64,000 bases of DNA from Comamonas sp. 26 (GTDB lineage Bacteria > Pseudomonadota > Gammaproteobacteria > Burkholderiales > Burkholderiaceae_C), in NCBI RefSeq assembly GCF_002754475.1, contig NZ_PEFL01000001.1, positions 310,001 through 374,000 of the forward strand, in the 5' to 3' direction. The position numbers were made by a program, and so were the translations under genes. The notes under the pieces were generated by a model. That model made no database searches. It was not told where the DNA came from and saw nothing but the letters and a program-made list of their open reading frames with translations. The stretch's first letter is position 1; each line of letters begins with the position of its first letter. This document shows, piece by piece, positions 1 to 64,000 of this stretch.

Positions 1-1005
1 GAACAGCGTGTTGACCGCTGGGAACACATGGACGGGGCGCTTTTTGAGCACCTTGACAAACTTCGGAATATCGCGCGGATTGGGGATCAGGCTCAGGCTG
101 CCGCCCAGCCGCATGGCGAACAGGCAGACCGTGAGCGCGAAGATGTGATACAGCGGCAAGGCCGCGACGATATGGGTTTCATGGGCCTTGACCCGGCCTT
201 CAAGCGCAGGCGTGAACCAGGTGTGGGCTTGCAGCGTGGCCGCCACGATGTTGCGGTGGGTCAGCACCGCGCCTTTGGACAGGCCCGTGGTGCCGCCCGT
301 GTATTGCAAAAAGGCGGTGGAGTCGAGCGTGGCCGTACTGGGGATCAGCTTGCGCTCTGCACCCGCCGCCAGCGCCTTGGTGAACGGCGTGACCTGGCGC
401 TGCTGGTTACCGGTGCCAGGACCTGCGCCAAGGGGCAGATCAAAGGCGGGCACCATCTTGGCCAGATGCCGCACGGCAAACGTGATCCAGCTGCCATACA
501 GGCCGCCCAGCAGGTCGCCCATGCTGCTCAGGCAGATGTGGCGGATGGCTGTGCGCTCCAGCACCTGGCCCAGTGTCTTCGCAAAATTTTCCAGAATGAT
601 GATGGCCGTGGCACCCGAGTCCTTGAGCTGGTGCTCCAGCTCGCGCGGGGTGTAGAGCGGGTTCACATTCACGCAGGTAAATCCCGCACGCAGCACACCG
701 GCCATGCTGACGGCGAACTGCGGCACGTTGGGCAGCATGATGGCCACGCGCGCACCGGGCTCCAGCCCCAGACTTTGCAGCCATGCGCCCATCTTTGTGG
801 ATAACTGGTCCAGCTCCGCATAGCTCATCCAGCGGTCCATGCAGACCGAAAACGGGCGGTCTGCATGCTGGGTAAAAGCCTCTTCCAGCAGGTGCACCAG
901 CGAGCGGTACTGCTCGGGATGCACATCGTGCGGCACATTGGGCGGGTAGTTTTTGAGCCAGGGAGCTGCAGCGTCCATGAAAGGCACCTTGGAGAGGCCG
1001 CTCAT
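1..1005 (-). CDS. fadD: Long-chain fatty acid-CoA ligase, N-terminal part (runs off the window)
   Basis: Activates long-chain fatty acids to acyl-CoA with ATP at the inner face of the membrane, the entry step of beta-oxidation. The 335 visible residues begin MSGLSKVPFMDAAAPWLKNY and carry the AMP-binding P-loop YTGGTTGLSKGAVLTHRN near residue 230. An N-terminal block with RAGFTCVNVNPLYTPRELEH is typical of FadD. The gene continues past base 1, so the C-terminal half is missing here. The start at 1005 is chosen because it keeps the family N-terminus; no strong ribosome binding site is visible. It is divergent from the hydrolase at 1151. Family identity is clear; chain-length preference cannot be read from sequence. 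Confidence 0.93.
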   Translation of the reverse strand, partial: MSGLSKVPFMDAAAPWLKNYPPNVPHDVHPEQYRSLVHLLEEAFTQHADRPFSVCMDRWMSYAELDQLSTKMGAWLQSLGLEPGARVAIMLPNVPQFAVSMAGVLRAGFTCVNVNPLYTPRELEHQLKDSGATAIIILENFAKTLGQVLERTAIRHICLSSMGDLLGGLYGSWITFAVRHLAKMVPAFDLPLGAGPGTGNQQRQVTPFTKALAAGAERKLIPSTATLDSTAFLQYTGGTTGLSKGAVLTHRNIVAATLQAHTWFTPALEGRVKAHETHIVAALPLYHIFALTVCLFAMRLGGSLSLIPNPRDIPKFVKVLKKRPVHVFPAVNTLF

Positions 1006-1150
1006 GCATGTTGAAGGCGGCAGGTTGAACAAAGTGAAGCGTGCTTGCGCTGCGGCTGATTCTGCGGATCGACTCTGCAAGGGTCTACGGGGGCTTGTCC
1101 TAGGCGCTTGCGGCCCGGTTTGCTAGGCTGCGCTGGTGGAGGTGTTAAAC

Positions 1151-2095
1151 GTGAATACCTGGTTTTGGCGCTGTGTGGTGATGAGTAGCTGGCTGGCGCT
1201 GCTGCTGTGGTGCGGCTACTGGTGGCAGCGCTCAGTTGCGATCGCCTTGTTGGGCGCGGGCCTGATTGCTTGCGTTGCAGGGCTGCAACTGGGTGCGCAG
1301 ATGCTGATGATGCGTGCGGTGTTGCGCAGCAGGGGGCAAGCGCTGCCAGCAGCCAGCATCGCCTGGCGCGCATGGCTGGCGGAGTGGCGCTGGGCGGTGC
1401 GCATCTTTGGCTGGCAGATTCCTTTTCAGGAAGATGCCGAGGCGGATGGCATCCACCATCATCGCGCCGTGCAGGCCGATATAGCTGCGCAAGGGCTGGT
1501 AGGCGTGGTGCTGGTGCATGGCTATTTTTGCAACCGCGCTGTGTGGAATGGCTGGCTGCGCAAGCTCAAGGCATGCGGCATTCCCTGCGCAGCCATGACC
1601 TTGGAGCCAGCCCACGGTAGCCCTGTCGAAGCCATGCTGGAAGATTTGGATCAATGCGTCAAGGCGCTTGTGCAGCATACGGGGGTAGCTCCACTTTTGG
1701 TAGCGCATAGCATGGGCGGACTGGTGGTGCGGGCCTGGCTCAAGCGGCTGAGCGCCAGTGAGCGGGCGCAGTACGCCGCCCATGTGGTGACGGTTGCCAC
1801 GCCGCATGGCGGCACATGGCTGGCGCGGTTTGCGCACCGCCAGCCAGCCGTGGATATGCGCGAAGGCAGTGACTGGTTGCAGCAGCTGGGCCAGCCGCCG
1901 CTGGATGTGCCCTTCAGCTGCTGGTGCAGCAGCAGCGACAACATCGTGTTCCCGCCCAATCTGGCTACCTTGCCGCAGGCACAGCTACATCAGGTGGATG
2001 ATGCAGCGCATATGCAGCTTTTGTTTGATTTGCGGGTGTGGCGCTATTGCCTGCAACTGCGTAGGCAGTTGCAGGAGGCGGTGGATCAGGCCTGA
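1151..2095 (+). CDS. Membrane-anchored alpha/beta hydrolase (lipase/esterase-like)
   Basis: Predicted serine hydrolase of the alpha/beta fold, 314 residues. Two hydrophobic segments in the first 60 residues (SSWLALLLWCGYWW and IALLGAGLIACVAGLQLG) suggest a membrane anchor. The nucleophile elbow is VAHSMGGLVVRAWL. VLVHGYFCNRAVWNGWLRKL gives the usual HG oxyanion strand, and a late DDAAHMQLL supplies a candidate catalytic His. I chose the GTG at 1151 because GGAGG lies about 8 bases upstream; GTG codons at 1136 and 1142 are also possible. It ends 2 bp from the stop of the MscS gene on the other strand. Substrate unknown; triacylglycerol lipase-like proteins are the nearest family I recognise. 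Confidence 0.82.
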   Translation: MNTWFWRCVVMSSWLALLLWCGYWWQRSVAIALLGAGLIACVAGLQLGAQMLMMRAVLRSRGQALPAASIAWRAWLAEWRWAVRIFGWQIPFQEDAEADGIHHHRAVQADIAAQGLVGVVLVHGYFCNRAVWNGWLRKLKACGIPCAAMTLEPAHGSPVEAMLEDLDQCVKALVQHTGVAPLLVAHSMGGLVVRAWLKRLSASERAQYAAHVVTVATPHGGTWLARFAHRQPAVDMREGSDWLQQLGQPPLDVPFSCWCSSSDNIVFPPNLATLPQAQLHQVDDAAHMQLLFDLRVWRYCLQLRRQLQEAVDQA

Positions 2096-2097
2096 GG

Positions 2098-4542
2098 CTA
2101 TGGGGTTTGCGACGCAGGGGCCGCCGCAGCTGCAGAGCTTTCCGGGTCGCGGACCAGGTGGATATCGGTGGCCGCTACCAGCGCAATGTTCTGCTCGGCG
2201 CAGCGCTGCAGCAGTCCAAACAGTAGATCGCTGCGGGTGCTGTAAACACTGCGCGAGCTGGAGACATGGCCAAAGCTGGTGATGTTGACCACGCTGCCGT
2301 TGATGGAGTCCACATACATGGCTGGTGCCGGGGTGGCCAGCACGGCTTCATGCTCGGCGTACAGGCCCAGCAGTACTTCGCGCAGCTTGACGATGTCGGT
2401 GTTCAGCGGCACGGAAAACGCAATCGCGATGCGGCCCAGCGCGCCATCCATGGTCAGGTTCTGCACGGACTTGGTGATGAACTCGGAGTTGGGGACGATG
2501 ATGGTCGACTTGTCATCGGTCTGAATCTCGGTGGCACGCACGCTGATGCGGCGAATGTCACCCACCTGATCGCCAATGCGCACCCTGTCGCCCAGCTTTA
2601 CGGGGCGCTCGGCCAGCAAGATCAGGCCAGAGACAAAGTTCTGAGTAATGGCCTGCAGACCAAAACCGATACCGACGGAAAGCGCACTGGCCAGCAGCGC
2701 CACCTTTTCAAAACCAATGCCCAGCGCAGCCAGCGTCCACAGGGCCGAGAGCGTGATGCCCACATAGCGCGCCACGGTGCTGATGGAGTTGCGGGCGCCA
2801 ATGTCCAGCTCTGTCTTGGGCAGATAGGTCTCGACCAGCCAGTGCTGCAGTGTGCGAAAGATGGTCAGGCCCGCAATCAGCACGATGAGGCCGCGCACGA
2901 TGGTCATGGGGCGCAGCACGGCATCGCCAATGGGCAGGCCCTTGGTCAGCGTGTCGGTCAGGGCCAGCAGGCTGCTGGAGTTGCCGAAGGGGGCAGTCAG
3001 GGCCAGCATGCCCAGCAGCAGCAGGCAGACACGGCCCAGTGCAGACAGCAGCACGCCAATTTGTTCCAGCCGCGATGACTTCAGGCCCGTGCCCATCACA
3101 ATGCCCTGGCCAATGCGGCTGTCGGCAGAAAATATCCAGCCAAAGAAGTCATCGGTGAACTTCATCAGCAGCGTGGTGGCCAGCACCACGACGGTGATCC
3201 ACACCATTTGCGTGGCGACAAAAACGGAGAAGTTCAGGTAGCCGATCAGCGCCGCAATCAGCGCGGCCAATACCGTCAGGTGCCCGCCCAGCCAGGCGAA
3301 CATCAGCCAGTTGCTGGTGGTGGCGGGGCGATGCTCTTGCGGGTTCTGGGCGGCTTTTTCGCGGTCTATGACCTGCTGGCGCTGGCGCTGCTTTTTGATC
3401 ACCACCAGCACCGACATGATGAGGGCGACATAGGTTAGTGCGATTAGTCCATCCAGCGCCACACTGCTGATGGCACTGGTGCGCGCGGCGATGTCTACCG
3501 CGTTGAGCATGATTGAAAACCAGGTCAGCGCGGCGGCGCCCCAGGCCAGGCGGGTGAGCTTGGGGGCGGCTTCGTCGTCAATATTCAGCAGCCGCCATGA
3601 GGGGCGCTTTGGCACCAGTAAGCTGGCACTGACGGACAGGAAGAACGCCGCCACAAACATGCCCTTGACCCAGGCGTCTGCCACCAGATCCAGCCGCGGT
3701 GCAATGGCGTCGATGAAGCGCAGGCTTTCGATAAAGACCATGCTCGCCAGGCCGGGCAGGGCTGTGCCCACCAGCAGCATCCACACCGCCAGACCCGAGC
3801 GGCGCAAGCGGCCATTGGGCGCGCGTTCAGACGCGGCAAAGCTGCGGCCCAGAGTGCGCAGCCAGATGCGCAGCGGAAACATCAGCATCAGTGCGGCCAG
3901 CGTGCCCAGCAGCGGAATCTTCCAGCCGTGCTGCGCAATGGCGGCGTTGAAGCTGGCTTCGCCCTGGCGAATCAGGCCATGGATGCGCTGCAGGTCAAGG
4001 GGAATGTCAGCGGCAAACTTCTTCCACAGCGAGGGCGACAGGGGGGATTCGACTTTGCGCGCAATTTGAGCGTTGAACTGCTGGGTGCGGATTTTTTCAA
4101 TGCTGTCGACCGCCTGCTTTGCTTCAACGGACAGCAGCTTGCCGCGTTTGATAGCTGAATCCAGATCGCTGTGCTGCTGCGACAGCTCCTTGCGCTGCTG
4201 CTTGATCTCTGGGCTTTCTTCCACGCCATCGGCCACACTGCCTAGCTGGGCGATGCGGGCGTCAAGCTGCTTGAGCAAGGGCTCCAGCGCCGCGACGGCA
4301 CTGTCCGCATCGCGTTTGGATTGCAGCGCGCTTTCAGAAAGGGTTTGCAGGGTATCGGCCGAGTCGGTGTCGTCCAGTGCTTTGCGCATGGCGTCCAGCG
4401 AGGTGGCGGCCTGCTCCAGTTGCTGAAGCGATGCGGTCTGCGGATCGGTGGTGGACGGCGAAATCTCAGCCGCGATGGCCAGGCCTATACAGAGATGAAG
4501 CGCGATGAGCCAGCGCAGCAGTCGGATGCAAGGGTGTTGCAT
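2098..4542 (-). CDS. MscS-family mechanosensitive channel with DUF3772-type N-terminus
   Basis: Large inner-membrane channel of the MscS superfamily (814 residues), expected to release solutes on hypo-osmotic stress. A signal peptide (LRWLIALHLCIGLAIAAEIS) precedes a periplasmic, helical, Gln/Asp-rich region of about 180 residues, likely coiled coil. About ten hydrophobic segments follow. The pore-lining helix and beta domain are plain near residues 620-700: LSVGIGFGLQAITQNFVSG, then ILLAERPVKLGDRVRIGD and IVPNSEFITKSVQN. An open frame extends to a TTG at 4572; ATG 4542 is preferred because it starts directly before the signal peptide. It is convergent with the hydrolase. Length and layout match the DUF3772/YbiO-like group rather than small MscS. 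Confidence 0.9.
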   Translation of the reverse strand: MQHPCIRLLRWLIALHLCIGLAIAAEISPSTTDPQTASLQQLEQAATSLDAMRKALDDTDSADTLQTLSESALQSKRDADSAVAALEPLLKQLDARIAQLGSVADGVEESPEIKQQRKELSQQHSDLDSAIKRGKLLSVEAKQAVDSIEKIRTQQFNAQIARKVESPLSPSLWKKFAADIPLDLQRIHGLIRQGEASFNAAIAQHGWKIPLLGTLAALMLMFPLRIWLRTLGRSFAASERAPNGRLRRSGLAVWMLLVGTALPGLASMVFIESLRFIDAIAPRLDLVADAWVKGMFVAAFFLSVSASLLVPKRPSWRLLNIDDEAAPKLTRLAWGAAALTWFSIMLNAVDIAARTSAISSVALDGLIALTYVALIMSVLVVIKKQRQRQQVIDREKAAQNPQEHRPATTSNWLMFAWLGGHLTVLAALIAALIGYLNFSVFVATQMVWITVVVLATTLLMKFTDDFFGWIFSADSRIGQGIVMGTGLKSSRLEQIGVLLSALGRVCLLLLGMLALTAPFGNSSSLLALTDTLTKGLPIGDAVLRPMTIVRGLIVLIAGLTIFRTLQHWLVETYLPKTELDIGARNSISTVARYVGITLSALWTLAALGIGFEKVALLASALSVGIGFGLQAITQNFVSGLILLAERPVKLGDRVRIGDQVGDIRRISVRATEIQTDDKSTIIVPNSEFITKSVQNLTMDGALGRIAIAFSVPLNTDIVKLREVLLGLYAEHEAVLATPAPAMYVDSINGSVVNITSFGHVSSSRSVYSTRSDLLFGLLQRCAEQNIALVAATDIHLVRDPESSAAAAAPASQTP

Positions 4543-4585
4543 GGTTTGATGAGGAGTGGGTCGGTGCCGCAACGCGGCGCGGATT

Positions 4586-4604
4586 GGCGGCCTTGTGGGC
4601 CGCC
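4586..4604. other. GC-rich hairpin between the MscS and phhA genes
   Basis: GGCGGCC and GGCCGCC form a perfect 7-bp stem with a 5-base loop. No T-run follows on either strand, so it is not a canonical intrinsic terminator. It sits downstream of phhA and just before the MscS gene and could separate the two minus-strand transcripts. Confidence 0.4.
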
Positions 4605-4675
4605 AGCACGCTGCAACTATAGGTGCAATGCTGCGATCAGGGTTTCCCCGTATCCCTCTGGTCTGCTATGTAGAA

Positions 4676-4718
4676 GATAGCGGCAAGCGATTGATGTGCA
4701 AGCGCTGGAGCCCTAAAT
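4676..4718. repeat. Interspersed palindromic repeat, copy A (paired arms)
   Basis: Two inverted arms, GATAGCGGCAAGCGATTGAT at 4676 and a degraded CAAGCGCTGGAGCCCTAAAT ending at 4718, match the family consensus (arm ATAGCTGCTTGCGCTTGAT and its reverse complement) seen at several other places in the window. It lies just after the phhA stop. Degenerate copy. Confidence 0.5.
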
Positions 4719-4727
4719 GAATTGTTT

Positions 4728-5576
4728 CTACAGCAGCTGTTCACCTGCCAGCAACTCCTTGGCACCGACGCTAGGCTGCTGGCGCAGCTGCTCATATAAC
4801 GGCGCAAATTCGGTGTTGGCCAGAGCTAGCAGTTGCTGCATATCGTCGATGACGAAATAGGTCTGCTGGTAGGTGTCGATCTTGTAGAGAGTACGCATGG
4901 TGCGCTCCAGCTGCAGGGGCAGGCGGTGCGGCTGAGGGCTGTTGACGCTGTATTCCAGCTCGCCTACGGAGCTGAGAATGCCCGCACCATAGGCGCGCAC
5001 GCCGCCATCCTCACGAATCAGTCCAAACTCCACCGTGTACCAGTACAGGCGCGAGAGCATTTCGCAGGCACCCAGCTCGGCGGCCTTCAGTCCGCCCTGG
5101 CCGTAGGCCTGAATGAAGTCGGCCATCACAGGGTTGAACAGCAAGGGCACATGACCGAACAGGTCGTGAAAGATGTCAGGCTCAACGATGTATTCAAACT
5201 CTTCGGGCTTGCGAATCCAGTCTGTGACGGGGAACTTGCGCTGGGCCAGCAGCGAGAAGAAGGGCACCTCGGGGATCAGCCCTGGCACACCCACAATCTC
5301 CCAGCCTGTGGCTTTGAACAGGCGGTCGTTGATCTCTTCAAAGCGCGGAATACGCTCTTTGGCACCCAGCGATGGCAAAGCGTCGATGAAATGCTGGCTG
5401 GCGCGGCCCGCCAGCAATGCGGACTGGCGCTCGTAAAGACGGTGGTAAGTGTCGTGCTCGGCTTCGGTATAGGCGGCGTAGTCCTGCGTGCAGGTGTAGT
5501 CGGCATGGGCGCGCGTGTAGTCGCCTCGCGGTGGGCGGTCGGATTGGCCATAGACAACAGGGGCTTGTCCCATCAT
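4728..5576 (-). CDS. phhA: Phenylalanine 4-monooxygenase (phenylalanine hydroxylase)
   Basis: Cytosolic non-haem iron, pterin-dependent enzyme converting L-phenylalanine to L-tyrosine. The 282 residues carry the full bacterial catalytic core. The iron ligands are His137 and His142 in IFHDLFGHVPLLFNP and Glu183 in YWYTVEFGL. The start ATGATG at 5576 has AAGGAG about 7 bases upstream. The order hppD, two Bug genes, phhA on one strand places it in a phenylalanine/tyrosine catabolic cluster whose tyrosine-derived 4-hydroxyphenylpyruvate is consumed by hppD. Its start is only 51 bp from the upstream Bug gene, so co-transcription is likely. No pterin-4a-carbinolamine dehydratase (phhB) is in the window. 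Confidence 0.97.
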   Translation of the reverse strand: MMGQAPVVYGQSDRPPRGDYTRAHADYTCTQDYAAYTEAEHDTYHRLYERQSALLAGRASQHFIDALPSLGAKERIPRFEEINDRLFKATGWEIVGVPGLIPEVPFFSLLAQRKFPVTDWIRKPEEFEYIVEPDIFHDLFGHVPLLFNPVMADFIQAYGQGGLKAAELGACEMLSRLYWYTVEFGLIREDGGVRAYGAGILSSVGELEYSVNSPQPHRLPLQLERTMRTLYKIDTYQQTYFVIDDMQQLLALANTEFAPLYEQLRQQPSVGAKELLAGEQLL

Positions 5577-5627
5577 GTGCTCCTTTTTGTAGAAGGTCTG
5601 GCTAAACCACCGCCCGCAGGCGACGAC

Positions 5628-6593
5628 TTAGCCTGCCTTGATCTTGGTTGCGCTGATCAAAAACTGAAATTTTCGGTTCTCGCGCTTCACAAACTCTGAA
5701 AACTCAAGCAGTCGCATGTTTTCCTGGGCAATGCCCATCTTGCGGTACTGGCTGCGGTATTTCGGGTCATTCAGTGCTGCCTGAAATGCTTCTGCGTACT
5801 TCTGGGCGTCCTTGTCTGGCAGGCTGGCCGGTGCAAACACGCCAAACCAGGTAGCCACATCAAAGCCCGGCACGGCTTCGTTCATCGGTGGCACATTGGG
5901 CAGGGCAATGTTGGGCGACAAGGTGGTGACGGACAGCGGGACCAGCTCGCCCGATGCGATCAGGGGCAGGGCGGAGGCGAGGTTGTCAAAAACCATGTCC
6001 ACCTCGCCTTTGAGCAAGGCTTTCTGGGCGGCAGATGCGCCCTCGTACTGCTGGTTGCTGATACGCAGATTGGCCAGCGTCTTGAACATCTCACCCGCGA
6101 TGTGGCCAATGCTCCCGTTACCTGCAGCGCCCAGTTTCAGACCATTGGGGTGGGCTTTGATATAGGCGACCAGGTCGGTGGTGTTTTGCAGTTTCAGCTC
6201 GGCTGCGCGGGCCTTGGTGGTGACCAGCACATTAGGTACGCGGGCTACCAGAATCAGGGGCTTGAAGTCTGTGTTGACGTCATAGCTCAGAGCCTTGCCC
6301 AGATGCGGGAGCACGGCATGCGTGGCTACGGCACCCATGACAACCAGGTTTTGCTGGGGCTGGGCCTTGGCGATGAGATCGACGCCTGTCACCCCCCCTG
6401 CGCCGGGCTTGTTCGTGACGGTGATATTGCCCAGGTTTTGCCGGGCACCTTCGGACAACAGATGCGCTGAGGTATCGAGAGGGCCGCCAGCAGGATAAGG
6501 GACGACGAAGGACAGGGGCTGGGCCGCGTTTTGGGCAAAGGCGCTAAAGGCGGAGGCGGAGAGCAGGGCAGCAAGCAGTAAGGTACGTTTCAC
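5628..6593 (-). CDS. Bug-family (TctC) periplasmic solute-binding protein 1
   Basis: Periplasmic binding protein of the Bug/TctC family, 321 residues; these feed tripartite tricarboxylate (TctAB) transporters or act in sensing. A Sec signal peptide MKRTLLLAALLSASAFSAFA is followed by LSFVVPYPAGGPLDTSA, the family ligand-loop motif. GNGSIGHIAGEMF and PGFDVATWFGVFAP are also typical. The frame has no in-frame ATG; GTG 6593 gives a clean signal peptide and is chosen. The open frame continues upstream across the next gene, but that part is not coding. The ligand is unknown. Its position before phhA hints at an aromatic amino or keto acid, by context only. No TctA or TctB gene is present here. Confidence 0.9.
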   Translation of the reverse strand: MKRTLLLAALLSASAFSAFAQNAAQPLSFVVPYPAGGPLDTSAHLLSEGARQNLGNITVTNKPGAGGVTGVDLIAKAQPQQNLVVMGAVATHAVLPHLGKALSYDVNTDFKPLILVARVPNVLVTTKARAAELKLQNTTDLVAYIKAHPNGLKLGAAGNGSIGHIAGEMFKTLANLRISNQQYEGASAAQKALLKGEVDMVFDNLASALPLIASGELVPLSVTTLSPNIALPNVPPMNEAVPGFDVATWFGVFAPASLPDKDAQKYAEAFQAALNDPKYRSQYRKMGIAQENMRLLEFSEFVKRENRKFQFLISATKIKAG

Positions 6594-6724
6594 AATGGTT
6601 TCCGGGAAAGAGAGCCCCACCGAGGGCGTCCGGAAGTATAGAAACGCAGAGGACAGCGAAATCCCTGCAGGCGGAATATATTCCGCAGCGTCAGTAAAGG
6701 CTTGCGTCGCTTTGGGCGGCAGCG

Positions 6725-7810
6725 TCAGGGGATCAGCTGATAGTCCTTGAGAATTTTGCCGTAGTAGCTGTGCTCCTGCTGCAAAAAACGGGCGAAGTCT
6801 TGCAGGCGCAAGTCCTCGCGGATCACGCCCATGGCGTCGAAGTATTCCTGCACCTTGGGCCTTTGCAGCGTCTGCGCAAAAGCGTCTGACCAGCGCTTGG
6901 CCAGTGCATCCGGTATGCCGGCTGTGGCAAACACGCCAAACCAGGTAGGCAGGTTCAGCCCCGGTACGCTGGGCTCCAGGCTGGGCACTTGCGGCAACAC
7001 GGGCAACGGTGAGCGCGCAGTCACACCAATCGCCTTGAGGCGACCGGCGCGCAGATGAATCAGCGCTGAGGCAATGTTGTCGAACATCAGGTCGGCTGAC
7101 CCGTCCAGCAGCGCCGACAGCGCCGGATTGGCCCCGGAAAACGGCAGGTGCTGCAGCGGAATGCGGGTGAGTGACTGAAACAGCTGGCCCGCAATATGGC
7201 CAATGCTGCCATTGCCCGCTGAGGCATAGCGCAGGGGCTGCTTGGTTTTGCTCATGAAGCGCAGCAAATCGTCGGGCGTGTAGATGCGCCATTGAATGGC
7301 CAGATCGGCGCGCATGACCAGCACATGGGGCATGCGCGCGACCATGGTGAGAGGCTGAAAGTCGCGCAGCGGGTCGTAGGGCAGTTGCGGGTTCAGCCAG
7401 GGCAGGACGGCATGCGTGGCCACCGCGCCCATCAGCAGCATGGGCTCGCGTGCGCCCGCTCTGGCCACCATGGCTGCGCCCTTTGCCCCACCATCGCCAT
7501 GCACATTGAGCACCTGAATGGAGCCCAGTGTCGTGGTCTCCGCCGCCAGCTTGCGCGCTGAGCGATCGAGCGGGCCGCCCGCTGAGTAGGGAACGACCAG
7601 AGACAGCTCGCTCTTGCGGCGGCCGGTGTTTGAGGGAAATTCGCCATGTGACCCTACAGCTAGTGCGCTGGAAGCTACTAAAGATGTAGCAGTCGTGGCG
7701 GCCAGCCTGAGTGCCTGGCGTCTTGAAAGACCGTGGGCTGCGGCAGGTAACTCGACTCCCGGCGCTCCGCAGGCTTGTGAGGCAGTGGCGGGTGGATGAG
7801 GGTGCGGCAC
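6725..7810 (-). CDS. Bug-family (TctC) solute-binding protein 2, with Tat-type leader
   Basis: Second Bug protein, 361 residues, clearly paralogous to its neighbour. Both share GAVATHAVLP, GNGSIGHIAG and a late TWFGVFA, and both have the VVPY-AGGPLD loop. Unlike the neighbour it starts with a long n-region followed by SRRQALRLAATTATSLVASS, a twin-arginine-like leader, so export of a folded protein is possible. The start is a GTG at 7810 with no clear ribosome binding site. Part of the leader is encoded by DNA resembling the interspersed repeat (7662-7683). A 131-bp gap separates it from the downstream Bug gene. Family certain; Tat export and ligand are inferences. Confidence 0.87.
   Translation of the reverse strand: MPHPHPPATASQACGAPGVELPAAAHGLSRRQALRLAATTATSLVASSALAVGSHGEFPSNTGRRKSELSLVVPYSAGGPLDRSARKLAAETTTLGSIQVLNVHGDGGAKGAAMVARAGAREPMLLMGAVATHAVLPWLNPQLPYDPLRDFQPLTMVARMPHVLVMRADLAIQWRIYTPDDLLRFMSKTKQPLRYASAGNGSIGHIAGQLFQSLTRIPLQHLPFSGANPALSALLDGSADLMFDNIASALIHLRAGRLKAIGVTARSPLPVLPQVPSLEPSVPGLNLPTWFGVFATAGIPDALAKRWSDAFAQTLQRPKVQEYFDAMGVIREDLRLQDFARFLQQEHSYYGKILKDYQLIP
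7662..7683. repeat. Repeat-family-like segment inside the Bug 2 leader
   Basis: GTGCGCTGGAAGCTACTAAA resembles the right arm of the interspersed repeat (AGCGCTGGCAGCTATCAAA). It is read in frame through the hydrophobic part of the Tat-like leader. Weak match; could be chance. Confidence 0.3.
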
Positions 7811-7857
7811 GTTGGCTTTCAGGGCGTTGATCAGCGCTGCAGCGGGCCGGTGTCACC

Positions 7858-7872
7858 TGTGGTTTGACCACA
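7858..7872. promoter_or_regulatory. Short inverted repeat upstream of Bug 2
   Basis: TGTGGT-TTG-ACCACA is a perfect 6-bp inverted repeat about 48 bp upstream of the Bug 2 start and in the 250-bp gap after hppD. It is a plausible operator for an unlinked regulator, though short palindromes occur by chance. I see nothing else definite in 7811-8060. Confidence 0.3.
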
Positions 7873-8060
7873 AATGCGGCGATGCAACATTTGTGAAAGT
7901 ATAGATATGAAAAATGTAGCGGATATGGTCTGTTTGATCGTTGGTGGCTGTTGGGCAACAGCATCTCGCTCCAGTCTGCTGCAGGGCGGCTGGCGCAGGC
8001 AGAAGGGCTGGGGCGAGGGGTGAACATGGCCGTATTGCCGGTGTGATGGGCGTGGCAGGC

Positions 8061-9182
8061 TCAGTTCTTGAGCACGCCGCGGCGCATCTGGTCGAGTTCC
8101 ATGGTCTCGAACAGGGCCTTGAAGTTGCCTTCGCCAAAGCCGCTATTGCCCTTGCGCTGGATGAACTCGAAGAAGATGGGCCCCAGCTGGTTCTCGCTGA
8201 AGATTTGCAGCAGCAACTCGCCCTGTGCGCCATCCACCAGAATATTGCGCGCCATCAGCTCTGGCACAGGTTCTTGCAGATTGGGGATGCGCTTGGGCAG
8301 CAGCTCGTAATAGGTCTCACTGGTGTTGAGCAGCTTGATGCCGTTCATCTGCAGGCCATCCACCGTGTCGTACAGATTGGTGGAGCCCAGCGCGATGTGC
8401 TGAAAGCCCTCGCCGTGGTACATGTCCAGATATTCCTGAATCTGGCCGGCCTTGTCGTTGCCTTCTTCGTTGATGGGGATGCGAATCTTGCCGCAGGGGC
8501 TGGTCATGGCCTTGCTCTTGACGCCCGTGGACAGGCCTTCGATGTCGAAGTAGCGAATTTCGCGGAAGTTGAAGATGCGCTCGTAAAAATCGGCCAGTCC
8601 GCTCATGCGGCCCCGGTAGACGTTGTTGGTGAGGTGGTCGATATAAGTCAGGCCCAGACCTTCGGGGTGCAAGTCGGCACCGGGCAGTGGCTCAAAGTCC
8701 ACATCAAAAAAGCTGATGTTGCCCAGATCGCCATCCTTGGCACCGTTCTTGCCGCGCCATTTGTCGATGAAATAGATCAGCGAGTCGCCAACGCCCTTGA
8801 TGGCGGGAATATTCAGCTCGCCGGGGGCGGCCTGCTGGGCATAGCCCCAGGCCCCCAGCGAGGTGGCGCGCTCATAGGCAAACTTGGCATCGTCGACACG
8901 AATGGCAATGGCGCAGACGCTGGGACCGTGCAGGCGGGCAAAGCGCTGGGCAAAGCTGTCGGGCTCGGCGTTGATGATGAAGTTGATCTCGCCCTGGCGG
9001 TACAGCGTCACATTCTTGCGGCGGTGCTTGGCGATGGCGGTAAAGCCCATGCGCTCGAACAGAGCGCCCATCGCCACGGGATCAGGGGCGGCGTATTCGA
9101 CGAACTCGAAACCGTCCGTACCCATGGGGTTGTCCCAAGTCTGGAAGTTGCTGGGGGTGCTTTGGGTCAGGTCTGCTTTCAT
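8061..9182 (-). CDS. hppD: 4-hydroxyphenylpyruvate dioxygenase
   Basis: Fe(II) dioxygenase converting 4-hydroxyphenylpyruvate to homogentisate in tyrosine breakdown. The 373 residues form two vicinal-oxygen-chelate domains. The metal ligands are His183 (LTYIDHLTNNVYRG), His262 (GEGFQHIALG) and Glu339 (GPIFFEFIQRKG). The C-terminal lid helix has GFGEGNFKALFE. The open frame extends to 9260, but ATG 9182 is chosen: GGAG lies about 8 bases before it and the protein then begins like other bacterial HppD. It is divergent from an Lrp/AsnC regulator whose likely operator lies between them. Homogentisate dioxygenase and later genes are not in the window. Confidence 0.97.
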   Translation of the reverse strand: MKADLTQSTPSNFQTWDNPMGTDGFEFVEYAAPDPVAMGALFERMGFTAIAKHRRKNVTLYRQGEINFIINAEPDSFAQRFARLHGPSVCAIAIRVDDAKFAYERATSLGAWGYAQQAAPGELNIPAIKGVGDSLIYFIDKWRGKNGAKDGDLGNISFFDVDFEPLPGADLHPEGLGLTYIDHLTNNVYRGRMSGLADFYERIFNFREIRYFDIEGLSTGVKSKAMTSPCGKIRIPINEEGNDKAGQIQEYLDMYHGEGFQHIALGSTNLYDTVDGLQMNGIKLLNTSETYYELLPKRIPNLQEPVPELMARNILVDGAQGELLLQIFSENQLGPIFFEFIQRKGNSGFGEGNFKALFETMELDQMRRGVLKN

Positions 9183-9268
9183 GGCGGGGTCTCCATCCGG
9201 TAGGGGGTCAACACTTGAAGAACAGGTGTCGAAGAATGGATTCACTGTAGGGCAGAGCATGAACAGCC

Positions 9269-9277
9269 TTCATGCAA
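9269..9277. promoter_or_regulatory. Extra half-site of the Lrp-type palindrome near hppD
   Basis: TTCATGCAA here repeats the right half of the palindrome at 9302-9340, about 87 bp upstream of the hppD start. Spaced half-sites fit the multimeric binding of Lrp/AsnC proteins. Confidence 0.4.
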
Positions 9278-9301
9278 AAATATCGTGGCCACCACCACTT
9301 G

Positions 9302-9340
9302 ATTGCATGAAAATTGCAAGAAATATTGATTTCATGCAAT
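9302..9340. promoter_or_regulatory. Likely Lrp/AsnC operator between hppD and its regulator
   Basis: ATTGCATGAAA (9302-9312) and TTTCATGCAAT (9330-9340) are perfect 11-bp inverted arms with a 17-bp AT-rich spacer that also contains ATTGCAAGAAA. The site is centred in the divergent hppD/regulator gap, the classic place for an AsnC-type regulator to control itself and its target. Binding is inferred. Confidence 0.6.
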
Positions 9341-9387
9341 TTAAGTGGATATTGCGGGTTAACCCCGAACAAAACCTGCGCTTTTTT

Positions 9388-9393
9388 TATAAT
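9388..9393 (+). promoter_or_regulatory. -10 box of the lrp-like gene
   Basis: Perfect TATAAT, only 8 bp before the ATG at 9402. Normal spacing would put the transcription start at or next to the start codon, so the mRNA may be leaderless or nearly so. No convincing -35 element is seen, which fits an activated or regulated promoter. Confidence 0.5.
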
Positions 9394-9401
9394 CTGCCGC
9401 C

Positions 9402-9884
9402 ATGAGCCCTACGCACACCATCGACAAACTGGACAAGGCGATTTTGCGCCGATTGCAGGCCAACGGCCGAGAAACTTATGACGTGATCGGCGAGCAGGTC
9501 GGCCTGTCGCCCAGCGCCGTGCTGCGCCGGGTCAAACGCCTCGAAGAAAACGGCGTTATCGATCGCTATGTCGCACTGGTGCAGCCCGAAAGTGTGGGTC
9601 TGGGCTTGACGGCTTACATCAACGTGCGCTTGGAAAAGTACACCGAAACCAGCAAGCGTAACCCCATGGATCTGTTTCGCGCCAGCGTGCAGACCTGGCC
9701 CGAGGTGGTGGAGTGCGTGTCCCTGACCGGTGAGATGGACTATTTGTTGCGCGTGGTGGTGGCTGACATGCAGCATTACAGCCGTTTCATCATGGATACC
9801 CTGCTCAAGCACCCCAGCGTGCAAGATTGCAAGACCAGCTTTGTGATGGACAGGGTCAAGGTCACAACAGCGGTTCCCCTGTAG
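9402..9884 (+). CDS. Lrp/AsnC-family transcriptional regulator
   Basis: DNA-binding regulator of 160 residues. The N-terminal winged helix runs over about residues 6-60 (DKLDKAILRRLQANGRETYD and VGLSPSAVLRRVKRLEENGV). The C-terminal part is the ligand-sensing RAM domain (LTAYINVRLEKYTE, VVECVSLTGEMDYLLRVV). It is divergent from hppD, with a palindrome between them, so control of tyrosine or phenylalanine degradation in response to an aromatic amino acid is the natural inference. Start ATG 9402 lacks a ribosome binding site, consistent with the very close -10 box. No other start gives the family N-terminus. Confidence 0.92.
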   Translation: MSPTHTIDKLDKAILRRLQANGRETYDVIGEQVGLSPSAVLRRVKRLEENGVIDRYVALVQPESVGLGLTAYINVRLEKYTETSKRNPMDLFRASVQTWPEVVECVSLTGEMDYLLRVVVADMQHYSRFIMDTLLKHPSVQDCKTSFVMDRVKVTTAVPL

Positions 9885-10033
9885 AGTGCAAGGGGCGCTG
9901 GCGTCCTTCATACGGACCATGGACTAGCCAAAAAATGGCGCTAAGGTGTTGAATTAACGCAAAATCCTTACAAGATTGTTGCGATGCAATATGGAGCTTG
10001 TGATGATTCGGGTTTTTACCTATATTTCATGCC

Positions 10034-10756
10034 ATGAACCTCCCCAAAGACTGGTTGAAATCGCCCTGGCAGGCTGGCTCAGGCTGGCTGCGCGACATGG
10101 GTAAGCCCCATAGCGCCGAGCGTCGCTCGCCGTCCTTGGTGCCTATTCGCTCGTTGAGCCCGCGCCACCGTGATCGCATTACCAAGCACCTGCTCAGGCT
10201 CGATGCGCGGGACCGCTATCTGCGTTTCGGCTATGCGGCTAACGACGAACAGGTGGCGCGCTATGTGGAGCAGCTGGACTTCGAGCGTGACGATATCTTC
10301 GGTATCTTCAACCGCCGCCTGGAGCTGATCGCCATGGCCCACCTGGCGTTTGCCGGTCACCCTGAGTACGAAAAATGCGCCGAGTTCGGTGTCTCCGTGC
10401 TCAAGACGGCACGCGGCAAGGGGCTGGGCGCGCGCCTGTTTGACCGTGCCGTGCTGCATGCTCGCAGCAAGAATGTGAGCATGATGTTTATTCATGCGCT
10501 GTCTGAGAACACGGCCATGCTCAAGATCGCACGCAATGCGGGCGCGACCGTCAAGCGTGAGGGCTCGGAAGCCGAAGCCTATCTGGAGCTGCCGCCTGCC
10601 AACTTCGAGACCCATGTGAGCGAGCTGGTGACTGAGCATCTGGGCGAGATGGACTACCAGCTCAAGAAGCAGGCCGTCAATTTCTGGAGCTTTCTGGCCG
10701 GCGTACAGGAAGTGCGCAAGGGTGTGCAGGAAGGCCGTCACAAGTCGGGCGAGTAA
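10034..10756 (+). CDS. GNAT-family acetyltransferase
   Basis: Acetyl-CoA-dependent N-acyltransferase of 240 residues. The acetyl-CoA pyrophosphate loop (motif A) is LKTARGKGLGARLFDRAV near residues 125-145. It is preceded by LELIAMAHLAF and followed by a motif B-like helix ENTAMLKIARNAGATVKREG. About 50 residues before and 40 after the core are not typical of small GNATs. Substrate unknown. It stands alone between the Lrp gene and corC; 149 bp before it and 236 bp after it hold no other gene. ATG 10034 is the first plausible start. Confidence 0.85.
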   Translation: MNLPKDWLKSPWQAGSGWLRDMGKPHSAERRSPSLVPIRSLSPRHRDRITKHLLRLDARDRYLRFGYAANDEQVARYVEQLDFERDDIFGIFNRRLELIAMAHLAFAGHPEYEKCAEFGVSVLKTARGKGLGARLFDRAVLHARSKNVSMMFIHALSENTAMLKIARNAGATVKREGSEAEAYLELPPANFETHVSELVTEHLGEMDYQLKKQAVNFWSFLAGVQEVRKGVQEGRHKSGE

Positions 10757-10845
10757 GCTGCCTTGGCGTTTGTTTTCGATTGCGCTGTAAATCTGTAGCA
10801 GTGTTCGAAGTTTGAAGGTTGAAATGCCTCTGGCTCAATCCAGGT

Positions 10846-10866
10846 AAGCGCAAACAGCTATCAAAA
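10846..10866. repeat. Interspersed repeat, single arm, upstream of corC
   Basis: AGCGCAAACAGCTATCAAAA matches the right arm of the family found at 24621, 28436 and 62843. Only one arm is recognisable in the 10757-10992 gap. Confidence 0.5.
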
Positions 10867-10992
10867 GGTGACTAATTCAGCGATGGCTGGAATATCGGGT
10901 CATGGCTTTTGCGCAGTCGCAAGCTTGTTGTCATCACAATCCGTTATTCTTGCTAGCTTGTTTGACTACCGCACGTCCTGCACTCCAAGACA

Positions 10993-11874
10993 GTGTCTGA
11001 CCCCCATCATTCGCGACTTCCTGAGAGGGAAGACAAGCGAAGCTTCCTGCAAAAGGTGGCTGAGTTCATTCATCCGGCTCCGGAATCAACCGATGAACTG
11101 ATCGAAACCCTGGCTGAGGCCGAAGACAACCAGGTCATCGGCACCGAGTCCCGCGTCATGCTGGAGCGCGTGATTCGCATGGCCGATATGAGCGCCGGCG
11201 AGGTAATGGTGGCTGCGCCACGCATGGATCTCGTCAATATTGACGCTCCGTTTGAAGAAATCCTGCACCAGGTCATCACCACGGCCCACTCGCGCTTTCC
11301 TGTGTATCAGGGCGAGCGCGAGAACATCATTGGCATTCTCATGGCCAAGGATTTGCTCAAGCTGCAGCGCTCTCCAACCCTGAATATTCGCGCTCTGGTG
11401 CGCCACGCCGTGTTTGTGCCCGAGAGCAAGGGCCTCAACGATTTGCTGCGCGAGTTTCGCGCCAACCGAAACCATCTGGCCATCGTTATCGACGAGTTTG
11501 GCCGCGTGGCGGGCTTGGTGACGATTGAAGATGTGCTCGAAGAAATCGTGGGCGAGATCGAGGACGAGTTCGACATCCCCGAGGATGAGGGCGACATCTT
11601 CGCCCTGGCCGACAACAGTTACCGCGTGGCGGGAGATGCCAGCGTCGAGCATGTGAGCGAGGAATTCGAGACCACGCTGCAGGCCAGCGATCCTGATGAG
11701 CATTTCGACACCATTGGCGGCCTGATCGCCCATGAAGTCGGCCATGTGCCCAAGCGCGGCGAGCAGATTCATCTGGGTGGGCTGGAGTTCACCGTGCTCC
11801 ACACCAAGGGTGGCGCGGTGCGCTGGTTCAAGGTCGTGCGCGATCCATCGCCAGACAGTCTGGTGAGGAACTGA
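10993..11874 (+). CDS. corC: CorC/YbeX-like CBS-domain protein
   Basis: Cytosolic protein with two CBS domains (about residues 70-190, with PRMDLVNIDAPFEEILHQVI and HLAIVIDEFGRVAGLVTIED) and a C-terminal CorC_HlyC domain (about 205-285, DEHFDTIGGLIAHEVGHVPK). 293 residues. CorC/YbeX has been linked to Co/Mg efflux and, in E. coli, to ribosome quality; no membrane segment is present. The start is a GTG at 10993. It is followed by lnt, the same order as ybeX-lnt in E. coli, but here a terminator-like hairpin separates them. Confidence 0.9.
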   Translation: MSDPHHSRLPEREDKRSFLQKVAEFIHPAPESTDELIETLAEAEDNQVIGTESRVMLERVIRMADMSAGEVMVAAPRMDLVNIDAPFEEILHQVITTAHSRFPVYQGERENIIGILMAKDLLKLQRSPTLNIRALVRHAVFVPESKGLNDLLREFRANRNHLAIVIDEFGRVAGLVTIEDVLEEIVGEIEDEFDIPEDEGDIFALADNSYRVAGDASVEHVSEEFETTLQASDPDEHFDTIGGLIAHEVGHVPKRGEQIHLGGLEFTVLHTKGGAVRWFKVVRDPSPDSLVRN

Positions 11875-11892
11875 TATCCCTTATCCTTGAAC

Positions 11893-11920
11893 ACACCCAG
11901 CCACCCGGTTGGGTGTTTTT
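11893..11920 (+). terminator. Intrinsic terminator-like hairpin between corC and lnt
   Basis: ACACCCA and TGGGTGT pair across a 10-base loop and run directly into five T residues. lnt begins 20 bp further on, so the structure may act as a partial terminator or attenuator of lnt. Confidence 0.6.
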
Positions 11921-11940
11921 GTTAGAGCCTGTCGATTCTT

Positions 11941-13581
11941 ATGACCACAACCGCCTCCACTGTTAAAACCCCCGTCGCCAAGCCCCAGGGCTGGATGAGC
12001 GGGCTTTTGATGCTGGTCGCGGGCGGCTTGCAGGCCTTTTCTCTGGCCTGGCCCTGGGCGCGCGGGCAGGGTGATGGGCTGCTGACACTGGTGGGCGGCT
12101 ATGGTCGCCCGCTGTGGTGGTTGCAGATCCTGTCGCTGGCCGTGCTGGTTCATGCATTGCTGGCGGCGGGCACCGCAAGGCAGGCCGCAGGCAGGGCATG
12201 GCTGTTTGGCACGGCCTGGCTGGCTGCTACCTTCTGGTGGCTGTTTATCTCCATGCACACCTACGGCGGCCTGGCCGCGCCGCTGGCTGTGGCTGCGGTG
12301 CTGGCGCTGGCCGCGTTTTTGGGCAGTTATTACGCCATTGCCTCATGGTTTTTTAAACGTCTATCGCATACACCGTATGCGCTGACAGCTATGATTTTTG
12401 CTGCTTTGTGGACGCTGGCAGAACTGGCGCGTGGCTGGCTGTGGACCGGCTTCCCCTGGGGGGCTGGCGGTTATGCCCATGTAGAAGGCCCGCTGGCCGC
12501 GCTGCCGCGCTGGGTGGGTGTCTATGGCACCGGTTTTGTGGCGGCTTGGATTGCGGCCTGGCTGGCCATGCTGGTCTGGCGCTGGCAGACGCAGCAGCGC
12601 GTACTACAGCTCAAGCCCGCAGTGGTAAGTGTTGCTGCCCTGTCTCTGGCCTTGGGCGGCCTGTGGTGGCAGCGCAATCAAGCCGTTGAGGCTCCCAGTT
12701 TGCAGCCTGGCATGAGCGTGGCATTGCTGCAGGGCAATATTCCACAGGATGAAAAATTTGAAATGGGCTCTGGTGTGGTGGATGCGTTGCGCTGGTATGC
12801 CCAGCAGCTGCATGACGCCAAGGCACAACTGGTGGTGGCGCCTGAAACGGCTATCCCGCTGCTGCCCCAGCAACTGCCCGAAGACTATATGGACTTTGTG
12901 CGCCAGCCGTTTGTGAGCAAAAACTCCCAGCAGGCCGCGCTGGTAGGTATTCCGCTGGGCAACTGGGACCAGGGCTTTACCAATACGGTGGAGGGTTGGC
13001 TGCCCGGGCAGACCCAGCCTTATCAGTACGACAAGCACCATCTGGTGCCGTTTGGCGAGTTCATTCCGCCCATGTTCCGCTGGTTTACTGAGTTGATGAA
13101 TATTCCGCTGGGAGACTTCAATCGAGGCGCTTTGGGTCAGCCATCCATGAACTGGGCGGGTGAGCGTCTATCCCCCAATATTTGTTACGAAGATTTGTTT
13201 GGTGAAGAGCTGGCAGCGCACTTTGGCAATGCCGCCACGGCCCCTACGATGCTGGTCAATCTGAGCAATATTGGCTGGTTTGGCGATTCGGTGGCCATTG
13301 ACCAGCATCTGTCCATCAGCCGCATGCGCTCTCTGGAGTTTGAGCGCCCCATGCTGCGTGCCACCAATACAGGGGCCACTGTGGTCATCAACCACAAGGC
13401 CGAGGTCGTCAGCGCGCTGGCACCCTTTGACCGGGCTGTTTTGCAAGGCGAGGTGCAGGGGCGAGACACTCTGACGCCTTATGCGCGCTGGGTACATGCG
13501 CTGGGGCTGCTGCCTTTGACGCTGCTGTGCCTTGCGGTCTGTGGCTTTGCGTGGCGCAGGAATCGAAGCGCAGAAGATTGA
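11941..13581 (+). CDS. lnt: Apolipoprotein N-acyltransferase
   Basis: Adds the third acyl chain to the N-terminal cysteine of lipoproteins at the outer face of the inner membrane. 546 residues: about seven hydrophobic segments in the first 245 residues, then a nitrilase-like domain. The catalytic triad is Glu302 (VVAPETAIPLLP), Lys365 (QYDKHHLVPFGEF) and Cys415 (LSPNICYEDLF). A final hydrophobic helix (LGLLPLTLLCLAVCGFAW) closes the protein. ATG 11941 is the first start after the hairpin. Residues around 147-153 (YALTAMIF) are encoded by an interspersed-repeat-like sequence. Confidence 0.97.
   Translation: MTTTASTVKTPVAKPQGWMSGLLMLVAGGLQAFSLAWPWARGQGDGLLTLVGGYGRPLWWLQILSLAVLVHALLAAGTARQAAGRAWLFGTAWLAATFWWLFISMHTYGGLAAPLAVAAVLALAAFLGSYYAIASWFFKRLSHTPYALTAMIFAALWTLAELARGWLWTGFPWGAGGYAHVEGPLAALPRWVGVYGTGFVAAWIAAWLAMLVWRWQTQQRVLQLKPAVVSVAALSLALGGLWWQRNQAVEAPSLQPGMSVALLQGNIPQDEKFEMGSGVVDALRWYAQQLHDAKAQLVVAPETAIPLLPQQLPEDYMDFVRQPFVSKNSQQAALVGIPLGNWDQGFTNTVEGWLPGQTQPYQYDKHHLVPFGEFIPPMFRWFTELMNIPLGDFNRGALGQPSMNWAGERLSPNICYEDLFGEELAAHFGNAATAPTMLVNLSNIGWFGDSVAIDQHLSISRMRSLEFERPMLRATNTGATVVINHKAEVVSALAPFDRAVLQGEVQGRDTLTPYARWVHALGLLPLTLLCLAVCGFAWRRNRSAED
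12377..12398. repeat. Interspersed repeat-like sequence inside lnt
   Basis: ATGCGCTGACAGCTATGATT plus following T residues is nearly the same as the right arm of the intergenic repeat at 62850. It is read in frame in a transmembrane stretch of Lnt, at a point where the family is variable. Confidence 0.4.
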
Positions 13582-13725
13582 GTTTCATGGGGCAGTTCCC
13601 CATATGGGATAAGCACTTCTGTCATCAGGTCTTGCCATATTTGTGGCAGAGTTTCGATCCAGATAACGGGTATTTTGTCTCGGGTATGGCGGCAGCCTTG
13701 ATAATGCCGGGTTATGTGCGCCCGT

Positions 13726-13741
13726 GTGGGCGTAGACCCAC
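13726..13741. promoter_or_regulatory. Inverted repeat in the fabA upstream region
   Basis: GTGGG-CGTAGA-CCCAC lies about 60 bp before fabA within the 218-bp gap 13582-13799. It is a short palindrome that could be a regulator site for the fabAB promoter. I could not assign it to a known fatty-acid regulator. Confidence 0.25.
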
Positions 13742-13799
13742 CCACCCAAATATAGAGTAACGGGTAGCTTGCACAGGCTGCCGTGGAGCAATTGAAAGA

Positions 13800-14324
13800 A
13801 TGGCTGAATCTTTTTCCTACGAACAATTGATCGCGTCCGGCGAAGGCAAGCTGTTTGGCGCTGATAGTGGACGTCTGCCCCTGCCTCCCATGCTGATGTT
13901 CGATCGCATCACGCACATTGATGAAGACGGCGGTGAGCACGGTCTGGGAAAGATTGTGGCTGAGCTGGATGTGAACCCCGACCTGTGGTTCTTCAAGTGC
14001 CACTTCCAGGGCGATCCCGTCATGCCCGGTTGCCTGGGCCTCGATGCCATGTGGCAGCTGATCGGCTTTTACCTGACCTGGCTGCGCCTGCCCGGCAAGG
14101 GCCGCGCTCTGGGCGCTGGCGAAGTCAAGTTCACCGGCGAAGTGGGCCCGGACGTTAAGCTGGTGACCTACGAAATCAATATCAAGCGCGTCATCAAGCG
14201 CAAGCTGAACATGGCCATTGGCGATGCACGCCTGCTGGCTGACGGCAAGGAAATCTACGTGGCCAATGATCTGCGCGTGGGCCTTTTCCTGCGCGAAGAC
14301 GGTGCCAAGGGAACGCCAGCATGA
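13800..14324 (+). CDS. fabA: 3-hydroxydecanoyl-ACP dehydratase/isomerase
   Basis: Introduces the cis double bond for unsaturated fatty acid synthesis by dehydrating and isomerising the C10 intermediate. Single hot-dog fold of 174 residues with catalytic His68 and Asp82 in [20 protein letters not shown]. The length equals E. coli FabA. The stop overlaps the fabB start by 4 bases (ATGA), so the two are translationally coupled and form the anaerobic unsaturated fatty acid pathway. The only plausible start is ATG 13800. Confidence 0.98.
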
Positions 14325-15544
14325 CCAAGAAGCGGGTAGTGATCACCGGCGCGGGCATTGTCTCGTGCATTGGTAATGACCTGGCAACGGTGGAGACCTC
14401 GCTGCGCGAAGGCCGCACCGGTATCAAGGCCATGCCGAAATTCACCGAGCTGGGCATGCGCTCGCAGGTGGCCGGTATCCCTGAAATCGACATCGAAGCA
14501 CGCATTGATCGCAAGCAGTTGCGCTTCATGGGTGATGCGGCGGCTTACTCGCAGATCGCTCTGGAAGACGCCATCAAGCAAGCGGGCCTGACGCCTGAGC
14601 AGGTGAGCCATCCCCGCACCGGCCTGATCATGGGCTCGGGCGGCGGCTCGCCAGCCAACCAGATTGAAGCGGCAGATACGCTGCGCGAAAAAGGCATTCG
14701 TCGCGTGGGGCCGTACCAGGTCACACGCTGCATGAGCTCTACGGTGTCTGCCTGCCTGGCGACCAACTTCAAGGTCAAGGGCATCAACTACTCCATCACC
14801 TCGGCTTGCTCTACCTCGGCACACTGCATTGGCGCGGCTGCGCAGCAGATCGCCTGGGGCATGCAGGATGTGATGTTTGCTGGCGGCGGCGAAGAGCTGT
14901 CCTGGGGTATGTCCCTGCTGTTTGATGGCATGGGTGCCATGTCCAGCAAGAACAACGAATCGCCCGAGAAGGCTTCGCGTGCCTACGATGCCAACCGTGA
15001 CGGTTTCGTCATCGCTGGCGGCGGCGGTGCGGTGGTGCTGGAAAGCCTGGAGCATGCTCTTGCCCGTGGTGCCAACATTCTGGCCGAGGTGGTCGGTTTT
15101 GGTGCTACCAGCGACGGTGAAGACATGGTCGCACCTTCGGGTGATGGCGCCATTGCTTGCATGCAGCAAGCCATGGAAACCATCGATGCGCCCATCGACT
15201 ACATCAACACACACGGTACATCGACCCCGGTGGGCGATATGCAGGAAGTGCGCGCCATGCGTGCGCTGTTTGGTGACAAGGTGCCTCCGTTCTCGTCCAC
15301 CAAGTCGCTGACCGGCCACTCGCTGGGCGCAACCGGTGTGCAGGAAGCTATTTACTGCCTGATCATGATGAACAAGGGCTTTATCGCCGGTTCCGTGAAC
15401 GTGGATACCCCTGATCCGCTGCTGGGCGATATGCCTCTGGTCACTCAGACCCGTGATGCCGAACTGAAGACCGTGCTGTCCAACAGCTTTGGTTTTGGTG
15501 GCACCAATGCTTCCCTGGTGCTCAAGCGCTGGGAAGGCCAGTAA
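14321..15544 (+). CDS. fabB: 3-oxoacyl-ACP synthase I
   Basis: Elongating condensing enzyme that extends the cis-unsaturated acyl-ACP made by FabA. The 407-residue thiolase-fold protein has the Cys-His-His triad exactly at E. coli positions: Cys163 ([12 protein letters not shown]), His298 ([12 protein letters not shown]) and His333 (TGHSLGATG). It overlaps fabA by 4 bases. A strong intrinsic terminator follows 20 bp after the stop, so the operon ends here. Confidence 0.98.
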
Positions 15545-15563
15545 GCTCTTAAGCCTTGATCGC

Positions 15564-15598
15564 AAGCCCGCTTGACCTCAAGGTAAGCGGGCTTTTTT
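15564..15598 (+). terminator. Intrinsic terminator of fabAB
   Basis: AAGCCCGCTT and AAGCGGGCTT form a perfect 10-bp stem with an 11-base loop, followed by T residues. It lies 19 bp after the fabB stop. Confidence 0.9.
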
Positions 15599-15630
15599 GT
15601 CACCGATGTCACTGACCTAAAGCCTGCTTC

Positions 15631-16215
15631 ATGAAGATCGCAATTCTTGACCGTGATGGCACCCTGAATGAATGGGGTGCGCAAGGCTTTATCGGAAGTC
15701 CCGATGAATGGGTGGCTGTGCCCAGTGCGCTGGAGGCGGTCTCTCGCCTTAATCGCGCAGGTTGGCATGTGGTGGTGGCGACCAATCAGCCGGGGCTGGG
15801 GCGCGGGCTGTTTGATGTGATTGAGCTCAATGCCGTGCACGCCAAGATGCAGCGTGAACTGGCGGTCGTGGGTGCCCGGGTCGAAGCCGTGTTTTTTTGC
15901 CCTCATGCCCCCGATGAAGACTGCCTGTGCCGCAAGCCGGGTGCCGCCTTGTTTGAGCAGATTGCTGACCGCTACGGTGCGGAAGGCCAGGAGATCTGGG
16001 CCATTGGCAGCGGCGTAGAGCATTTGCAGGCCGGCAAGGCGCTGGGTGCGCATCTGGTGTTTGTGGAGTCCACAGCCAGACCCGAGTCCAGCGGCGATGC
16101 CAATCTCCCAGAGGGCAGTGAGCGTTATCCTGATCTGGAAGCCGTGGTCAACATGCTGCTGCCGCTCAGTGATGGCGGAGCTCCCGCAGCCGATTCAGCG
16201 CCTGCCTTCCATTGA
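15631..16215 (+). CDS. gmhB: D-glycero-beta-D-manno-heptose 1,7-bisphosphate 7-phosphatase
   Basis: HAD-superfamily phosphatase of ADP-heptose synthesis for the lipopolysaccharide inner core; 194 residues, cytosolic. Motif I is AILDRDGTLNEW with the nucleophile Asp at residue 7 and the acid Asp at 9. VVATNQPGLGRG is motif II. The zinc-binding loop CPHAPDEDCLCRKPG is characteristic of GmhB. The adjacent acyltransferase at 16336 fits the common betaproteobacterial gmhB-plsC order. A C-terminal extension after about residue 165 is not conserved in the family. Confidence 0.92.
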   Translation: MKIAILDRDGTLNEWGAQGFIGSPDEWVAVPSALEAVSRLNRAGWHVVVATNQPGLGRGLFDVIELNAVHAKMQRELAVVGARVEAVFFCPHAPDEDCLCRKPGAALFEQIADRYGAEGQEIWAIGSGVEHLQAGKALGAHLVFVESTARPESSGDANLPEGSERYPDLEAVVNMLLPLSDGGAPAADSAPAFH

Positions 16216-16255
16216 TTTCAGGTTTTAGGTCAAAATAGTCCCAACCGCTTGAAAG

Positions 16256-16274
16256 ATCAGCGCAAGCTGCTATG
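16256..16274. repeat. Interspersed repeat, single arm, upstream of plsC
   Basis: ATCAGCGCAAGCTGCTATG matches the right-arm consensus ATCAAGCGC-AGCTAT. It lies in the 120-bp gap before plsC. Confidence 0.45.
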
Positions 16275-16335
16275 TTTCTTGCAGATTTTGAGCCCCATTA
16301 ACGGGTGCCTGCACTCAAGCTTTTCGATTGCCGTC

Positions 16336-17082
16336 ATGTCCCTGATCCGTTCAGTCCTCCACATGCTGTGGATGGTCATCACCGTCATTCCCTACACCCT
16401 CGCTGTGCTTTTGACCAAGTGGGTCAGTGGTTCATCCTCCAAGACTTATCGCGTGGCTCGTGCGTGGCTCAAGCTGTCGGTGGACAGTGCCAAGGTCATC
16501 ATGGGGATTCAGTACCGGGTGCAGGGTATGGAGAACCTGCCAACCGACCCCAAGCAAGGCGTGGTGTTGCTGGTCAAGCACCAGTCCACCTACGAGACCT
16601 TCTTGATGCCAGCCATCATGCCGCGTCCACTGGCCTATGTGTTCAAGAAGGAGTTGCTCAAGGTTCCGTTCTTTGGCTGGTCTATTGGTGCTCTGGACAT
16701 GATCCACATTGACCGCGCCCAGCGCTCGCGCGCTTTTCACAAGGTGGTAGAGCAAGGCAAACGCCTGCTCGATCAAGGCACCTGGGTCATCATGTTTCCC
16801 GAAGGGACACGCATCAAGCGCGGCGAAAAGGGCGAATACAAGACCAGTGCCACGCGCCTGGCCATCATGACCGGCGCGCCCGTGGTGCCCGTCGCCGTGA
16901 CTTCGGCCAAGTGCTGGCCACGCAAGGCTTTTATTAAGTCGCCTGGTGTAGTGGATGTGTCTATTGGCCATCCCATTCCTTCCGTCGGCCGCAAGCATGA
17001 TGAGCTGATGGCGGAGGTGGAGGCCTGGATTGAGGCAGAAATGCAGCGTCTTGACCCCGAGGCCTACGCCCACAAAAGTTAA
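16336..17082 (+). CDS. plsC: 1-acyl-sn-glycerol-3-phosphate acyltransferase
   Basis: Makes phosphatidic acid at the inner membrane. The protein has 248 residues, one N-terminal hydrophobic helix (MLWMVITVIPYTLAVLL) and the acyltransferase motifs VKHQSTYETF (the HX4D box with Glu in place of Asp, as is common in betaproteobacteria) and FPEGTRIKRGEKGEYK. A frame is open back to a TTG at 16249, but ATG 16336 starts right before the membrane helix and is chosen. It follows gmhB and precedes the metallopeptidase gene by 20 bp. Confidence 0.92.
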   Translation: MSLIRSVLHMLWMVITVIPYTLAVLLTKWVSGSSSKTYRVARAWLKLSVDSAKVIMGIQYRVQGMENLPTDPKQGVVLLVKHQSTYETFLMPAIMPRPLAYVFKKELLKVPFFGWSIGALDMIHIDRAQRSRAFHKVVEQGKRLLDQGTWVIMFPEGTRIKRGEKGEYKTSATRLAIMTGAPVVPVAVTSAKCWPRKAFIKSPGVVDVSIGHPIPSVGRKHDELMAEVEAWIEAEMQRLDPEAYAHKS

Positions 17083-17102
17083 TCAGCCGCGGAACCTAAT
17101 CC

Positions 17103-18083
17103 ATGTCCACAGGCGATAGCTTGCAGCAAGCTTGGCAATGGCTGACTCCGCCTGCTGTTGAAGACGGGCAGGGCGGCTTGATACCGCGCAGGCGCTTGCG
17201 CGGCACGGCGATGGATGCAGAGCAGGCTGCGCTTGATTTTGAGAGAAATTTTGCTCAACCGCTTGCTGATACAGCGGTAGATGCTATTGATTTTGTAGAA
17301 GATGAGCCGCCAGTGCAGGCGGCCTTGCCTGTGCACCCCGGTGCCAGTCACAGCGCGCAGCTACAAGGGCGTAGCGTGGCTTACTTGCTGCGCCGTTCAG
17401 CACGCCGCAGCATCGGCTTTAGTGTGGGGGCGCAAGGCCTTGAGGTTACCGCGCCGCAATGGCTGGGCATGGGGGATATTGAATCCGCGCTTCAGACCAA
17501 GGCCGACTGGATTGTGCGCAAACTGCAGGAATCGGGCCAGCGTCAGCAGATCAAGAACCAAGCCCGTATCTTCTGGCAAGAAGGCGGGCTGCTGGGTTAT
17601 CTGGGCCAACCTATGGTGATGCGGCTGACGGGTGATGCAACCCAGCCTTTGCGCACTCGGCAAACTCATAGAGAACAGGCGGCAGATGGCACGCAAAGCC
17701 TGCACCTGCCGCTAACTGCACAGGCATCTGCTGCGCAGATTCGCGCCGCCGTTCAGGCCTGGATTTTGCGGGAAGCCCGCACCCATTTCACCGCGCGCAT
17801 GCTGCACTATGCCGCCCAGATGGATGTGCGCTGGAATGCGCTGCGGCTGAGCAGTGCCAGCACGCGCTGGGGCAGCGCCACTAGCGGTGGCATCATCCGG
17901 CTGAACTGGCGGCTGATGCAGCACAGCCCGCAAATCATTGACTATGTGGTGGTGCATGAGCTGGCGCATCTGCACCATATGGATCACAGCCCGCAGTTCT
18001 GGTCCGTGGTGGAGCAGGTACTGCCCGACTGGAAGCAGTTGCGCAGGTCATTGAGAGACAAGCCGTTGCCCGCCTGGGAGTAG
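17103..18083 (+). CDS. YgjP-like (M48/WLM type) metallopeptidase
   Basis: Putative cytosolic zinc peptidase of 326 residues. The C-terminal domain has the signature VVHELAHLHHMDHSPQFW (HExxH plus downstream His) and the preceding SASTRWGSATSGGIIRLNW block of the YgjP/DUF45 family. The first 90 residues are low in conserved motifs. YgjP_DUF45 proteins lie beside plsC and gmhB in many betaproteobacteria. No substrate is known from sequence. The start at ATG 17103 is 20 bp after plsC, so the genes are probably one transcript. Confidence 0.85.
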   Translation: MSTGDSLQQAWQWLTPPAVEDGQGGLIPRRRLRGTAMDAEQAALDFERNFAQPLADTAVDAIDFVEDEPPVQAALPVHPGASHSAQLQGRSVAYLLRRSARRSIGFSVGAQGLEVTAPQWLGMGDIESALQTKADWIVRKLQESGQRQQIKNQARIFWQEGGLLGYLGQPMVMRLTGDATQPLRTRQTHREQAADGTQSLHLPLTAQASAAQIRAAVQAWILREARTHFTARMLHYAAQMDVRWNALRLSSASTRWGSATSGGIIRLNWRLMQHSPQIIDYVVVHELAHLHHMDHSPQFWSVVEQVLPDWKQLRRSLRDKPLPAWE

Positions 18084-18119
18084 ACGGGCTGCCGTGGCAC
18101 CCAACAACAAGGATTCAAT

Positions 18120-18536
18120 ATGAGCAATACGATGCAAATTCAGCCCGCAACCGGCTATGCCGGCGATGTGCCAGCGGAGCTGGCCTGGCAATGGCTGCAA
18201 AGCGGCGAAGCCGTGCTGGTCGATGTGCGTACCGATGCCGAGCGTGAATGGGTAGGCAAGGTGCCGGGCGCGATTGCCGTGGCGTGGAAGCAGTGGCCAG
18301 GCATGGCGGCCAATCAAAATTTCGATGAGCAGCTTCGCGCAGCCGTGCCCGAAGGCAAAAAAGTCGTGCTGCTATGCCGCAGCGGCGTGCGCTCTGTCGC
18401 AGCCGCACAGCGCGCCACAGGTCTGGGCATTGAGGCTTACAACATCCTAGAAGGCTTTGAAGGCGATGTGGACGCCAACGGTCAGCGGGGCCGCCTGAGC
18501 GGCTGGCGCAAACGTGGCCTGCCCTGGAATCAGTGA
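18120..18536 (+). CDS. Single-domain rhodanese-like protein
   Basis: Small cytosolic sulfurtransferase-like protein, 138 residues. VLVDVRTDAEREWVGKVPGA is the CH2A-like entry, and the active-site loop VLLCRSGVRSVAAA carries the catalytic Cys. ATG 18120 has AAGGA about 6 bases upstream. It is 36 bp after the peptidase gene on the same strand and converges with galE 19 bp downstream. The physiological sulfur acceptor is unknown. Confidence 0.9.
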   Translation: MSNTMQIQPATGYAGDVPAELAWQWLQSGEAVLVDVRTDAEREWVGKVPGAIAVAWKQWPGMAANQNFDEQLRAAVPEGKKVVLLCRSGVRSVAAAQRATGLGIEAYNILEGFEGDVDANGQRGRLSGWRKRGLPWNQ

Positions 18537-18555
18537 TGCCAGAGCAGCCACAAAC

Positions 18556-19578
18556 TTAAGCCTCGCGGTAGCCGTTCGGGTTCTGGCTCTGCCAGCGCCA
18601 GGTGTCAGCACACATGGCCTCCAGGCTGTGCTCGGCTTGCCAGCCCAGTGTTTTCAGGGCGTGGTCCGGGTTGGCATAGCAACTAGCCACGTCGCCGGGG
18701 CGGCGCTCGGAGATGGCATAGGGCAAGGTTTTGCCGCACGACTTTTCAAAGGCCTGCAGGACTTCAAGCACGCTATAGCCTTTGCCAGTGCCCAAATTGA
18801 CCGTCAGCAGTTCGGGCTGGGCCAGGCCGGCCAGTTTTTCCAGCGCCTTGACATGGCCCCGGGCCAGATCCACGACATGGATGTAGTCGCGTACGCCGGT
18901 GCCATCCACAGTGTCATAGTCGCCGCCAAAAATCTGCAGCTTCTCGCGGCGGCCCACGGCGACCTGCGCGACAAAGGGCAGCAGGTTGTTGGGAATGTCC
19001 GAGGGGTCTTCGCCAATCAGCCCGCTTGCATGCGCACCGATGGGGTTGAAGTAGCGCAGCACAGCCAGCGACCACTGCGAGTCAGAGCGGTAGAGATCAG
19101 CCAGAATCTCTTCCACCATGAGCTTGCTGCGACCATAAGGATTGGTGGCAGAAGTGGGGTGCTCTTCATTGAGCGGTAGATACTGCGGTGAACCATAGAC
19201 GGTGGCCGATGAGCTGAACACCAGCTTGCGTACATTCTGGTTCTTCATCGCGCGCAGCAGAACCAGGGTGCCGTTAACGTTGTTGTCGTAATAGTCCACG
19301 GGCTGGGCGACCGATTCGCCAACCGCCTTCTTGCCCGCAAAGTGCACCACGCTGTCGATGTTGTGCTCTTTAAGAGCCTGCTCCAGTGCACCCTGGTCGC
19401 GGATGTCGCCGCGGATGACCGGAATCGAGTGCCCGGTGATTTTCTCTACTCGCCGAATGGCTTCTGGATGGCTGTTGCTGAAGTTGTCAAAGATCACGAC
19501 TTCATGGCCGTGGCTGAGCAATTCGATGGCGGTGTGGCTGCCGATATAACCGGCGCCGCCTGTGAGCAGAGTTTTCAT
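18556..19578 (-). CDS. galE: UDP-glucose 4-epimerase
   Basis: Interconverts UDP-glucose and UDP-galactose; NAD-dependent short-chain dehydrogenase, 340 residues, cytosolic. The Rossmann motif is LTGGAGYIGSHTAIEL at the N-terminus. SSSATVYGSPQYLPLNEEHP and YGRSKLMVEEIL give the Ser and the Tyr-x-x-x-Lys catalytic pair. The C-terminal part has GTGKGYSVLEVLQAFEK and RPGDVASCYANP as in GalE. It probably supplies UDP-galactose to the surface polysaccharide encoded further on. Transcribed on its own, away from the LysM gene. Confidence 0.95.
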   Translation of the reverse strand: MKTLLTGGAGYIGSHTAIELLSHGHEVVIFDNFSNSHPEAIRRVEKITGHSIPVIRGDIRDQGALEQALKEHNIDSVVHFAGKKAVGESVAQPVDYYDNNVNGTLVLLRAMKNQNVRKLVFSSSATVYGSPQYLPLNEEHPTSATNPYGRSKLMVEEILADLYRSDSQWSLAVLRYFNPIGAHASGLIGEDPSDIPNNLLPFVAQVAVGRREKLQIFGGDYDTVDGTGVRDYIHVVDLARGHVKALEKLAGLAQPELLTVNLGTGKGYSVLEVLQAFEKSCGKTLPYAISERRPGDVASCYANPDHALKTLGWQAEHSLEAMCADTWRWQSQNPNGYREA

Positions 19579-19605
19579 GGAAAGTAGTCTAGCGTTGGAG
19601 GTATG

Positions 19606-19633
19606 AAAAAAGCGCTCATTTGAGCGCTTTTTT
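19606..19633. terminator. Bidirectional intrinsic terminator
   Basis: AAAAAAGCGCTCA and TGAGCGCTTTTTT form a near-perfect hairpin between the galE start and the LysM gene stop. It is oriented to end the minus-strand LysM transcript. Confidence 0.88.
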
Positions 19634-19648
19634 CGGTGTCAATTGTGT

Positions 19649-20119
19649 TTAAAGCGCAGGGATGCGCAGCTTTTGACCGGGATAAATCTTGTCCGGGTGG
19701 CTGAGCATGGGCTTGTTGGCTTCAAAGATGGTGTTGTACTTGTTGGCGTCACCGTAATACTTCTTGGAGATTGCCGACAGTGTGTCGCCGCGCACCACAT
19801 CGTGGTACTGGGCTTCGGGTTCGGGGTTGGTGACGCTCATCAGATTGTCCACAGACTGGACATTGGCGACATTGCCGCAGCAAAGCGTGACTTTTTCCTT
19901 CGCAGCCTGGGTGGGGGCGACACCTTGCACCGTGACCTTGCCTTGAGAGCCATCGAACTGCACCTGCAGATTGGAGAGGCCCAGATTCTGGGTGTTGATG
20001 TAGTTTGCGATGGCTTGAGCCGCCTTGACATTCAAGTCGTCCGATGGCGCTGCCGCATGAGCATCACTGCCGCCAAACAGTTTTTCACCGGCTTCCTTAA
20101 TGAAACTGAACAGACCCAT
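19649..20119 (-). CDS. BON-LysM peptidoglycan/potassium-binding protein (Kbp/YgaU type)
   Basis: 156 residues. A BON domain covers about residues 30-90 (QAIANYINTQNLGLSNLQVQ) and a LysM domain about 100-152 (YHDVVRGDTLSAISKKYYGD, IYPGQKLRIP). Domain order and length match E. coli Kbp/YgaU, a cytosolic potassium-binding protein that lacks a signal peptide; none is seen here. ATG 20119 is chosen because it yields the family start MGLFSFIKEAGEKLFGG and has GAGGAG nine bases upstream. It is divergent from coaX across 172 bp. Confidence 0.92.
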   Translation of the reverse strand: MGLFSFIKEAGEKLFGGSDAHAAAPSDDLNVKAAQAIANYINTQNLGLSNLQVQFDGSQGKVTVQGVAPTQAAKEKVTLCCGNVANVQSVDNLMSVTNPEPEAQYHDVVRGDTLSAISKKYYGDANKYNTIFEANKPMLSHPDKIYPGQKLRIPAL

Positions 20120-20291
20120 GGTTTTCAACTCCTCAAAGTGATGGAAGAAATAGGCGTTTCACTTTACATGGAAATACAGGAGATTCCTTGCAGGACATGG
20201 ACTCAGCGCTTTTTTGACAATTTCCCATCAATAGGTAATGAATGTTGCAACCGAGTGCCTGCAGCGGGGAAAAGTACTGATAATCCGCCGC

Positions 20292-21065
20292 ATGACATTT
20301 TTGGCGATAGACATTGGCAACACTCGTTTGAAGTGGGCCATGTATGAAGATCACCGTCCTGGGGCTGCCTTGCTGGCGCATGGGGCGGAGTTTCTGGAGC
20401 ATATCGAGCGACTGGCAGAAGGAGCCTGGGCAGGCTTGCCGGCGCCCGATCGCATGCTGGGCTGCGTCGTGGCTGGAGAGACGGCAAGACGCCGTGTGCA
20501 TGAACAAATTGAACTCATGGTGGGCTGGAACTTCGAGCCGCAGTGGGCCATCCCCTCCACGGCTGAGGCTGGCGTGAGCAATGGTTATGACCATCCTTCC
20601 CGGCTAGGCGCTGATCGCTGGGTCGCAATGATTGGTGCGCGCCACCACATGCTGCAGCTGGGTGAAGCAAGGCCATTGATTACCGTCATGGTCGGTACCG
20701 CTGTCACGGTGGATGCCATGGATGCTCAAGGACATTTCCTCGGTGGCCTGATTATTCCCGGTCATGGCATCATGCTCAAAGCCTTGGAAGGGGGGACGGC
20801 GGGCCTGCATGTTCCTACAGGCGATGTCAAAAGCTTTCCCAAGAACACCAGTGATGCATTGACCAGTGGCGGCACCTATGCCATCGCGGGAGCTGTTGAA
20901 CGCATGTACCAGCATCTGGCTGAGTATTGCGGCACTGAGCCCATGTGCATCATGGCTGGCGGTGCGGGCTGGAAGATGTCTCCAAGCATGACTCGCCCCT
21001 TTCAGCTGATCAATAACCTGATTTTTGATGGTTTGCTGGTGATGGCTGAAAAGCGCTGGGGGTGA
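20292..21065 (+). CDS. coaX: Type III pantothenate kinase
   Basis: First step of coenzyme A synthesis, phosphorylating pantothenate; ASKHA-fold cytosolic enzyme of 257 residues. The phosphate loop [18 protein letters not shown] is at the N-terminus with catalytic Asp7. [28 protein letters not shown] and [12 protein letters not shown] are the other family blocks. The frame is open from 20238, but ATG 20292 gives the canonical N-terminus. No birA gene precedes it, unlike in many betaproteobacteria. Confidence 0.95.
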
Positions 21066-21118
21066 GATTTAGATTTGTATCAAGTTTGAGTGAGAGTCAC
21101 TAACTAGGGACGTATTCC

Positions 21119-22189
21119 ATGATTCTTGTGACCGGTGCAGCAGGATTTATTGGTGCCAATTTTGTGTTGGGCTGGCTGTCATCGGTCGGTGAATCAGTTT
21201 TGAGTATTGATAAGTTGACCTATGCTGGGAATCTTGAGAACTTGGCTTGCTTGAGAGGTGATTCTCGTCATACGTTTGCGCAACTAGATATTGCCGATAG
21301 TGATGAACTTTTGCGGTTGCTGGCACATCATCAGCCCCGCGCGGTAGTGAACTTCGCAGCCGAAACCCATGTCGATCGCTCGATTGACGGCCCTGATGCT
21401 TTTATTCAAACCAATATCGTTGGTACTTTTCGCTTGCTGGAGTCTGTGCGCAACTATTGGATTGGGCTGGAAGGGAGGGCCAAAACAGAGTTCAGGTTTT
21501 TGCACGTATCGACCGATGAGGTTTATGGATCGCTAGCCCCAGATCAGGCCGCATTTACTGAAACGAGTAACTACGAACCAAATAGTCCCTACTCGGCAAG
21601 CAAGGCAGCCTCGGATCATCTGGTAAGAGCGTGGCATCACACCTATGGTTTTCCTGTTCTGACCACTAATTGCAGTAATAACTACGGGCCGCTTCAGTTT
21701 CCAGAGAAGCTGGTCCCGCTGGTAATTTTGAATGCACTCGGGGGGAAACCACTGCCTGTTTATGGCGATGGCCTGCAAGTCCGAGACTGGCTCTATGTGG
21801 GTGACCATTGCAGTGCAATTCGTCGTATTTTGGAAGAAGGTAAGCTGGGCGAAACTTACAATATTGGTGGCTGGAACGAGAAAACTAATATAGAAATCGT
21901 CACTGCTATCTGTCATATTCTCGATGAAATACGACCACGCACTGATGGCTTGCCTTATGCAGAACAGATTAGCTATGTGACCGATCGCCCAGGGCATGAT
22001 CGTCGTTATGCCGTTGATGCGCGCAAGCTGGAGCGTGAATTAGGCTGGAGGCCTGTTGAGACTTTTGAAACAGGTATTCGCAAAACGGTCCAGTGGTATT
22101 TGAATAGCCCGGAGTGGATCAAAAGCGTGCAGTCTGGCTCCTATCGTGACTGGGTTCAAAAGCAATACAGCGATGGATCCGATATATGA
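21119..22189 (+). CDS. rfbB: dTDP-glucose 4,6-dehydratase
   Basis: Second step of dTDP-L-rhamnose synthesis. NAD-dependent SDR of 356 residues: VTGAAGFIGANFVLGWL at the N-terminus, HVSTDEVYGSLAPDQ, and the YSASKAASDHLVRAWHH Tyr-Lys pair. NGYGPLQFPEKL is replaced here by NNYGPLQFPEKLVPLVILNA. First gene of a tightly packed operon in the order B-D-A-C; its stop overlaps rfbD by 4 bases. Base composition is lower in GC than the housekeeping genes nearby. Confidence 0.96.
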   Translation: MILVTGAAGFIGANFVLGWLSSVGESVLSIDKLTYAGNLENLACLRGDSRHTFAQLDIADSDELLRLLAHHQPRAVVNFAAETHVDRSIDGPDAFIQTNIVGTFRLLESVRNYWIGLEGRAKTEFRFLHVSTDEVYGSLAPDQAAFTETSNYEPNSPYSASKAASDHLVRAWHHTYGFPVLTTNCSNNYGPLQFPEKLVPLVILNALGGKPLPVYGDGLQVRDWLYVGDHCSAIRRILEEGKLGETYNIGGWNEKTNIEIVTAICHILDEIRPRTDGLPYAEQISYVTDRPGHDRRYAVDARKLERELGWRPVETFETGIRKTVQWYLNSPEWIKSVQSGSYRDWVQKQYSDGSDI

Positions 22190-23079
22190 AGTTGCTGCTT
22201 CTTGGCAAAAATGGCCAGATCGGCTGGGAGCTGCAGCGCAGTCTTGCGCCATTGGGTGATGTGGTCGCCCTAGATCGGCAGGTAATTGGCGGTGATATTG
22301 CTGATTTGGATCGTTTGGCGCAGATGATTCGCGCGATGGCACCCGATGTCATCGTGAACGCCGCAGCTCATACCGCGGTCGATAAGGCAGAAAGCGAGCC
22401 TGACTTGGCAATGCGCCTGAATGCTGAGGCTCCGGAGATCATGGCGCAAGAGGCTCTGAGTCTGGGCGCTTTGCTGGTGCACTACAGCACTGACTATGTG
22501 TTTGAAGGTGGTGACAGTCATCCGCACAAGGAAGGCGATGCCACGGCACCTTTGTCGGTCTATGGCAAGACCAAGCTGGAAGGTGAACAGCGCATTGCAG
22601 CGACTGGCTGCCGTCATCTGATTTTTCGCACAAGTTGGGTCTATTCGGCGCGAGGCTCCAATTTCATCAAAACAATACTGAAGCTCGCTCAGGAGCGAGA
22701 AGAGCTGAGTGTCATTAATGACCAGTGGGGAGCCCCAACAGGGGCTGACCTGATTGCAGACATTACGTCGCATGCCATCAGACATGTGGTTGCGAATGAG
22801 CAGGATATGAGCCTTTACCACTTAAGCGCAGGCGGTGAAACGAACTGGCATTCGTATGCAAGCTATGTCATTCAGCAAGCGCGCAGCATGCGCCCTGATA
22901 TCGCTTGGGCTGTGAAAAATATTGATGGCGTGGAGACTAGTAAAAAACTGGCATGCACCAGGCGCCCATTGAATTCAAGACTGGATACCGGAAGACTTCA
23001 GTCCACAATGCATTTGCATTTGCCAATGTGGCAGCTTGGTGTGGAACGCTTGTTATATACGCTTTTGGTTGCTGATTAG
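22186..23079 (+). CDS. rfbD: dTDP-4-dehydrorhamnose reductase
   Basis: Last step of dTDP-L-rhamnose synthesis, NADPH-dependent reduction. 297 residues with LLLGKNGQIGWELQRSLAPL as nucleotide site, VNAAAHTAVDKAESEP, YSTDYVFEGG and YGKTKLEGE (Tyr-x-x-x-Lys). The C-terminal stretch has TRRPLNSRLDTGRLQ as in the family. It overlaps rfbB by ATGA and is followed 19 bp later by rfbA. Confidence 0.95.
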   Translation: MKLLLLGKNGQIGWELQRSLAPLGDVVALDRQVIGGDIADLDRLAQMIRAMAPDVIVNAAAHTAVDKAESEPDLAMRLNAEAPEIMAQEALSLGALLVHYSTDYVFEGGDSHPHKEGDATAPLSVYGKTKLEGEQRIAATGCRHLIFRTSWVYSARGSNFIKTILKLAQEREELSVINDQWGAPTGADLIADITSHAIRHVVANEQDMSLYHLSAGGETNWHSYASYVIQQARSMRPDIAWAVKNIDGVETSKKLACTRRPLNSRLDTGRLQSTMHLHLPMWQLGVERLLYTLLVAD

Positions 23080-23098
23080 TTTGGAGTCGAACTGAGTA

Positions 23099-23986
23099 AT
23101 GACGCAAGCACGTAAAGGAATTATTTTGGCCGGTGGTACGGGTACCAGGCTACATCCGGCCACTTTGGCAATCAGCAAACAGTTGTTGCCGATTTATGAT
23201 AAGCCCATGATTTATTATCCGCTCAGCGTGCTGATGCTGGCGGGTATTCGTGAAATCCTGATAATCTCAACGCCTCAAGATACGCCAAGGTTTCAGCAAT
23301 TGCTGGGCGATGGAGGCCAGTGGGGGCTAAGTCTTGAATATGCAGTTCAACCCAGCCCCGATGGTTTGGCACAAGCCTTCTTGATTGCTGAAACATTTCT
23401 GGCTGGTGCTTCTTGTGCATTAGTGCTTGGGGATAATATTTTTTATGGGCATGACTTTCAGGCGTTGGTAAAAACGGCGAATCAGTCTAGTGTTGGTGCG
23501 ACTGTATTTGCCTACCATGTCCAAGATCCTAATCGGTATGGCGTTGTGGAGTTTGATAAAAAGGGTCGAGTTATATCGATTGAGGAAAAACCGAAAGTAC
23601 CGAAGAGTAATTATGCGGTTACAGGGCTTTATTTTTACGATTCAGAGGTTGTAGAGATTGCCAAATCCATTAAACCTTCTGCAAGAGGTGAGTTGGAGAT
23701 TACAGATGTCAATCGCATTTATCTGGAGCGAGGAAAGCTCAATGTGACATTGATGGGGCGTGGTTATGCGTGGCTGGATACCGGTACGCATGAAAGTTTG
23801 CTGGAGGCCGGGCAATTTATCGCGACTCTGGAGCAGCGGCAGGGGTTGAAGGTGGCTTGTCCAGAGGAAATAGCTTATCGCTCGGGCTGGATTGATGCGG
23901 CTCAGCTGGAAGTCCTAGCCAAGCCTATGCTCAAGAATGGATATGGTCGGTACTTGATGCAATGTCTTGAGGGTGGTATTCGATGA
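23099..23986 (+). CDS. rfbA: Glucose-1-phosphate thymidylyltransferase
   Basis: Makes dTDP-glucose from glucose 1-phosphate and dTTP, the first step of the pathway. 295 residues with the nucleotidyltransferase signature [20 protein letters not shown], then [20 protein letters not shown] and [33 protein letters not shown] near the C-terminus is also conserved. It overlaps rfbC by 4 bases. Confidence 0.97.
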
Positions 23987-24534
23987 AGGTACTGCCTACA
24001 GCCATTGCAGAAGTCAAACTTCTTGAGCCAGATGTGCAAAAGGATGGGCGAGGCTTTTTTCTGGAAAGCTTCAAGCAGGATTCATTCAACGCGGCAACGG
24101 GTACTGACTACGATTTCATCCAGGACAACCACAGCCGCAGCAGCAAGGGTGTGCTGCGTGGCTTGCACTATCAGTTGCCACCTCATGCCCAGGGCAAGCT
24201 GGTTCGCGTGACCTCTGGCGCAGTGTTTGATGTGGCGGTGGATATTCGCCGCAGCTCGCCGACATTTGGCCAGTGGGTGGGAGCAGAGCTGACGGCTGAG
24301 AATCATCATCAGCTCTGGATTCCGCCGGGCTTTGCCCATGGGTTTCTGGTGCTCAGCGATACAGCTGATTTTGTCTATAAGACCACAGCCTATTACGCGC
24401 CTGAGTCGGATCGTGGCCTGCTTTGGAACGATGCGGATATTGGTATTGCGTGGCCTGAGCTTGATGTTGCGTTCTCTCTGTCCGAGAAGGATCTGAAGCA
24501 GCCAACGTTCAAGTTGGCGGAAGTGTTCGATTAA
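23983..24534 (+). CDS. rfbC: dTDP-4-dehydrorhamnose 3,5-epimerase
   Basis: Cupin-fold epimerase of the dTDP-L-rhamnose pathway, 183 residues. [35 protein letters not shown] and [19 protein letters not shown] are hallmark blocks; the His in LRGLHYQ is the expected base. Last gene of the rfbBDAC operon. About 110 bp follow before the convergent zinc-ribbon gene, filled by an inverted interspersed repeat that may help end transcription. Confidence 0.96.
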
Positions 24535-24560
24535 GCATTGACTGATGCGCTATTGAATTA

Positions 24561-24640
24561 ATAGTTGCTTGCGCTTGGATGGTATGAGGTTCATTTAATT
24601 AATGATCTGAAACCCAATGAAATCAAGCGCAGGCAGCTAT
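24561..24640. repeat. Interspersed palindromic repeat, copy with both arms
   Basis: Left arm ATAGTTGCTTGCGCTTGGAT (24561-24580) and right arm ATCAAGCGCAGGCAGCTAT (24622-24640) are imperfect inverted copies separated by about 40 bp of AT-rich DNA. It lies between two convergent genes (rfbC and the zinc-ribbon gene). Best-preserved pair in this window together with 62784-62862. Confidence 0.7.
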
Positions 24641-24644
24641 GAAA

Positions 24645-25808
24645 TTAGCGCTGAACCAACATCGGAGCAATCAGCATCAATAGCAAAATCACCGCCAGAA
24701 CGGCGAATGTGATCTTCACCCAGCTATAAGGCCGTTCACCGGCAATCTGCCCGGTATAGCCATTGGCTACGATCTGGTAGGTCTTGCTGCCGTAGGTGTA
24801 GCCCACCAGCCAGGCGGGTACCAGCGTGTGTTTGAAGGTGCGGCCTGAGTACTGGCGCTGCACTTGCAGGTTTCTCTGGGTATCGCCAGGGACCTGTTGT
24901 GAGCAAAGATTGCGCAGTTGGCTATCCATATCTTCTTCGTTGAGCTTGGCGGCTTTGCTCAGGTCCACCTGGTAACGCTCTACCGTCCAGCCGCGCACAA
25001 ACTCGGGGCTGTAGGGTTTGAGGTCAGTGGTGGTGGGAAAGGGCTCAATCTGGCGTAGCAGATTAGGTTGTACGCCGACGGTGCCCGGCACCAGTTCATC
25101 GTCAAAAAAATGCTGCAAGCTGCCTGATGCTGGTTCCCAGCGCACATGCTGCACTTGGCGGGTTTGCACATTGCCGTTGCTGTCGCGATACGACTCGGTG
25201 GTGTAGTAGTAATAGCCGGCCTCGGCGCGCCACTGGGCGGCGGCGTGGGCGTCAAAGGTCCAGTAGGGCAGGTACACGCCGTGCAGCGTATCGGTCAGTG
25301 CTGCGCTTTTGAGTTTGCTGGGCGCAAACCAGCGGCTGCCATACCACTGGCGAATCTTGTCGCGAACCTGCCCGTCGCTGATCTTGAATGGCAAGATGCT
25401 TTGCGGCGTGATGGCGTCATTGCGCTCTTCGTGGGCCACGATGGCGGGTGAACCGCAAAAGTCACAGCGCTGGGCTGTTGTTTTGTTCAGAAAGACCGAA
25501 ATGGCACGGCAATTCTGGCATTGCACCTCGTAGCGCTCATTGGTTCCCCAGCCGCGGCCATTGGCCGGGTTGCGCAAAGCGTCGGCTAAATCCTGCTCCA
25601 AGACGGCCTGGCCTAGTTCAGGCTGCGTTTCCTCACTCCAGGGCACTACCGTTCCGCAGTAGGGACACTTGAGAGACTGGGCTTTGGCATTCCACTCTAA
25701 ATTGCCTGCGCATTCCGGACAGACGTGTTTGCCGACCATGGCGGGCGGCGCTGCTTCAGTGGCAGGGGAATAGCTGTAAGAAGGGGCTTTGTCGGTCACG
25801 GCGTGCAT
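24645..25808 (-). CDS. Zinc-ribbon membrane protein (YdjG-like, TFIIB-type zinc ribbon)
   Basis: 387 residues. Two zinc ribbons lie at the N-terminus: CPECAGNLEWNAKAQSLKCP followed by YCGT (about 30-55), and CQNCRAISVF with CDFCGSP (about 95-125). A middle domain has the repeated aromatic blocks YLPYWTFDAHAAAQWRAEAG and LVPAWLVGYTYGSKTYQIVA. A single hydrophobic C-terminal helix (ITFAVLAVILLLMLIAPMLV) should anchor it in the inner membrane. It is downstream of the SPFH gene on the same strand, as ydjG-type genes lie near the SPFH gene ydjI in Bacillus, where the products recruit PspA; no pspA is present here. Function inferred from that context only. Confidence 0.75.
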   Translation of the reverse strand: MHAVTDKAPSYSYSPATEAAPPAMVGKHVCPECAGNLEWNAKAQSLKCPYCGTVVPWSEETQPELGQAVLEQDLADALRNPANGRGWGTNERYEVQCQNCRAISVFLNKTTAQRCDFCGSPAIVAHEERNDAITPQSILPFKISDGQVRDKIRQWYGSRWFAPSKLKSAALTDTLHGVYLPYWTFDAHAAAQWRAEAGYYYYTTESYRDSNGNVQTRQVQHVRWEPASGSLQHFFDDELVPGTVGVQPNLLRQIEPFPTTTDLKPYSPEFVRGWTVERYQVDLSKAAKLNEEDMDSQLRNLCSQQVPGDTQRNLQVQRQYSGRTFKHTLVPAWLVGYTYGSKTYQIVANGYTGQIAGERPYSWVKITFAVLAVILLLMLIAPMLVQR

Positions 25809-25899
25809 TTCTCAAAGGCACTGCATTGGACCTTGGACACCGGCGCAGCCAATCAAAGAGACGCCGGGAAAGGGCCGCCCCGCAGCAAGAGGGCGTAGA

Positions 25900-25947
25900 C
25901 CCCTCCCGCGAAGCGAGAGAGGGGAAGCCGCGTTACGGCTCAGGGGG
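25900..25947. repeat. GC-rich double-hairpin repeat, copy 1 (possible terminator)
   Basis: CCCCTC pairs with GAGGGG (25900-25924), then AGCCG pairs with CGGCT (25926-25940), then CAGGGGG. The same sequence order recurs at 63000-63045. In both places it directly follows the stop codon of a minus-strand gene, so it may serve as transcript end. It occupies most of the gap between the SPFH and zinc-ribbon genes. Confidence 0.65.
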
Positions 25948-25950
25948 CTC

Positions 25951-27060
25951 TTAGCCTCTCAAGAACTCGTCAAGTGCCGCCTGCGCAATACGCCACTGGC
26001 TGCCGATCTGGCGGGCTTTGAGGTTTCCGGCCTGAATTTCGGCCAGTACATCGGCCTCGGCTACGCCCAGCACCTGCGCTGCTTGCGCAGGGGTCAGAAC
26101 TTGCAGTCCACCAGCAGCAGGCGCGGCCGGTGTTTGCGCGGCCTGTGAGGCAGCAGGCGAGAAGGGATCTGCGGCAGTTGCTCCTGCTGCGATAGTGCCG
26201 CCGCCAGACTGCATGCCCTTCATCATCTCTTGTGCCATACCAAAGCCCATGGCCATGGTGGCGGGAATGGTGGCCGCAGCCGCACCTTCGCCGCCGTTGG
26301 CCATGGCTTGGCCCATCTGGTACTTCACATAGTCGTTGAGATTGCCAATGGCGCCCATGCTCGAGCGCTTGTCGATGGCTTGCTCGACTTCGGGCGGCAC
26401 GGAGACGTTTTCCAGCAAGAAGCTGGTGATCTCCAGGCCGTATTTTTCTGCGACAGGTGGGTTGATGAGCTGCAGCAGCGCATCACCCAGCTCGCTATAG
26501 CGCTGGGCCACGTCGAGCGCGGGAATTTGTGCCTTGGCCAGCGCTTCAGAAAAGATGCTGACGATGCGCGAGCGCATGGTGTCGGCAAACTCGTCCAGAC
26601 GGAAATTTTGATCAGTGCCCGCTACTTCCTTGAGGAACTTGGCTGGGTCCACGATGCGGAAGTCATAGGTACCAAAGGCGCGCAGACGGATCACGCCAAA
26701 GTCCTTGTCACGCATCATGATGGGGTTGGACGTGCCCCATTTGTTGCCCGTGAACAAGCGTGTGTTGATGTAGTAAACATCGCACTTGAAGGGCGAGTTG
26801 AAGCCGTACTTCCAGCCACGCAGTGTGGACAGGATGGGAACGTTCTGCGTGGTCAGCTGATAGCGACCCGGATTGAACAGGTCTGCGAACTGGCCTTCGG
26901 AGACAAACTGAACCTGTTGCGACTCGCGAACGATCAGCTGGGCGCCGTTCTTGATTTCCTTGTCCTCATCAGGCCAGCGGTATGACAGCGTGTCGCGCGA
27001 ATCATCGGTCCATTCGATGATTTCAATCAGTTGCTTGGTGATGATTTTCATGAAATCCAT
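25951..27060 (-). CDS. SPFH-domain protein with C-terminal excisionase-like helix-turn-helix
   Basis: 369 residues. The N-terminal two thirds is an SPFH/YdjI-type (virion core-like) domain: LIVRESQQVQFVSEGQFADL, VYYINTRLFTGNKWGTSNPI, then a helical EKYGLEITSFLLENVSVPPE. It has no membrane segment. A linker rich in Ala, Gly and Met (about 275-315) leads to a C-terminal 45-residue unit, LTPAQAAQVLGVAEADVLAE followed by GNLKARQIGSQWRIAQAALD, which looks like an excisionase/MerR-type DNA-binding helix-turn-helix. The open frame reaches 27120, but ATG 27060 has GGAG nine bases upstream. It precedes the zinc-ribbon gene and is probably co-transcribed with it. Role inferred: membrane-stress scaffold. 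Confidence 0.8.
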   Translation of the reverse strand: MDFMKIITKQLIEIIEWTDDSRDTLSYRWPDEDKEIKNGAQLIVRESQQVQFVSEGQFADLFNPGRYQLTTQNVPILSTLRGWKYGFNSPFKCDVYYINTRLFTGNKWGTSNPIMMRDKDFGVIRLRAFGTYDFRIVDPAKFLKEVAGTDQNFRLDEFADTMRSRIVSIFSEALAKAQIPALDVAQRYSELGDALLQLINPPVAEKYGLEITSFLLENVSVPPEVEQAIDKRSSMGAIGNLNDYVKYQMGQAMANGGEGAAAATIPATMAMGFGMAQEMMKGMQSGGGTIAAGATAADPFSPAASQAAQTPAAPAAGGLQVLTPAQAAQVLGVAEADVLAEIQAGNLKARQIGSQWRIAQAALDEFLRG

Positions 27061-27438
27061 GGCGAGCTCCGGAAGTGGATGACGGGAAATGAAACATTCT
27101 AGGAGGCTGGCAGGCCGCATAACCTCGCTATCGCCAAGGAACGGCAGGGAAATTGTTAAAAAAGTGAGCGTCTTGCGCTTGATTTATATGGGCGAGGTGC
27201 CTGAAAAGCCTGATTTCAATCGCATTGGCGCGGAAACCGCGCTGTAAGAACTTTCACATTTTGAAATCTCATCCGCAGTAGCACCCTTGGAGAATGCATT
27301 CCGTGGGGCCGCGGATACAGCCTACGCCCAGCGTAGGACTCTCAGACTTAGAATCACTGTCTACGCGGCTAGACCGCCCAGACACTCCTATATACATAAG
27401 CGACAGATTATTTCTGCCGCGTGAACGTACCTTTTGTC
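27061..27438. other. Gene-free region between SPFH gene and glyQ
   Basis: Divergent 378-bp spacer that must hold both promoters. It contains two perfect hairpins, GCGCGG-AAA-CCGCGC (27228-27242) and CCTACGC-CCA-GCGTAGG (27321-27337), neither followed by a T-run. CTTGCGCTTGATTTATAT at 27172 resembles half of the interspersed repeat. No small gene is supported. Confidence 0.5.
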
Positions 27439-28377
27439 ATGCTGACCTTCCAACAAATCATTCTGAAATTGCAGTCCTACTGGGCCGAACAAGGCTGTGC
27501 ACTGCTCCAGCCCTATGACATGGAAGTTGGCGCCGGTACCTCGCACACCGGCACATTTTTGCGCGCCATTGGCCCAGAGCCATGGAAGGCCGCCTATGTG
27601 CAGCCCAGCCGCCGCCCCAAGGATGGCCGCTTTGGCGAGAACCCCAACCGCCTGCAGCATTACTACCAGTTCCAGGTCGTTCTGAAGCCGGCACCCGACA
27701 ACATTTTGGAGCTGTACCTGGGCTCGCTCGAAGCGCTGGGCTTCGATCTGAAGAAGAACGATATCCGCTTTGTGGAAGATGACTGGGAAAACCCAACTCT
27801 GGGCGCATGGGGTCTGGGCTGGGAAGTCTGGCTCAACGGCATGGAAGTGACCCAGTTCACCTACTTCCAGCAAGTGGCCGGTATTGACTGCAAGCCCGCC
27901 ACCGGCGAAATCACCTACGGTCTGGAACGTCTGGCCATGTACTTGCAGGGCAAGGAGTCGGTGTACGACCTGGTCTATACCGATGGCCTGAAGTACGGTG
28001 ACGTGTTCCACCAGAATGAGGTGGAGCAGTCCACTTACAACTTCGAGCACTCGAATGTGGACTTTTTGTTCAGCGCTTTTAACGCCCACGAAGGCACGGC
28101 CAACCAGCTGATTGAAGCCCAACTGGCTCTGCCCGCCTATGAGCAAGTACTCAAGGCCGCTCACACTTTCAATCTGCTGGACGCCCGTGGCGCCATCAGC
28201 GTGACCGAGCGCGCTGCCTATATCGGCCGCATCCGCAACCTGGCCCGTGCCGTGGGCAAGAGCTATCTGGACAGCCGTGCGCGTCTGGGCTTCCCCATGG
28301 CACCCAAGGCCCATGCCGGTGAAGTGCTGGCCGAGCTGGCCAAAGCCGCAGAACAGGCCGCCAAGAAGGCCGCCTGA
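27439..28377 (+). CDS. glyQ: Glycyl-tRNA synthetase alpha subunit
   Basis: Catalytic subunit of the alpha2-beta2 glycyl-tRNA synthetase, cytosolic, 312 residues. [20 protein letters not shown] and [20 protein letters not shown] open the protein, followed by [20 protein letters not shown] and [22 protein letters not shown] at 27421 would add six residues; ATG 27439 matches the family start and is chosen. The C-terminal 10-15 residues ([12 protein letters not shown]) are Ala/Lys rich. glyS follows after 83 bp. Confidence 0.97.
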
Positions 28378-28435
28378 GTCGCGCTTCACTGAAGTCCTAT
28401 ATACAAGCAATATCTGCCGCTAGCCCTTATCTATT

Positions 28436-28458
28436 AAGCGCTAGCAGCTATCAAAATA
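28436..28458. repeat. Interspersed repeat abutting the glyS start codon
   Basis: AAGCGCTAGCAGCTATCAAA and following bases match the right arm of the repeat family; a degraded partner (ATATCTGCCGCTAGCCCTTAT) lies just before it from about 28410. The copy ends 2 bp from the glyS ATG and occupies the place of the ribosome binding site. Confidence 0.65.
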
Positions 28459-28460
28459 TC

Positions 28461-30575
28461 ATGAACGCATCGAATCTACTGGTTGAACTGTTTGTCGAAG
28501 AGCTGCCTCCCAAGGCGCTGCAAAAGCTGGGAGATGCTTTTGCCACCGTCATCTTCGATCAGCTCAAGGCCCAGGGCCTGCTGGCTTCCACCGAATCGCG
28601 CCTGACCGCCTACGCATCGCCCCGCCGTCTGGCCGTGCATGTCACCGAAGTGCTGGCGCAAGCCGAAGACAAGGCCATCTCGCAAAAGCTGATGCCTGTG
28701 GCCGTGGCTCTGGACGCTGAAGGCAAGCCTACCGCCGCATTGCTCAAGAAGCTAGCTGCGCTGGGTGCCGATGAATCTGCTGTTGCAGATCTGAAGCGTC
28801 AAGGCGAAGGCAAGGCTGAAGCCTTGTTCTATGAATCCACCGCCAAAGGCGTGATGCTGACCGACGGCGTGCAAAAGTCGCTGGACGAAGCTCTGGCCAA
28901 GCTGCCCATCCCCAAGGTCATGCGCTACCAGCTGCAAGACGGCTGGAGCAGCGTGCACTTTGTGCGCCCCGCTCACGGTTTGGTTGTGATGCACGGCACC
29001 GAAGTGCTGGTCGGTGTGAAGGCTCTGGGCCTGACCGCTGGTGCTGCAACCCACGGCCACCGCTTTGAAGCGGCTGTGGACCCGGTGGTAATTCAAAACG
29101 CCGACAGCTACGCCGAGCAACTGCGCAGCGAAGGCGCCGTGATCGCCAGCTTTACCGAGCGCCGTGGCGATATCGCGGCTCAACTCAAAGCGGCTGCAGA
29201 ACGCATTGGTGGTGGCGTGCGTGCCATCGACGATGAAGCTCTGCTGGACGAAGTGACAGCTCTGGTCGAGCGCCCCAATGTGCTGGTTTGTGAGTTCGAA
29301 AAAGAATTCCTGAACGTGCCGCAGGAATGCCTGATTCTGACCATGAAGGCCAACCAGAAGTACTTCCCGCTGCTGAGCGCCGACGGCAAGCTCACGCACC
29401 AGTTCCTGGTGGTGAGCAACATCAGCCCCCAAGATACCTCTGCCGTAACTGGCGGCAACGAGCGAGTGGTGCGCCCCCGTCTGGCCGACGCCAAGTTCTT
29501 CTTTGACCAAGACCGTAAGAAAACGCTGGCCAGCCGAGTCGAACTGCTGGACAAGGTTGTTTATCACAACAAGCTGGGTACCCAGGGCGAACGAATCGCC
29601 CGCGTGCGCGCCATCGCCAAGAGCATTGCCCAGCAGCTGGGCAACTCCGAGCTGGGTCGTCTGGCCGATCAGGCCGCCATGCTGGCCAAGACCGATCTGG
29701 TCACCGACATGGTGGGCGAGTTCCCCGAGCTGCAAGGCATCATGGGTCGCTACTACGCCCAGAACGACGGCCTGGATGTGGCCGTGGCCGATGCCATCGA
29801 AGATCACTACAAGCCCCGCTTTGCCGGCGACGAACTGCCGCGCGGCGATGTGGGCGTGATCGTGGCCCTGGCCGACAAGCTCGAAACCCTGGTCGGCATG
29901 TTCGGTATCGGCAACCTGCCCACCGGCGACCGCGATCCCTTCGCCCTGCGCCGCCATGCGCTGGGCGTGATCCGCATGCTGGTCGAAAAGGATCTGGAGC
30001 TGGATCTGGAAACCCTGCTGGTCAGCACCTTGCCCGCCTTTGGCGACAAGATCCAGGACGCCACGCCCCAACTGGTCGAGTTCATCTACGACCGCCTGGC
30101 CAATATGTTCCGCGAACAAGGCTACAGCGCCCAGGAAGTGGAAGCCGTGCTGGCCCTGCAGCCCCAGCGCCTGTCCGACGTGCAAAAGCGCCTGGAAGCC
30201 GTGCGCGCCTTTGCGACCCTGCCCGAGGCGGCTGCATTAGCTGCGGCAAACAAGCGTGTGGGCAATATCCTGAAGAAGGCCGAAACCGAGGTTCAGCCCC
30301 AGGTGAACGAAGCGCTGCTGGTGGAGCAGGCTGAAAAAGACCTGTATGCGGTGCTGCAGCAAGTGGCGCCCAAAGCTCAGCAACAGTTTGCAGCAGGTGA
30401 TTACACCGCCAGCCTGCAAACACTGGCAGCATTGCGTGCTTCGGTCGATGCGTTCTTCGAGCAAGTCATGGTCAATGCTGAAGATTCGGCGCTCAAAATC
30501 AATAGGTTGTCTATATTGAGAAATTTGCATATCGAAATGAATCGAGTAGCAGATATCTCAAGAATAGGCGCTTGA
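28461..30575 (+). CDS. glyS: Glycyl-tRNA synthetase beta subunit
   Basis: tRNA-binding subunit of the glycyl-tRNA synthetase, 704 residues. It starts NLLVELFVEELPPKALQKLG and has LTAYASPRRLAVHVTEV, the central VPQECLILTMKANQKYFPLL, RLADAKFFFDQDRKK and GVIVALADKLETLVGMFGIG. The C-terminal end ILRNLHIEMNRVADISRIGA is normal for the family, but its last 30 or so codons are markedly AT-rich compared with the rest of the gene, matching the AT-rich genes beyond. The start codon has no Shine-Dalgarno; repeat DNA precedes it. Confidence 0.97.
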   Translation: MNASNLLVELFVEELPPKALQKLGDAFATVIFDQLKAQGLLASTESRLTAYASPRRLAVHVTEVLAQAEDKAISQKLMPVAVALDAEGKPTAALLKKLAALGADESAVADLKRQGEGKAEALFYESTAKGVMLTDGVQKSLDEALAKLPIPKVMRYQLQDGWSSVHFVRPAHGLVVMHGTEVLVGVKALGLTAGAATHGHRFEAAVDPVVIQNADSYAEQLRSEGAVIASFTERRGDIAAQLKAAAERIGGGVRAIDDEALLDEVTALVERPNVLVCEFEKEFLNVPQECLILTMKANQKYFPLLSADGKLTHQFLVVSNISPQDTSAVTGGNERVVRPRLADAKFFFDQDRKKTLASRVELLDKVVYHNKLGTQGERIARVRAIAKSIAQQLGNSELGRLADQAAMLAKTDLVTDMVGEFPELQGIMGRYYAQNDGLDVAVADAIEDHYKPRFAGDELPRGDVGVIVALADKLETLVGMFGIGNLPTGDRDPFALRRHALGVIRMLVEKDLELDLETLLVSTLPAFGDKIQDATPQLVEFIYDRLANMFREQGYSAQEVEAVLALQPQRLSDVQKRLEAVRAFATLPEAAALAAANKRVGNILKKAETEVQPQVNEALLVEQAEKDLYAVLQQVAPKAQQQFAAGDYTASLQTLAALRASVDAFFEQVMVNAEDSALKINRLSILRNLHIEMNRVADISRIGA

Positions 30576-30591
30576 ATTCAAGTGCTTTTGT

Positions 30592-30627
30592 AAATGGCAT
30601 TGGAATCAAGATTCCAATGCCATTTTT
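30592..30627 (+). terminator. Intrinsic terminator of glyQS
   Basis: AATGGCATTGGAATC and GATTCCAATGCCATT form a perfect 15-bp stem with a 2-base loop, followed by T residues. It separates glyS from the AT-rich wzx gene. Confidence 0.93.
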
Positions 30628-30653
30628 GTTATTAAATAATATAATAATATCAA

Positions 30654-31868
30654 GTGAAAAATTTTAAAAATCTTATTTATTTGGTATGTGTGCAAGGAGC
30701 TAACTATATAGCGCCAATTGCAATAATGTATATTTTGACAAAGAATGCAAGCATAGAAATCTATGGAAAATTCGCATTCTGGTATGCAGTACTAGTCTAT
30801 TTTCAGACCGTAATAGATTATGGATTCAACTATACTGCAACAAGAGAGGTTGCTGCATTAGATGATAAAAGTGAAAATGAAAGTTTGTCAAAATTATTAT
30901 TTTATGTTTCTTTTTCTAAAATAATAATAGCTGCTTTTCTATTACTTATAATTTTTTCTTCTAGCTTATTTTTTAATTTTAATTTGGAATTGGCAATAAT
31001 TGTATTCTTTGGTGCACTTTTCTCTTCGTTGGTGCCAAATTGGTTTTTTCAGGGGACTCAAAACATAAAAAGTATTTCTATATTAAATATTTTCGGGAAA
31101 TTATCCTTCATTATTATATCTTTTTGTTTTATTGAAAATTACTCTCTGGAGAATATTTTTATTGCATATTTTTTATCTGCTTCAATACCTATAATTTATT
31201 CAGTAATATTCTTCAGAAAATTCAAATTAATAAAAGAGGGCTACTTTGATAATGTTATTAGATACATTAAAGATGGTCGAAATATATTCTCTGCCAACGT
31301 ATTGGCAGTTTTGTTAAGCAATGGAGGAGTCATTTTTCTTGGATTGTTTGCCGATGATAAAATTCTTGGGATTTACAGTTTCTGTGAGCGTATTGCTAAG
31401 TCTTTTCTTGGTTTGTTTTCTCCCATTTTTACAGCTTTCTATCCTGTCTTTAGCAGAAAATTTGCTCTTGAATTTAATAATGGAATAGACTTTCATAAGA
31501 GATTTTCAATAATTCTATTTGGCTCCTCGATAACATTCTTATTATTTGCATACTTGATCGCTGATTTCTTTTTTTCAAAAAATGTTCATTACGATAAAAG
31601 TTATTTTTCTATATTGATGATTTGGGTGTTGGTATCATTAATGAATAATGCATTCGGAATACAATTCTTGTGTGCATCTGGTAATGATCGGCTGTATGTC
31701 AAGGGAATGTTTTCAGCTTTTATTGTGTTTTTGTGCTTTGTAGGATTTAATTTTTTTGAAAACCGAGGGGTGCAAGTAGCATTAACCACATTTGCATCGG
31801 AATTCCTCCTACTATTAATTAATATAAAATATTATTTATTTGTCAGAAATAATAATATTCGAGGATGA
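30654..31868 (+). CDS. wzx: O-antigen/polysaccharide flippase (Wzx type)
   Basis: Integral inner-membrane protein of 404 residues with about 12 hydrophobic segments, of the polysaccharide_synt (MATE-like) type that flips lipid-linked repeat units. FQTVIDYGFNYTATREVA and FFGALFSSLVPNWFFQGTQN are family features of oligosaccharide flippases. The start is a GTG at 30654 with no good ribosome binding site. Base composition is very AT-rich, unlike glyS before it, which points to transfer. The stop overlaps the next gene by ATGA. Sequence identity of Wzx proteins is low, so the call rests on topology, these blocks and the neighbours. Confidence 0.85.
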   Translation: MKNFKNLIYLVCVQGANYIAPIAIMYILTKNASIEIYGKFAFWYAVLVYFQTVIDYGFNYTATREVAALDDKSENESLSKLLFYVSFSKIIIAAFLLLIIFSSSLFFNFNLELAIIVFFGALFSSLVPNWFFQGTQNIKSISILNIFGKLSFIIISFCFIENYSLENIFIAYFLSASIPIIYSVIFFRKFKLIKEGYFDNVIRYIKDGRNIFSANVLAVLLSNGGVIFLGLFADDKILGIYSFCERIAKSFLGLFSPIFTAFYPVFSRKFALEFNNGIDFHKRFSIILFGSSITFLLFAYLIADFFFSKNVHYDKSYFSILMIWVLVSLMNNAFGIQFLCASGNDRLYVKGMFSAFIVFLCFVGFNFFENRGVQVALTTFASEFLLLLINIKYYLFVRNNNIRG

Positions 31869-33061
31869 ATATGATAAAAAAATTTTTAAATCATAATTAT
31901 TTTTTTATTTTTGGATGGGGATATTATCTTTTTATACCTCCTATTTTAGGAGGATTCGATCATTTTCATGATTATCCAGGGTTTTACGAATGGTACGTTG
32001 ATTTTTATAAACTAAATTTTTCTCTGTTATTTGAATATTATTTGGTAATATTTTCTTTATTGATTTTTTTTATGCTTGGTTCATTTTTTGGTGGCGGTTT
32101 AAGATTGAAGATATATTTTCCTGTTGTTAAATATAATAAAATGTCAATTTTTATTTTAGGAAATTTATCTCTTTTTATTGTTTTTTATTTGATATGGAAT
32201 TCTGATGTTTTTCTATTTTCAGGATATGAGTTTTATAACTCTGATTTTTTAGGGAAAATTGCCACAATTTTCATTGTTAGCTGCTTTTTATCTCTTTATT
32301 TTTTAGAAAAAAATATCGGAAAAGTGACGATGCTGCCTATTTTTGCCTCTCTATCAATTTGCTCGGTAGTTATGATTGGATTGGGTGCAAGAATGTATGT
32401 TTTACTGCTGATTATTTCATTTGCAATGTATTATTTAAAATACAAAAATATTGTTTTCAATATGAAATATATTATTTTTATGTTGTTGATGTTTTTTTTG
32501 ATATTGATGATTGGGGTTGTGAGGGTTGGATTAGATCTGAATTTTGAAAACTTAATGTATATTCTATTCGCGGAGCCAATGTTTACCTGGTGGAGTGCAC
32601 AAACATATATTTATAGCAATGATATAATTTCATTGGCCGCTAATCCTGATGGGTACATCACTTCATTTTACAACTTTATTCCGTCTTATATTTTCGAGAA
32701 TAAAAGCGAATTTATTATAAGTATATCTGAATACGCTAATTTCTCTTCTCCATTAGGAGCGACAAGCTTAATTGTTTCATTGTTGGGGAACTTTGGAATA
32801 TTATTTTCTATGGTTTTTATATTTTTTATTGGATTTTATTTTTCTCAAGTAAATAATTATTCTTATAAATCTTCATTTATTAGGATTTATTATATATTGA
32901 TATGTTCCTTGCTTCCATTTCAATTTTTTAGAGATGGATTTGAGATACTGAATAAGCAAATATATTGGAATATGTTAATTACACCTATGTTTATTTTGAT
33001 GTGTGTTTATTTATTATCGTTCATGCTGAATTTTTTGAAAATTGGTAAAGATAGTAGTTAG
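31865..33061 (+). CDS. wzy: O-antigen polymerase-like membrane protein (Wzy type)
   Basis: 398-residue, very hydrophobic protein with about 10-11 membrane segments and a larger polar loop near residues 240-290 (WWSAQTYIYSNDIISLAANP), as expected of polysaccharide polymerases. Wzy proteins share topology more than sequence. It is translationally coupled to the flippase (4-base overlap) and is strongly AT-rich. Probably joins repeat units on the periplasmic side. A decayed insertion sequence follows immediately. A membrane O-acetyltransferase or other transporter cannot be excluded. Confidence 0.72.
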   Translation: MNMIKKFLNHNYFFIFGWGYYLFIPPILGGFDHFHDYPGFYEWYVDFYKLNFSLLFEYYLVIFSLLIFFMLGSFFGGGLRLKIYFPVVKYNKMSIFILGNLSLFIVFYLIWNSDVFLFSGYEFYNSDFLGKIATIFIVSCFLSLYFLEKNIGKVTMLPIFASLSICSVVMIGLGARMYVLLLIISFAMYYLKYKNIVFNMKYIIFMLLMFFLILMIGVVRVGLDLNFENLMYILFAEPMFTWWSAQTYIYSNDIISLAANPDGYITSFYNFIPSYIFENKSEFIISISEYANFSSPLGATSLIVSLLGNFGILFSMVFIFFIGFYFSQVNNYSYKSSFIRIYYILICSLLPFQFFRDGFEILNKQIYWNMLITPMFILMCVYLLSFMLNFLKIGKDSS

Positions 33062-33074
33062 TCTTCGACAAGAT

Positions 33075-34210
33075 GCGATTGAGCAGTTTGTAATGGCGTT
33101 GTTATTGGCTTAGAGCGGCTGCGATGAGCTTAAGCCCCGCCGCGCGATCAGGCGACTGGTGCAGCGATTCGAACCGGTGCCGGTGCACGCATTGCTCTTT
33201 GAGCGTTCGAATCTTCCGCTCGACCAGGCCATTCTGCTCGGGCTGTGTGGCGTGATGAATTTCTGGCGCAATCCATAGTTCTCGACCAGCGCGGTGAAAC
33301 TGCGGCTGGTGAAGCCAGCCCTTTGTACGAACGCAGCAGGAACGCTTTGAAACTCGACCCAGAGAGAGTGCCAAAGTGGGCAATCAAGGTTTGCTCCAAC
33401 GCTGACTCTGCCTTCTTGTATCGGCCGCTGTGTGAGAGATGCCTGTCCAGCAACTCGCGGCTATGGCCGTCGATCGCCAGGGCCGTTCGCCTAACCATCA
33501 CGGCCGGCCCAGACCCGGCACATGTCGGTGGCTCAGCGTTCGTTGGGAGCCTTGGCCACCGAAGGCAGCGATTGAATCCTGGGCCTGAAGCCAACCGGTC
33601 TTTTGCGCACCTGCCAGCCTTTGATCCGGAAGATGCGCTGAACCGTGTTCTTGTTGAGCCCCAGTATGTGCGCCACCGTGCGGTAGCCGAGCATGGCCTT
33701 GATCTGTGCCATGAAGCGATCCTGTCGCGTGGGTGCGGCCTTTACCGGCCAGTAGTGCACAGTTTGCTGCGGTACTGCGAACCATTGAGACAGTTTGCTA
33801 ATCGAGATGGTATGTCGTCGGCTTGCAGTCCCTGGCGGATCTTCTCGATCACTTCTCGTCCTGGTCCAGAAACAGGGACTGCAGTTTGTTTCTGGCGCGT
33901 CACTCCAGCATCGCCTCGCCATAGGTTTCCTGCAAGCCCTTGAGTTGGCGTTCGTATTGCTCGCGCACGTACTGCGGGTTGGCTTTCAGGGCATTTTCCA
34001 TCCGTTTGTGGCCGTTCTCCACCCAACTCTCTATCTCTGAGGGCGGCAGATCATCGGGCCGACTGGCCACAGCGACGCTGGATTTGCCCTGGATGATCCC
34101 AGCACCTGTGCCGTCTTGCGCTTTGCAGTCCTGCGTTTGATCTCTTCATCCATCAATGGGCTCATGGTGTTTTCCTTTCGACGATAACACCTGAGCAGGT
34201 TTTCAGTGGG
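33075..34210 (-). mobile_element. Remnant of an IS3-family insertion sequence
   Basis: About 1.1 kb holding broken orfA and orfB reading frames of an IS3-type transposase on the minus strand, in several frames. GC content is well above the wzy gene and the gene-free DNA on either side. I could not define terminal inverted repeats or a target duplication: TGAGCAG occurs near both ends but in the same orientation. It separates the plus-strand wzx-wzy pair from the minus-strand sugar genes. Confidence 0.75.
33102..34165 (-). pseudogene. Broken IS3-family transposase (orfA + orfB)
   Basis: orfA begins at ATG 34165 (MSPLMDEEIKRRTAKRKTAQ, with GGAAAA before it), then loses frame by one base. It resumes as ESWVENGHKRMENALKANPQ and YVREQYERQLKGLQETYGEA in another frame. 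orfB pieces follow: TVAHILGLNKNTVQRIFRIK and GWQVRKRPVGFRPRIQSLPS, then CRVWAGRDG ending in a stop, then ALAIDGHSRELLDRHLS in a new frame, then PEQNGLVERKIRTLKEQCVH and RHRFESL before a truncated tail. The DDE core is therefore split by frameshifts and a stop and cannot be active. Confidence 0.85.
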
Positions 34211-34215
34211 TCAAT

Positions 34216-34962
34216 ACATGACATCACAAAGCGGCGCCGAAGGCTCGACCGTCTCGCTTGACGAGTCACTGCCTACGATGACAGGAGATTACGCTTATCA
34301 CATCCAGCCTATGTATGCGACGGTCTTCGGATGCAGGCCCTCTGAGAAAGAGCGCTCGAATGCGCAAATACGATATCTTTGTGCACACGCAATGTAGCCA
34401 TCACAGCATGCAGGTGCTTAAAAGTTGGAGTGGCTGTCGGTCGGTGCAGCCTAGTGCAAGCAAACCAAGTCGTACTACCTCAAATGAATGGGAGGCCAGT
34501 GATATCTTGCGTGTTTGAAAGGTGGGTCAACAAGTTGCACATCCGAGCCACCCTTTTCAATCTATTTACTGAACTGTGCTGCCCTCAAACGGTGGCTGTG
34601 CCAAGTCACATCTGGGGTTGGGATAAGTTTAGCCAAACGCAGATCTATTCACCAGAGCCTATGTGAGAAGTTCATAGTTGCGATTTGAGTCGGTATATAT
34701 CTATTGAGCGAATGCGAGAACCGGTCAAGCTGTACGTCTAGAAAAGGATTTATATCTATTGACGCTATTAGTATAGTCAGGAGGAACTCTGGGATAAAGA
34801 ATCGAAAGCTGGGCTGACATCGTTGAGTTGTGGATGTCGCACACGAAGGGTTTCTGGCTTTGGAAAAGCTATTAAAAGATGGCTTGATATTAATGAGGTT
34901 TAATAAAAATGACTTCTGTAATCATATGTGCATGCATCGTACACTAAAGAGTGTATTGTTAA
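34216..34962. other. Gene-free region beside the IS remnant
   Basis: About 750 bp with no coding region I can support on either strand. Composition changes from mixed near the IS remnant to AT-rich near the glycosyltransferase. A 12-base direct repeat, TATATCTATTGA, occurs at 34696 and 34751. The stretch may be decayed polysaccharide-locus DNA. Confidence 0.5.
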
Positions 34963-36012
34963 TTAATAACTACTTGATGATTGACCCAGTGCCTTACGAT
35001 AAACATCCAATGTATGTTGATGGGTTTTTCTCCAATCATATTTTTTTGATAAAATCAGGCCAGATCTTATTTTTTCTTGTCTATATTCTGCATCAAAAAG
35101 TTTTTCTACCCCTTTGGCAAACTCAAAAGAATCCAAGGTCTCTACAACGGTTAATGATTCCTGGCCGACTTCGATTACAGCCTCGCATTGGCTGACAACA
35201 ACTGGGCAGCCTGCTTGCATGGCTTCGGCAACCGGAATTCCAAAACCTTCATAGGAGGATGGGTACACTAGGCAGAAAGCTTGGTTGTACAAATGATTGA
35301 TTGCCTCTTCGCTGAGGAATCCAGCATGCTCGATCCGATCTTGAATGGAAGAGGGAAGATCTGATAGATCGCTTTCGGATAACTTCCCACCACCAACACA
35401 GATTAGCTTGAAGTCTTTCAGGTATTCCAGCGATTTTGCTACTGCCTGGAAATTTTTGTATCCACCTCTTGCACCGATAAAAAGCAGAAAAGGCTGGCCT
35501 TCAGAATTGGCAATGTTATCAGGGTGGTAGGCGTTTGATACGCCGTTGTAGATGACATCAATCAATGATTCATCGATATCGGGTAAAAAATGTAGAAGAT
35601 CTTTTTTTGTCGCTTCAGAAATGCAGATTATTCGATCAGCATTTCTGATAGAGGAAAATTTCTGATATGAATGAACGAATTTCCGCAGACCATTGTTGTA
35701 ATGCTCATAGACAAAATCATGGACGGTCACAACTTTTTTTATTTTTCTGTCTTCTGGATTCCTGTAGTATGTGGAGTGAAATATATCAAATTCATTGGAA
35801 TTTATTTTGCAACTTCGGTACCGCTCCAGCAACCTGCAGTTTTCTGTGACTTCGGAATTGGAAGGTAATGGATTTTGCTTTTTGTCGTTGTAGGTTGTTA
35901 TTTGAAATTTGCAGCTCTCATTTTCAAGAGTTCTGATGAGCTCATTGAAGTAGACACTGATACCTCCAAAATTTTGTATTGAATACACGATGCCATCAAG
36001 AAAAATTTTCAT
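34963..36012 (-). CDS. Glycosyltransferase family 4
   Basis: Cytosolic or membrane-associated retaining sugar transferase with GT-B fold, 349 residues. The N-terminal half has FGGISVYFNELIRTLE and VVTVHDFVYEHYN. The C-terminal nucleotide-sugar site has LFIGARGGYKNFQAV, then YPSSYEGFGIPVAEAMQAGC, where the two Glu of the EX7E motif sit. Last gene of the minus-strand operon, 1 bp after manC. The donor may be GDP-mannose or GDP-fucose given the neighbours, but this is context only. AT-rich compared with chromosomal genes. Confidence 0.88.
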   Translation of the reverse strand: MKIFLDGIVYSIQNFGGISVYFNELIRTLENESCKFQITTYNDKKQNPLPSNSEVTENCRLLERYRSCKINSNEFDIFHSTYYRNPEDRKIKKVVTVHDFVYEHYNNGLRKFVHSYQKFSSIRNADRIICISEATKKDLLHFLPDIDESLIDVIYNGVSNAYHPDNIANSEGQPFLLFIGARGGYKNFQAVAKSLEYLKDFKLICVGGGKLSESDLSDLPSSIQDRIEHAGFLSEEAINHLYNQAFCLVYPSSYEGFGIPVAEAMQAGCPVVVSQCEAVIEVGQESLTVVETLDSFEFAKGVEKLFDAEYRQEKIRSGLILSKKYDWRKTHQHTLDVYRKALGQSSSSY

Positions 36013-37434
36013 TTAACATCTGCCATATTTATCTGAGAAACGAACAATATCATCTTCACCAAGGTATGGACCGACCTGAACTTCAATTAGCTCGAGCGGA
36101 ATTTTTCCCGGATTTTCCAGTGCATGAACGGCTCCAATTGGAAGATATATCGACTGATTTTCAGTAAGCAAGGTTTCTTTACCATCAAGAGTAACCAAAG
36201 CCGTACCAGAGACTACGATCCAATGTTCTGCACGGTGATGATGCATCTGTACGGAAAGCTTTGCTCCTGGATTAACTGTAATGCGTTTGACTTGATGGCG
36301 CATACCGGAGTCAACGGAGTCGTAATGTCCCCAAGGTCGATATACTTGACGATGTAATTGGGCCTCTGGCCGATTGGAGGCTTTGAGTTGCTGAACTATC
36401 TGCTTTACATCTTGGACTTGCTTGAGGTCAGCAACTAGCAGTGCATCCTTGGTTTGAACCACTACTAAGTCCTTCACTCCGATAGTCGCGACCATGCAAT
36501 TTTCAGCCAAAATCAAGGTATTAGCTGTATTGAATGCTAACACTTCGCCATGAAATGCATTTCCATCACTATCTTTGTCGCATACCTCCCACAATGACGA
36601 AAAGGCACCTACATCACTCCAGTTGGCTGAAAGTGGTACAACTGCCGCATGGAGAGTTTTTTCCATTACAGCGTAGTCAATGGAGTCAGAGGGGCATGCC
36701 GTGAATGCCTCTTTGTCTATTCGTATAAAGTCTAGATCAGGCTGCGAAGATGCGATGGATTTCTCGCAGGCAGCAAGAATATCAGGACGATAAGTTGCCA
36801 ACTCTTTTAGATAGACACTGGCGCGAAATAAGAACATGCCACTGTTCCAATCATATTCACCAGTGGCCAAATATTTTTCGGCTGTAGTTAGGTCTGGTTT
36901 TTCTACAAAGCTAGCTACTTCGAAAGCATGTTCGCTTAAAGGCTTTCCTCGATGGATGTAACCATACCCTGTTTCCGGGGTACTTGGCACAATACCAAAT
37001 GTCACTAAAAGTCCTGCATCTGCCAGAGGCAAAGCCGCGTGCACCGCAGCATGAAATGCAGGTACATCGCCAATCATGTGGTCGGCAGCAAGTACCAACA
37101 TTAGGGGGTCATTGCCATCACGCTGCGCATGCAGCGCTGCCAGCGCGACGGCAGGGGCCGTATTACGGCCAATAGGTTCTAACAGAATGTTGTGTTCCAG
37201 CTTGCCGACTTGGCGTAGCTGTTCCGCAACCAGGAAGCGGTGTGATTCGTTGCTGATGACCAACGGGCGCATATCGCTCAAGCCTTCTACGCGCGATAGC
37301 GTCATTTGCAGCATTGAGAGGTCTTGCCCTGGTAGGGTCAAAAACTGTTTAGGATACAGCTCCCGTGATAAGGGCCACAAGCGAGTACCGGATCCTCCGG
37401 CCATGACGATAGGAAGCAGCTCTGTATTTCGCAT
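36013..37434 (-). CDS. manC: Mannose-1-phosphate guanylyltransferase / mannose-6-phosphate isomerase
   Basis: Bifunctional type II PMI/GMP of 473 residues that makes GDP-mannose. The N-terminal guanylyltransferase has [31 protein letters not shown] and FVEKPD. The C-terminal cupin isomerase part (from about residue 350) has [12 protein letters not shown] and [18 protein letters not shown]. Start ATG 37434 overlaps the fcl stop by one base. The phosphomannomutase needed to link the two activities (manB/algC) is not in the window. Confidence 0.96.
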
Positions 37435-38411
37435 TAGGACGCCCGTACGTTTTCGACATTTTCAAGATACCAGTCATACGCATTTCGCAGACCTGCTTCT
37501 AGAGGTATTGTGCTGTGCCAGCCAAGGCCTTTAAGGCGTGACACATCCATGAGTTTTCGTGGTGTGCCATCGGGCTTGCTACTGTCAAATGTCAAACGAC
37601 CCGTAAACCCTGTCACTTTGGCGATGGTTTCTGCCAATTCGCGAATAGTGCAATCGACACCTGTTCCCACGTTAATATGGGACAGCATGGGTTGAGTATG
37701 GGCATGATAGAGGCTTGCATCCAGTTCCATCACATGAACCGAAGCTGCAGCCATATCATCAACGTGTAAGAACTCGCGCATAGGTGTACCAGAGCCCCAG
37801 ATCACTACTTCATCAGCCTTTGACATGGCCGCATCATGAAAGCGTCGAATCAGCGCCGGAATCACATGGCTGTTGTCTGGGTGGAAATTGTCATTCTGAC
37901 CATACAGGTTGGTAGGCATTACAGACCGATAGTCCCGACCATATTGCCGATTATAGCTTTCACAGAGCTTAATACCCGCAATTTTCGCAATTGCATAAGG
38001 CTCATTAGTTGGCTCAAGCAACCCTGTTAGCAGAGCCTCTTCCCTCATTGGCTGAGGTGCGGATTTTGGATAAATGCAAGAGCTACCAAGGAATAGCAAC
38101 TTCTGTATACCTGCCTCATGTGCGGCATGAATCAAATTTGCTTCAATCATCAGATTTTCATAGATGAATTGAGCTGGGTAGATATTATTAGCGTGAATAC
38201 CCCCCACTTTGGCCGCAGCGATATAAACTTGCTGAATGTCCTGTGCTGCGAAGAAATCCTTTACGGCCTGTTGATTGACTAGATCAAGCTCATCGCGGGT
38301 AGTCATGATGAGCTGGGTGTGGCCAAGCTCGGACAGTCGGCGAACGATAGCCGAGCCTACCATGCCTCTATGGCCAACGACGAAGATGCGGGCTTTCGTG
38401 TCTCGAATCAT
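37434..38411 (-). CDS. fcl: GDP-L-fucose synthase
   Basis: Epimerase-reductase that converts GDP-4-keto-6-deoxymannose to GDP-L-fucose; 325 residues, NADPH-dependent [20 protein letters not shown] is the nucleotide site. [39 protein letters not shown] and [19 protein letters not shown] are specific to Fcl rather than to Rmd-type reductases. A frame is open to 38474, but ATG 38411 lies 2 bp after the gmd stop and gives the normal N-terminus. Coupled to manC through a TAATG junction. Confidence 0.95.
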
Positions 38412-38413
38412 TA

Positions 38414-39535
38414 TCAGTTTTCCACAGAAACCGGTACATGATGGCCGTGCTGTTTCAGCAAGGCATGGCGACATGCAGTTTGAAGATCCTCAGCAACCAT
38501 TTCTGCACACATCTCTTGGACAGTGATCTCTGGTATCCAGCCTAATTTTTCCTTTGCCTTGCTTGGATCGCCAAGCAAGGTTTCAACCTCTGCAGGGCGG
38601 AAATAGCGTGAATCAACGCGCACAATCACAGCACCGACGCTCAAGGCAGGTGCTTTGTTTCCTTCAATTTTGGTAATGACTGCGATTTCGTCAACGCCAC
38701 TGCCTTCAAAACGAAGCGTGATGCCGAGTTCAGCCGCCGACCATTGAATGAACTGACGAACTGAATATTGGACCCCTGTAGCGATGACGAAATCTTCAGG
38801 TTGATCTTGTTGTAGCATCATCCATTGCATGCGGACATAATCTTTTGCATGCCCCCAGTCACGAAGAGAGTCCATATTTCCCATGTAAAGGCAAGATTCA
38901 AGGCCTTGAGCAATATTCGCTAATCCTCGTGTAATTTTTCTTGTTACAAAAGTTTCCCCTCGTCGTGGTGATTCATGATTAAAAAGAATACCGTTGCAAG
39001 CGTACATTCCATATGCTTCTCGGTAATTCACAGTAATCCAGTAGGCATAAAGTTTGGCCACTGCATATGGAGAACGAGGGTAAAAGGGAGTGCTTTCTTT
39101 CTGAGGGATTTCTTGCACCAATCCATAAAGCTCCGATGTGGAAGCTTGATAGAATTTCGTCTTCTTTTCTAAACCAAGCAGGCGAATGGATTCAAGTATC
39201 CGAAGCGTTCCTATTGCATCTACATCTGCCGTATATTCAGGGGATTCAAATGAGACAGCAACATGAGATTGCGCTCCAAGATTGTAAATCTCGTCAGGTT
39301 GAACCTGCTGGATAATGCGCGTCAAATTCGATGTATCACTAAGATCCCCATAATGTAGGGTGAAATTCTTATTGTCGACGTGCGGATCTTGATAAATATG
39401 GTCAACACGCTGAGTATTGAATAAAGACGCGCGACGTTTGATCCCGTGTACTTGATAACCTTTTTCAAGTAAGAGCTCGGCAAGGTAGGAGCCATCTTGT
39501 CCTGTGATGCCTGTGATAAGTGCGATTTTATTCAT
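38414..39535 (-). CDS. gmd: GDP-mannose 4,6-dehydratase
   Basis: Makes GDP-4-keto-6-deoxy-D-mannose from GDP-mannose. 373 residues: [58 protein letters not shown], and the catalytic block [20 protein letters not shown] with [20 protein letters not shown]. Full length. It is followed 2 bp later by fcl and preceded 2 bp earlier by the GT2 gene, so it belongs to a tightly packed operon. Confidence 0.97.
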
Positions 39536-39537
39536 GG

Positions 39538-40281
39538 CTATATTTTGATAAATTGAGATAGCTTTATTGCAAATCTTAGATTGACAAAGAGTATATTTGA
39601 GTAAATATTGTTCTTTTTGAGAGATTTTATTATTTCATATGAAACCTTGTGCCTTGATCTTAGACTGCTGTTACTAATTCCCCCATCGCTCATGAGAACC
39701 AATGTTTTGTCGATTCTTTTGAATTTTAGCTTTAGTACAGATAAAAATCTGGTCAATAAGTCAAAGTCTGCGGCAATTTTCAAATGTTTGTCATAGGTTC
39801 CATGCTTTTTATATGCGGATTTTCTTATGAAGACAGCTGGATGTGGCGGTTGTATTCCGAATCTACTCAATTTTGGATTGAAAATTTTGGATGAGTAAAA
39901 TCTCTTGACCTTGTTTGTGGATTCGCTGAATATCTCCACATTGCCTAGCAGGAGGTCTGCTTCCGGTGAGAAATTTTCTGATACTGTTTTCAAGACTTGG
40001 TTGTTTGAGAAATAATCATCAGAATTCAATATGGCGATTATTTCTCCTGAGGCCAATGATATTCCTTTGTTCATGGCATCATATATTCCAGAGTCTTTTT
40101 CTGAAATAATTTTAGAAATTCTACTTGAGTATTTTTGACAAATTTCCAGCGTTCGATCTTTTGATTCTCCGTCAATTATTATGTATTCATAATCAAAGTA
40201 ATCTTGATTTAGAACGGATTTTATTGTGCGCTCTATGGTTTTTTCGCTGTTGAAAGAGACAGTGATGACTGATATTTTCAT
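39538..40281 (-). CDS. Glycosyltransferase family 2 (WcaA/WbbD-like)
   Basis: Inverting GT-A fold sugar transferase of 247 residues. [19 protein letters not shown] is the N-terminal nucleotide-binding strand, [18 protein letters not shown] follows, and the DXD-like metal site is [14 protein letters not shown] 40281 overlaps the upstream gene by ATGA and is preferred over an ATG at 40296. AT-rich like wzx and wzy. Donor and acceptor are unknown; the setting suggests it adds a sugar to the lipid-linked unit begun by the preceding transferase. Confidence 0.88.
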
Positions 40282-41387
40282 TTTTTTGGAATCCAACGAA
40301 AAAATGCTAACTTGTTATAAAATGATAAATAACATAAAAAACTGGCTATAAATGAAAGTGCTGTGAGTATTTTGCTGTGATAGGTGAGAACTGCTAATAT
40401 GCAGGGAATTGTTGCATATACCCAAAGAAAAGGTGAAGTCAATCCATTTTGCATAGGTTTTGAAAAATTGGCGAATATTTTTCGTGCCCAGCGTTTGTTG
40501 GCCAAAGAGTGCAGGTGAAAGAAGTCTGGCTCAGTTGGACTGTAGCCCTCTCGGAGAGATCTTCGCAAAATGCTAAAACCTACTTCGATAATGGGGTAGG
40601 AACAAATCAACAGGCTGGTCCAGGGGGAAACAGAGTGATTGCGCTCGGGTAGCAGCACGGCAATCCATGCCAGTGTAAAGCCCAGGAAATAAGCTCCGCC
40701 GTCCCCCAGAAATATCTTCCCCTTTGGCCAGTTGACAAAAAAGAAACCTGCCACAGCACCCGCTATGATCAGGCAGGTAAATGCAAGAGGAATATCTCCT
40801 ACCAGCCGAGCGATGATGCCGAAGGCAGCAAGAATAATCATTGCAGTGCCTGCAGTCAGGCCGTTCAGTCCATCGATGATGTTGATGGAGTTGGCAACCC
40901 CGCCAACAGCGATGGCAGTGAAGATGACCGAGATGATGGTAAATCCCAGCAAGAAGTCAAGGCCTGGAATATCGACATGGGTGAGCGATGTACCAGTAAT
41001 ACCCCAGCCCAGTACGCCAGAGGCCATGGTGGCCAGAAGACGGATTTTTACCGATACTTTCTTGGTCAAATCTTCCAAAAGGCCAAAAATGAAAGCGGGT
41101 ATTCCAGCCATGAGGATGGCACCAAGAATCATTCTCTTCTCTGCCGCAGCTGCGCCATGGCTTGAGGCCGCGAAACCTGCAAAGACGCCTATTGCAATAC
41201 CGATACCGCCAATTCGGGGAGTCGGGGTGGTGTGAACTTTTTGTACCCCACTACTGGAGTCCATGGAAAAGCTGCCATGCCATTTCTTGGTGGTAACCAG
41301 CAACACGCAGGTAATAAACGAAGCCAAGCCTGCAAGAAACGCGTCATACCTGAATAACTCTTGAACAGAGAAAATAATCGAATTCAT
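40278..41387 (-). CDS. Polyprenyl-phosphate N-acetylhexosamine-1-phosphate transferase (WecA/MraY family)
   Basis: Integral membrane enzyme of 369 residues with about 10-11 helices that starts a polysaccharide unit on undecaprenyl phosphate. VHTTPTPRIGGIGIAIGVF is the cytosolic N-terminal block, NSINIIDGLNGLTAG carries the Asp pair, FLGDGGAYFLGFTLAW the third acidic site, and DFFHLHSLANKRW the conserved His-rich loop. Promoter-proximal gene of the minus-strand operon, divergent from argB by 148 bp, with GC content intermediate between the chromosome and the AT-rich genes. The sugar (GlcNAc, QuiNAc or FucNAc) cannot be decided. Confidence 0.92.
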   Translation of the reverse strand: MNSIIFSVQELFRYDAFLAGLASFITCVLLVTTKKWHGSFSMDSSSGVQKVHTTPTPRIGGIGIAIGVFAGFAASSHGAAAAEKRMILGAILMAGIPAFIFGLLEDLTKKVSVKIRLLATMASGVLGWGITGTSLTHVDIPGLDFLLGFTIISVIFTAIAVGGVANSINIIDGLNGLTAGTAMIILAAFGIIARLVGDIPLAFTCLIIAGAVAGFFFVNWPKGKIFLGDGGAYFLGFTLAWIAVLLPERNHSVSPWTSLLICSYPIIEVGFSILRRSLREGYSPTEPDFFHLHSLANKRWARKIFANFSKPMQNGLTSPFLWVYATIPCILAVLTYHSKILTALSFIASFLCYLSFYNKLAFFRWIPKK

Positions 41388-41535
41388 GGAGTGTGTGGAT
41401 GTGGAATTGTTTTAAGTTTTATATCGAGGGTAGCTGACTCGGGGAAGTTGGCATCTTGCTCGTCTCCAAGAGCATTTGCGGCACAATGCAGCCCATCTGA
41501 CTTGAACATTGTCCCACGGGACTGAGCTTTGATCT

Positions 41536-42435
41536 ATGACCACCATTGACTCCACCACCCAGATCGCCCCCCGCGACAAAGCCGAAATCCTGGCGCAAGC
41601 GCTGCCCTACATTCGCAAGTTCCATGGCAAGACCATGGTCATCAAGTATGGCGGTAACGCCATGACCGATCCCGCCCTGCAGGCGGACTTTGCAGAAGAT
41701 GTGGTGTTGCTCAAGCTGGTGGGGATTAACCCTGTGGTGGTTCATGGTGGTGGACCTCAGATCGAGGCGGCGCTGGGTCGTCTTGGCAAGAAGGGTGAAT
41801 TCATTCAAGGCATGCGTGTCACGGATGAAGAAACCATGGAAGTGGTGGAGTGGGTGCTGGCTGGCGAGGTGCAGCAGGACATCGTGGGTCTGATCCATCA
41901 GGCCGGCGGCAAGGCCGTGGGCCTGACGGGGCGAGATGGTGGCTTGATTCGTGCCAAGAAGCTCAAGATGCTGGATAACAAGGATCCGAGCATCGAGCAC
42001 GATGTGGGTCAGGTGGGCGATATCGTTGCCATCGACCCCAGTGTGGTGAAGGCGCTGCAGGACGATGCTTTCATTCCAGTCATCAGCCCTATCGGTTTTG
42101 GCGAGGAGAACGAGAGTTACAACATCAACGCCGACGTGGTGGCCAGCAAGTTGGCAACTGTGTTGCAAGCTGAAAAACTGGTGCTTTTAACCAACACTCC
42201 GGGTGTTTTGGACAAGGCAGGCAAGCTGCTGACAGATCTGACAGCTCGTGAAATCGATGGATTGTTTGCCGATGGCACGATTTCTGGCGGCATGTTGCCC
42301 AAGATTGCAGGCGCTCTGGATGCAGCCAAGGCCGGTGTGAACGCCGTGCACATCATTGATGGTCGGGTGCCGCATTCCATGCTGCTGGAAATTTTGACGG
42401 ATCAGGCTTATGGCACGATGATTCGTAGCCATTGA
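41536..42435 (+). CDS. argB: Acetylglutamate kinase
   Basis: Second step of arginine synthesis, phosphorylating N-acetylglutamate; 299 residues, cytosolic amino-acid-kinase fold. [17 protein letters not shown] holds the ATP-binding Lys, and [18 protein letters not shown] the substrate loop. [19 protein letters not shown] and [20 protein letters not shown] are also conserved. It marks the right border of the polysaccharide locus. A terminator follows. Confidence 0.97.
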
Positions 42436-42548
42436 TGAGTCTGTCTGGCCCTGACGTGTGGCTGCCCGTGCCGGGTGGCTTGGCGCATAAAGCGTTAACA
42501 TCGCCGCAGGGCTTTTCCGGGCGGACCTGAGCTCAGGATCCCGCCGCA

Positions 42549-42575
42549 AGCCGCCTTTGGGCGGCTTTTGTTTTT
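42549..42575 (+). terminator. Intrinsic terminator after argB
   Basis: AGCCGCC-TTTG-GGCGGCT followed by TTTGTTTTT, about 110 bp after the argB stop and 18 bp before the response-regulator gene. Confidence 0.85.
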
Positions 42576-42592
42576 GAGCTAGGTAGGACTTT

Positions 42593-43312
42593 ATGCGTTT
42601 GCTTCTGGTGGAAGATGATGTGATGGTGGCCAGCGGTATCAAGCTGGGTCTGTCCGATGCAGGTTATGCCGTGGACTGGGTCGGCAGTGCTGAGCGTGCG
42701 TTGGAGGTGCTGGCTCAGGAAGCATTTGATGTGGCGGTGATCGATATCGGTCTGCCCGGCATCAACGGGCTGGAGCTGACTCGCCGCCTGCGCAGCAGCG
42801 AGGTGGAAAGCAAGGCCATGCCGGTATTGATCCTCACTGCGCGTGATGCGCTGCAGGATCGGGTGCAGGGACTGGACTGGGGGGCAGATGACTATATGGT
42901 CAAGCCCTTTGAGCTTCCCGAGCTGCTGGCGCGTCTGCGGGCACTGATGCGCCGTTCGCAGGCGGCAACGTCTGCAGTACTGAACTTTGGCTGTATTGAG
43001 CTGGATACGGCTGGTCGCCGTGCGGGTGCCCGTCAGGCGCCGCAAGAAGGTGAGAACGAAGGCAAGCTCCTGGCGATTGATCTGGGTCCGCGTGAATGGA
43101 CGGTGCTTGAATATTTGCTGCTCAATGCGCCCAAGCCCGCCAGCAAAGAGAAACTGCTGCAGGCGCTGACGGGCTGGGACCGTGAAATCACACCCAATGC
43201 CGTAGAGGTTTATGTCTCGCGCCTGCGCAGCAAACTGGAGCCGCATGGGGTAGCTTTGCGCTCTATTCGCGGCTTTGGTTATCGGTTGGAGTTGATGCCT
43301 GAAGTGCTTTGA
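42593..43312 (+). CDS. OmpR-family response regulator (QseB/TctD-like)
   Basis: Transcription factor of 239 residues. The receiver domain has the acidic pair in LLVEDDVMVASG, phospho-acceptor Asp51 (AVIDIGLPGINGLEL), and Lys in DDYMVKPFELPEL. The C-terminal winged helix has PREWTVLEYLLLNAPKPASK and VEVYVSRLRSKLEPHG followed by IRGFGYRLE. It is partnered with the histidine kinase 147 bp downstream. Ligand and target genes are unknown. Confidence 0.93.
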   Translation: MRLLLVEDDVMVASGIKLGLSDAGYAVDWVGSAERALEVLAQEAFDVAVIDIGLPGINGLELTRRLRSSEVESKAMPVLILTARDALQDRVQGLDWGADDYMVKPFELPELLARLRALMRRSQAATSAVLNFGCIELDTAGRRAGARQAPQEGENEGKLLAIDLGPREWTVLEYLLLNAPKPASKEKLLQALTGWDREITPNAVEVYVSRLRSKLEPHGVALRSIRGFGYRLELMPEVL

Positions 43313-43337
43313 TTAAAGTGCTTTGATTCATCAAACT

Positions 43338-43420
43338 GATAGCTGCTTGCACTTGATTGATATTAATTTCAGATAGAGATATCTCTTAATTATTTATTAA
43401 TAAAGTGCTGGTGGCTATGA
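43338..43420. repeat. Interspersed palindromic repeat between regulator and kinase genes
   Basis: Left arm GATAGCTGCTTGCACTTGAT (43338-43357) and right arm ATAAAGTGCTGGTGGCTATG (43400-43419) are inverted and share compensating changes (GCACTT / AAGTGC in place of GCGCTT / AAGCGC). The paired change suggests that the folded form matters. It fills the gap of an otherwise plausible operon. Confidence 0.6.
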
Positions 43421-43459
43421 AAAATAGAGTCGTCAGCCTCTTTATTCACATACGTATTA

Positions 43460-44959
43460 ATGACCGCCAATCTGCGCTTTCGTCTGCTGGTTTTGCTTCT
43501 GGTGCCACTGATGCTGCTGGGGGTCATGGGCGGCTGGTTCAGTTACAGCGCGGCGGATGAGGCTTCTACCCAGCATGACCAGCGCTTGCTTAGATTGCTG
43601 CCCGCATTGGCGGATTCGGTGCTGGCCCCTTCGATTGCCGATGGCACGCCGCCGCTGGTGTCTTTGACTCCCTCGGTAGAGGATTTTTTGCGCAATCAGG
43701 GCGATGAAGTGGCTTATGCCATTGGCGATCTGCAAGGCAATGTGGTTGCGGGCGATGCCTGGATACGCTTTGATGTACCGGCGACGGGCACGGCGGAATT
43801 TCACAGTCAGGAGCATGACGGCGTGACTTACCGCGTGGGTGTGCTCAAGGCTGAAACCTATGGCGCGGGCGAGATGGTCGTCATGCTGGCGGATAGCAGT
43901 GATGTGCGTCAGCAATGGGTGCGCCAGCTGATCATGCATGTGCTGCTGCCCAATCTGCTGCTGATTGCCGGGGCGGCGATAGCGATTTACTGGTCGGTCA
44001 GCCGGGCCTTCAAGCCGTTGCATAAGCTGACTCAGGCGGTAGAGCGGCGCTCACCGCGCGACCTCAGCCCTATTGATGAGCAGACATCGCCCGCTGAAGT
44101 GCGCCCGCTGGTGCGTGCGCTCAACCGCTTGTTCTCTTTAGTCAATGCGCAGGCCGAAGGTCAGCGCCGCTTTGTGGCTGATGCGGCCCATCAGTTGCGC
44201 ACGCCGCTTGCCGCCTTGCAGGCGCAGGTTGAGGCCTGGGCGCTGAGCGCGCAAGAGGCGCAGCGCATTGCCAAGGGCAGCGGAGGGCAGGCGCAGGTTG
44301 TACTGAATGTGGAGCAGATTGAGCAGTTGCGTGATGCCACGCGGCGCACCTCTCAGCTGGCGCGCCAGTTGCTGGCTCTGTCGCGTGCGGATGCCCGCAA
44401 TGCTGAGGTGCAGCCGCTGCAAGAGGTCGATCTCAAAGACCTGTGCGAGAGCATGCTGGAGACCTTTATCGACCGTGCCTCAGCCAAGGGGCTGGACTTT
44501 GGGCTGGAGGTTCAGCCAGCTTCTGTCTGGGGCCATAGCTGGCTGCTGCGTGAGCTGGTCTCCAACCTGGTTGAAAACGCCATTAAATACACGCCCCAAG
44601 GCGGCAGTGTCACGCTGCTTTGCGGACTGCGCCCGAAGCCTGTGGGCACGGATGATGTCACGCTGCTGAATATGCCCGGAGTGGCGCAATGGGCCTATGT
44701 CGAGGTCGATGACGATGGTCCCGGTGTGCCTGAGGAAGAGCGCAGCCAGATTACCCAGCGCTTTTATCGCGCTCAGGGTGTGGTGGAAGAGGGCACGGGT
44801 TTGGGTTTGGCGATTGCCGATGAAATTACTCAACTCCATCAAGGTGTTTTGAGTTTTACCGAGGGTAGTTTAGGTAAAGGCTTATTAGTAAGACTTGAAA
44901 TTCCGGTTCAATCAGTTTCAGAAGGCAGCCATGATCCATCTGAAGGTTTGAAAGGGTGA
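43460..44959 (+). CDS. Sensor histidine kinase (TctE/QseC-like)
   Basis: Membrane histidine kinase of 499 residues. Helix 1 is near residues 8-24 (LLVLLLVPLMLLGVMGG), followed by a periplasmic 2CSK_N-like domain to about 155, helix 2 near 158-180 and a HAMP linker. The phospho-acceptor is His244 in FVADAAHQLRTPLAALQAQ. The ATPase domain has ELVSNLVENAIKYTPQGG, VDDDGPGVPEEE and EGTGLGLAIADEIT. It is the partner of the upstream regulator. TctE-type kinases often sense tricarboxylates with Bug proteins, but that link is not shown here. Confidence 0.93.
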   Translation: MTANLRFRLLVLLLVPLMLLGVMGGWFSYSAADEASTQHDQRLLRLLPALADSVLAPSIADGTPPLVSLTPSVEDFLRNQGDEVAYAIGDLQGNVVAGDAWIRFDVPATGTAEFHSQEHDGVTYRVGVLKAETYGAGEMVVMLADSSDVRQQWVRQLIMHVLLPNLLLIAGAAIAIYWSVSRAFKPLHKLTQAVERRSPRDLSPIDEQTSPAEVRPLVRALNRLFSLVNAQAEGQRRFVADAAHQLRTPLAALQAQVEAWALSAQEAQRIAKGSGGQAQVVLNVEQIEQLRDATRRTSQLARQLLALSRADARNAEVQPLQEVDLKDLCESMLETFIDRASAKGLDFGLEVQPASVWGHSWLLRELVSNLVENAIKYTPQGGSVTLLCGLRPKPVGTDDVTLLNMPGVAQWAYVEVDDDGPGVPEEERSQITQRFYRAQGVVEEGTGLGLAIADEITQLHQGVLSFTEGSLGKGLLVRLEIPVQSVSEGSHDPSEGLKG

Positions 44960-45021
44960 TTTCTCGGTTACGCTTGAGAGTTGGTGAGCGCGGTGGGTTG
45001 AATGTTCAGGAGCGGAGACCA

Positions 45022-45046
45022 CAAAACCGGATTAAGTACGGTTTTG
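45022..45046. other. Hairpin in the kinase-slmA gap
   Basis: CAAAACCG and CGGTTTTG form a perfect 8-bp stem with a 9-base loop. The only T-run is within the stem, so terminator function is uncertain. Confidence 0.4.
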
Positions 45047-45133
45047 CAAACCTGAAAACCTGCCTATTAGGGAGTCTTGTGCTTAACAGTGCAACTGGCT
45101 GTGAGAAAATTGCTAATAAATACTGAGTCGCCT

Positions 45134-45829
45134 ATGTCTGAGTCTGAAGTCCTGTCGCCTGTTTCCAATAACGAAAATCCAGCTGAGGACACATCCGTCT
45201 CTCCTGCATTGGCCCCTGCGCGCAAGCGCCCCAAGCCTGGAGAGCGTCGTGAGCAAATCCTGCAGGCCTTGGCATCCATGCTGGAAAAGCCCGGTGCCGA
45301 TCGCATTACGACGGCTGCCTTGGCTGCCCATCTGAGTGTGAGCGAGGCGGCGCTGTATCGCCATTTCGCCAGCAAGGCCCAGATGTTTGAAGGCCTGATC
45401 GAATTCATCGAGCAGTCTGTCTTCTCCATGATTCAGCAAATCGTAGGCCGTGATGTGCCAGAGGTAGCGCACGGTCCTATCGAGGGTGCACGCAATGCCA
45501 ACCGCGTGATCGCTCTGCTGCTGCAGTTTGGTGAGAAGAACCCTGGCATGGTGCGCGTAATGGTGGGCGATGCCATCGTTTTTGAGCACGAGCGTCTGCA
45601 AACGCGTATGAACCAGTTCTTTGACCGTATTGAATCTACGTTGCGCCAGTGCCTGCGCCCTGCGGCGGGTGCCATGGGCTCTTCCGCTCCTACGGCTGAA
45701 GCTTCGGTGGCAGCCAGCGTGCTTACTGCGTTTGCGCTGGGTCGTCTGCAGCGTTATGCCCGCTCGGGCTTTCGCCGCCTGCCGACGGAGCACCTGGATG
45801 CAAGCTTGGCCATGATGGTTGTTGTGTAA
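45134..45829 (+). CDS. slmA: Nucleoid occlusion factor SlmA (TetR-like)
   Basis: 231-residue DNA-binding division inhibitor that keeps FtsZ rings off the nucleoid. After a variable acidic N-terminal tail of about 35 residues comes the TetR helix-turn-helix PGERREQILQALASMLEKPG and LAAHLSVSEAALYRHFASKA. The body has QMFEGLIEFIEQSVFSMIQQ and ARSGFRRLPTEHLDA, as in SlmA. The frame is open from 45077, but ATG 45134 is the first methionine consistent with the family. argB-slmA neighbourhood is usual in betaproteobacteria; here the two-component genes lie between them. Confidence 0.9.
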   Translation: MSESEVLSPVSNNENPAEDTSVSPALAPARKRPKPGERREQILQALASMLEKPGADRITTAALAAHLSVSEAALYRHFASKAQMFEGLIEFIEQSVFSMIQQIVGRDVPEVAHGPIEGARNANRVIALLLQFGEKNPGMVRVMVGDAIVFEHERLQTRMNQFFDRIESTLRQCLRPAAGAMGSSAPTAEASVAASVLTAFALGRLQRYARSGFRRLPTEHLDASLAMMVVV

Positions 45830-45846
45830 TCCAGCGACTTTCCATT

Positions 45847-45890
45847 CATGAAAAAACGCCGCAGTCGCAGGACTGGCGGCGTTTTTTCAT
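45847..45890. terminator. Bidirectional intrinsic terminator after slmA
   Basis: ATGAAAAAACGCCGCAGTC pairs with GACTGGCGGCGTTTTTTCAT with one bulge. T-runs occur on both strands. It separates slmA from the TetR regulator. Confidence 0.88.
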
Positions 45891-45986
45891 GGCGGCGAGG
45901 AGGGTGCAGCTAGGGAAATCCTTGGCAAGAAAGGATAAGTATTTACCCTTTGTGCACCTGAATCGATAGAGAAACTGTGCAAAATA

Positions 45987-45998
45987 GAACGATCGTTC
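45987..45998. promoter_or_regulatory. Palindromic operator of the TetR regulator
   Basis: GAACGATCGTTC is a perfect 12-bp palindrome, within the AT-rich frame AATA...CGTTTTATT, 17 bp before the chosen start of the TetR gene. Such short palindromes at the gene's own promoter are the usual autoregulatory sites of TetR proteins. I did not find a second copy elsewhere in the cluster. Confidence 0.55.
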
Positions 45999-46015
45999 GT
46001 TTTATTCAAAATTTC

Positions 46016-46834
46016 ATGGTTTCGTCTTCCGTTCCCCGTTCTTCAACTTCTCCCGCTGGCCGGGATGTGGCGCATTTGACTGGCCGCGCAGAGGGGAGTG
46101 CCGGGCTGAATCATCCAGAGATGCCTGCAAAGACTGCTGCCAAGTCTCGCAAGGCACCGCCCCCTGCGCAAGCTGCTGCTAGCCACAAGGCAGAGGGCAC
46201 TGAGTCTGCCGTCAAGACATCAGGGCGTTCATTGGCAAAAGGTCAGCAAACCAAGGCCACGATTGTGGAGTCTGCTCTTAATTTGGCAACCCATATAGGT
46301 CTGGAAGGCCTGTCCATCGGCGCGATTGCTGAACTCACGGGTATGAGCAAGTCGGGCGTGTTTGCCCACTTTGGCTCGCGCGAAGAGTTGCAGATTTCCG
46401 TGGTGCATGAATACCACGACCGTTTTGAGCAGGAAGTGTTCTACCCGGCCATCGAGGCAGAGCGCGGCATTCCGCGTCTGCGCGAGCTGTTTGGGAACTG
46501 GATGAAGCGCACTTCCATGGAGATTGATTCAGGCTGCATCTATATCAGCGGCGCTGTGGAGTTTGACGACCGCACCGGCCCCGTGCGCGATGCGCTGGTC
46601 GAGTCCGTCAGCACCTGGCTGGCTGCCATGCGTCGCACGATTGAGCAGAGTCAGGAGTGTGGCGACCTGCGTGCTGATGCCGATGCCAGCCAGTTGCTGT
46701 TTGAAATTCACGGCCTGATTCTGGCTCTGCACTACGAAGCCCGCTTCTTGCACAGTGAAGGCTCGATCGAGCGTGCCCATGCTGGCTTCAACAACATTCT
46801 GGCGCGCTACGCCAGTGAGCCCCCAGCGGCCTGA
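46016..46834 (+). CDS. TetR-family regulator of the fatty-acid cluster
   Basis: 272-residue repressor-type protein. A long, low-complexity N-terminal extension rich in Ala, Lys and Ser (about residues 1-80) precedes the helix-turn-helix GQQTKATIVESALNLATHIG and IGAIAELTGMSKSGVFAHFG. The ligand domain follows (ELFGNWMKRTSMEIDSGCIY, TetR_C). The frame is open to GTG 45977, but a palindrome in that stretch argues for ATG 46016 or later. It lies 70 bp upstream of the acyl-CoA dehydrogenase gene on the same strand, so control by acyl-CoA is a fair guess. Confidence 0.85.
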   Translation: MVSSSVPRSSTSPAGRDVAHLTGRAEGSAGLNHPEMPAKTAAKSRKAPPPAQAAASHKAEGTESAVKTSGRSLAKGQQTKATIVESALNLATHIGLEGLSIGAIAELTGMSKSGVFAHFGSREELQISVVHEYHDRFEQEVFYPAIEAERGIPRLRELFGNWMKRTSMEIDSGCIYISGAVEFDDRTGPVRDALVESVSTWLAAMRRTIEQSQECGDLRADADASQLLFEIHGLILALHYEARFLHSEGSIERAHAGFNNILARYASEPPAA

Positions 46835-46904
46835 CGCCCCACACGGCAAGCGACGGTCCATCTAGCAACCCTATCCAACGCGAAACTACCTCAGGAGACG
46901 ACAC

Positions 46905-48701
46905 ATGCCCAGCTACAACCCGCCACTGCGTGATATGCAATTCCTCATGCATGAGGTCTTCAAGGTCGCTGAGTCTTATCAGCAGATGCCCACGCACGCC
47001 GAGGTGGATGTAGACACCATCAATGCGGTGCTGGAAGAGGCTGGCAAGTTTGCGGCCAATGTGACCTTTCCGCTGAACATCAGCGGCGATGCTGAGGGTT
47101 GCACGCTGAACAAGGCCACGCATGAGGTGACTACGCCCAAAGGCTTCAAGCAAGCCTATGCCCAGTTTGTGGAAGGTGGCTGGCCTGCATTGTCCTGCGA
47201 CCCTGAATACGGCGGTCAGGGCCTGCCCATGGTGCTGAACTCGGCGCTGTATGAAATGCTCAACAGCGCCAATCAGGCCTGGACCATGTACCCCGGCCTG
47301 TCCCACGGTGCTTATGAAGCCCTGCATGCCTACGGTACACCCGAGCAGAAAAAGACCTATCTGGGCAAGCTGACCAGCGGTGAGTGGACAGGCACTATGT
47401 GCCTGACCGAGTCGCATTGCGGCACCGATTTGGGCCTGCTGCGCAGCAAGGCTGAGCCGCTGGCCGATGGCACTTACAAGATCACCGGCAACAAGATTTT
47501 CATCTCCGCCGGTGAGCACGATTTCACCGAAAACATTGTGCATTTGGTGCTGGCCCGCCTGCCTGATGCGCCTGTGGGCTCCAAGGGCATCAGCCTGTTT
47601 GTGGTGCCCAAGTTCCTGATCAAGGCCGATGGCTCCCTGGGCGAGCGCAATCCCATCTTCTGCGGTGCGCTGGAGCACAAGATGGGCATCCACGGCAATG
47701 CCACGGCGCAGATCAATATCGATGGCGCCATCGGCACCATGGTGGGTGAGCCCAACAAGGGCCTGCAAGCCATGTTTGTGATGATGAACGCCGCCCGTCT
47801 GGGTGTAGGCAACCAGTCGCTGGGCCTGACCGAAGTGGCTTTCCAGAACGCGCTGGCTTATGCCAAGGACAGGCTGCAGATGCGCTCCCTGTCTGGCGTC
47901 AAGGCCAAAGACAAGCCAGCGGACCCCATCATCGTGCACCCCGATGTGCGCCGCATGCTGATGACAGCCAAGGCCTATGCCGAGGGGGGGCGTGCGCTGT
48001 CCACTTTCAGCGCGCTGCTGATTGATACCGAACTGAACCACCCAGACGAAAAAGTGCGTAAAGACAGCGCCGAGCTGGTCGCGCTGCTCACGCCCATCGT
48101 CAAGGCCTTCATCACCGACAACGGCTGGATCTCCACCACCATGTGCCAGCAGGTCTATGGCGGCCACGGCTTCATCACCGAGTGGGGCATGGAGCAGTTT
48201 GTGCGCGACAACCGCATCAACATGATTTACGAAGGCACCAACGGCGTGCAGGCGCTGGATTTGCTGGGTCGCAAGATCCTGGGCAACCAGGGCGCCACGC
48301 TCAAGAAGTTTGGCAAGCTGATCGCCAAGCTGGTGGAGGAAGAGGGCGTCAATGAAAAGATGAGCGAGTTCATCACGCCCATCGCCATGCTGGGCGACCA
48401 GATGACCAAGTTCACCACCGAAATCGGTTTCAAGGGCATGCAAAACCCCGACGACGTGGGCGCTGCATCTGTGGACTATCTGCGCGTGGCCGGTCACCTG
48501 GTCTTTGGCTACCTGTTTGCCCGCATGGCGCAGGTGGCGCTGCGCGAAATTGCTGCTGGCAATGCTGACCCCTTCTATCTGGGCAAGCTGCAGACGGCAC
48601 GTTTTTACTTTGCCAAGCTGTTCCCCGAAACACTGACGCTGATGCGCACCGCCCGTGCTGGCTGCCAGTCGCTGATGGACACCGACGCCGCTCTGGCCTG
48701 A
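46905..48701 (+). CDS. Acyl-CoA dehydrogenase (FadE-like, 598 residues)
   Basis: FAD enzyme for the first step of beta-oxidation. Long form with N-terminal, beta and C-terminal helical domains plus a C-terminal extension (about 460-598, acyl-CoA dehydrogenase C-terminal type). CLTESHCGTDLGLLRSKAEP is the FAD/acyl motif, and MIYEGTNGVQALDLLGRKIL carries the catalytic Glu. VYGGHGFITEWGMEQFVRDN precedes it. ATG 46905 has CAGGAGAC upstream. It starts the catabolic cluster. Confidence 0.95.
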   Translation: MPSYNPPLRDMQFLMHEVFKVAESYQQMPTHAEVDVDTINAVLEEAGKFAANVTFPLNISGDAEGCTLNKATHEVTTPKGFKQAYAQFVEGGWPALSCDPEYGGQGLPMVLNSALYEMLNSANQAWTMYPGLSHGAYEALHAYGTPEQKKTYLGKLTSGEWTGTMCLTESHCGTDLGLLRSKAEPLADGTYKITGNKIFISAGEHDFTENIVHLVLARLPDAPVGSKGISLFVVPKFLIKADGSLGERNPIFCGALEHKMGIHGNATAQINIDGAIGTMVGEPNKGLQAMFVMMNAARLGVGNQSLGLTEVAFQNALAYAKDRLQMRSLSGVKAKDKPADPIIVHPDVRRMLMTAKAYAEGGRALSTFSALLIDTELNHPDEKVRKDSAELVALLTPIVKAFITDNGWISTTMCQQVYGGHGFITEWGMEQFVRDNRINMIYEGTNGVQALDLLGRKILGNQGATLKKFGKLIAKLVEEEGVNEKMSEFITPIAMLGDQMTKFTTEIGFKGMQNPDDVGAASVDYLRVAGHLVFGYLFARMAQVALREIAAGNADPFYLGKLQTARFYFAKLFPETLTLMRTARAGCQSLMDTDAALA

Positions 48702-48736
48702 AGCTCCACAAGCCATGCAGTCGCGCTATTGAAAGC

Positions 48737-48754
48737 GTAGCTGCATGCGCTGAT
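48737..48754. repeat. Interspersed repeat, single arm
   Basis: GTAGCTGCATGCGCTGAT in the 86-bp gap before the DUF2147 gene matches the left-arm consensus ATAGCTGCTTGCGCTTGAT. Confidence 0.45.
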
Positions 48755-48787
48755 TCATCCCTTGTTTTAATGTTAAAGGACTTGGAA

Positions 48788-49231
48788 ATGAAGAAAATTA
48801 ATGCGCTGGCAGCTCTTGTTTTGGTAGCGGGTGGCATGTCCACTGCAATGGCGCAGATGTCGCCCGTAGGCACCTGGCGCAGCATGGACGAAAAGGAAAA
48901 CACACCCAAGGCGCAGGTGAAGATCACCGAAGCGGGGGGCATCGTCTCCGGCAAGGTTGAAGCGCTGCTGCGCAAAGGCGCTGACCCCAATCAGCTGTGC
49001 ACCGAGTGCAAGGACGAGCTGAAAGACAAGCCCATGGTGGGCATGACGCTGATCAGCGGCGTCAAAAAGGCCGAGGGCAAGGAAGTCTGGGAGGGCGGCA
49101 AGATTCTCGACCCCGAAAACGGCAAGACCTACACCGTGAGGCTGACGCCTATCGAAGACGGCAAAAAGCTGGAAGTGCGCGGCTCCATCGGCCCCTTCTG
49201 GCGCACGCAGACCTGGGTCCGCGTTCAATAA
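48788..49231 (+). CDS. DUF2147-domain exported protein
   Basis: 147 residues with a Sec signal peptide (MKKINALAALVLVAGGMSTA, cleavage likely after AMA). The mature part has SPVGTWRSMDEKENTPKAQV, CTECKDELKDKPMVGMTLI and GGKILDPENGKTYTVRLTP, then VRGSIGPFWRTQTWVR, the DUF2147 pattern. Two Cys, C76 and C79 by rough count, could form a disulfide or bind metal. ATG 48788 has AAAGGA upstream. The function is unknown; its place inside a fatty-acid operon is unexplained. Confidence 0.85.
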   Translation: MKKINALAALVLVAGGMSTAMAQMSPVGTWRSMDEKENTPKAQVKITEAGGIVSGKVEALLRKGADPNQLCTECKDELKDKPMVGMTLISGVKKAEGKEVWEGGKILDPENGKTYTVRLTPIEDGKKLEVRGSIGPFWRTQTWVRVQ

Positions 49232-49310
49232 ATTTCAAGACAAAACAGCCAGCGCTGACGCTGCTTGACGCTAGGTTAAGCAGCAGCTGGCCCTTAATGG
49301 AACATTGCTC

Positions 49311-51713
49311 ATGTCCCGATTCAATGTGAAAAAAGTCGCCGTGCTGGGTGCGGGCGTGATGGGTGCGCAAATCGCCGCCCATCTGGTTAACGTCAAGGTA
49401 CCGGTCATTTTGTTTGATCTGCCTGCCAAAGAAGGCTCCAAGAGCGGCATTGCAGAGCGCGCCATCGCCAATCTCAAAAAGCTCAAGCCCTCGCCCATTG
49501 GTGTGGCCGATGATGTGGATCTGATTCAGCCCGCTAATTACGAAGAGCACATGAAGCTGCTCAAGGGTTGCGATCTGGTCATCGAAGCCATTGCCGAGCG
49601 CATGGACTGGAAGCTGGACCTGTATCACAAGGTTGCCCCCTTTGTTGCCAAGCATGCGCTGGTGGCATCCAACACTTCGGGTCTGTCCATCACCAAGCTC
49701 AGCGAGGCTTTGCCCGATGCCATCAAGCCGCGTTTTTGCGGCATTCACTTCTTCAACCCGCCGCGCTATATGCAGCTGGTGGAGTTGATCAACACGCCCA
49801 CGACCCAGCCCGAAGTGCTGGACCAGCTTGAAACCTTTGTGACCGCGGTGCTGGGCAAGGGTGTGGTGCGCGCGCATGACACGCCCAACTTCATCGCCAA
49901 CCGCATTGGTATTGCGGGCATGCTTTCCACCATGAAGCAGGCCGAGAATTTTGGTTTGAACTTTGATGTGGTCGATGACCTCACAGGCAAAAAACTGGGC
50001 CGCGCATCAAGCGGTACCTTCCGCACTGCGGATGTGGTGGGCTTGGACACCATGGCTCACGTCATCAAGACCATGCAGGAGAACCTGAATGAGCAAAGCG
50101 ATCCCTTCTTTGCTAACTTTGGCACACCAAAGGTGCTGCAAAAGCTGCTGGATCTCGGCTTTCTGGGTAATAAAACCAAGCAGGGCTTTTACAAGCGCGT
50201 GGGTCGTGAAACCATGCAGTTTGAGCTCGATAGCGAGGACTACATTCCCGCCGGTGGCAAGGCCGACGAGGTGTATGGCCGCATGCTCAAAAAGCCTGCA
50301 ACTGAGCGCCTGAAACTACTGCGCAATGCCGAGGGCAAGGAAGGCCAGTTCCTCTGGGCCATTCTGCGCGACAGCTTCCACTACGCTGCCGTGCATCTTG
50401 AGCATATTGCCAACTGCGCACGTGATCTGGACCAAGCCATGCGCTGGGGCTATGGCATGCAACAAGGCCCGTTCGAGCTGTGGCAAGACGCTGGCTGGCT
50501 GGATGTGGCCAAGATGGTTCAGGAAGATATTGATGCAGGCAAGGCGTTGTGCAAGGCGCCGCTGCCCCAATGGGTGTTTGAAGGCCCGGTGGCCGAAGCC
50601 GGTGGCGTGCACACCGCCAATGGCTCGTGGAGCGCATCTCAGGCCCAATTTGTGCCGCGCCGCGTGCTGCCCGTGTACGAGCGTCAGCTCTTCCCTGAAA
50701 AGCTGCTGGGTGAAGCCAATCTGCCTGACTGGCAGAGCGCAGGTACAACGCTGGCCGAGACCAAGGCGCTGCGCACCTGGACTCTGGACGGCAAGGTGCT
50801 GATTGCCAGTATCAAGAACAAGATGCACGCCATCAGCCCCGAGGTCATGGAAGGTCTGATGGAGGCGGTGGACGTGGCCGAGAGCGACTTTGATGGCATG
50901 GTCATCTGGTCGGGCGACTCGCCTTTCAGCGTGGGGGCTGACCTTGAAGCCACCATGCCCGCCTTTGTGATTGGCGGCGCAGATGCCATTGAAAGCATCG
51001 AGCAAGAGCTGCAAAACCTGATGCTGCGCCTGCGTTATGCACAGGTGCCTGTGGTGTCGGCCATTCATGGGCTGGCGCTGGGCGGTGGCTGCGAAATGGC
51101 CGTGTACTCGGCCCGCCGCGTGGCGCATATGGAAAGCTATATCGGTCTGGTAGAAGTCGGCGTGGGTCTGGTGCCAGGCGCAGGCGGCCTGACCTATATC
51201 GCCCGCCGCGCTGCGGAAAATGCCGCCACCAGCACGGGTAAAGATTTGCTGCCCTTCCTCACCGAAGGATTCACAGCAGCCGCGATGGCCAAGGTGGGCA
51301 CCAGCGCACTGGAGTCACGCAAGCTTGGCTACCTGCTGGACAGTGACATCGTGGTGGCCCACAAAGATGAAGTGCTGTTTGTGGCCATCAATGAAGCCAA
51401 GTCCATGGCAGCCAGCGGCTGGCGTGCACCGCTCAAGCGCAGCTTCCCCGTGGCGGGCCGCAGCGGTCAGGCCACTATCAAGGGCTCGCTGGTGAATATG
51501 CGCGACGGCGGCTTTATCAGCGAGTTTGACCAGTACATCGCAGGAATGATAGCCAACGTGGTGTGCGGCGGCGATGTGGATGCCGGAACGCTGGTGGATG
51601 AAGCCTATCTGATGAAGCTGGAGCGCAAGGCGTTCTGCCATTTGATTGCTCATCCTAAAACGCACGAGAGAATTCTCGGCATGCTCAACACCGGCAAGCC
51701 GGTGCGCAACTAA
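49311..51713 (+). CDS. 3-hydroxyacyl-CoA dehydrogenase / enoyl-CoA hydratase (FadB/FadN-like)
   Basis: Bifunctional beta-oxidation enzyme, 800 residues, with the dehydrogenase first (VAVLGAGVMGAQIAAHLV at the N-terminus, HFFNPPRYMQLVELI, and IANRIGIAGMLSTMKQ) and the crotonase domain last (AIHGLALGGGCEMAVYSARR and LVEVGVGLVPGAGGLTY, near residues 580-630). This order is the reverse of E. coli FadB and the same as Bacillus FadN. ATG 49311 has GGAAC upstream. fadA follows 22 bp later. Confidence 0.94.
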   Translation: MSRFNVKKVAVLGAGVMGAQIAAHLVNVKVPVILFDLPAKEGSKSGIAERAIANLKKLKPSPIGVADDVDLIQPANYEEHMKLLKGCDLVIEAIAERMDWKLDLYHKVAPFVAKHALVASNTSGLSITKLSEALPDAIKPRFCGIHFFNPPRYMQLVELINTPTTQPEVLDQLETFVTAVLGKGVVRAHDTPNFIANRIGIAGMLSTMKQAENFGLNFDVVDDLTGKKLGRASSGTFRTADVVGLDTMAHVIKTMQENLNEQSDPFFANFGTPKVLQKLLDLGFLGNKTKQGFYKRVGRETMQFELDSEDYIPAGGKADEVYGRMLKKPATERLKLLRNAEGKEGQFLWAILRDSFHYAAVHLEHIANCARDLDQAMRWGYGMQQGPFELWQDAGWLDVAKMVQEDIDAGKALCKAPLPQWVFEGPVAEAGGVHTANGSWSASQAQFVPRRVLPVYERQLFPEKLLGEANLPDWQSAGTTLAETKALRTWTLDGKVLIASIKNKMHAISPEVMEGLMEAVDVAESDFDGMVIWSGDSPFSVGADLEATMPAFVIGGADAIESIEQELQNLMLRLRYAQVPVVSAIHGLALGGGCEMAVYSARRVAHMESYIGLVEVGVGLVPGAGGLTYIARRAAENAATSTGKDLLPFLTEGFTAAAMAKVGTSALESRKLGYLLDSDIVVAHKDEVLFVAINEAKSMAASGWRAPLKRSFPVAGRSGQATIKGSLVNMRDGGFISEFDQYIAGMIANVVCGGDVDAGTLVDEAYLMKLERKAFCHLIAHPKTHERILGMLNTGKPVRN

Positions 51714-51735
51714 GGCGAAGCGAGGAGAAACAAAA

Positions 51736-52932
51736 ATGAAGCAAGTACAAGACGCCTACATCGTTGCCGCAACGCGCACGCCAATCGGTCGTTCCCATAA
51801 AGGCTTTTTCCGCAATTACCGTCCTGACGATCTGCTGGCCACTACGCTGAAAGCAGCGCTGGCGCAGGTTCCGGGTCTGGATCCCAAGGCTATTGAAGAC
51901 ATCATTTGTGGCTGCGCCATTCCTGAAGGCCAGCAAGGCCTGAATGTGGCGCGCATTGGTGCGGTGCTGGCGGGGCTGCCCACCAGCATTGGCGGCATTA
52001 CCGTCAACCGCTTCTGTGCCTCGGGTTTGTCTGCCGTGGCCATGGCCGCTGACCGTATTCGTGTGGGCGAGGCCGATGTGATGGTTGCAGCCGGTGTGGA
52101 AAGCATGAGCATGGTGCCCATGATGGGTAACTCGCCCAGCCTGTCGCCCACGATCTTTGAGCGCGATGGCGATGTGGGCATTGCCTATGGCATGGGCCTG
52201 ACGGCCGAGAAGGTGGCCCAGCAGTGGCAGGTCAGCCGTGAGGCGCAGGACGCGTTTTCGCTGGAGTCGCATCGCCGTGCTATTGCCGCCCAGCAGGCGG
52301 GTGAGTTTGCCGACGAAATCACGCCGATTGAAGTGACAGACCGCACGCTGAACATTGCCACGGGCGAGCCCGTTATCAGCACCCGCACCGTGAGCCTGGA
52401 TGAAGGTCCGCGCCCAGATACCAGCATCGAAGGTCTGGCCAAGTTGCGCACCGTGTTTGCCGCACGCGGCTCTGTGACGGCAGGTAATAGCTCGCAGACC
52501 AGTGATGGTGCAGGCGCACTGATTCTGGCCAGCGGCGATGCCGTCAAGCGCTTTGGCCTGACGCCGCTGGCGCGTTTTGTGAGCTATGCGAGCAGAGGCG
52601 TTCCGCCCTCCATCATGGGCATTGGCCCGATTGAGGCCATCCCGGCGGCGCTGCGTTATGCCGGTCTCAACCAGAACGGCATGGACTGGATTGAGCTGAA
52701 CGAGGCTTTTGCAGCCCAGTCTCTGGCGGTGATCAACACCCTCAATCTAGACCCCAGCAAGGTCAACCCCATGGGCGGTGCGATTGCACTGGGCCACCCC
52801 CTGGGGGCAACGGGTGCGATTCGTGCGGCTACCGTGGTGCATGCGCTGCGCCGCAAGCAGCTCAAGTACGGCATGGTGACCATGTGCGTGGGCATGGGTC
52901 AGGGCGCGGCCGGCATCTTCGAGCGCGTTTAA
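51736..52932 (+). CDS. fadA: Acetyl-CoA C-acyltransferase (thiolase)
   Basis: Thiolytic cleavage of 3-ketoacyl-CoA, last step of each beta-oxidation round. 398 residues, thiolase fold: active-site Cys in TVNRFCASGLSAVAMAAD, NEAFAAQ, IALGHPLGATGAIRAATV with the catalytic His, and MCVGMGQGAAGIFERV with the second Cys. The open frame starts at 51646, but ATG 51736 has GAGGAGAAAC directly upstream. Forms a pair with the preceding FadB-like protein. Confidence 0.96.
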   Translation: MKQVQDAYIVAATRTPIGRSHKGFFRNYRPDDLLATTLKAALAQVPGLDPKAIEDIICGCAIPEGQQGLNVARIGAVLAGLPTSIGGITVNRFCASGLSAVAMAADRIRVGEADVMVAAGVESMSMVPMMGNSPSLSPTIFERDGDVGIAYGMGLTAEKVAQQWQVSREAQDAFSLESHRRAIAAQQAGEFADEITPIEVTDRTLNIATGEPVISTRTVSLDEGPRPDTSIEGLAKLRTVFAARGSVTAGNSSQTSDGAGALILASGDAVKRFGLTPLARFVSYASRGVPPSIMGIGPIEAIPAALRYAGLNQNGMDWIELNEAFAAQSLAVINTLNLDPSKVNPMGGAIALGHPLGATGAIRAATVVHALRRKQLKYGMVTMCVGMGQGAAGIFERV

Positions 52933-52948
52933 GCAGCGCAGGCACCTG

Positions 52949-53872
52949 ATGCAGACCGCGCAGCAGCCTGAAGTGCAGTGGACGGAGATGAACCTGCCCA
53001 TCTCTGTCGGTCCGGCCCATCTGGTGCTGCGCCAATGCCAGCCCACAGCGGCAGAGGCGCTGGCGCAGGTAGTGGTTGCTCCCGCCATGGGTGTGCAGCA
53101 AAGCTATTACCAGCCCTTTGCGCGCTGGCTTGCAGAGCAGGGTTATGGCGTGACCACGTTTGACTACCGCGGTCACGGCCTTTCGCTGCAAGGCCGTATG
53201 CGCGATACCAAGGCTGACCTGCTGGATTGGGCCAAGGATTGTGAGCTGGTGGCGGCGCAGCTCAAAAAGCAATTCCCCGATCAGGCCTTGATCTGGATTG
53301 GGCACAGCATGGGCTCGCAATTGCCGGGCCTGGCTTCAATACCTTTGCCCATTAATGGCTTGCTTTCCGTGGCCAGTGGCAGCGGCTACTGGCGCGATAA
53401 CGCTGCGCCGACCAAACGCGTTATTCGACTTTTTTGGTGGGGCGTGGCGCCGCTGGCGACCTGGCTGTACGGCTCATTTCCGGGGCGCAAGCTGGGCATG
53501 GTGGGTGACTTGCCTGCAGGCGTGCTCTGGCAATGGCGGCGCTGGTGCATGAACCCGCGTTATGCCATGGGCGTTGAAGGCGAATGGGCGGCCGATGCCT
53601 ATGCCGCTGCCCACTACCCGCTGCATGCTTTGTATATGGAAGACGACGAAATGATGTCGCTGGCCAGTGTGCAGTCGCTGGTGGGCTGGTACCGGAGTGC
53701 GCCCAGCACGCTGGAGCATGTGAGTGCGGCGCTTGCTCCGTCAGGGCGCATAGGCCATCTGGGGTATTTCAGAGAAGAGATGGCTGAGCTACTGTGGCGA
53801 CCCCTGTTGCCATTGCTGCAGAGCTGGCGCGCGGGTGATCGAAGTCCTGGCAAACCCTTGTTTGGGCCGTAA
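52949..53872 (+). CDS. Alpha/beta hydrolase (serine aminopeptidase-like)
   Basis: 307-residue alpha/beta-fold hydrolase. VVVAPAMGVQQSYYQPFARW, TFDYRGHGLSLQGRM and nucleophile elbow WIGHSMGSQLPG are visible; a late His in GRIGHLGYF may complete the triad. No signal peptide. It lies 16 bp after fadA, so it may hydrolyse an acyl-CoA, ester or lactone entering or leaving beta-oxidation; this is by context only. Confidence 0.85.
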   Translation: MQTAQQPEVQWTEMNLPISVGPAHLVLRQCQPTAAEALAQVVVAPAMGVQQSYYQPFARWLAEQGYGVTTFDYRGHGLSLQGRMRDTKADLLDWAKDCELVAAQLKKQFPDQALIWIGHSMGSQLPGLASIPLPINGLLSVASGSGYWRDNAAPTKRVIRLFWWGVAPLATWLYGSFPGRKLGMVGDLPAGVLWQWRRWCMNPRYAMGVEGEWAADAYAAAHYPLHALYMEDDEMMSLASVQSLVGWYRSAPSTLEHVSAALAPSGRIGHLGYFREEMAELLWRPLLPLLQSWRAGDRSPGKPLFGP

Positions 53873-53924
53873 TAGTCACCTGTTTGACGGCCTTCATTCC
53901 TGCCCTTGGGCAACACTGAGACCT

Positions 53925-54758
53925 ATGAGCACAGACCTCCACCCCTTTGATCGTGCCGTGGCCCTGACTGCCACGGGAGTGCCCAATCAGTATCGTGGGC
54001 AAGCATCGCCGGATTACTGGAACATGGTCGGGCCCTATGGCGGCATTACGGCTGCCAGTCTGGTTCAGGCCATGCAGCAGCATCCGCAATGTCTGGGGGA
54101 CCCGATTTCCATCACCGTCAATTACGCTGCGGCGGTTGGTCCCGGTGCTTTCGAGATTGAGGCCAACCCGGTGCGCACCAACCGCTCGACCCAGCACTGG
54201 ATTTTGACCGTGCTGCAGCCTGACGCAGACGGCAAGATGCAGGTGGTGACCACGGCTACCGCCGTAACCGCTGTGCGCCGCGAGACCTGGAGCGTGAACG
54301 ATATGCCCATGCCTGCCGTCAAGCCAGCAGCAGAGTTTGAGCGTGTACCGCCTCTGTTCAAAGGTGTTGAGTGGCTCGCCCGCTACGAGATGCGTTTTGT
54401 GAACGGTATTTTGCCTAAAGAGGAAGACGGCTCAGAGCGTGACTCTCTGACGCAGCTGTGGGTGAGAGACAATCCGCCGCGTCCGCTGGATTTTGCGTCG
54501 CTGGCTGCGGTCTCTGACGTGTTCTTTCCGCGGGCGTGGCTGCGCCGCGCCAAACGCGTGCCGGCGGGCACGGTGTCCATCACCGTGTACTTTCATGCCG
54601 GGCGTGAGGAGCTGGCCGCTGTGGGCGATGACCTGCTGCTGGCGCAGGCGCGCGGGCAGGAGTTCCGCAACGGCTTTTTTGATCAGACAGCCCAGCTGTG
54701 GAGCAAGTCTGGCCAGATGCTGGCTACCAGCCACCAGATTGTTTATTACAAGGAATAA
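53925..54758 (+). CDS. Acyl-CoA thioesterase II-like (TesB-like double hot-dog)
   Basis: 277 residues, two hot-dog repeats. GGITAASLVQAMQQHPQCLG starts the first, RTNRSTQHWILTVLQPDADG follows, and the second contains SDVFFPRAWLRRAKRVPAG and SITVYFHA. It resembles TesB-type thioesterases (thioesterase-like superfamily). The frame is open from 53835, but ATG 53925 is chosen as the start of conserved sequence. Sits in the beta-oxidation cluster and may relieve acyl-CoA build-up. Confidence 0.82.
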   Translation: MSTDLHPFDRAVALTATGVPNQYRGQASPDYWNMVGPYGGITAASLVQAMQQHPQCLGDPISITVNYAAAVGPGAFEIEANPVRTNRSTQHWILTVLQPDADGKMQVVTTATAVTAVRRETWSVNDMPMPAVKPAAEFERVPPLFKGVEWLARYEMRFVNGILPKEEDGSERDSLTQLWVRDNPPRPLDFASLAAVSDVFFPRAWLRRAKRVPAGTVSITVYFHAGREELAAVGDDLLLAQARGQEFRNGFFDQTAQLWSKSGQMLATSHQIVYYKE

Positions 54759-54803
54759 GGTGCCGAATCCGGCGACCGATTCACCATTCGATAAGGCAAG
54801 ACC

Positions 54804-55598
54804 ATGAGCAATACCCAGGATAACCAGGACATTCTGGTGCACACCGAAGAGGGCGTCTGCACCATCACCTTCAACCGCGCAGCGAAGAAAAACTCCTTCA
54901 CCGAAGCCATGTACATGCAGATGGCAGATGCGCTGGCATCGGCCAAGGCCGATGCAGGCGTGCGCGTGGTGGTGTTCCAGGGTGATATCGCCATCTTCAG
55001 CGCGGGCAACGATATTGCAGACTTTCTCAAGCAAACCTCGACCCCCGGTGCCATGGGGGCTGATGCCCCGGTATGGCGTTTTCTGCAGGAAGTCTCGGCC
55101 TTCCCCAAGCCACTGGTTGCCGCTGTCTGTGGCCCGGCAGTAGGCATTGGTACAACGCTGCTGCTGCATTGCGACCTGGTTTATGCGGGCGACAACGCGG
55201 CCTTCTCGCTGCCCTTCATCAACCTGGGTGTCTGCCCCGAAGCCGCATCCAGCTTGCTGCTGCCGCAAATGCTGGGCTACCACCGAGCGGCCGAGGCGTT
55301 GCTGCTGGGCGAGCCCTTCATGGCTGAAGCCGCACTGGAAGTGGGACTGGTCAACCGCGTGGTGCCCCCTAACGAATGCAATGGCGTGGCACAGGCACAG
55401 GCCAAGAAGCTGGCGCGCAAGCCCCTGTCTTCGCTGATCGAAACCAAGCGCCTGATGAAGGGCGGCCAGGCCAAGGCTGTGAGCGAGCGCATTGCGGAAG
55501 AGGGTGCTGTCTTCGCCCGCATGCTGCGTGAGCCTGCCGCCAAAGAAGCGCTGACATCTTTTATGGAAAAACGCCACCCGGATTTCAGCAACTGCTGA
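54804..55598 (+). CDS. Enoyl-CoA hydratase/isomerase
   Basis: Crotonase-fold enzyme of 264 residues acting on acyl-CoA double bonds. FQGDIAIFSAGNDIADFLKQ and AAVCGPAVGIGTTLLLHCDL form the oxyanion hole; FSLPFINLGVCPEAASSLLL holds one acidic residue where hydratases usually have a second, suggesting isomerase or side-chain specificity. ATG 54804 has AAGG upstream. The 3' end of the gene, encoding KRHPDFSNC, is copied downstream in tandem (see the repeat). Confidence 0.92.
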   Translation: MSNTQDNQDILVHTEEGVCTITFNRAAKKNSFTEAMYMQMADALASAKADAGVRVVVFQGDIAIFSAGNDIADFLKQTSTPGAMGADAPVWRFLQEVSAFPKPLVAAVCGPAVGIGTTLLLHCDLVYAGDNAAFSLPFINLGVCPEAASSLLLPQMLGYHRAAEALLLGEPFMAEAALEVGLVNRVVPPNECNGVAQAQAKKLARKPLSSLIETKRLMKGGQAKAVSERIAEEGAVFARMLREPAAKEALTSFMEKRHPDFSNC

Positions 55599-55752
55599 AA
55601 TCCCCTCCAGCGAAGCTGGCGTGAGCGAAGCGATGGAAGGTGTTTTCGTCAAAAACGCCACCCGGATTTCAGCAACTGCTGAAATCCACGCCAGTGAAGC
55701 GATGGGTAATGCTTTCACCAAAAGCGTCACCCTGGCTTCAGCAAGTGCTGAT
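55567..55752 (+). repeat. Tandem imperfect copies of the 3' end of the enoyl-CoA hydratase gene
   Basis: A 37-bp block (ACGCCACCCGGATTTCAGCA and following) at 55567-55603 recurs exactly at 55651-55687 and, degraded, at about 55720-55752. The intervening DNA (AGCGAAGCGATGG, then AGTGAAGCGATGG) also repeats. Periods are about 84 and 69 bp. The first copy is the end of the coding region and includes the stop; the others are non-coding. An intrinsic terminator follows. Confidence 0.85.
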
Positions 55753-55758
55753 CTGAAA

Positions 55759-55790
55759 ATCGCCCGTTGCTGGGCGATTCTTTCTTCTTT
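55759..55790 (+). terminator. Intrinsic terminator after the repeat array
   Basis: ATCGCCC-GTTGCT-GGGCGAT followed by TCTTTCTTCTTT. It should end the fatty-acid operon. The hot-dog gene starts 18 bp beyond. Confidence 0.8.
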
Positions 55791-55807
55791 TGTCTGAAAG
55801 CGAATCC

Positions 55808-56323
55808 ATGACAGCTCAGGTCTCACCCGCCCCTAAGACTCGCAAGAATATTCAGTCAGAGCTGGTTCAGTTCGAGCCTGAATTTCTCGCCGGTCTGCAC
55901 GAGATTTTTGAAAAGCGTGTGGCATTCAATCAGACCATCGGCCTCAAGATCGGTGAAATCTCACCAACCCTGGTACATGGCCATATCGCCATGCGACCTG
56001 AATTGATAGGGCACGAGGCCTATGAGCGCATTCATGGCGGCGTCATCAGCGCGGGGCTGGACTCGATGGGCGGTCTGGCGGTAATGGCCGCTATTGCCGC
56101 CCGCCATATGGATGACACCCCCATGCAGCGCCTGCAGCGCTTTTCCCGGCTGGGCACGATTGATTTGCGTGTCGACTATCTGCGCCCTGGTATTGGCAAG
56201 GAATTCTTGCTCACCGCCAAGGTGATTCGCCTGGGCTCACGCGTTGCCAATACCCAGATGGAGTTTCTGTCTGCTGATGGTGAATTGTTGTCCATGGGTA
56301 CAGCTGCCTATATCGTTTCTTGA
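55808..56323 (+). CDS. Hot-dog fold thioesterase (YiiD/PaaI-like)
   Basis: 171 residues, single hot-dog domain. RVAFNQTIGLKIGEISPTLV, then HEAYERIHGGVISAGLDSMG with the HGG-S/D motif of PaaI-like thioesterases, then RLGTIDLRVDYLRPG and TQMEFLSADGELLSMGTAAY. A TTG at 55790 would extend it; ATG 55808 is preferred. It lies after the terminator and so may use its own promoter in the repeat region. The acyl substrate is unknown. Confidence 0.82.
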   Translation: MTAQVSPAPKTRKNIQSELVQFEPEFLAGLHEIFEKRVAFNQTIGLKIGEISPTLVHGHIAMRPELIGHEAYERIHGGVISAGLDSMGGLAVMAAIAARHMDDTPMQRLQRFSRLGTIDLRVDYLRPGIGKEFLLTAKVIRLGSRVANTQMEFLSADGELLSMGTAAYIVS

Positions 56324-56338
56324 GTTTTCTCCTGAAAA

Positions 56339-56412
56339 GAGAGCGCCTTGCGCTCTCCAGTCTTGGGCTGGAGGTCTAAATTGCCTTAAAAACAGGCAAG
56401 TGAATACTTGCC
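56339..56412. other. Two hairpins in the gap after the hot-dog gene
   Basis: GAGAGCGC-CTT-GCGCTCTC (56339-56357) and GGCAAGT-GAAT-ACTTGCC (56395-56412) are perfect stems within the 244-bp gap. Neither has a T-run. The first, 16 bp after the stop, may act as a transcript end. Confidence 0.45.
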
Positions 56413-56567
56413 CGGATGCAGCCAAATATTGCATGGTGTGAGATGAAGCAATGCATGCAAGTAACTGAAACTTGTGAAAGCTTTGCTTACTGTTCTTGCG
56501 AGATGACGGCAAATATAGCCATTGATGCTGCGTAGGATCGGCGTTTTCTGACAAGGAGGCTCCTGCC

Positions 56568-57188
56568 ATGGCTGTGCAAAACCCGTTCTTCGGTAAACGA
56601 GAAAACGATACTTTTTCTTCCCGCAATTCCGCGACAGGGATGCCTTCGGCAGGTACTTTGAGCAGCTCTGGACTGGGCGTGCCGCCCTCCAGCAATATGC
56701 GCCCGTCAACGCCGCCTGCTGCTCCTGTGGCTGAGGCAACGGGTGGCAGCCAGCTCACTGTGGGCCCCAACATCAAGCTCAAGGGCGTGGAAATTACCGA
56801 CTGCGACACTCTGGTCGTCGAAGGCACGGTTGAGGCGACCATGAACTCCCGCGTCATCAAGATTGCCGAGAACGGTGCCTTTCACGGCACAGCAGAAATT
56901 GATATTGCCGAAATTCATGGCCGCTTTGATGGCTCGTTGACTGTGCGTGAGAAGCTGGTGATCTATGGTTCCGGCAAAGTCAGCGGCAAGATTCGCTACG
57001 GCAAGGTCGTGATCGAAGAGGGTGGTGAGCTGACAGGCCAGATTGAAGCCGGTACAGGCTTTTCAGCCGCAGCCAGCAGTGCAAGCGCAGCAAGCAGCCG
57101 GGGCAAATCCATCAGCACGCTCAGCACCAGCCCTCTGAGCGCGGTTGCCAGTACGTCAGAGGCAGCAGGCATCGCCGCCGTTGCCTGA
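56568..57188 (+). CDS. Bactofilin-family cytoskeletal protein
   Basis: 206 residues. The middle (about 60-150) is the bactofilin beta-helix (GPNIKLKGVEITDCDTLVVE, NGAFHGTAEIDIAEIHGRFD and GKVSGKIRYGKVVIEEGGEL). Disordered tails rich in Ser, Ala and Pro flank it. Bactofilins polymerise without nucleotide at the inner membrane and shape the envelope. ATG 56568 has AAGGAGG upstream. Stands alone; the usual M23 peptidase partner is not next to it. Confidence 0.92.
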   Translation: MAVQNPFFGKRENDTFSSRNSATGMPSAGTLSSSGLGVPPSSNMRPSTPPAAPVAEATGGSQLTVGPNIKLKGVEITDCDTLVVEGTVEATMNSRVIKIAENGAFHGTAEIDIAEIHGRFDGSLTVREKLVIYGSGKVSGKIRYGKVVIEEGGELTGQIEAGTGFSAAASSASAASSRGKSISTLSTSPLSAVASTSEAAGIAAVA

Positions 57189-57208
57189 AATTTCGTGCAC
57201 AGCCCATG

Positions 57209-57238
57209 AAAAAAGCGACTCATTGAGTCGCTTTTTTT
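57209..57238. terminator. Bidirectional intrinsic terminator
   Basis: AAAAAAGCGACTC and GAGTCGCTTTTTTT form a near-perfect hairpin between the convergent bactofilin and thioesterase genes. Confidence 0.9.
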
Positions 57239-57256
57239 GTGCCATGAAGAGAGGGC

Positions 57257-57730
57257 TCAGCTTTTCTGAGGCGCGCTCTGCTCCTGCGACTGAATGGCTT
57301 CGCGCCATGCGCGGGTCTGTTCGGTATCGGGCAGGGCCTGTGGCTTGCCGGTGGCATCAATGGCCACATAGGTGAGGCGGGCCTCGGTCACTTTGACGAA
57401 CTTGCCCTGATCCGAGAAACGCTCGGCAAACACTTCCACATTCACCGTGACCGAAGTACGGCCCACATGCAGCACACCAGCGTAGAAGGACAGAATGTCA
57501 CCCACGCGTACGGGTTGCTTGAAGATGAATTCGTTAACCGCCACGGTCACCATGCGGGTGTGGCTGATACGCTGGGGCAGCACCGAACCTGCCAAGTCCA
57601 CCTGAGCCATAACCCAGCCACCAAAGATGTCGCCATTGGCGTTGACATCGGCAGGCATGGGGACGACTTTGAGAACCAGCTCCTTGTCTTCGGGCAAAGG
57701 CTGAGGGGGGAGGTTGGGACGAGGAGGCAT
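57257..57730 (-). CDS. yciA: Acyl-CoA thioesterase (YciA family)
   Basis: 157 residues, single hot-dog domain with VVPMPADVNANGDIFGGWVM, in which the Asp of NGDIFGGW is the catalytic residue in YciA-type hydrolases. NEFIFKQPVRVGDILSFYAG and VTEARLTYVAIDATGKP follow. A GTG at 57745 would add five residues; ATG 57730 is chosen. Broad-specificity acyl-CoA hydrolase by family. Divergent from the Slp-like lipoprotein gene by 112 bp. Confidence 0.9.
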   Translation of the reverse strand: MPPRPNLPPQPLPEDKELVLKVVPMPADVNANGDIFGGWVMAQVDLAGSVLPQRISHTRMVTVAVNEFIFKQPVRVGDILSFYAGVLHVGRTSVTVNVEVFAERFSDQGKFVKVTEARLTYVAIDATGKPQALPDTEQTRAWREAIQSQEQSAPQKS

Positions 57731-57842
57731 GGACGTGGCGGGCACAGAGGTAAAGGTGGAATTGTGCTTCAGATTCGGGTTTCTACTATGTTGTTGGGAA
57801 ATACCAATGACGCCGGTTCAGGAAAGTGAGTAGGTGATAACT

Positions 57843-58427
57843 ATGAATCTGCTTTCGTGGTCGTTGTATGGGGTGTTGTGCTTAGTGCTGGCGGGCTGCG
57901 GCGTTTCTCCTGTGGTATCCGATCAGACAAACGATCCTGTATCGCAGCCGTTGCATGGCTTGAGCGGCACAGCCGAGCAGTCATCCTGCCATCCCGATCG
58001 ATTGACGGACGCTGAGGCACAGGCGGGGCCATTTTCGGCACTCATTCCCACGCAAGCACTGGCCGCCAGCGCAAAGGGCAAGCGCGTTTGCTGGGGCGGA
58101 GGTCTGCGCACGATAGAGGCCGTTGAAGGAGGGCGCGACTGCGTGGTCATGTTGTATGCAGAGCTCAGCCCCAGGGTCTTTTGGGGCTGGCCGCGGGATG
58201 CATCGTTCTTCAAGGCCTGCGGGCCGGGACACTATGACAGGACGCTGCTGCAGCCGTTTACCTTGGGCTTGATTGGCGGAAAAGTAACGGGGCAGGCAGA
58301 ATTCGCAGGCGATTCCATTCCCGTCATAGAAATAGAAGCCTTTTACCGAGCTTCAGACTGCCTGCAAGGCGATACCTCCCCACAATGCGTTCACGGCCAC
58401 ATACAACCCCTGAAGAAGCCGCAGTAG
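57843..58427 (+). CDS. Slp-like outer-membrane lipoprotein
   Basis: 194 residues. The lipobox VLCLVLAGCG directs lipidation at the Cys, so the protein is a processed lipoprotein. WGGGLRTIEAVEGGRDCVVM and SFFKACGPGHYDRTLLQPFT with PVIEIEAFYRAS resemble the Slp family (starvation lipoprotein). Extra cysteines in the mature part may pair. The final 43 bases overlap the ABC transporter gene in another frame, so the two are likely translationally linked. Role unknown. Confidence 0.75.
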   Translation: MNLLSWSLYGVLCLVLAGCGVSPVVSDQTNDPVSQPLHGLSGTAEQSSCHPDRLTDAEAQAGPFSALIPTQALAASAKGKRVCWGGGLRTIEAVEGGRDCVVMLYAELSPRVFWGWPRDASFFKACGPGHYDRTLLQPFTLGLIGGKVTGQAEFAGDSIPVIEIEAFYRASDCLQGDTSPQCVHGHIQPLKKPQ

Positions 58428-60205
58428 CGGCGCCCAACCCCGACTCGGCCACGCTGCGCCGCCTCCTCCCCTACATCCTGCAATACAAGTGGCGCGTGCT
58501 GGCGGCGCTGCTGTTCATGCTGGGCGCCAAACTAGCCAACGTGGGCGTGCCAGTCCTGCTCAAGCATCTGGTCGATGCGCTGGACATAAAGCCCGGCCAG
58601 GCCCAGGCGGTGCTGGTCGTGCCCGTGGGGCTGCTGCTGGCCTATGGTCTGCTGCGCTTTTCCACCACCATGTTTACCGAGCTGCGCGACCTGGTCTTTG
58701 CCAAGGCCACGCAGGGCACTTCGCGCTCGATTGCACTTTCGACTTTTCAGCATCTGCATGCGTTGGGCCTGCGCTTTCACCTGGAGCGTCAGACCGGCGG
58801 CATGACACGCGATATCGAGCGCGGCGTGCGCAGCACGGAATCGCTGATCTCGTACTCGCTGTACTCCATCCTGCCCACGCTGATCGAAATGGGGCTGGTG
58901 CTGGGCATTCTGGCTGTGCGTTTTGACGCCTGGTTTGCCATCATTACGCTGGCAGCGCTGGTGTTCTACATCACCTTCACCGTCACGGTGACCGAGTGGC
59001 GCACGCGCTTTCGCAAAGAAGCCAATGCGCAGGAGTCTGCGGCGCACACCAAAGCCATTGATTCGCTGCTGAACTACGAGACCGTCAAGTACTTCAACAA
59101 CGAAGAGTTTGAAGCTGCACGCTACGACGAAAACCTGGAAAAGCTGCGCCGTGTGCGCCTGAAGAGCCAGACCACGCTGTCCATGCTCAATGCAGGTCAG
59201 CAGCTCATTATTGGTACTGCGCTGGTCGCTATTTTGTGGCGCGCCACGCAAGGTGTGGTCGATGGTCGCCTGACCTTGGGTGATCTGGTCATGATCAACG
59301 CCTTCATGATTCAGCTCTATATTCCGCTCAATTTCCTGGGCGTTATCTACCGAGAGATCAAGCAGAGCCTGACCGATCTGAACCGCATGTTCACGCTGAT
59401 GGATCAAGACCGCGAGGTGGCCGATGCCCCCAATGCACAGCCGCTGCCGCTGAATGGACAACCGCCTGAAGTGCGCTTTGAAAACGTGCAGTTTGCGTAC
59501 GACCCGGCACGTCCCATCCTGCACGATCTGAGCTTCACGATTCCGGCAGGAAAAACGGTGGCCGTGGTGGGGCCCTCTGGCTCGGGCAAGAGCACGCTGG
59601 CGCGACTGCTGTTCCGCTTCTATGACGTGCAGGCTGGTAATGTGCGTATTGCTGGCCAAGATATTCGCGATGTGACCCAAACCAGTGTGCGCCGTGCCGT
59701 GGGTATCGTGCCGCAAGACACCGTGCTGTTCAACGATACGGTGGAATACAACATTGCCTACGGCCAGCCCGGTGCCTCGCATGATCAAGTCGTAGCCGCC
59801 GCCAAAGCCGCGCGTATTCACGACTTTATTGTGGCTACGCCGCAGGGTTATGAAACGCGCGTGGGTGAACGCGGCCTCAAACTCTCTGGCGGTGAGAAGC
59901 AGCGCGTGGCCATTGCCCGTACATTGCTGAAAAATCCGCCCATTCTGATTTTTGATGAGGCCACATCGGCCTTGGACAGCGCCAATGAACGTGCCATTCA
60001 AAATGAGCTGCGCAGCGCTGCGCAAGGCAAGACATCGCTGGTGATTGCGCACCGTTTATCTACCGTGGTTGAAGCGCATGAAATTCTGGTTATGGACAGC
60101 GGCCGCATCATCGAGCGCGGAACGCATGACGAGTTGCTGGCTGCAGGTGGGCGCTACGCCAGCATGTGGAATATGCAGAACGCCGGTGAGGTGACGGACG
60201 CCTGA
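58385..60205 (+). CDS. Atm1/heavy-metal-type ABC exporter (membrane-ATPase fusion)
   Basis: Homodimeric type IV ABC exporter of 606 residues. Six transmembrane helices occupy about residues 20-310. The ATPase part has Walker A VGPSGSGKSTLARLL, the signature LKLSGGEKQRVAIARTLLK and Walker B PILIFDEATSALDSAN, and the final H-loop IAHRLSTVVEAHE. NYETVKYFNNEEFEAARYD and the RQTGGMTRDIERGVRS block are typical of Atm1/NaAtm1-like transporters of glutathione conjugates or metals. ATG 58385 lies inside the preceding gene. Substrate not determinable. Confidence 0.93.
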   Translation: MRSRPHTTPEEAAVAAPNPDSATLRRLLPYILQYKWRVLAALLFMLGAKLANVGVPVLLKHLVDALDIKPGQAQAVLVVPVGLLLAYGLLRFSTTMFTELRDLVFAKATQGTSRSIALSTFQHLHALGLRFHLERQTGGMTRDIERGVRSTESLISYSLYSILPTLIEMGLVLGILAVRFDAWFAIITLAALVFYITFTVTVTEWRTRFRKEANAQESAAHTKAIDSLLNYETVKYFNNEEFEAARYDENLEKLRRVRLKSQTTLSMLNAGQQLIIGTALVAILWRATQGVVDGRLTLGDLVMINAFMIQLYIPLNFLGVIYREIKQSLTDLNRMFTLMDQDREVADAPNAQPLPLNGQPPEVRFENVQFAYDPARPILHDLSFTIPAGKTVAVVGPSGSGKSTLARLLFRFYDVQAGNVRIAGQDIRDVTQTSVRRAVGIVPQDTVLFNDTVEYNIAYGQPGASHDQVVAAAKAARIHDFIVATPQGYETRVGERGLKLSGGEKQRVAIARTLLKNPPILIFDEATSALDSANERAIQNELRSAAQGKTSLVIAHRLSTVVEAHEILVMDSGRIIERGTHDELLAAGGRYASMWNMQNAGEVTDA

Positions 60206-60246
60206 AGGCGTTGCATAAAGTTCAATAAAGAGAGGGAGATGCAGGT

Positions 60247-61725
60247 ATGAACATCAAGGCCATGCAGAAAAGGCTGCGCGACTTTGCTGCTGCCAGAGAG
60301 TGGCAGTCTTTTCATTCGCCAAAAAATCTGGCGATGGCCTTGATGGTGGAGTCTGCCGAGCTGCTAGAGCTTTTTCAGTGGCTGACGACGGAGCAATCTC
60401 ATACCTTGACCCAAGAGCCCGCAGACCGGGAAAAGGTCTCTGATGAAATCGCCGACGTGTTTCTATACCTGCTGCAAATTGCCGATCGCACAGGAATTGA
60501 TCTTGAAGAAGCGGTAGAGAAAAAGCTCATCAAGAATGCGCAGAAGCACCCGGCCAAGTTGCCAGAATTGCTGCCTTTGGGCCCCAAAGTTCACTTGCTG
60601 GTTGATTGCGAGAATGTGAACCCGGATGCGGAGGCGCTAAGGCAACTGGTGCCTGAAGGAACAGATGTCTGGCTGTTTCACGCACCGGCGCAGCGGGTTG
60701 ATGCGGAAAAGCATAAGAGAGCCTATGGCGCAAATAGCGTGACGCTGGTAGAGCGCACAGGTGCAGGCAAGAACGCGCTGGATTTTCAGCTGAGCTACTA
60801 CGCGGGTTATTTGATGGCAAGGCAGCCTGATGCGCGCTTTGTGGTGGTGTCCAACGACAAGGGCTACGAGCCCATGCTGGAGCATGCGCGCAAGCTGGAG
60901 TTTCAGGCCACGCGTAGCGAGTACAGAAAACCACCCGCGCTGGCCACTCCTGTAACGTCTGTTGTGCAAATCGTAAAGCCTTCTTCGGCTCAGAAAAAAC
61001 CGGCTCCGGCAGATAAAAAAGTACCTCCAACGCTTTCCAGGCCCAAGCTTGTGCCGGTTGCGAAACCGCTTGTGGCTGAACCCACTTCTGCACGCATTGC
61101 ATTCCGTGCCAAGGATGCATTGAGTCTGCTGGTGGCGAATCAGCGCCCGGCTAGCTGGGAGGCGTTACTGACGCTGACTGAGGGGCTGATTACAGAGCCT
61201 GTAGCAGACAGGCAAGACTTGGCGCGAAAGGCTTGCCGGGTACTGCAGCTTTATGGAACGGTGATGCTTGATGTGGATGGAGGTAACCTGCGCTACCGCT
61301 GTCCTGATCCCGTACAACGGGGAGCTTCTTCAGAGCTTGTGGTCAATGCGGTGCAAGCGCCAGCATTGCCAGTGGTTGCCGTAGAAAAGGCGGCAATCCA
61401 GCCCAAGACAGCACCTAAACCCAAGCTTGTAAAGCCGCTGGCCGCGAAGCCTAAACAAGGAGTTAGTCATGTTGCCAAACGGGTGGAGTTGTCGTTAAAA
61501 AAAATGACCAGCAATCGCCCGGTTCGCCGCGATGGTCTGATGAAGGTCATAGCCACTCATATTGGGACAGTGCTTGCTCCCGTAATGACGCCGGAGCAGG
61601 TATGCATTGTTTTGCAGTCGCGACAGGTGGTGCGGATTTCACCCAAGGGCGAGGTGGCATATTTCAGTCAAGCAAAGGCGGTCAAGTCGCCTGAGGCCCA
61701 AGTTCAGCAGCAGACTTCGGGGTGA
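60247..61725 (+). CDS. MazG-like pyrophosphatase fused to a PIN/NYN nuclease-like domain
   Basis: 492 residues. Residues 1-105 are a MazG/RS21-C6-like NTP pyrophosphatase: E35-x-x-E38 (ALMVESAELLELFQW), E67-x-x-D70 (SDEIADVFLYLLQIAD) and the closing KKLIKNAQKHP. Residues 113-225 look like a PIN/NYN nuclease: Asp120 and Glu122 (HLLVDCENVNPD), Asp179 (GKNALDFQLSYYAG) and Asp204 (VVVSNDKGYEPML). Two C-terminal units of about 60 residues (near 285-350 and 420-480) resemble winged helices, separated by Pro/Lys-rich linkers. ATG 60247 has a good ribosome binding site (GAGGGAGATGCAGGT). It stands alone downstream of the ABC exporter. Function unknown; nucleotide sanitation plus RNA cleavage is inferred. 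Confidence 0.78.
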   Translation: MNIKAMQKRLRDFAAAREWQSFHSPKNLAMALMVESAELLELFQWLTTEQSHTLTQEPADREKVSDEIADVFLYLLQIADRTGIDLEEAVEKKLIKNAQKHPAKLPELLPLGPKVHLLVDCENVNPDAEALRQLVPEGTDVWLFHAPAQRVDAEKHKRAYGANSVTLVERTGAGKNALDFQLSYYAGYLMARQPDARFVVVSNDKGYEPMLEHARKLEFQATRSEYRKPPALATPVTSVVQIVKPSSAQKKPAPADKKVPPTLSRPKLVPVAKPLVAEPTSARIAFRAKDALSLLVANQRPASWEALLTLTEGLITEPVADRQDLARKACRVLQLYGTVMLDVDGGNLRYRCPDPVQRGASSELVVNAVQAPALPVVAVEKAAIQPKTAPKPKLVKPLAAKPKQGVSHVAKRVELSLKKMTSNRPVRRDGLMKVIATHIGTVLAPVMTPEQVCIVLQSRQVVRISPKGEVAYFSQAKAVKSPEAQVQQQTSG

Positions 61726-61827
61726 ATGCTGATGTGAGCGATATGGCTTGCTCAGGCGCTCCACAATGGAGCTTCTACCGTTCTTCGGATTGCGAATGCT
61801 TAGCGCTTCGCAATCGCTTTGTCTGCC

Positions 61828-62769
61828 ATGAAGCCAGTCCTGCTCGTTCTGAATTTGCAAGTCCCAGCCCATCTTGAACAGATGGTGCAGACCTTCCCCG
61901 ACTTTGACGTGATCTACGCGCCCGAGGCCGATCAGGCCGAAGCAGCGATTGCCGCCAATGGCGCGCGCGTGCAATGCGTGTGCACGATTGGCGCAACAGG
62001 CCTGTCCGCCGCGCAGATGCAGCGCATGCCCAAGCTTTCGCTGGTCTGCGCCATGGGCGCGGGCTACGAGAACATTGACGTGGCCCATGCCAAGGCGCAT
62101 GGCATTGCTGTGGGCAACGGTGTGGGCACGAATGACGAGTGCGTGGCCGATCACGCCATGGGCCTGCTGATTGCGGCTGTGCGCGGCATCGTCAAGCTGG
62201 ACAAGGCCACGCGCGCAGGCATCTGGCGCTCGGCCATGCCGCTTCCCGCCAATGTCTCAGGCAAGCGTCTGGGAGTCGTGGGTCTGGGCACCATTGGCGC
62301 AAAAATCGCCAAGCGTGCGGCAGCGTTTGACATGCCCATCGGCTATCACAACCGTCAGCCACGCGATGGTGTCAGCCATCAGTACTTTGGCGATTTGCTG
62401 GCGTTGGCGGCCTGGGCCGATGTGCTGCTGGTGGCTACGCCCGGCGGTGCCGGTACCAAGCACTTGATCAATGCCGAGGTGCTCAATGCGCTGGGCGAAA
62501 AGGGCGTTTTGGTAAACATTGCACGCGGCTCGGTGGTCGATACCCAGGCGTTGGCCCAAGCTGTGCGCGAAGGCCGTGTGGCCGGTGCTGGCCTTGATGT
62601 GTACGAAAGCGAGCCGCTTCCGCCGCAGGAGCTGATCGAGCTGGACTCCGTGGTGCTGACGCCCCATGTGGGGGGCTGGTCGCCCGAGGCGGTGCAGAAC
62701 TCTGTGGACCGATTTATCGCCAATATGCGCTTCCATCTGAATGGCAAACCGCTTGTATCGCCAGTCTAA
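61828..62769 (+). CDS. D-2-hydroxyacid dehydrogenase
   Basis: NAD(P)-dependent dehydrogenase or reductase of 2-keto acids, 313 residues. The Rossmann motif is LGVVGLGTIGAKIAKRA. The catalytic Arg lies in VNIARGSVVDTQALA, the Glu in GLDVYESEPLPP and the His in VVLTPHVGGWSPEA. The start at ATG 61828 is chosen over TTG 61819. Resembles hydroxypyruvate or glyoxylate reductases, but substrate preference is open. A strong terminator follows. Confidence 0.92.
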   Translation: MKPVLLVLNLQVPAHLEQMVQTFPDFDVIYAPEADQAEAAIAANGARVQCVCTIGATGLSAAQMQRMPKLSLVCAMGAGYENIDVAHAKAHGIAVGNGVGTNDECVADHAMGLLIAAVRGIVKLDKATRAGIWRSAMPLPANVSGKRLGVVGLGTIGAKIAKRAAAFDMPIGYHNRQPRDGVSHQYFGDLLALAAWADVLLVATPGGAGTKHLINAEVLNALGEKGVLVNIARGSVVDTQALAQAVREGRVAGAGLDVYESEPLPPQELIELDSVVLTPHVGGWSPEAVQNSVDRFIANMRFHLNGKPLVSPV

Positions 62770-62783
62770 GTGCTATTGAATTG

Positions 62784-62862
62784 AAAGCTACTTGCGCATG
62801 ATTAATAAAGAGCCCGAAGTGCTTTGGTACTGAAATCATTCCATATCAAGCGCTGACAGCTT
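62784..62862. repeat. Interspersed palindromic repeat, well-preserved pair
   Basis: Left arm AAAGCTACTTGCGCATGAT (62784-62802) and right arm ATATCAAGCGCTGACAGCTT (62843-62862) are inverted, with about 40 bp between them. Same family and spacing as 24561-24640. Confidence 0.7.
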
Positions 62863-62878
62863 TGATATTCGTAGCAAT

Positions 62879-62916
62879 AAAAATCCCCGTCACAGTTCAC
62901 TGTGGCGGGGATTTTT
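62879..62916 (+). terminator. Strong intrinsic terminator
   Basis: AAAAATCCCCGTCACAGT and ACTGTGGCGGGGATTTTT pair over 18 bp with one G.U pair and a 2-base loop. It terminates the dehydrogenase transcript and can act on the other strand too. Confidence 0.93.
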
Positions 62917-62999
62917 ACTTTTTATTCACCAGATCTCGATCTGTGCAGGGCGCAAGCCAGTGACACCGAGCAAGAGCCGCCTCGCGGCGAAGGTGTCGT

Positions 63000-63046
63000 C
63001 CCCCTCCCGAAGAGAGAGGGGGAAGCCGCGCAGCGGCTCAGGGGGA
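63000..63046. repeat. GC-rich double-hairpin repeat, copy 2
   Basis: CCCCCTC pairs with GAGGGGG (63000-63022) and AGCCGC with GCGGCT (63024-63038), then CAGGGGGA. Same order and near-identical sequence as 25900-25947. It directly follows the stop of the minus-strand binding-protein gene. Confidence 0.7.
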
Positions 63047-63048
63047 CT

Positions 63049-64000
63049 TTACTTCTGACTTGCAGCAATGGCCTTTTCAGCCTTGTCCACCAGAGGTGCG
63101 CCGATCTGGCTCTTCCACTTGTCGAACACGGGGCGGGTGGCCTTGACAAAAGCTTCGCGCTCGGCGGCGTTAGGCGTGGTCACGGTCACGCCTAAACCTG
63201 CCAGGTCTTTGAGCAAGGGCTTGTCGGCCTCAACCAGACCTTTGCGGGCGATGGCGACTTCTTCCTTGGCGGCGTCCAGCGCGGCTTGTTTGACGATGGC
63301 CTGGTCAGCAGGTGTCCAGCTGGCCCACACATCCTTGTTGACGACGAAGATCAGCGGGTCGTTCATGTAGCCCCACATGGTCAGGTGCTTCTGGCCCACG
63401 GACTGCAGCTTGGCGGCCATATACACGCCGATGGGGTTTTCCTGACCATCCACAGCGCCACTGGCCATGGCGGGCTGGGCATCGGCCCAGCTCATCTGCG
63501 TGGGGTTGGCGCCCAGTGCAGTGAAGGTGTCCAGGAAAAGAGGTGAGCCGACGACGCGGATCTTCATGCCCTTCAGGTCCGCAGGCGTCTTGATGGCGTG
63601 CTTGGAGTTGGAGATTTCACGGTAGCCGTTCTCACCCCATGCCAGTGGCACGACGCCGCTTTTTTCCAGCGTCTTGAAAATTTCCTGGCCGACTTCACCG
63701 TGTACCACGGCATCCACGGCCTTGAAGTTGGGGAAGAGGAAGGGCATGGAGAACAGGTTCAGCGACTTGACCTGGGGCGACCAGTTGATGGTGGAGCCCA
63801 CTGCCATGTCGATCACGCCCTGACGCAGTGCGGAGAATTCACGCGTCTGATCGCCTTGTACCAGCGATGTGCCGGGGTAGAGCTTGATGTTGATACGGCC
63901 CTGAGTGCGCTCGCGTACCTTGTCGGCCCACAGCTCGCCGCCCTTGCCCCATGGGAAGGCGGTGCCCAGCACCAGCGACATGCGGTATTCGCTCTTGTAC
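63049..64000 (-). CDS. TRAP transporter solute-binding protein (DctP family), 5' end cut off
   Basis: Periplasmic binding protein for a TRAP carboxylate transporter. The visible 317 or so residues include LGTAFPWGKGGELWADKV, KAVDAVVHGEVGQEIFKTLE, MKIRVVGSPLFLDTFTALGA and SGAVDGQENPIGVYMAAK, in which QENP is the DctP substrate-contact block. An ATG at 63981 lies in frame, but coding sequence continues upstream past base 64000, so signal peptide and true start are outside. Ligand unknown. DctQ and DctM genes would be expected beyond the window or elsewhere. Confidence 0.93.
   Translation of the reverse strand, partial: YKSEYRMSLVLGTAFPWGKGGELWADKVRERTQGRINIKLYPGTSLVQGDQTREFSALRQGVIDMAVGSTINWSPQVKSLNLFSMPFLFPNFKAVDAVVHGEVGQEIFKTLEKSGVVPLAWGENGYREISNSKHAIKTPADLKGMKIRVVGSPLFLDTFTALGANPTQMSWADAQPAMASGAVDGQENPIGVYMAAKLQSVGQKHLTMWGYMNDPLIFVVNKDVWASWTPADQAIVKQAALDAAKEEVAIARKGLVEADKPLLKDLAGLGVTVTTPNAAEREAFVKATRPVFDKWKSQIGAPLVDKAEKAIAASQK

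Follow-up and report, generated by a model that had tools for sequence, protein, structure and literature searches.

The window analysed here, a stretch of 64,000 nucleotides from Comamonas sp. 26, carries a chromosomal gene whose single polypeptide joins a DCTPP1-type MazG domain, a PIN7/NYN nuclease domain and two winged-helix units (Table 1). The best explanation, held with moderate confidence, is that the product would be a probably RNA-cleaving enzyme in which the MazG part serves for oligomerisation and nucleotide binding, with catalysis as an option. The open reading frame starts with ATG and encodes 492 residues without an internal stop, and its domain layout is agreed by sequence profiles, an AlphaFold2 model (mean pLDDT 80.5, pTM 0.42) and a comparison with the PDB. 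The initial annotation had read MazG and PIN/NYN in one chain, and these three lines of evidence bear it out, with both the PIN fold and the all-alpha MazG fold being recovered. Also, the eight acidic residues of the two sites all lie at the positions it had assigned. No useful match was obtained for the protein in NCBIfam (best E 0.15), and none in Rfam for the whole window. In the openly licensed literature, no description of the MazG-PIN7-wH-wH architecture was found, nor any paper on PF18475.

Table 1. Features of the fusion gene and its surroundings in the window (positions of the window; wH, winged helix).
Feature	Position	Strand	Basis or remark
MazG-PIN7-wH-wH fusion gene	60247..61725	+	ORF, Pfam, AlphaFold2 model
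MazG-like domain, DCTPP1/RS21-C6 type, residues 1-106	60247..60564	+	metal residues E35, E38, E67, D70
PIN7/NYN nuclease domain, residues 113-226	60583..60924	+	acidic residues D120, E122, D179, D204
Linker 1, basic, Lys/Pro/Ala-rich, residues 227-280	60925..61086	+	mostly disordered by prediction
Winged-helix-like unit 1, residues 281-352	61087..61302	+	HHH-EE in AlphaFold2 model
Linker 2, basic, residues 353-404	61303..61458	+	disordered by prediction
Winged-helix unit 2, residues 405-476	61459..61674	+	pI 10.6
ABC exporter, upstream, 41-bp gap to fusion	58385..60205	+	MsbA-type and other NCBIfam matches, 25 listed, all below cut-offs
2-hydroxyacid dehydrogenase-like gene, downstream	61819..62769	+	matches below cut-offs
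DctP-type TRAP solute-binding protein, far flank	63049..63981	-	over cut-offs of TIGR00787 and NF037995

In the nuclease domain, PIN7 (PF18475) matches residues 118-216 with an E-value of 3.2e-24 and 86 bits against a cut-off of 34, whereas NYN (PF01936) stays below its own (19.1 vs 24.2 bits). Then, of the profiles proposed in the initial annotation, MazG and PIN (in the form of PIN7) pass their cut-offs, but NYN does not, and the Pfam matches listed do not include OST-HTH. The closest PIN fold is the NYN domain of MARF1, with residues 111-232 corresponding to MARF1 349-500, and D120 would pair with Asp358 if this match is ungapped at its start. According to excerpts of PMC6294520, MARF1 combines NYN with LOTUS repeats, and its NYN domain is an endoribonuclease with an acidic patch formed by Asp358, Asp426, Asp427 and Asp452; however, the fusion differs in its PIN subfamily (PIN7), in its additional MazG domain and in tails that show no OST-HTH among the Pfam matches listed. 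The same differences separate it from the bacterial LK-nuclease (DUF88); nucleases of this type are described with one or two OST-HTH winged helices, single or duplicated, in excerpts of PMC2848206. A nearer likeness is found in solo PIN7 proteins of about 200 residues, which share the PIN7 domain (hhalign probability 99.7) and end in a winged-helix-like tail resembling unit 2 (probability 79, E 1.5e-5), although they have no MazG domain and only one tail unit where the fusion has two. Two other solo PIN7 proteins from family genomes (L200 and L201) show a further architecture, with CxxC-type zinc-ribbon-like segments replacing the winged helix after PIN7, and one PIN7 relative (P0139) has the extra domains PF14069 and PF11829 in its precomputed Pfam list.

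The tails of the fusion adopt a winged-helix fold, and the claim that they are two similar units stands as to homology (hhalign probability 97.9, E 3.9e-13; at most 0.5 in four control comparisons with unrelated domains), but not as to length, which is about 70 residues instead of 60. The set used for unit 2 comprises 116 distinct sequences from a 121-row alignment. No Pfam match falls in the tails of the window protein, and OST-HTH is absent from the Pfam matches listed (25 of 32 families) for 41 scanned proteins; a comparison of the tail with the TDRD7 motif 3rco gives a weak structural match (rank 7, E 0.57). The charge is positive throughout, strongly so in the linkers and unit 2, being +7.8 for linker 1, +1.5 for unit 1, +5.0 for linker 2 and +6.9 for unit 2.

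The N-terminal part is all-alpha with a MazG fold, and two profiles exceed their cut-offs, MazG-like PF12643 at residues 33-103 (E 1.5e-13) and MazG PF03819 (E 1.6e-5). Its nearest sequence is mouse dCTP pyrophosphatase 1, or RS21-C6 (9e-20). The structures of this type (PDB codes: 2a3q, 6sqz and 7mu5) are all-alpha MazG-like NTP pyrophosphohydrolases without a nuclease attached, unlike the window protein. The ExxE and ExxD metal-binding residues are present, and a comparison of the base pocket of DCTPP1 (His38, Trp47, Trp73 and Tyr102) reveals equivalents in W19, W45 and Y74, W19 and W45 aligning with Trp47 and Trp73, whereas His38 is replaced by L10. In excerpts of PMC4491611, DCTPP1 is modelled as a dimer and a tetramer, and docking places Trp47 and Trp73 within the substrate pocket, at the dimer interface.

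Placing the nuclease first in the interpretation follows from three observations, namely that its site is unchanged, its fold is MARF1-like and the tails are basic. Under the favoured explanation, the basic winged-helix units and linkers would bind RNA and the PIN7/NYN domain would cut it with a divalent metal. The DCTPP1-type MazG domain would oligomerise the protein and bind a nucleoside triphosphate, and this ligand could tune or position the nucleases, such coupling of the two halves being hypothetical. Moreover, the intact metal site of the window protein could allow hydrolysis of the nucleotide as well, which would retain the housecleaning role of the solo MazG that occupies this slot in relatives.

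The two sites differ in their conservation among 145 fused proteins that are distinct over residues 1-226 and have readable MazG residues (P0005, P0040 and P0090, gapped in the tetrad, were left out). The PIN tetrad D-E-D-D is kept in all 145, whereas the MazG tetrad E-E-E-D is found in 131 and, in contrast to DCTPP1, is damaged in 14, so that in this sample damage is confined to MazG. Damaged sites persist after thinning at 90% identity (9/104) and make up 3 of the 32 fused proteins taken from genome loci. Solo MazG domains keep the tetrad in 138 of 138 distinct cases, a contrast that is suggestive rather than a clean test because this control consists of whatever the collected loci contained, and selecting it by similarity to MazG biases it towards intact sites. 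When the four tetrad columns are excluded, four changes are needed to explain the damage on a tree of 149 rows, among which 4 are repeats. A single clade of all 14 damaged rows is rejected (AU p 3.9e-5, 66 rows), and a single clade of the 12 Acidovorax-type rows is not (AU p 0.21). Damage therefore arose firmly more than once, with four as the best count, two of these events being supported by a single sequence (P0027) and a single genome (L066). Some of the changes are conservative, and for this reason the copies are described as damaged and not, in every case, as dead.

W19, H23, K26, N27 and W45 are kept in 14 of 14 damaged rows, whereas changes affect residue 74 in 13 of them, residue 97 in 12 and residue 93 in 6. 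Among damaged copies, DNA was available for one pair (L082/L083), in which MazG is under purifying selection (dN 0.026, dS 0.247, dN/dS about 0.11), with similar values for PIN (dN 0.031, dS 0.317, dN/dS about 0.10). Evidence for relaxed evolution of the damaged domains is mixed: of 27 damaged pairs compared, 6 lie under the 5th percentile set by intact pairs for MazG relative to PIN, 4 of these involving P0114, and 21 do not (4 more of the 31 damaged pairs had too few intact pairs). Most likely, the MazG part oligomerises and binds nucleotide, with a catalytic site that is usually kept and sometimes damaged, and the combination of a kept nuclease site with a sometimes damaged MazG site is a hint that the RNase could be scaffolded or could sense nucleotides.

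The surroundings of the gene bear both on this explanation and on a rival one. An ABC exporter on one side and a TRAP solute-binding gene on the other also flank the fusion in the relatives L079 (C. suwonensis), L080, L081 (Acidovorax), L086 (P. caeni) and L087 (C. badia), where a 2-hydroxyacid dehydrogenase gene lies on either side of it or is not seen. The exporter is present in L084 (Comamonas sp. B21-038) too, which shows no TRAP match, and the neighbors differ at the other carriers L082, L083 and L088-L092. In other relatives a solo MazG occupies this slot, flanked by exporter and TRAP (L070-L075, L078, L094, L096, L097 and L099), with variants where the TRAP gene is about 6 kb off (L093) or not seen (L095); the named holders are Acidovorax, with MazG proteins of 106-116 residues. 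In some relatives the dehydrogenase gene lies upstream of MazG or is not seen in the slot. Since the fusion fills the slot of these enzymes in several genomes of Comamonas/Acidovorax type, it looks like that MazG with an RNase attached, and we infer that it is their orthologue with an added RNase part, a direction that the trees do not prove. Six post-MazG queries found no PIN remnant after solo MazG at 18 loci (E 0.1), and as a positive control the same queries recover at least five fused loci with E-values no worse than 1e-10. For the window itself, the ORF calls at 57834-58427 and 58385-60205 overlap by 43 bases, the real exporter start being probably further downstream. A strong terminator-like hairpin with 18 pairs and a T-rich tail follows the dehydrogenase gene (62878-62917, plus strand) and could close a unit of exporter, fusion and dehydrogenase. 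A promoter scan of 57700-63100 gave 0 sites against 2.3 expected by chance, so no claim on promoters is made.

The occupation of a solo MazG slot agrees with a possible, though less probable, account in which pyrophosphohydrolase and RNase are two independent activities, placed in one chain so as to be co-expressed or kept close together but with no regulatory coupling, and a second MazG in the genome would free the fused site to decay. Of 28 distinct genomes whose fused MazG is intact, 22 show no second, solo MazG (E<=1e-3), which suggests that the fused copy may do the sole housecleaning of its type. Moreover, where the genome of a damaged copy was searched, in two cases, the copy lives beside a solo MazG with an intact tetrad both times, the metagenome-assembled genome BS750m-G8 with the damaged fusion L083 and the intact enzyme L097 in the usual slot, and the genome of L066. 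However, this association (2/2 damaged vs 6/25 intact copies) is not significant in 27 genomes with kinship ignored (Fisher p 0.08; G913, G920 and G921, all without solo MazG, were left out). The relaxed appearance of some damaged domains also fits free decay, but the purifying selection in L082/L083, the one testable pair, and the pocket tryptophans kept in every damaged row point instead to a non-catalytic role of MazG that may have been retained.

A further reading, which is speculative and rather doubtful, is a nucleotide-gated RNase with a built-in timer. In this case, MazG would sense a normal, modified or damaged NTP and switch the PIN domains of the oligomer on or off, and hydrolysis by an intact MazG site would reset the switch; lineages with a damaged site would be pure sensors whose ligand a solo MazG would clear. 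If true, the fusion would correspond, within one chromosomally encoded protein, to the sensor-nuclease pairs that hydrolyse their ligand. In another account, MazG could be a pure dimer or tetramer scaffold that clusters nucleases and RNA-binding tails, with nucleotides playing no role in the RNase. The oligomers modelled for DCTPP1 and the presence of damaged sites within an otherwise conserved domain are consistent with such a scaffold, but against it stand the tetrad intact in 131 of 145 fused proteins and the base-stacking tryptophans kept in damaged copies, although these could be interface residues; it is considered improbable.

MazG-type and PIN/NYN-type domains both occur in conflict systems. 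This general precedent is what speaks for a phage-defence or stress toxin that would deplete nucleotides and cut RNA, a reading judged very unlikely and set aside here. The best PADLOC hit (E 0.014) covers a 40-residue stretch of PDC-S13 and identifies no defence model, and the shared slot lies amid transport and metabolism genes in several genomes. Moreover, no place reaches 80% query coverage in plasmids (72,556 records, 47 with a match) or phages (50,697 records, 16 with a match), and none of the matches listed, 15 of 47 and 15 of 16 when ordered by letters covered times identity, extends past residue 109. In IMG/VR, a scan with MazG peptide patterns, which leave PIN-only genes outside their reach, found 25 loci, none past residue 105, so that the PIN domain is not reached by any listed match from these three sources. 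Then, the initial reading of a bifunctional protein serving stress or phage response or RNA decay is supported in part, its phage-response component finding no backing in PADLOC, plasmids, phages or IMG/VR.

Sampling of 299 genomes from the family of the window, its own included, shows the fusion in at least 21, and it recurs in 6 of 53 of the genus. Carriers include Comamonas suwonensis, C. badia, Acidovorax, Paenacidovorax caeni, Giesbergeria, Aquabacterium, Aquincola, Ideonella and Rhodoferax. Among the matches listed, the fusion is not seen outside the family; those from 274 genomes of the class and 300 of the order show it only in the window's own genome. These draws included few genomes of the family and scored at most 5 candidates per genome, and the listing for the order is cut short, so that a diverged fusion could be missed. 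Scoring 7998 candidates gave 779 homologues at E<=1e-3, and PF12643 and PF18475 occur together in 117 of the 120 listed, which argues that the fusion is not due to chance. The remaining three (P0040, P0090 and P0114) have PIN7 only in the precomputed Pfam list; P0040 and P0090 start within the PIN domain, and P0114 does cover MazG in the alignment, its tetrad being damaged. An artefact of sequencing or assembly that fused two genes would not recur with these counts, and this practically negligible reading is refuted.

PIN7 is found in 16 of 120 family genomes, 9 times fused and 7 times without a MazG match in frame, one of the latter being L202, whose reading frame opens right at the edge of the locus; as its protein may be truncated, it was kept out of the solo count. 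In the PIN tree, the fused domains group with L077, L199 and L202 in a clan (100/100) that a long branch sets well apart from the remaining solo PIN7s. L077 and L199, placed among the fused PINs, have PIN plus tail without MazG, and no MazG match at E<=1e-3 was found in their genomes. Conversely, L070 and L071, without the PIN part, are nested among the fused MazGs. Nonetheless, loss of either part is not claimed, because a single clade of fused proteins is rejected neither by MazG (AU p 0.22, three long rows dropped) nor by PIN (AU p 0.56, reduced set, with L035 and L202 among those dropped).

The fusion is thus made of ordinary parts in an unusual combination, and it offers a testable evolutionary contrast. 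Nucleotide-pool housekeeping and RNA turnover may be joined in one polypeptide, and because relatives keep the unfused enzyme in the slot, a comparison of orthologues could show what the added RNase does. Also, the unchanged nuclease site against a damaged MazG site provides a cheap and direct test for MazG-type domains as non-catalytic nucleotide sensors, and a large family combining PIN7 with winged helices is brought to notice. Finally, one genome (G921, that of L092) holds two different MazG-PIN matches, on contigs C164 and C207.
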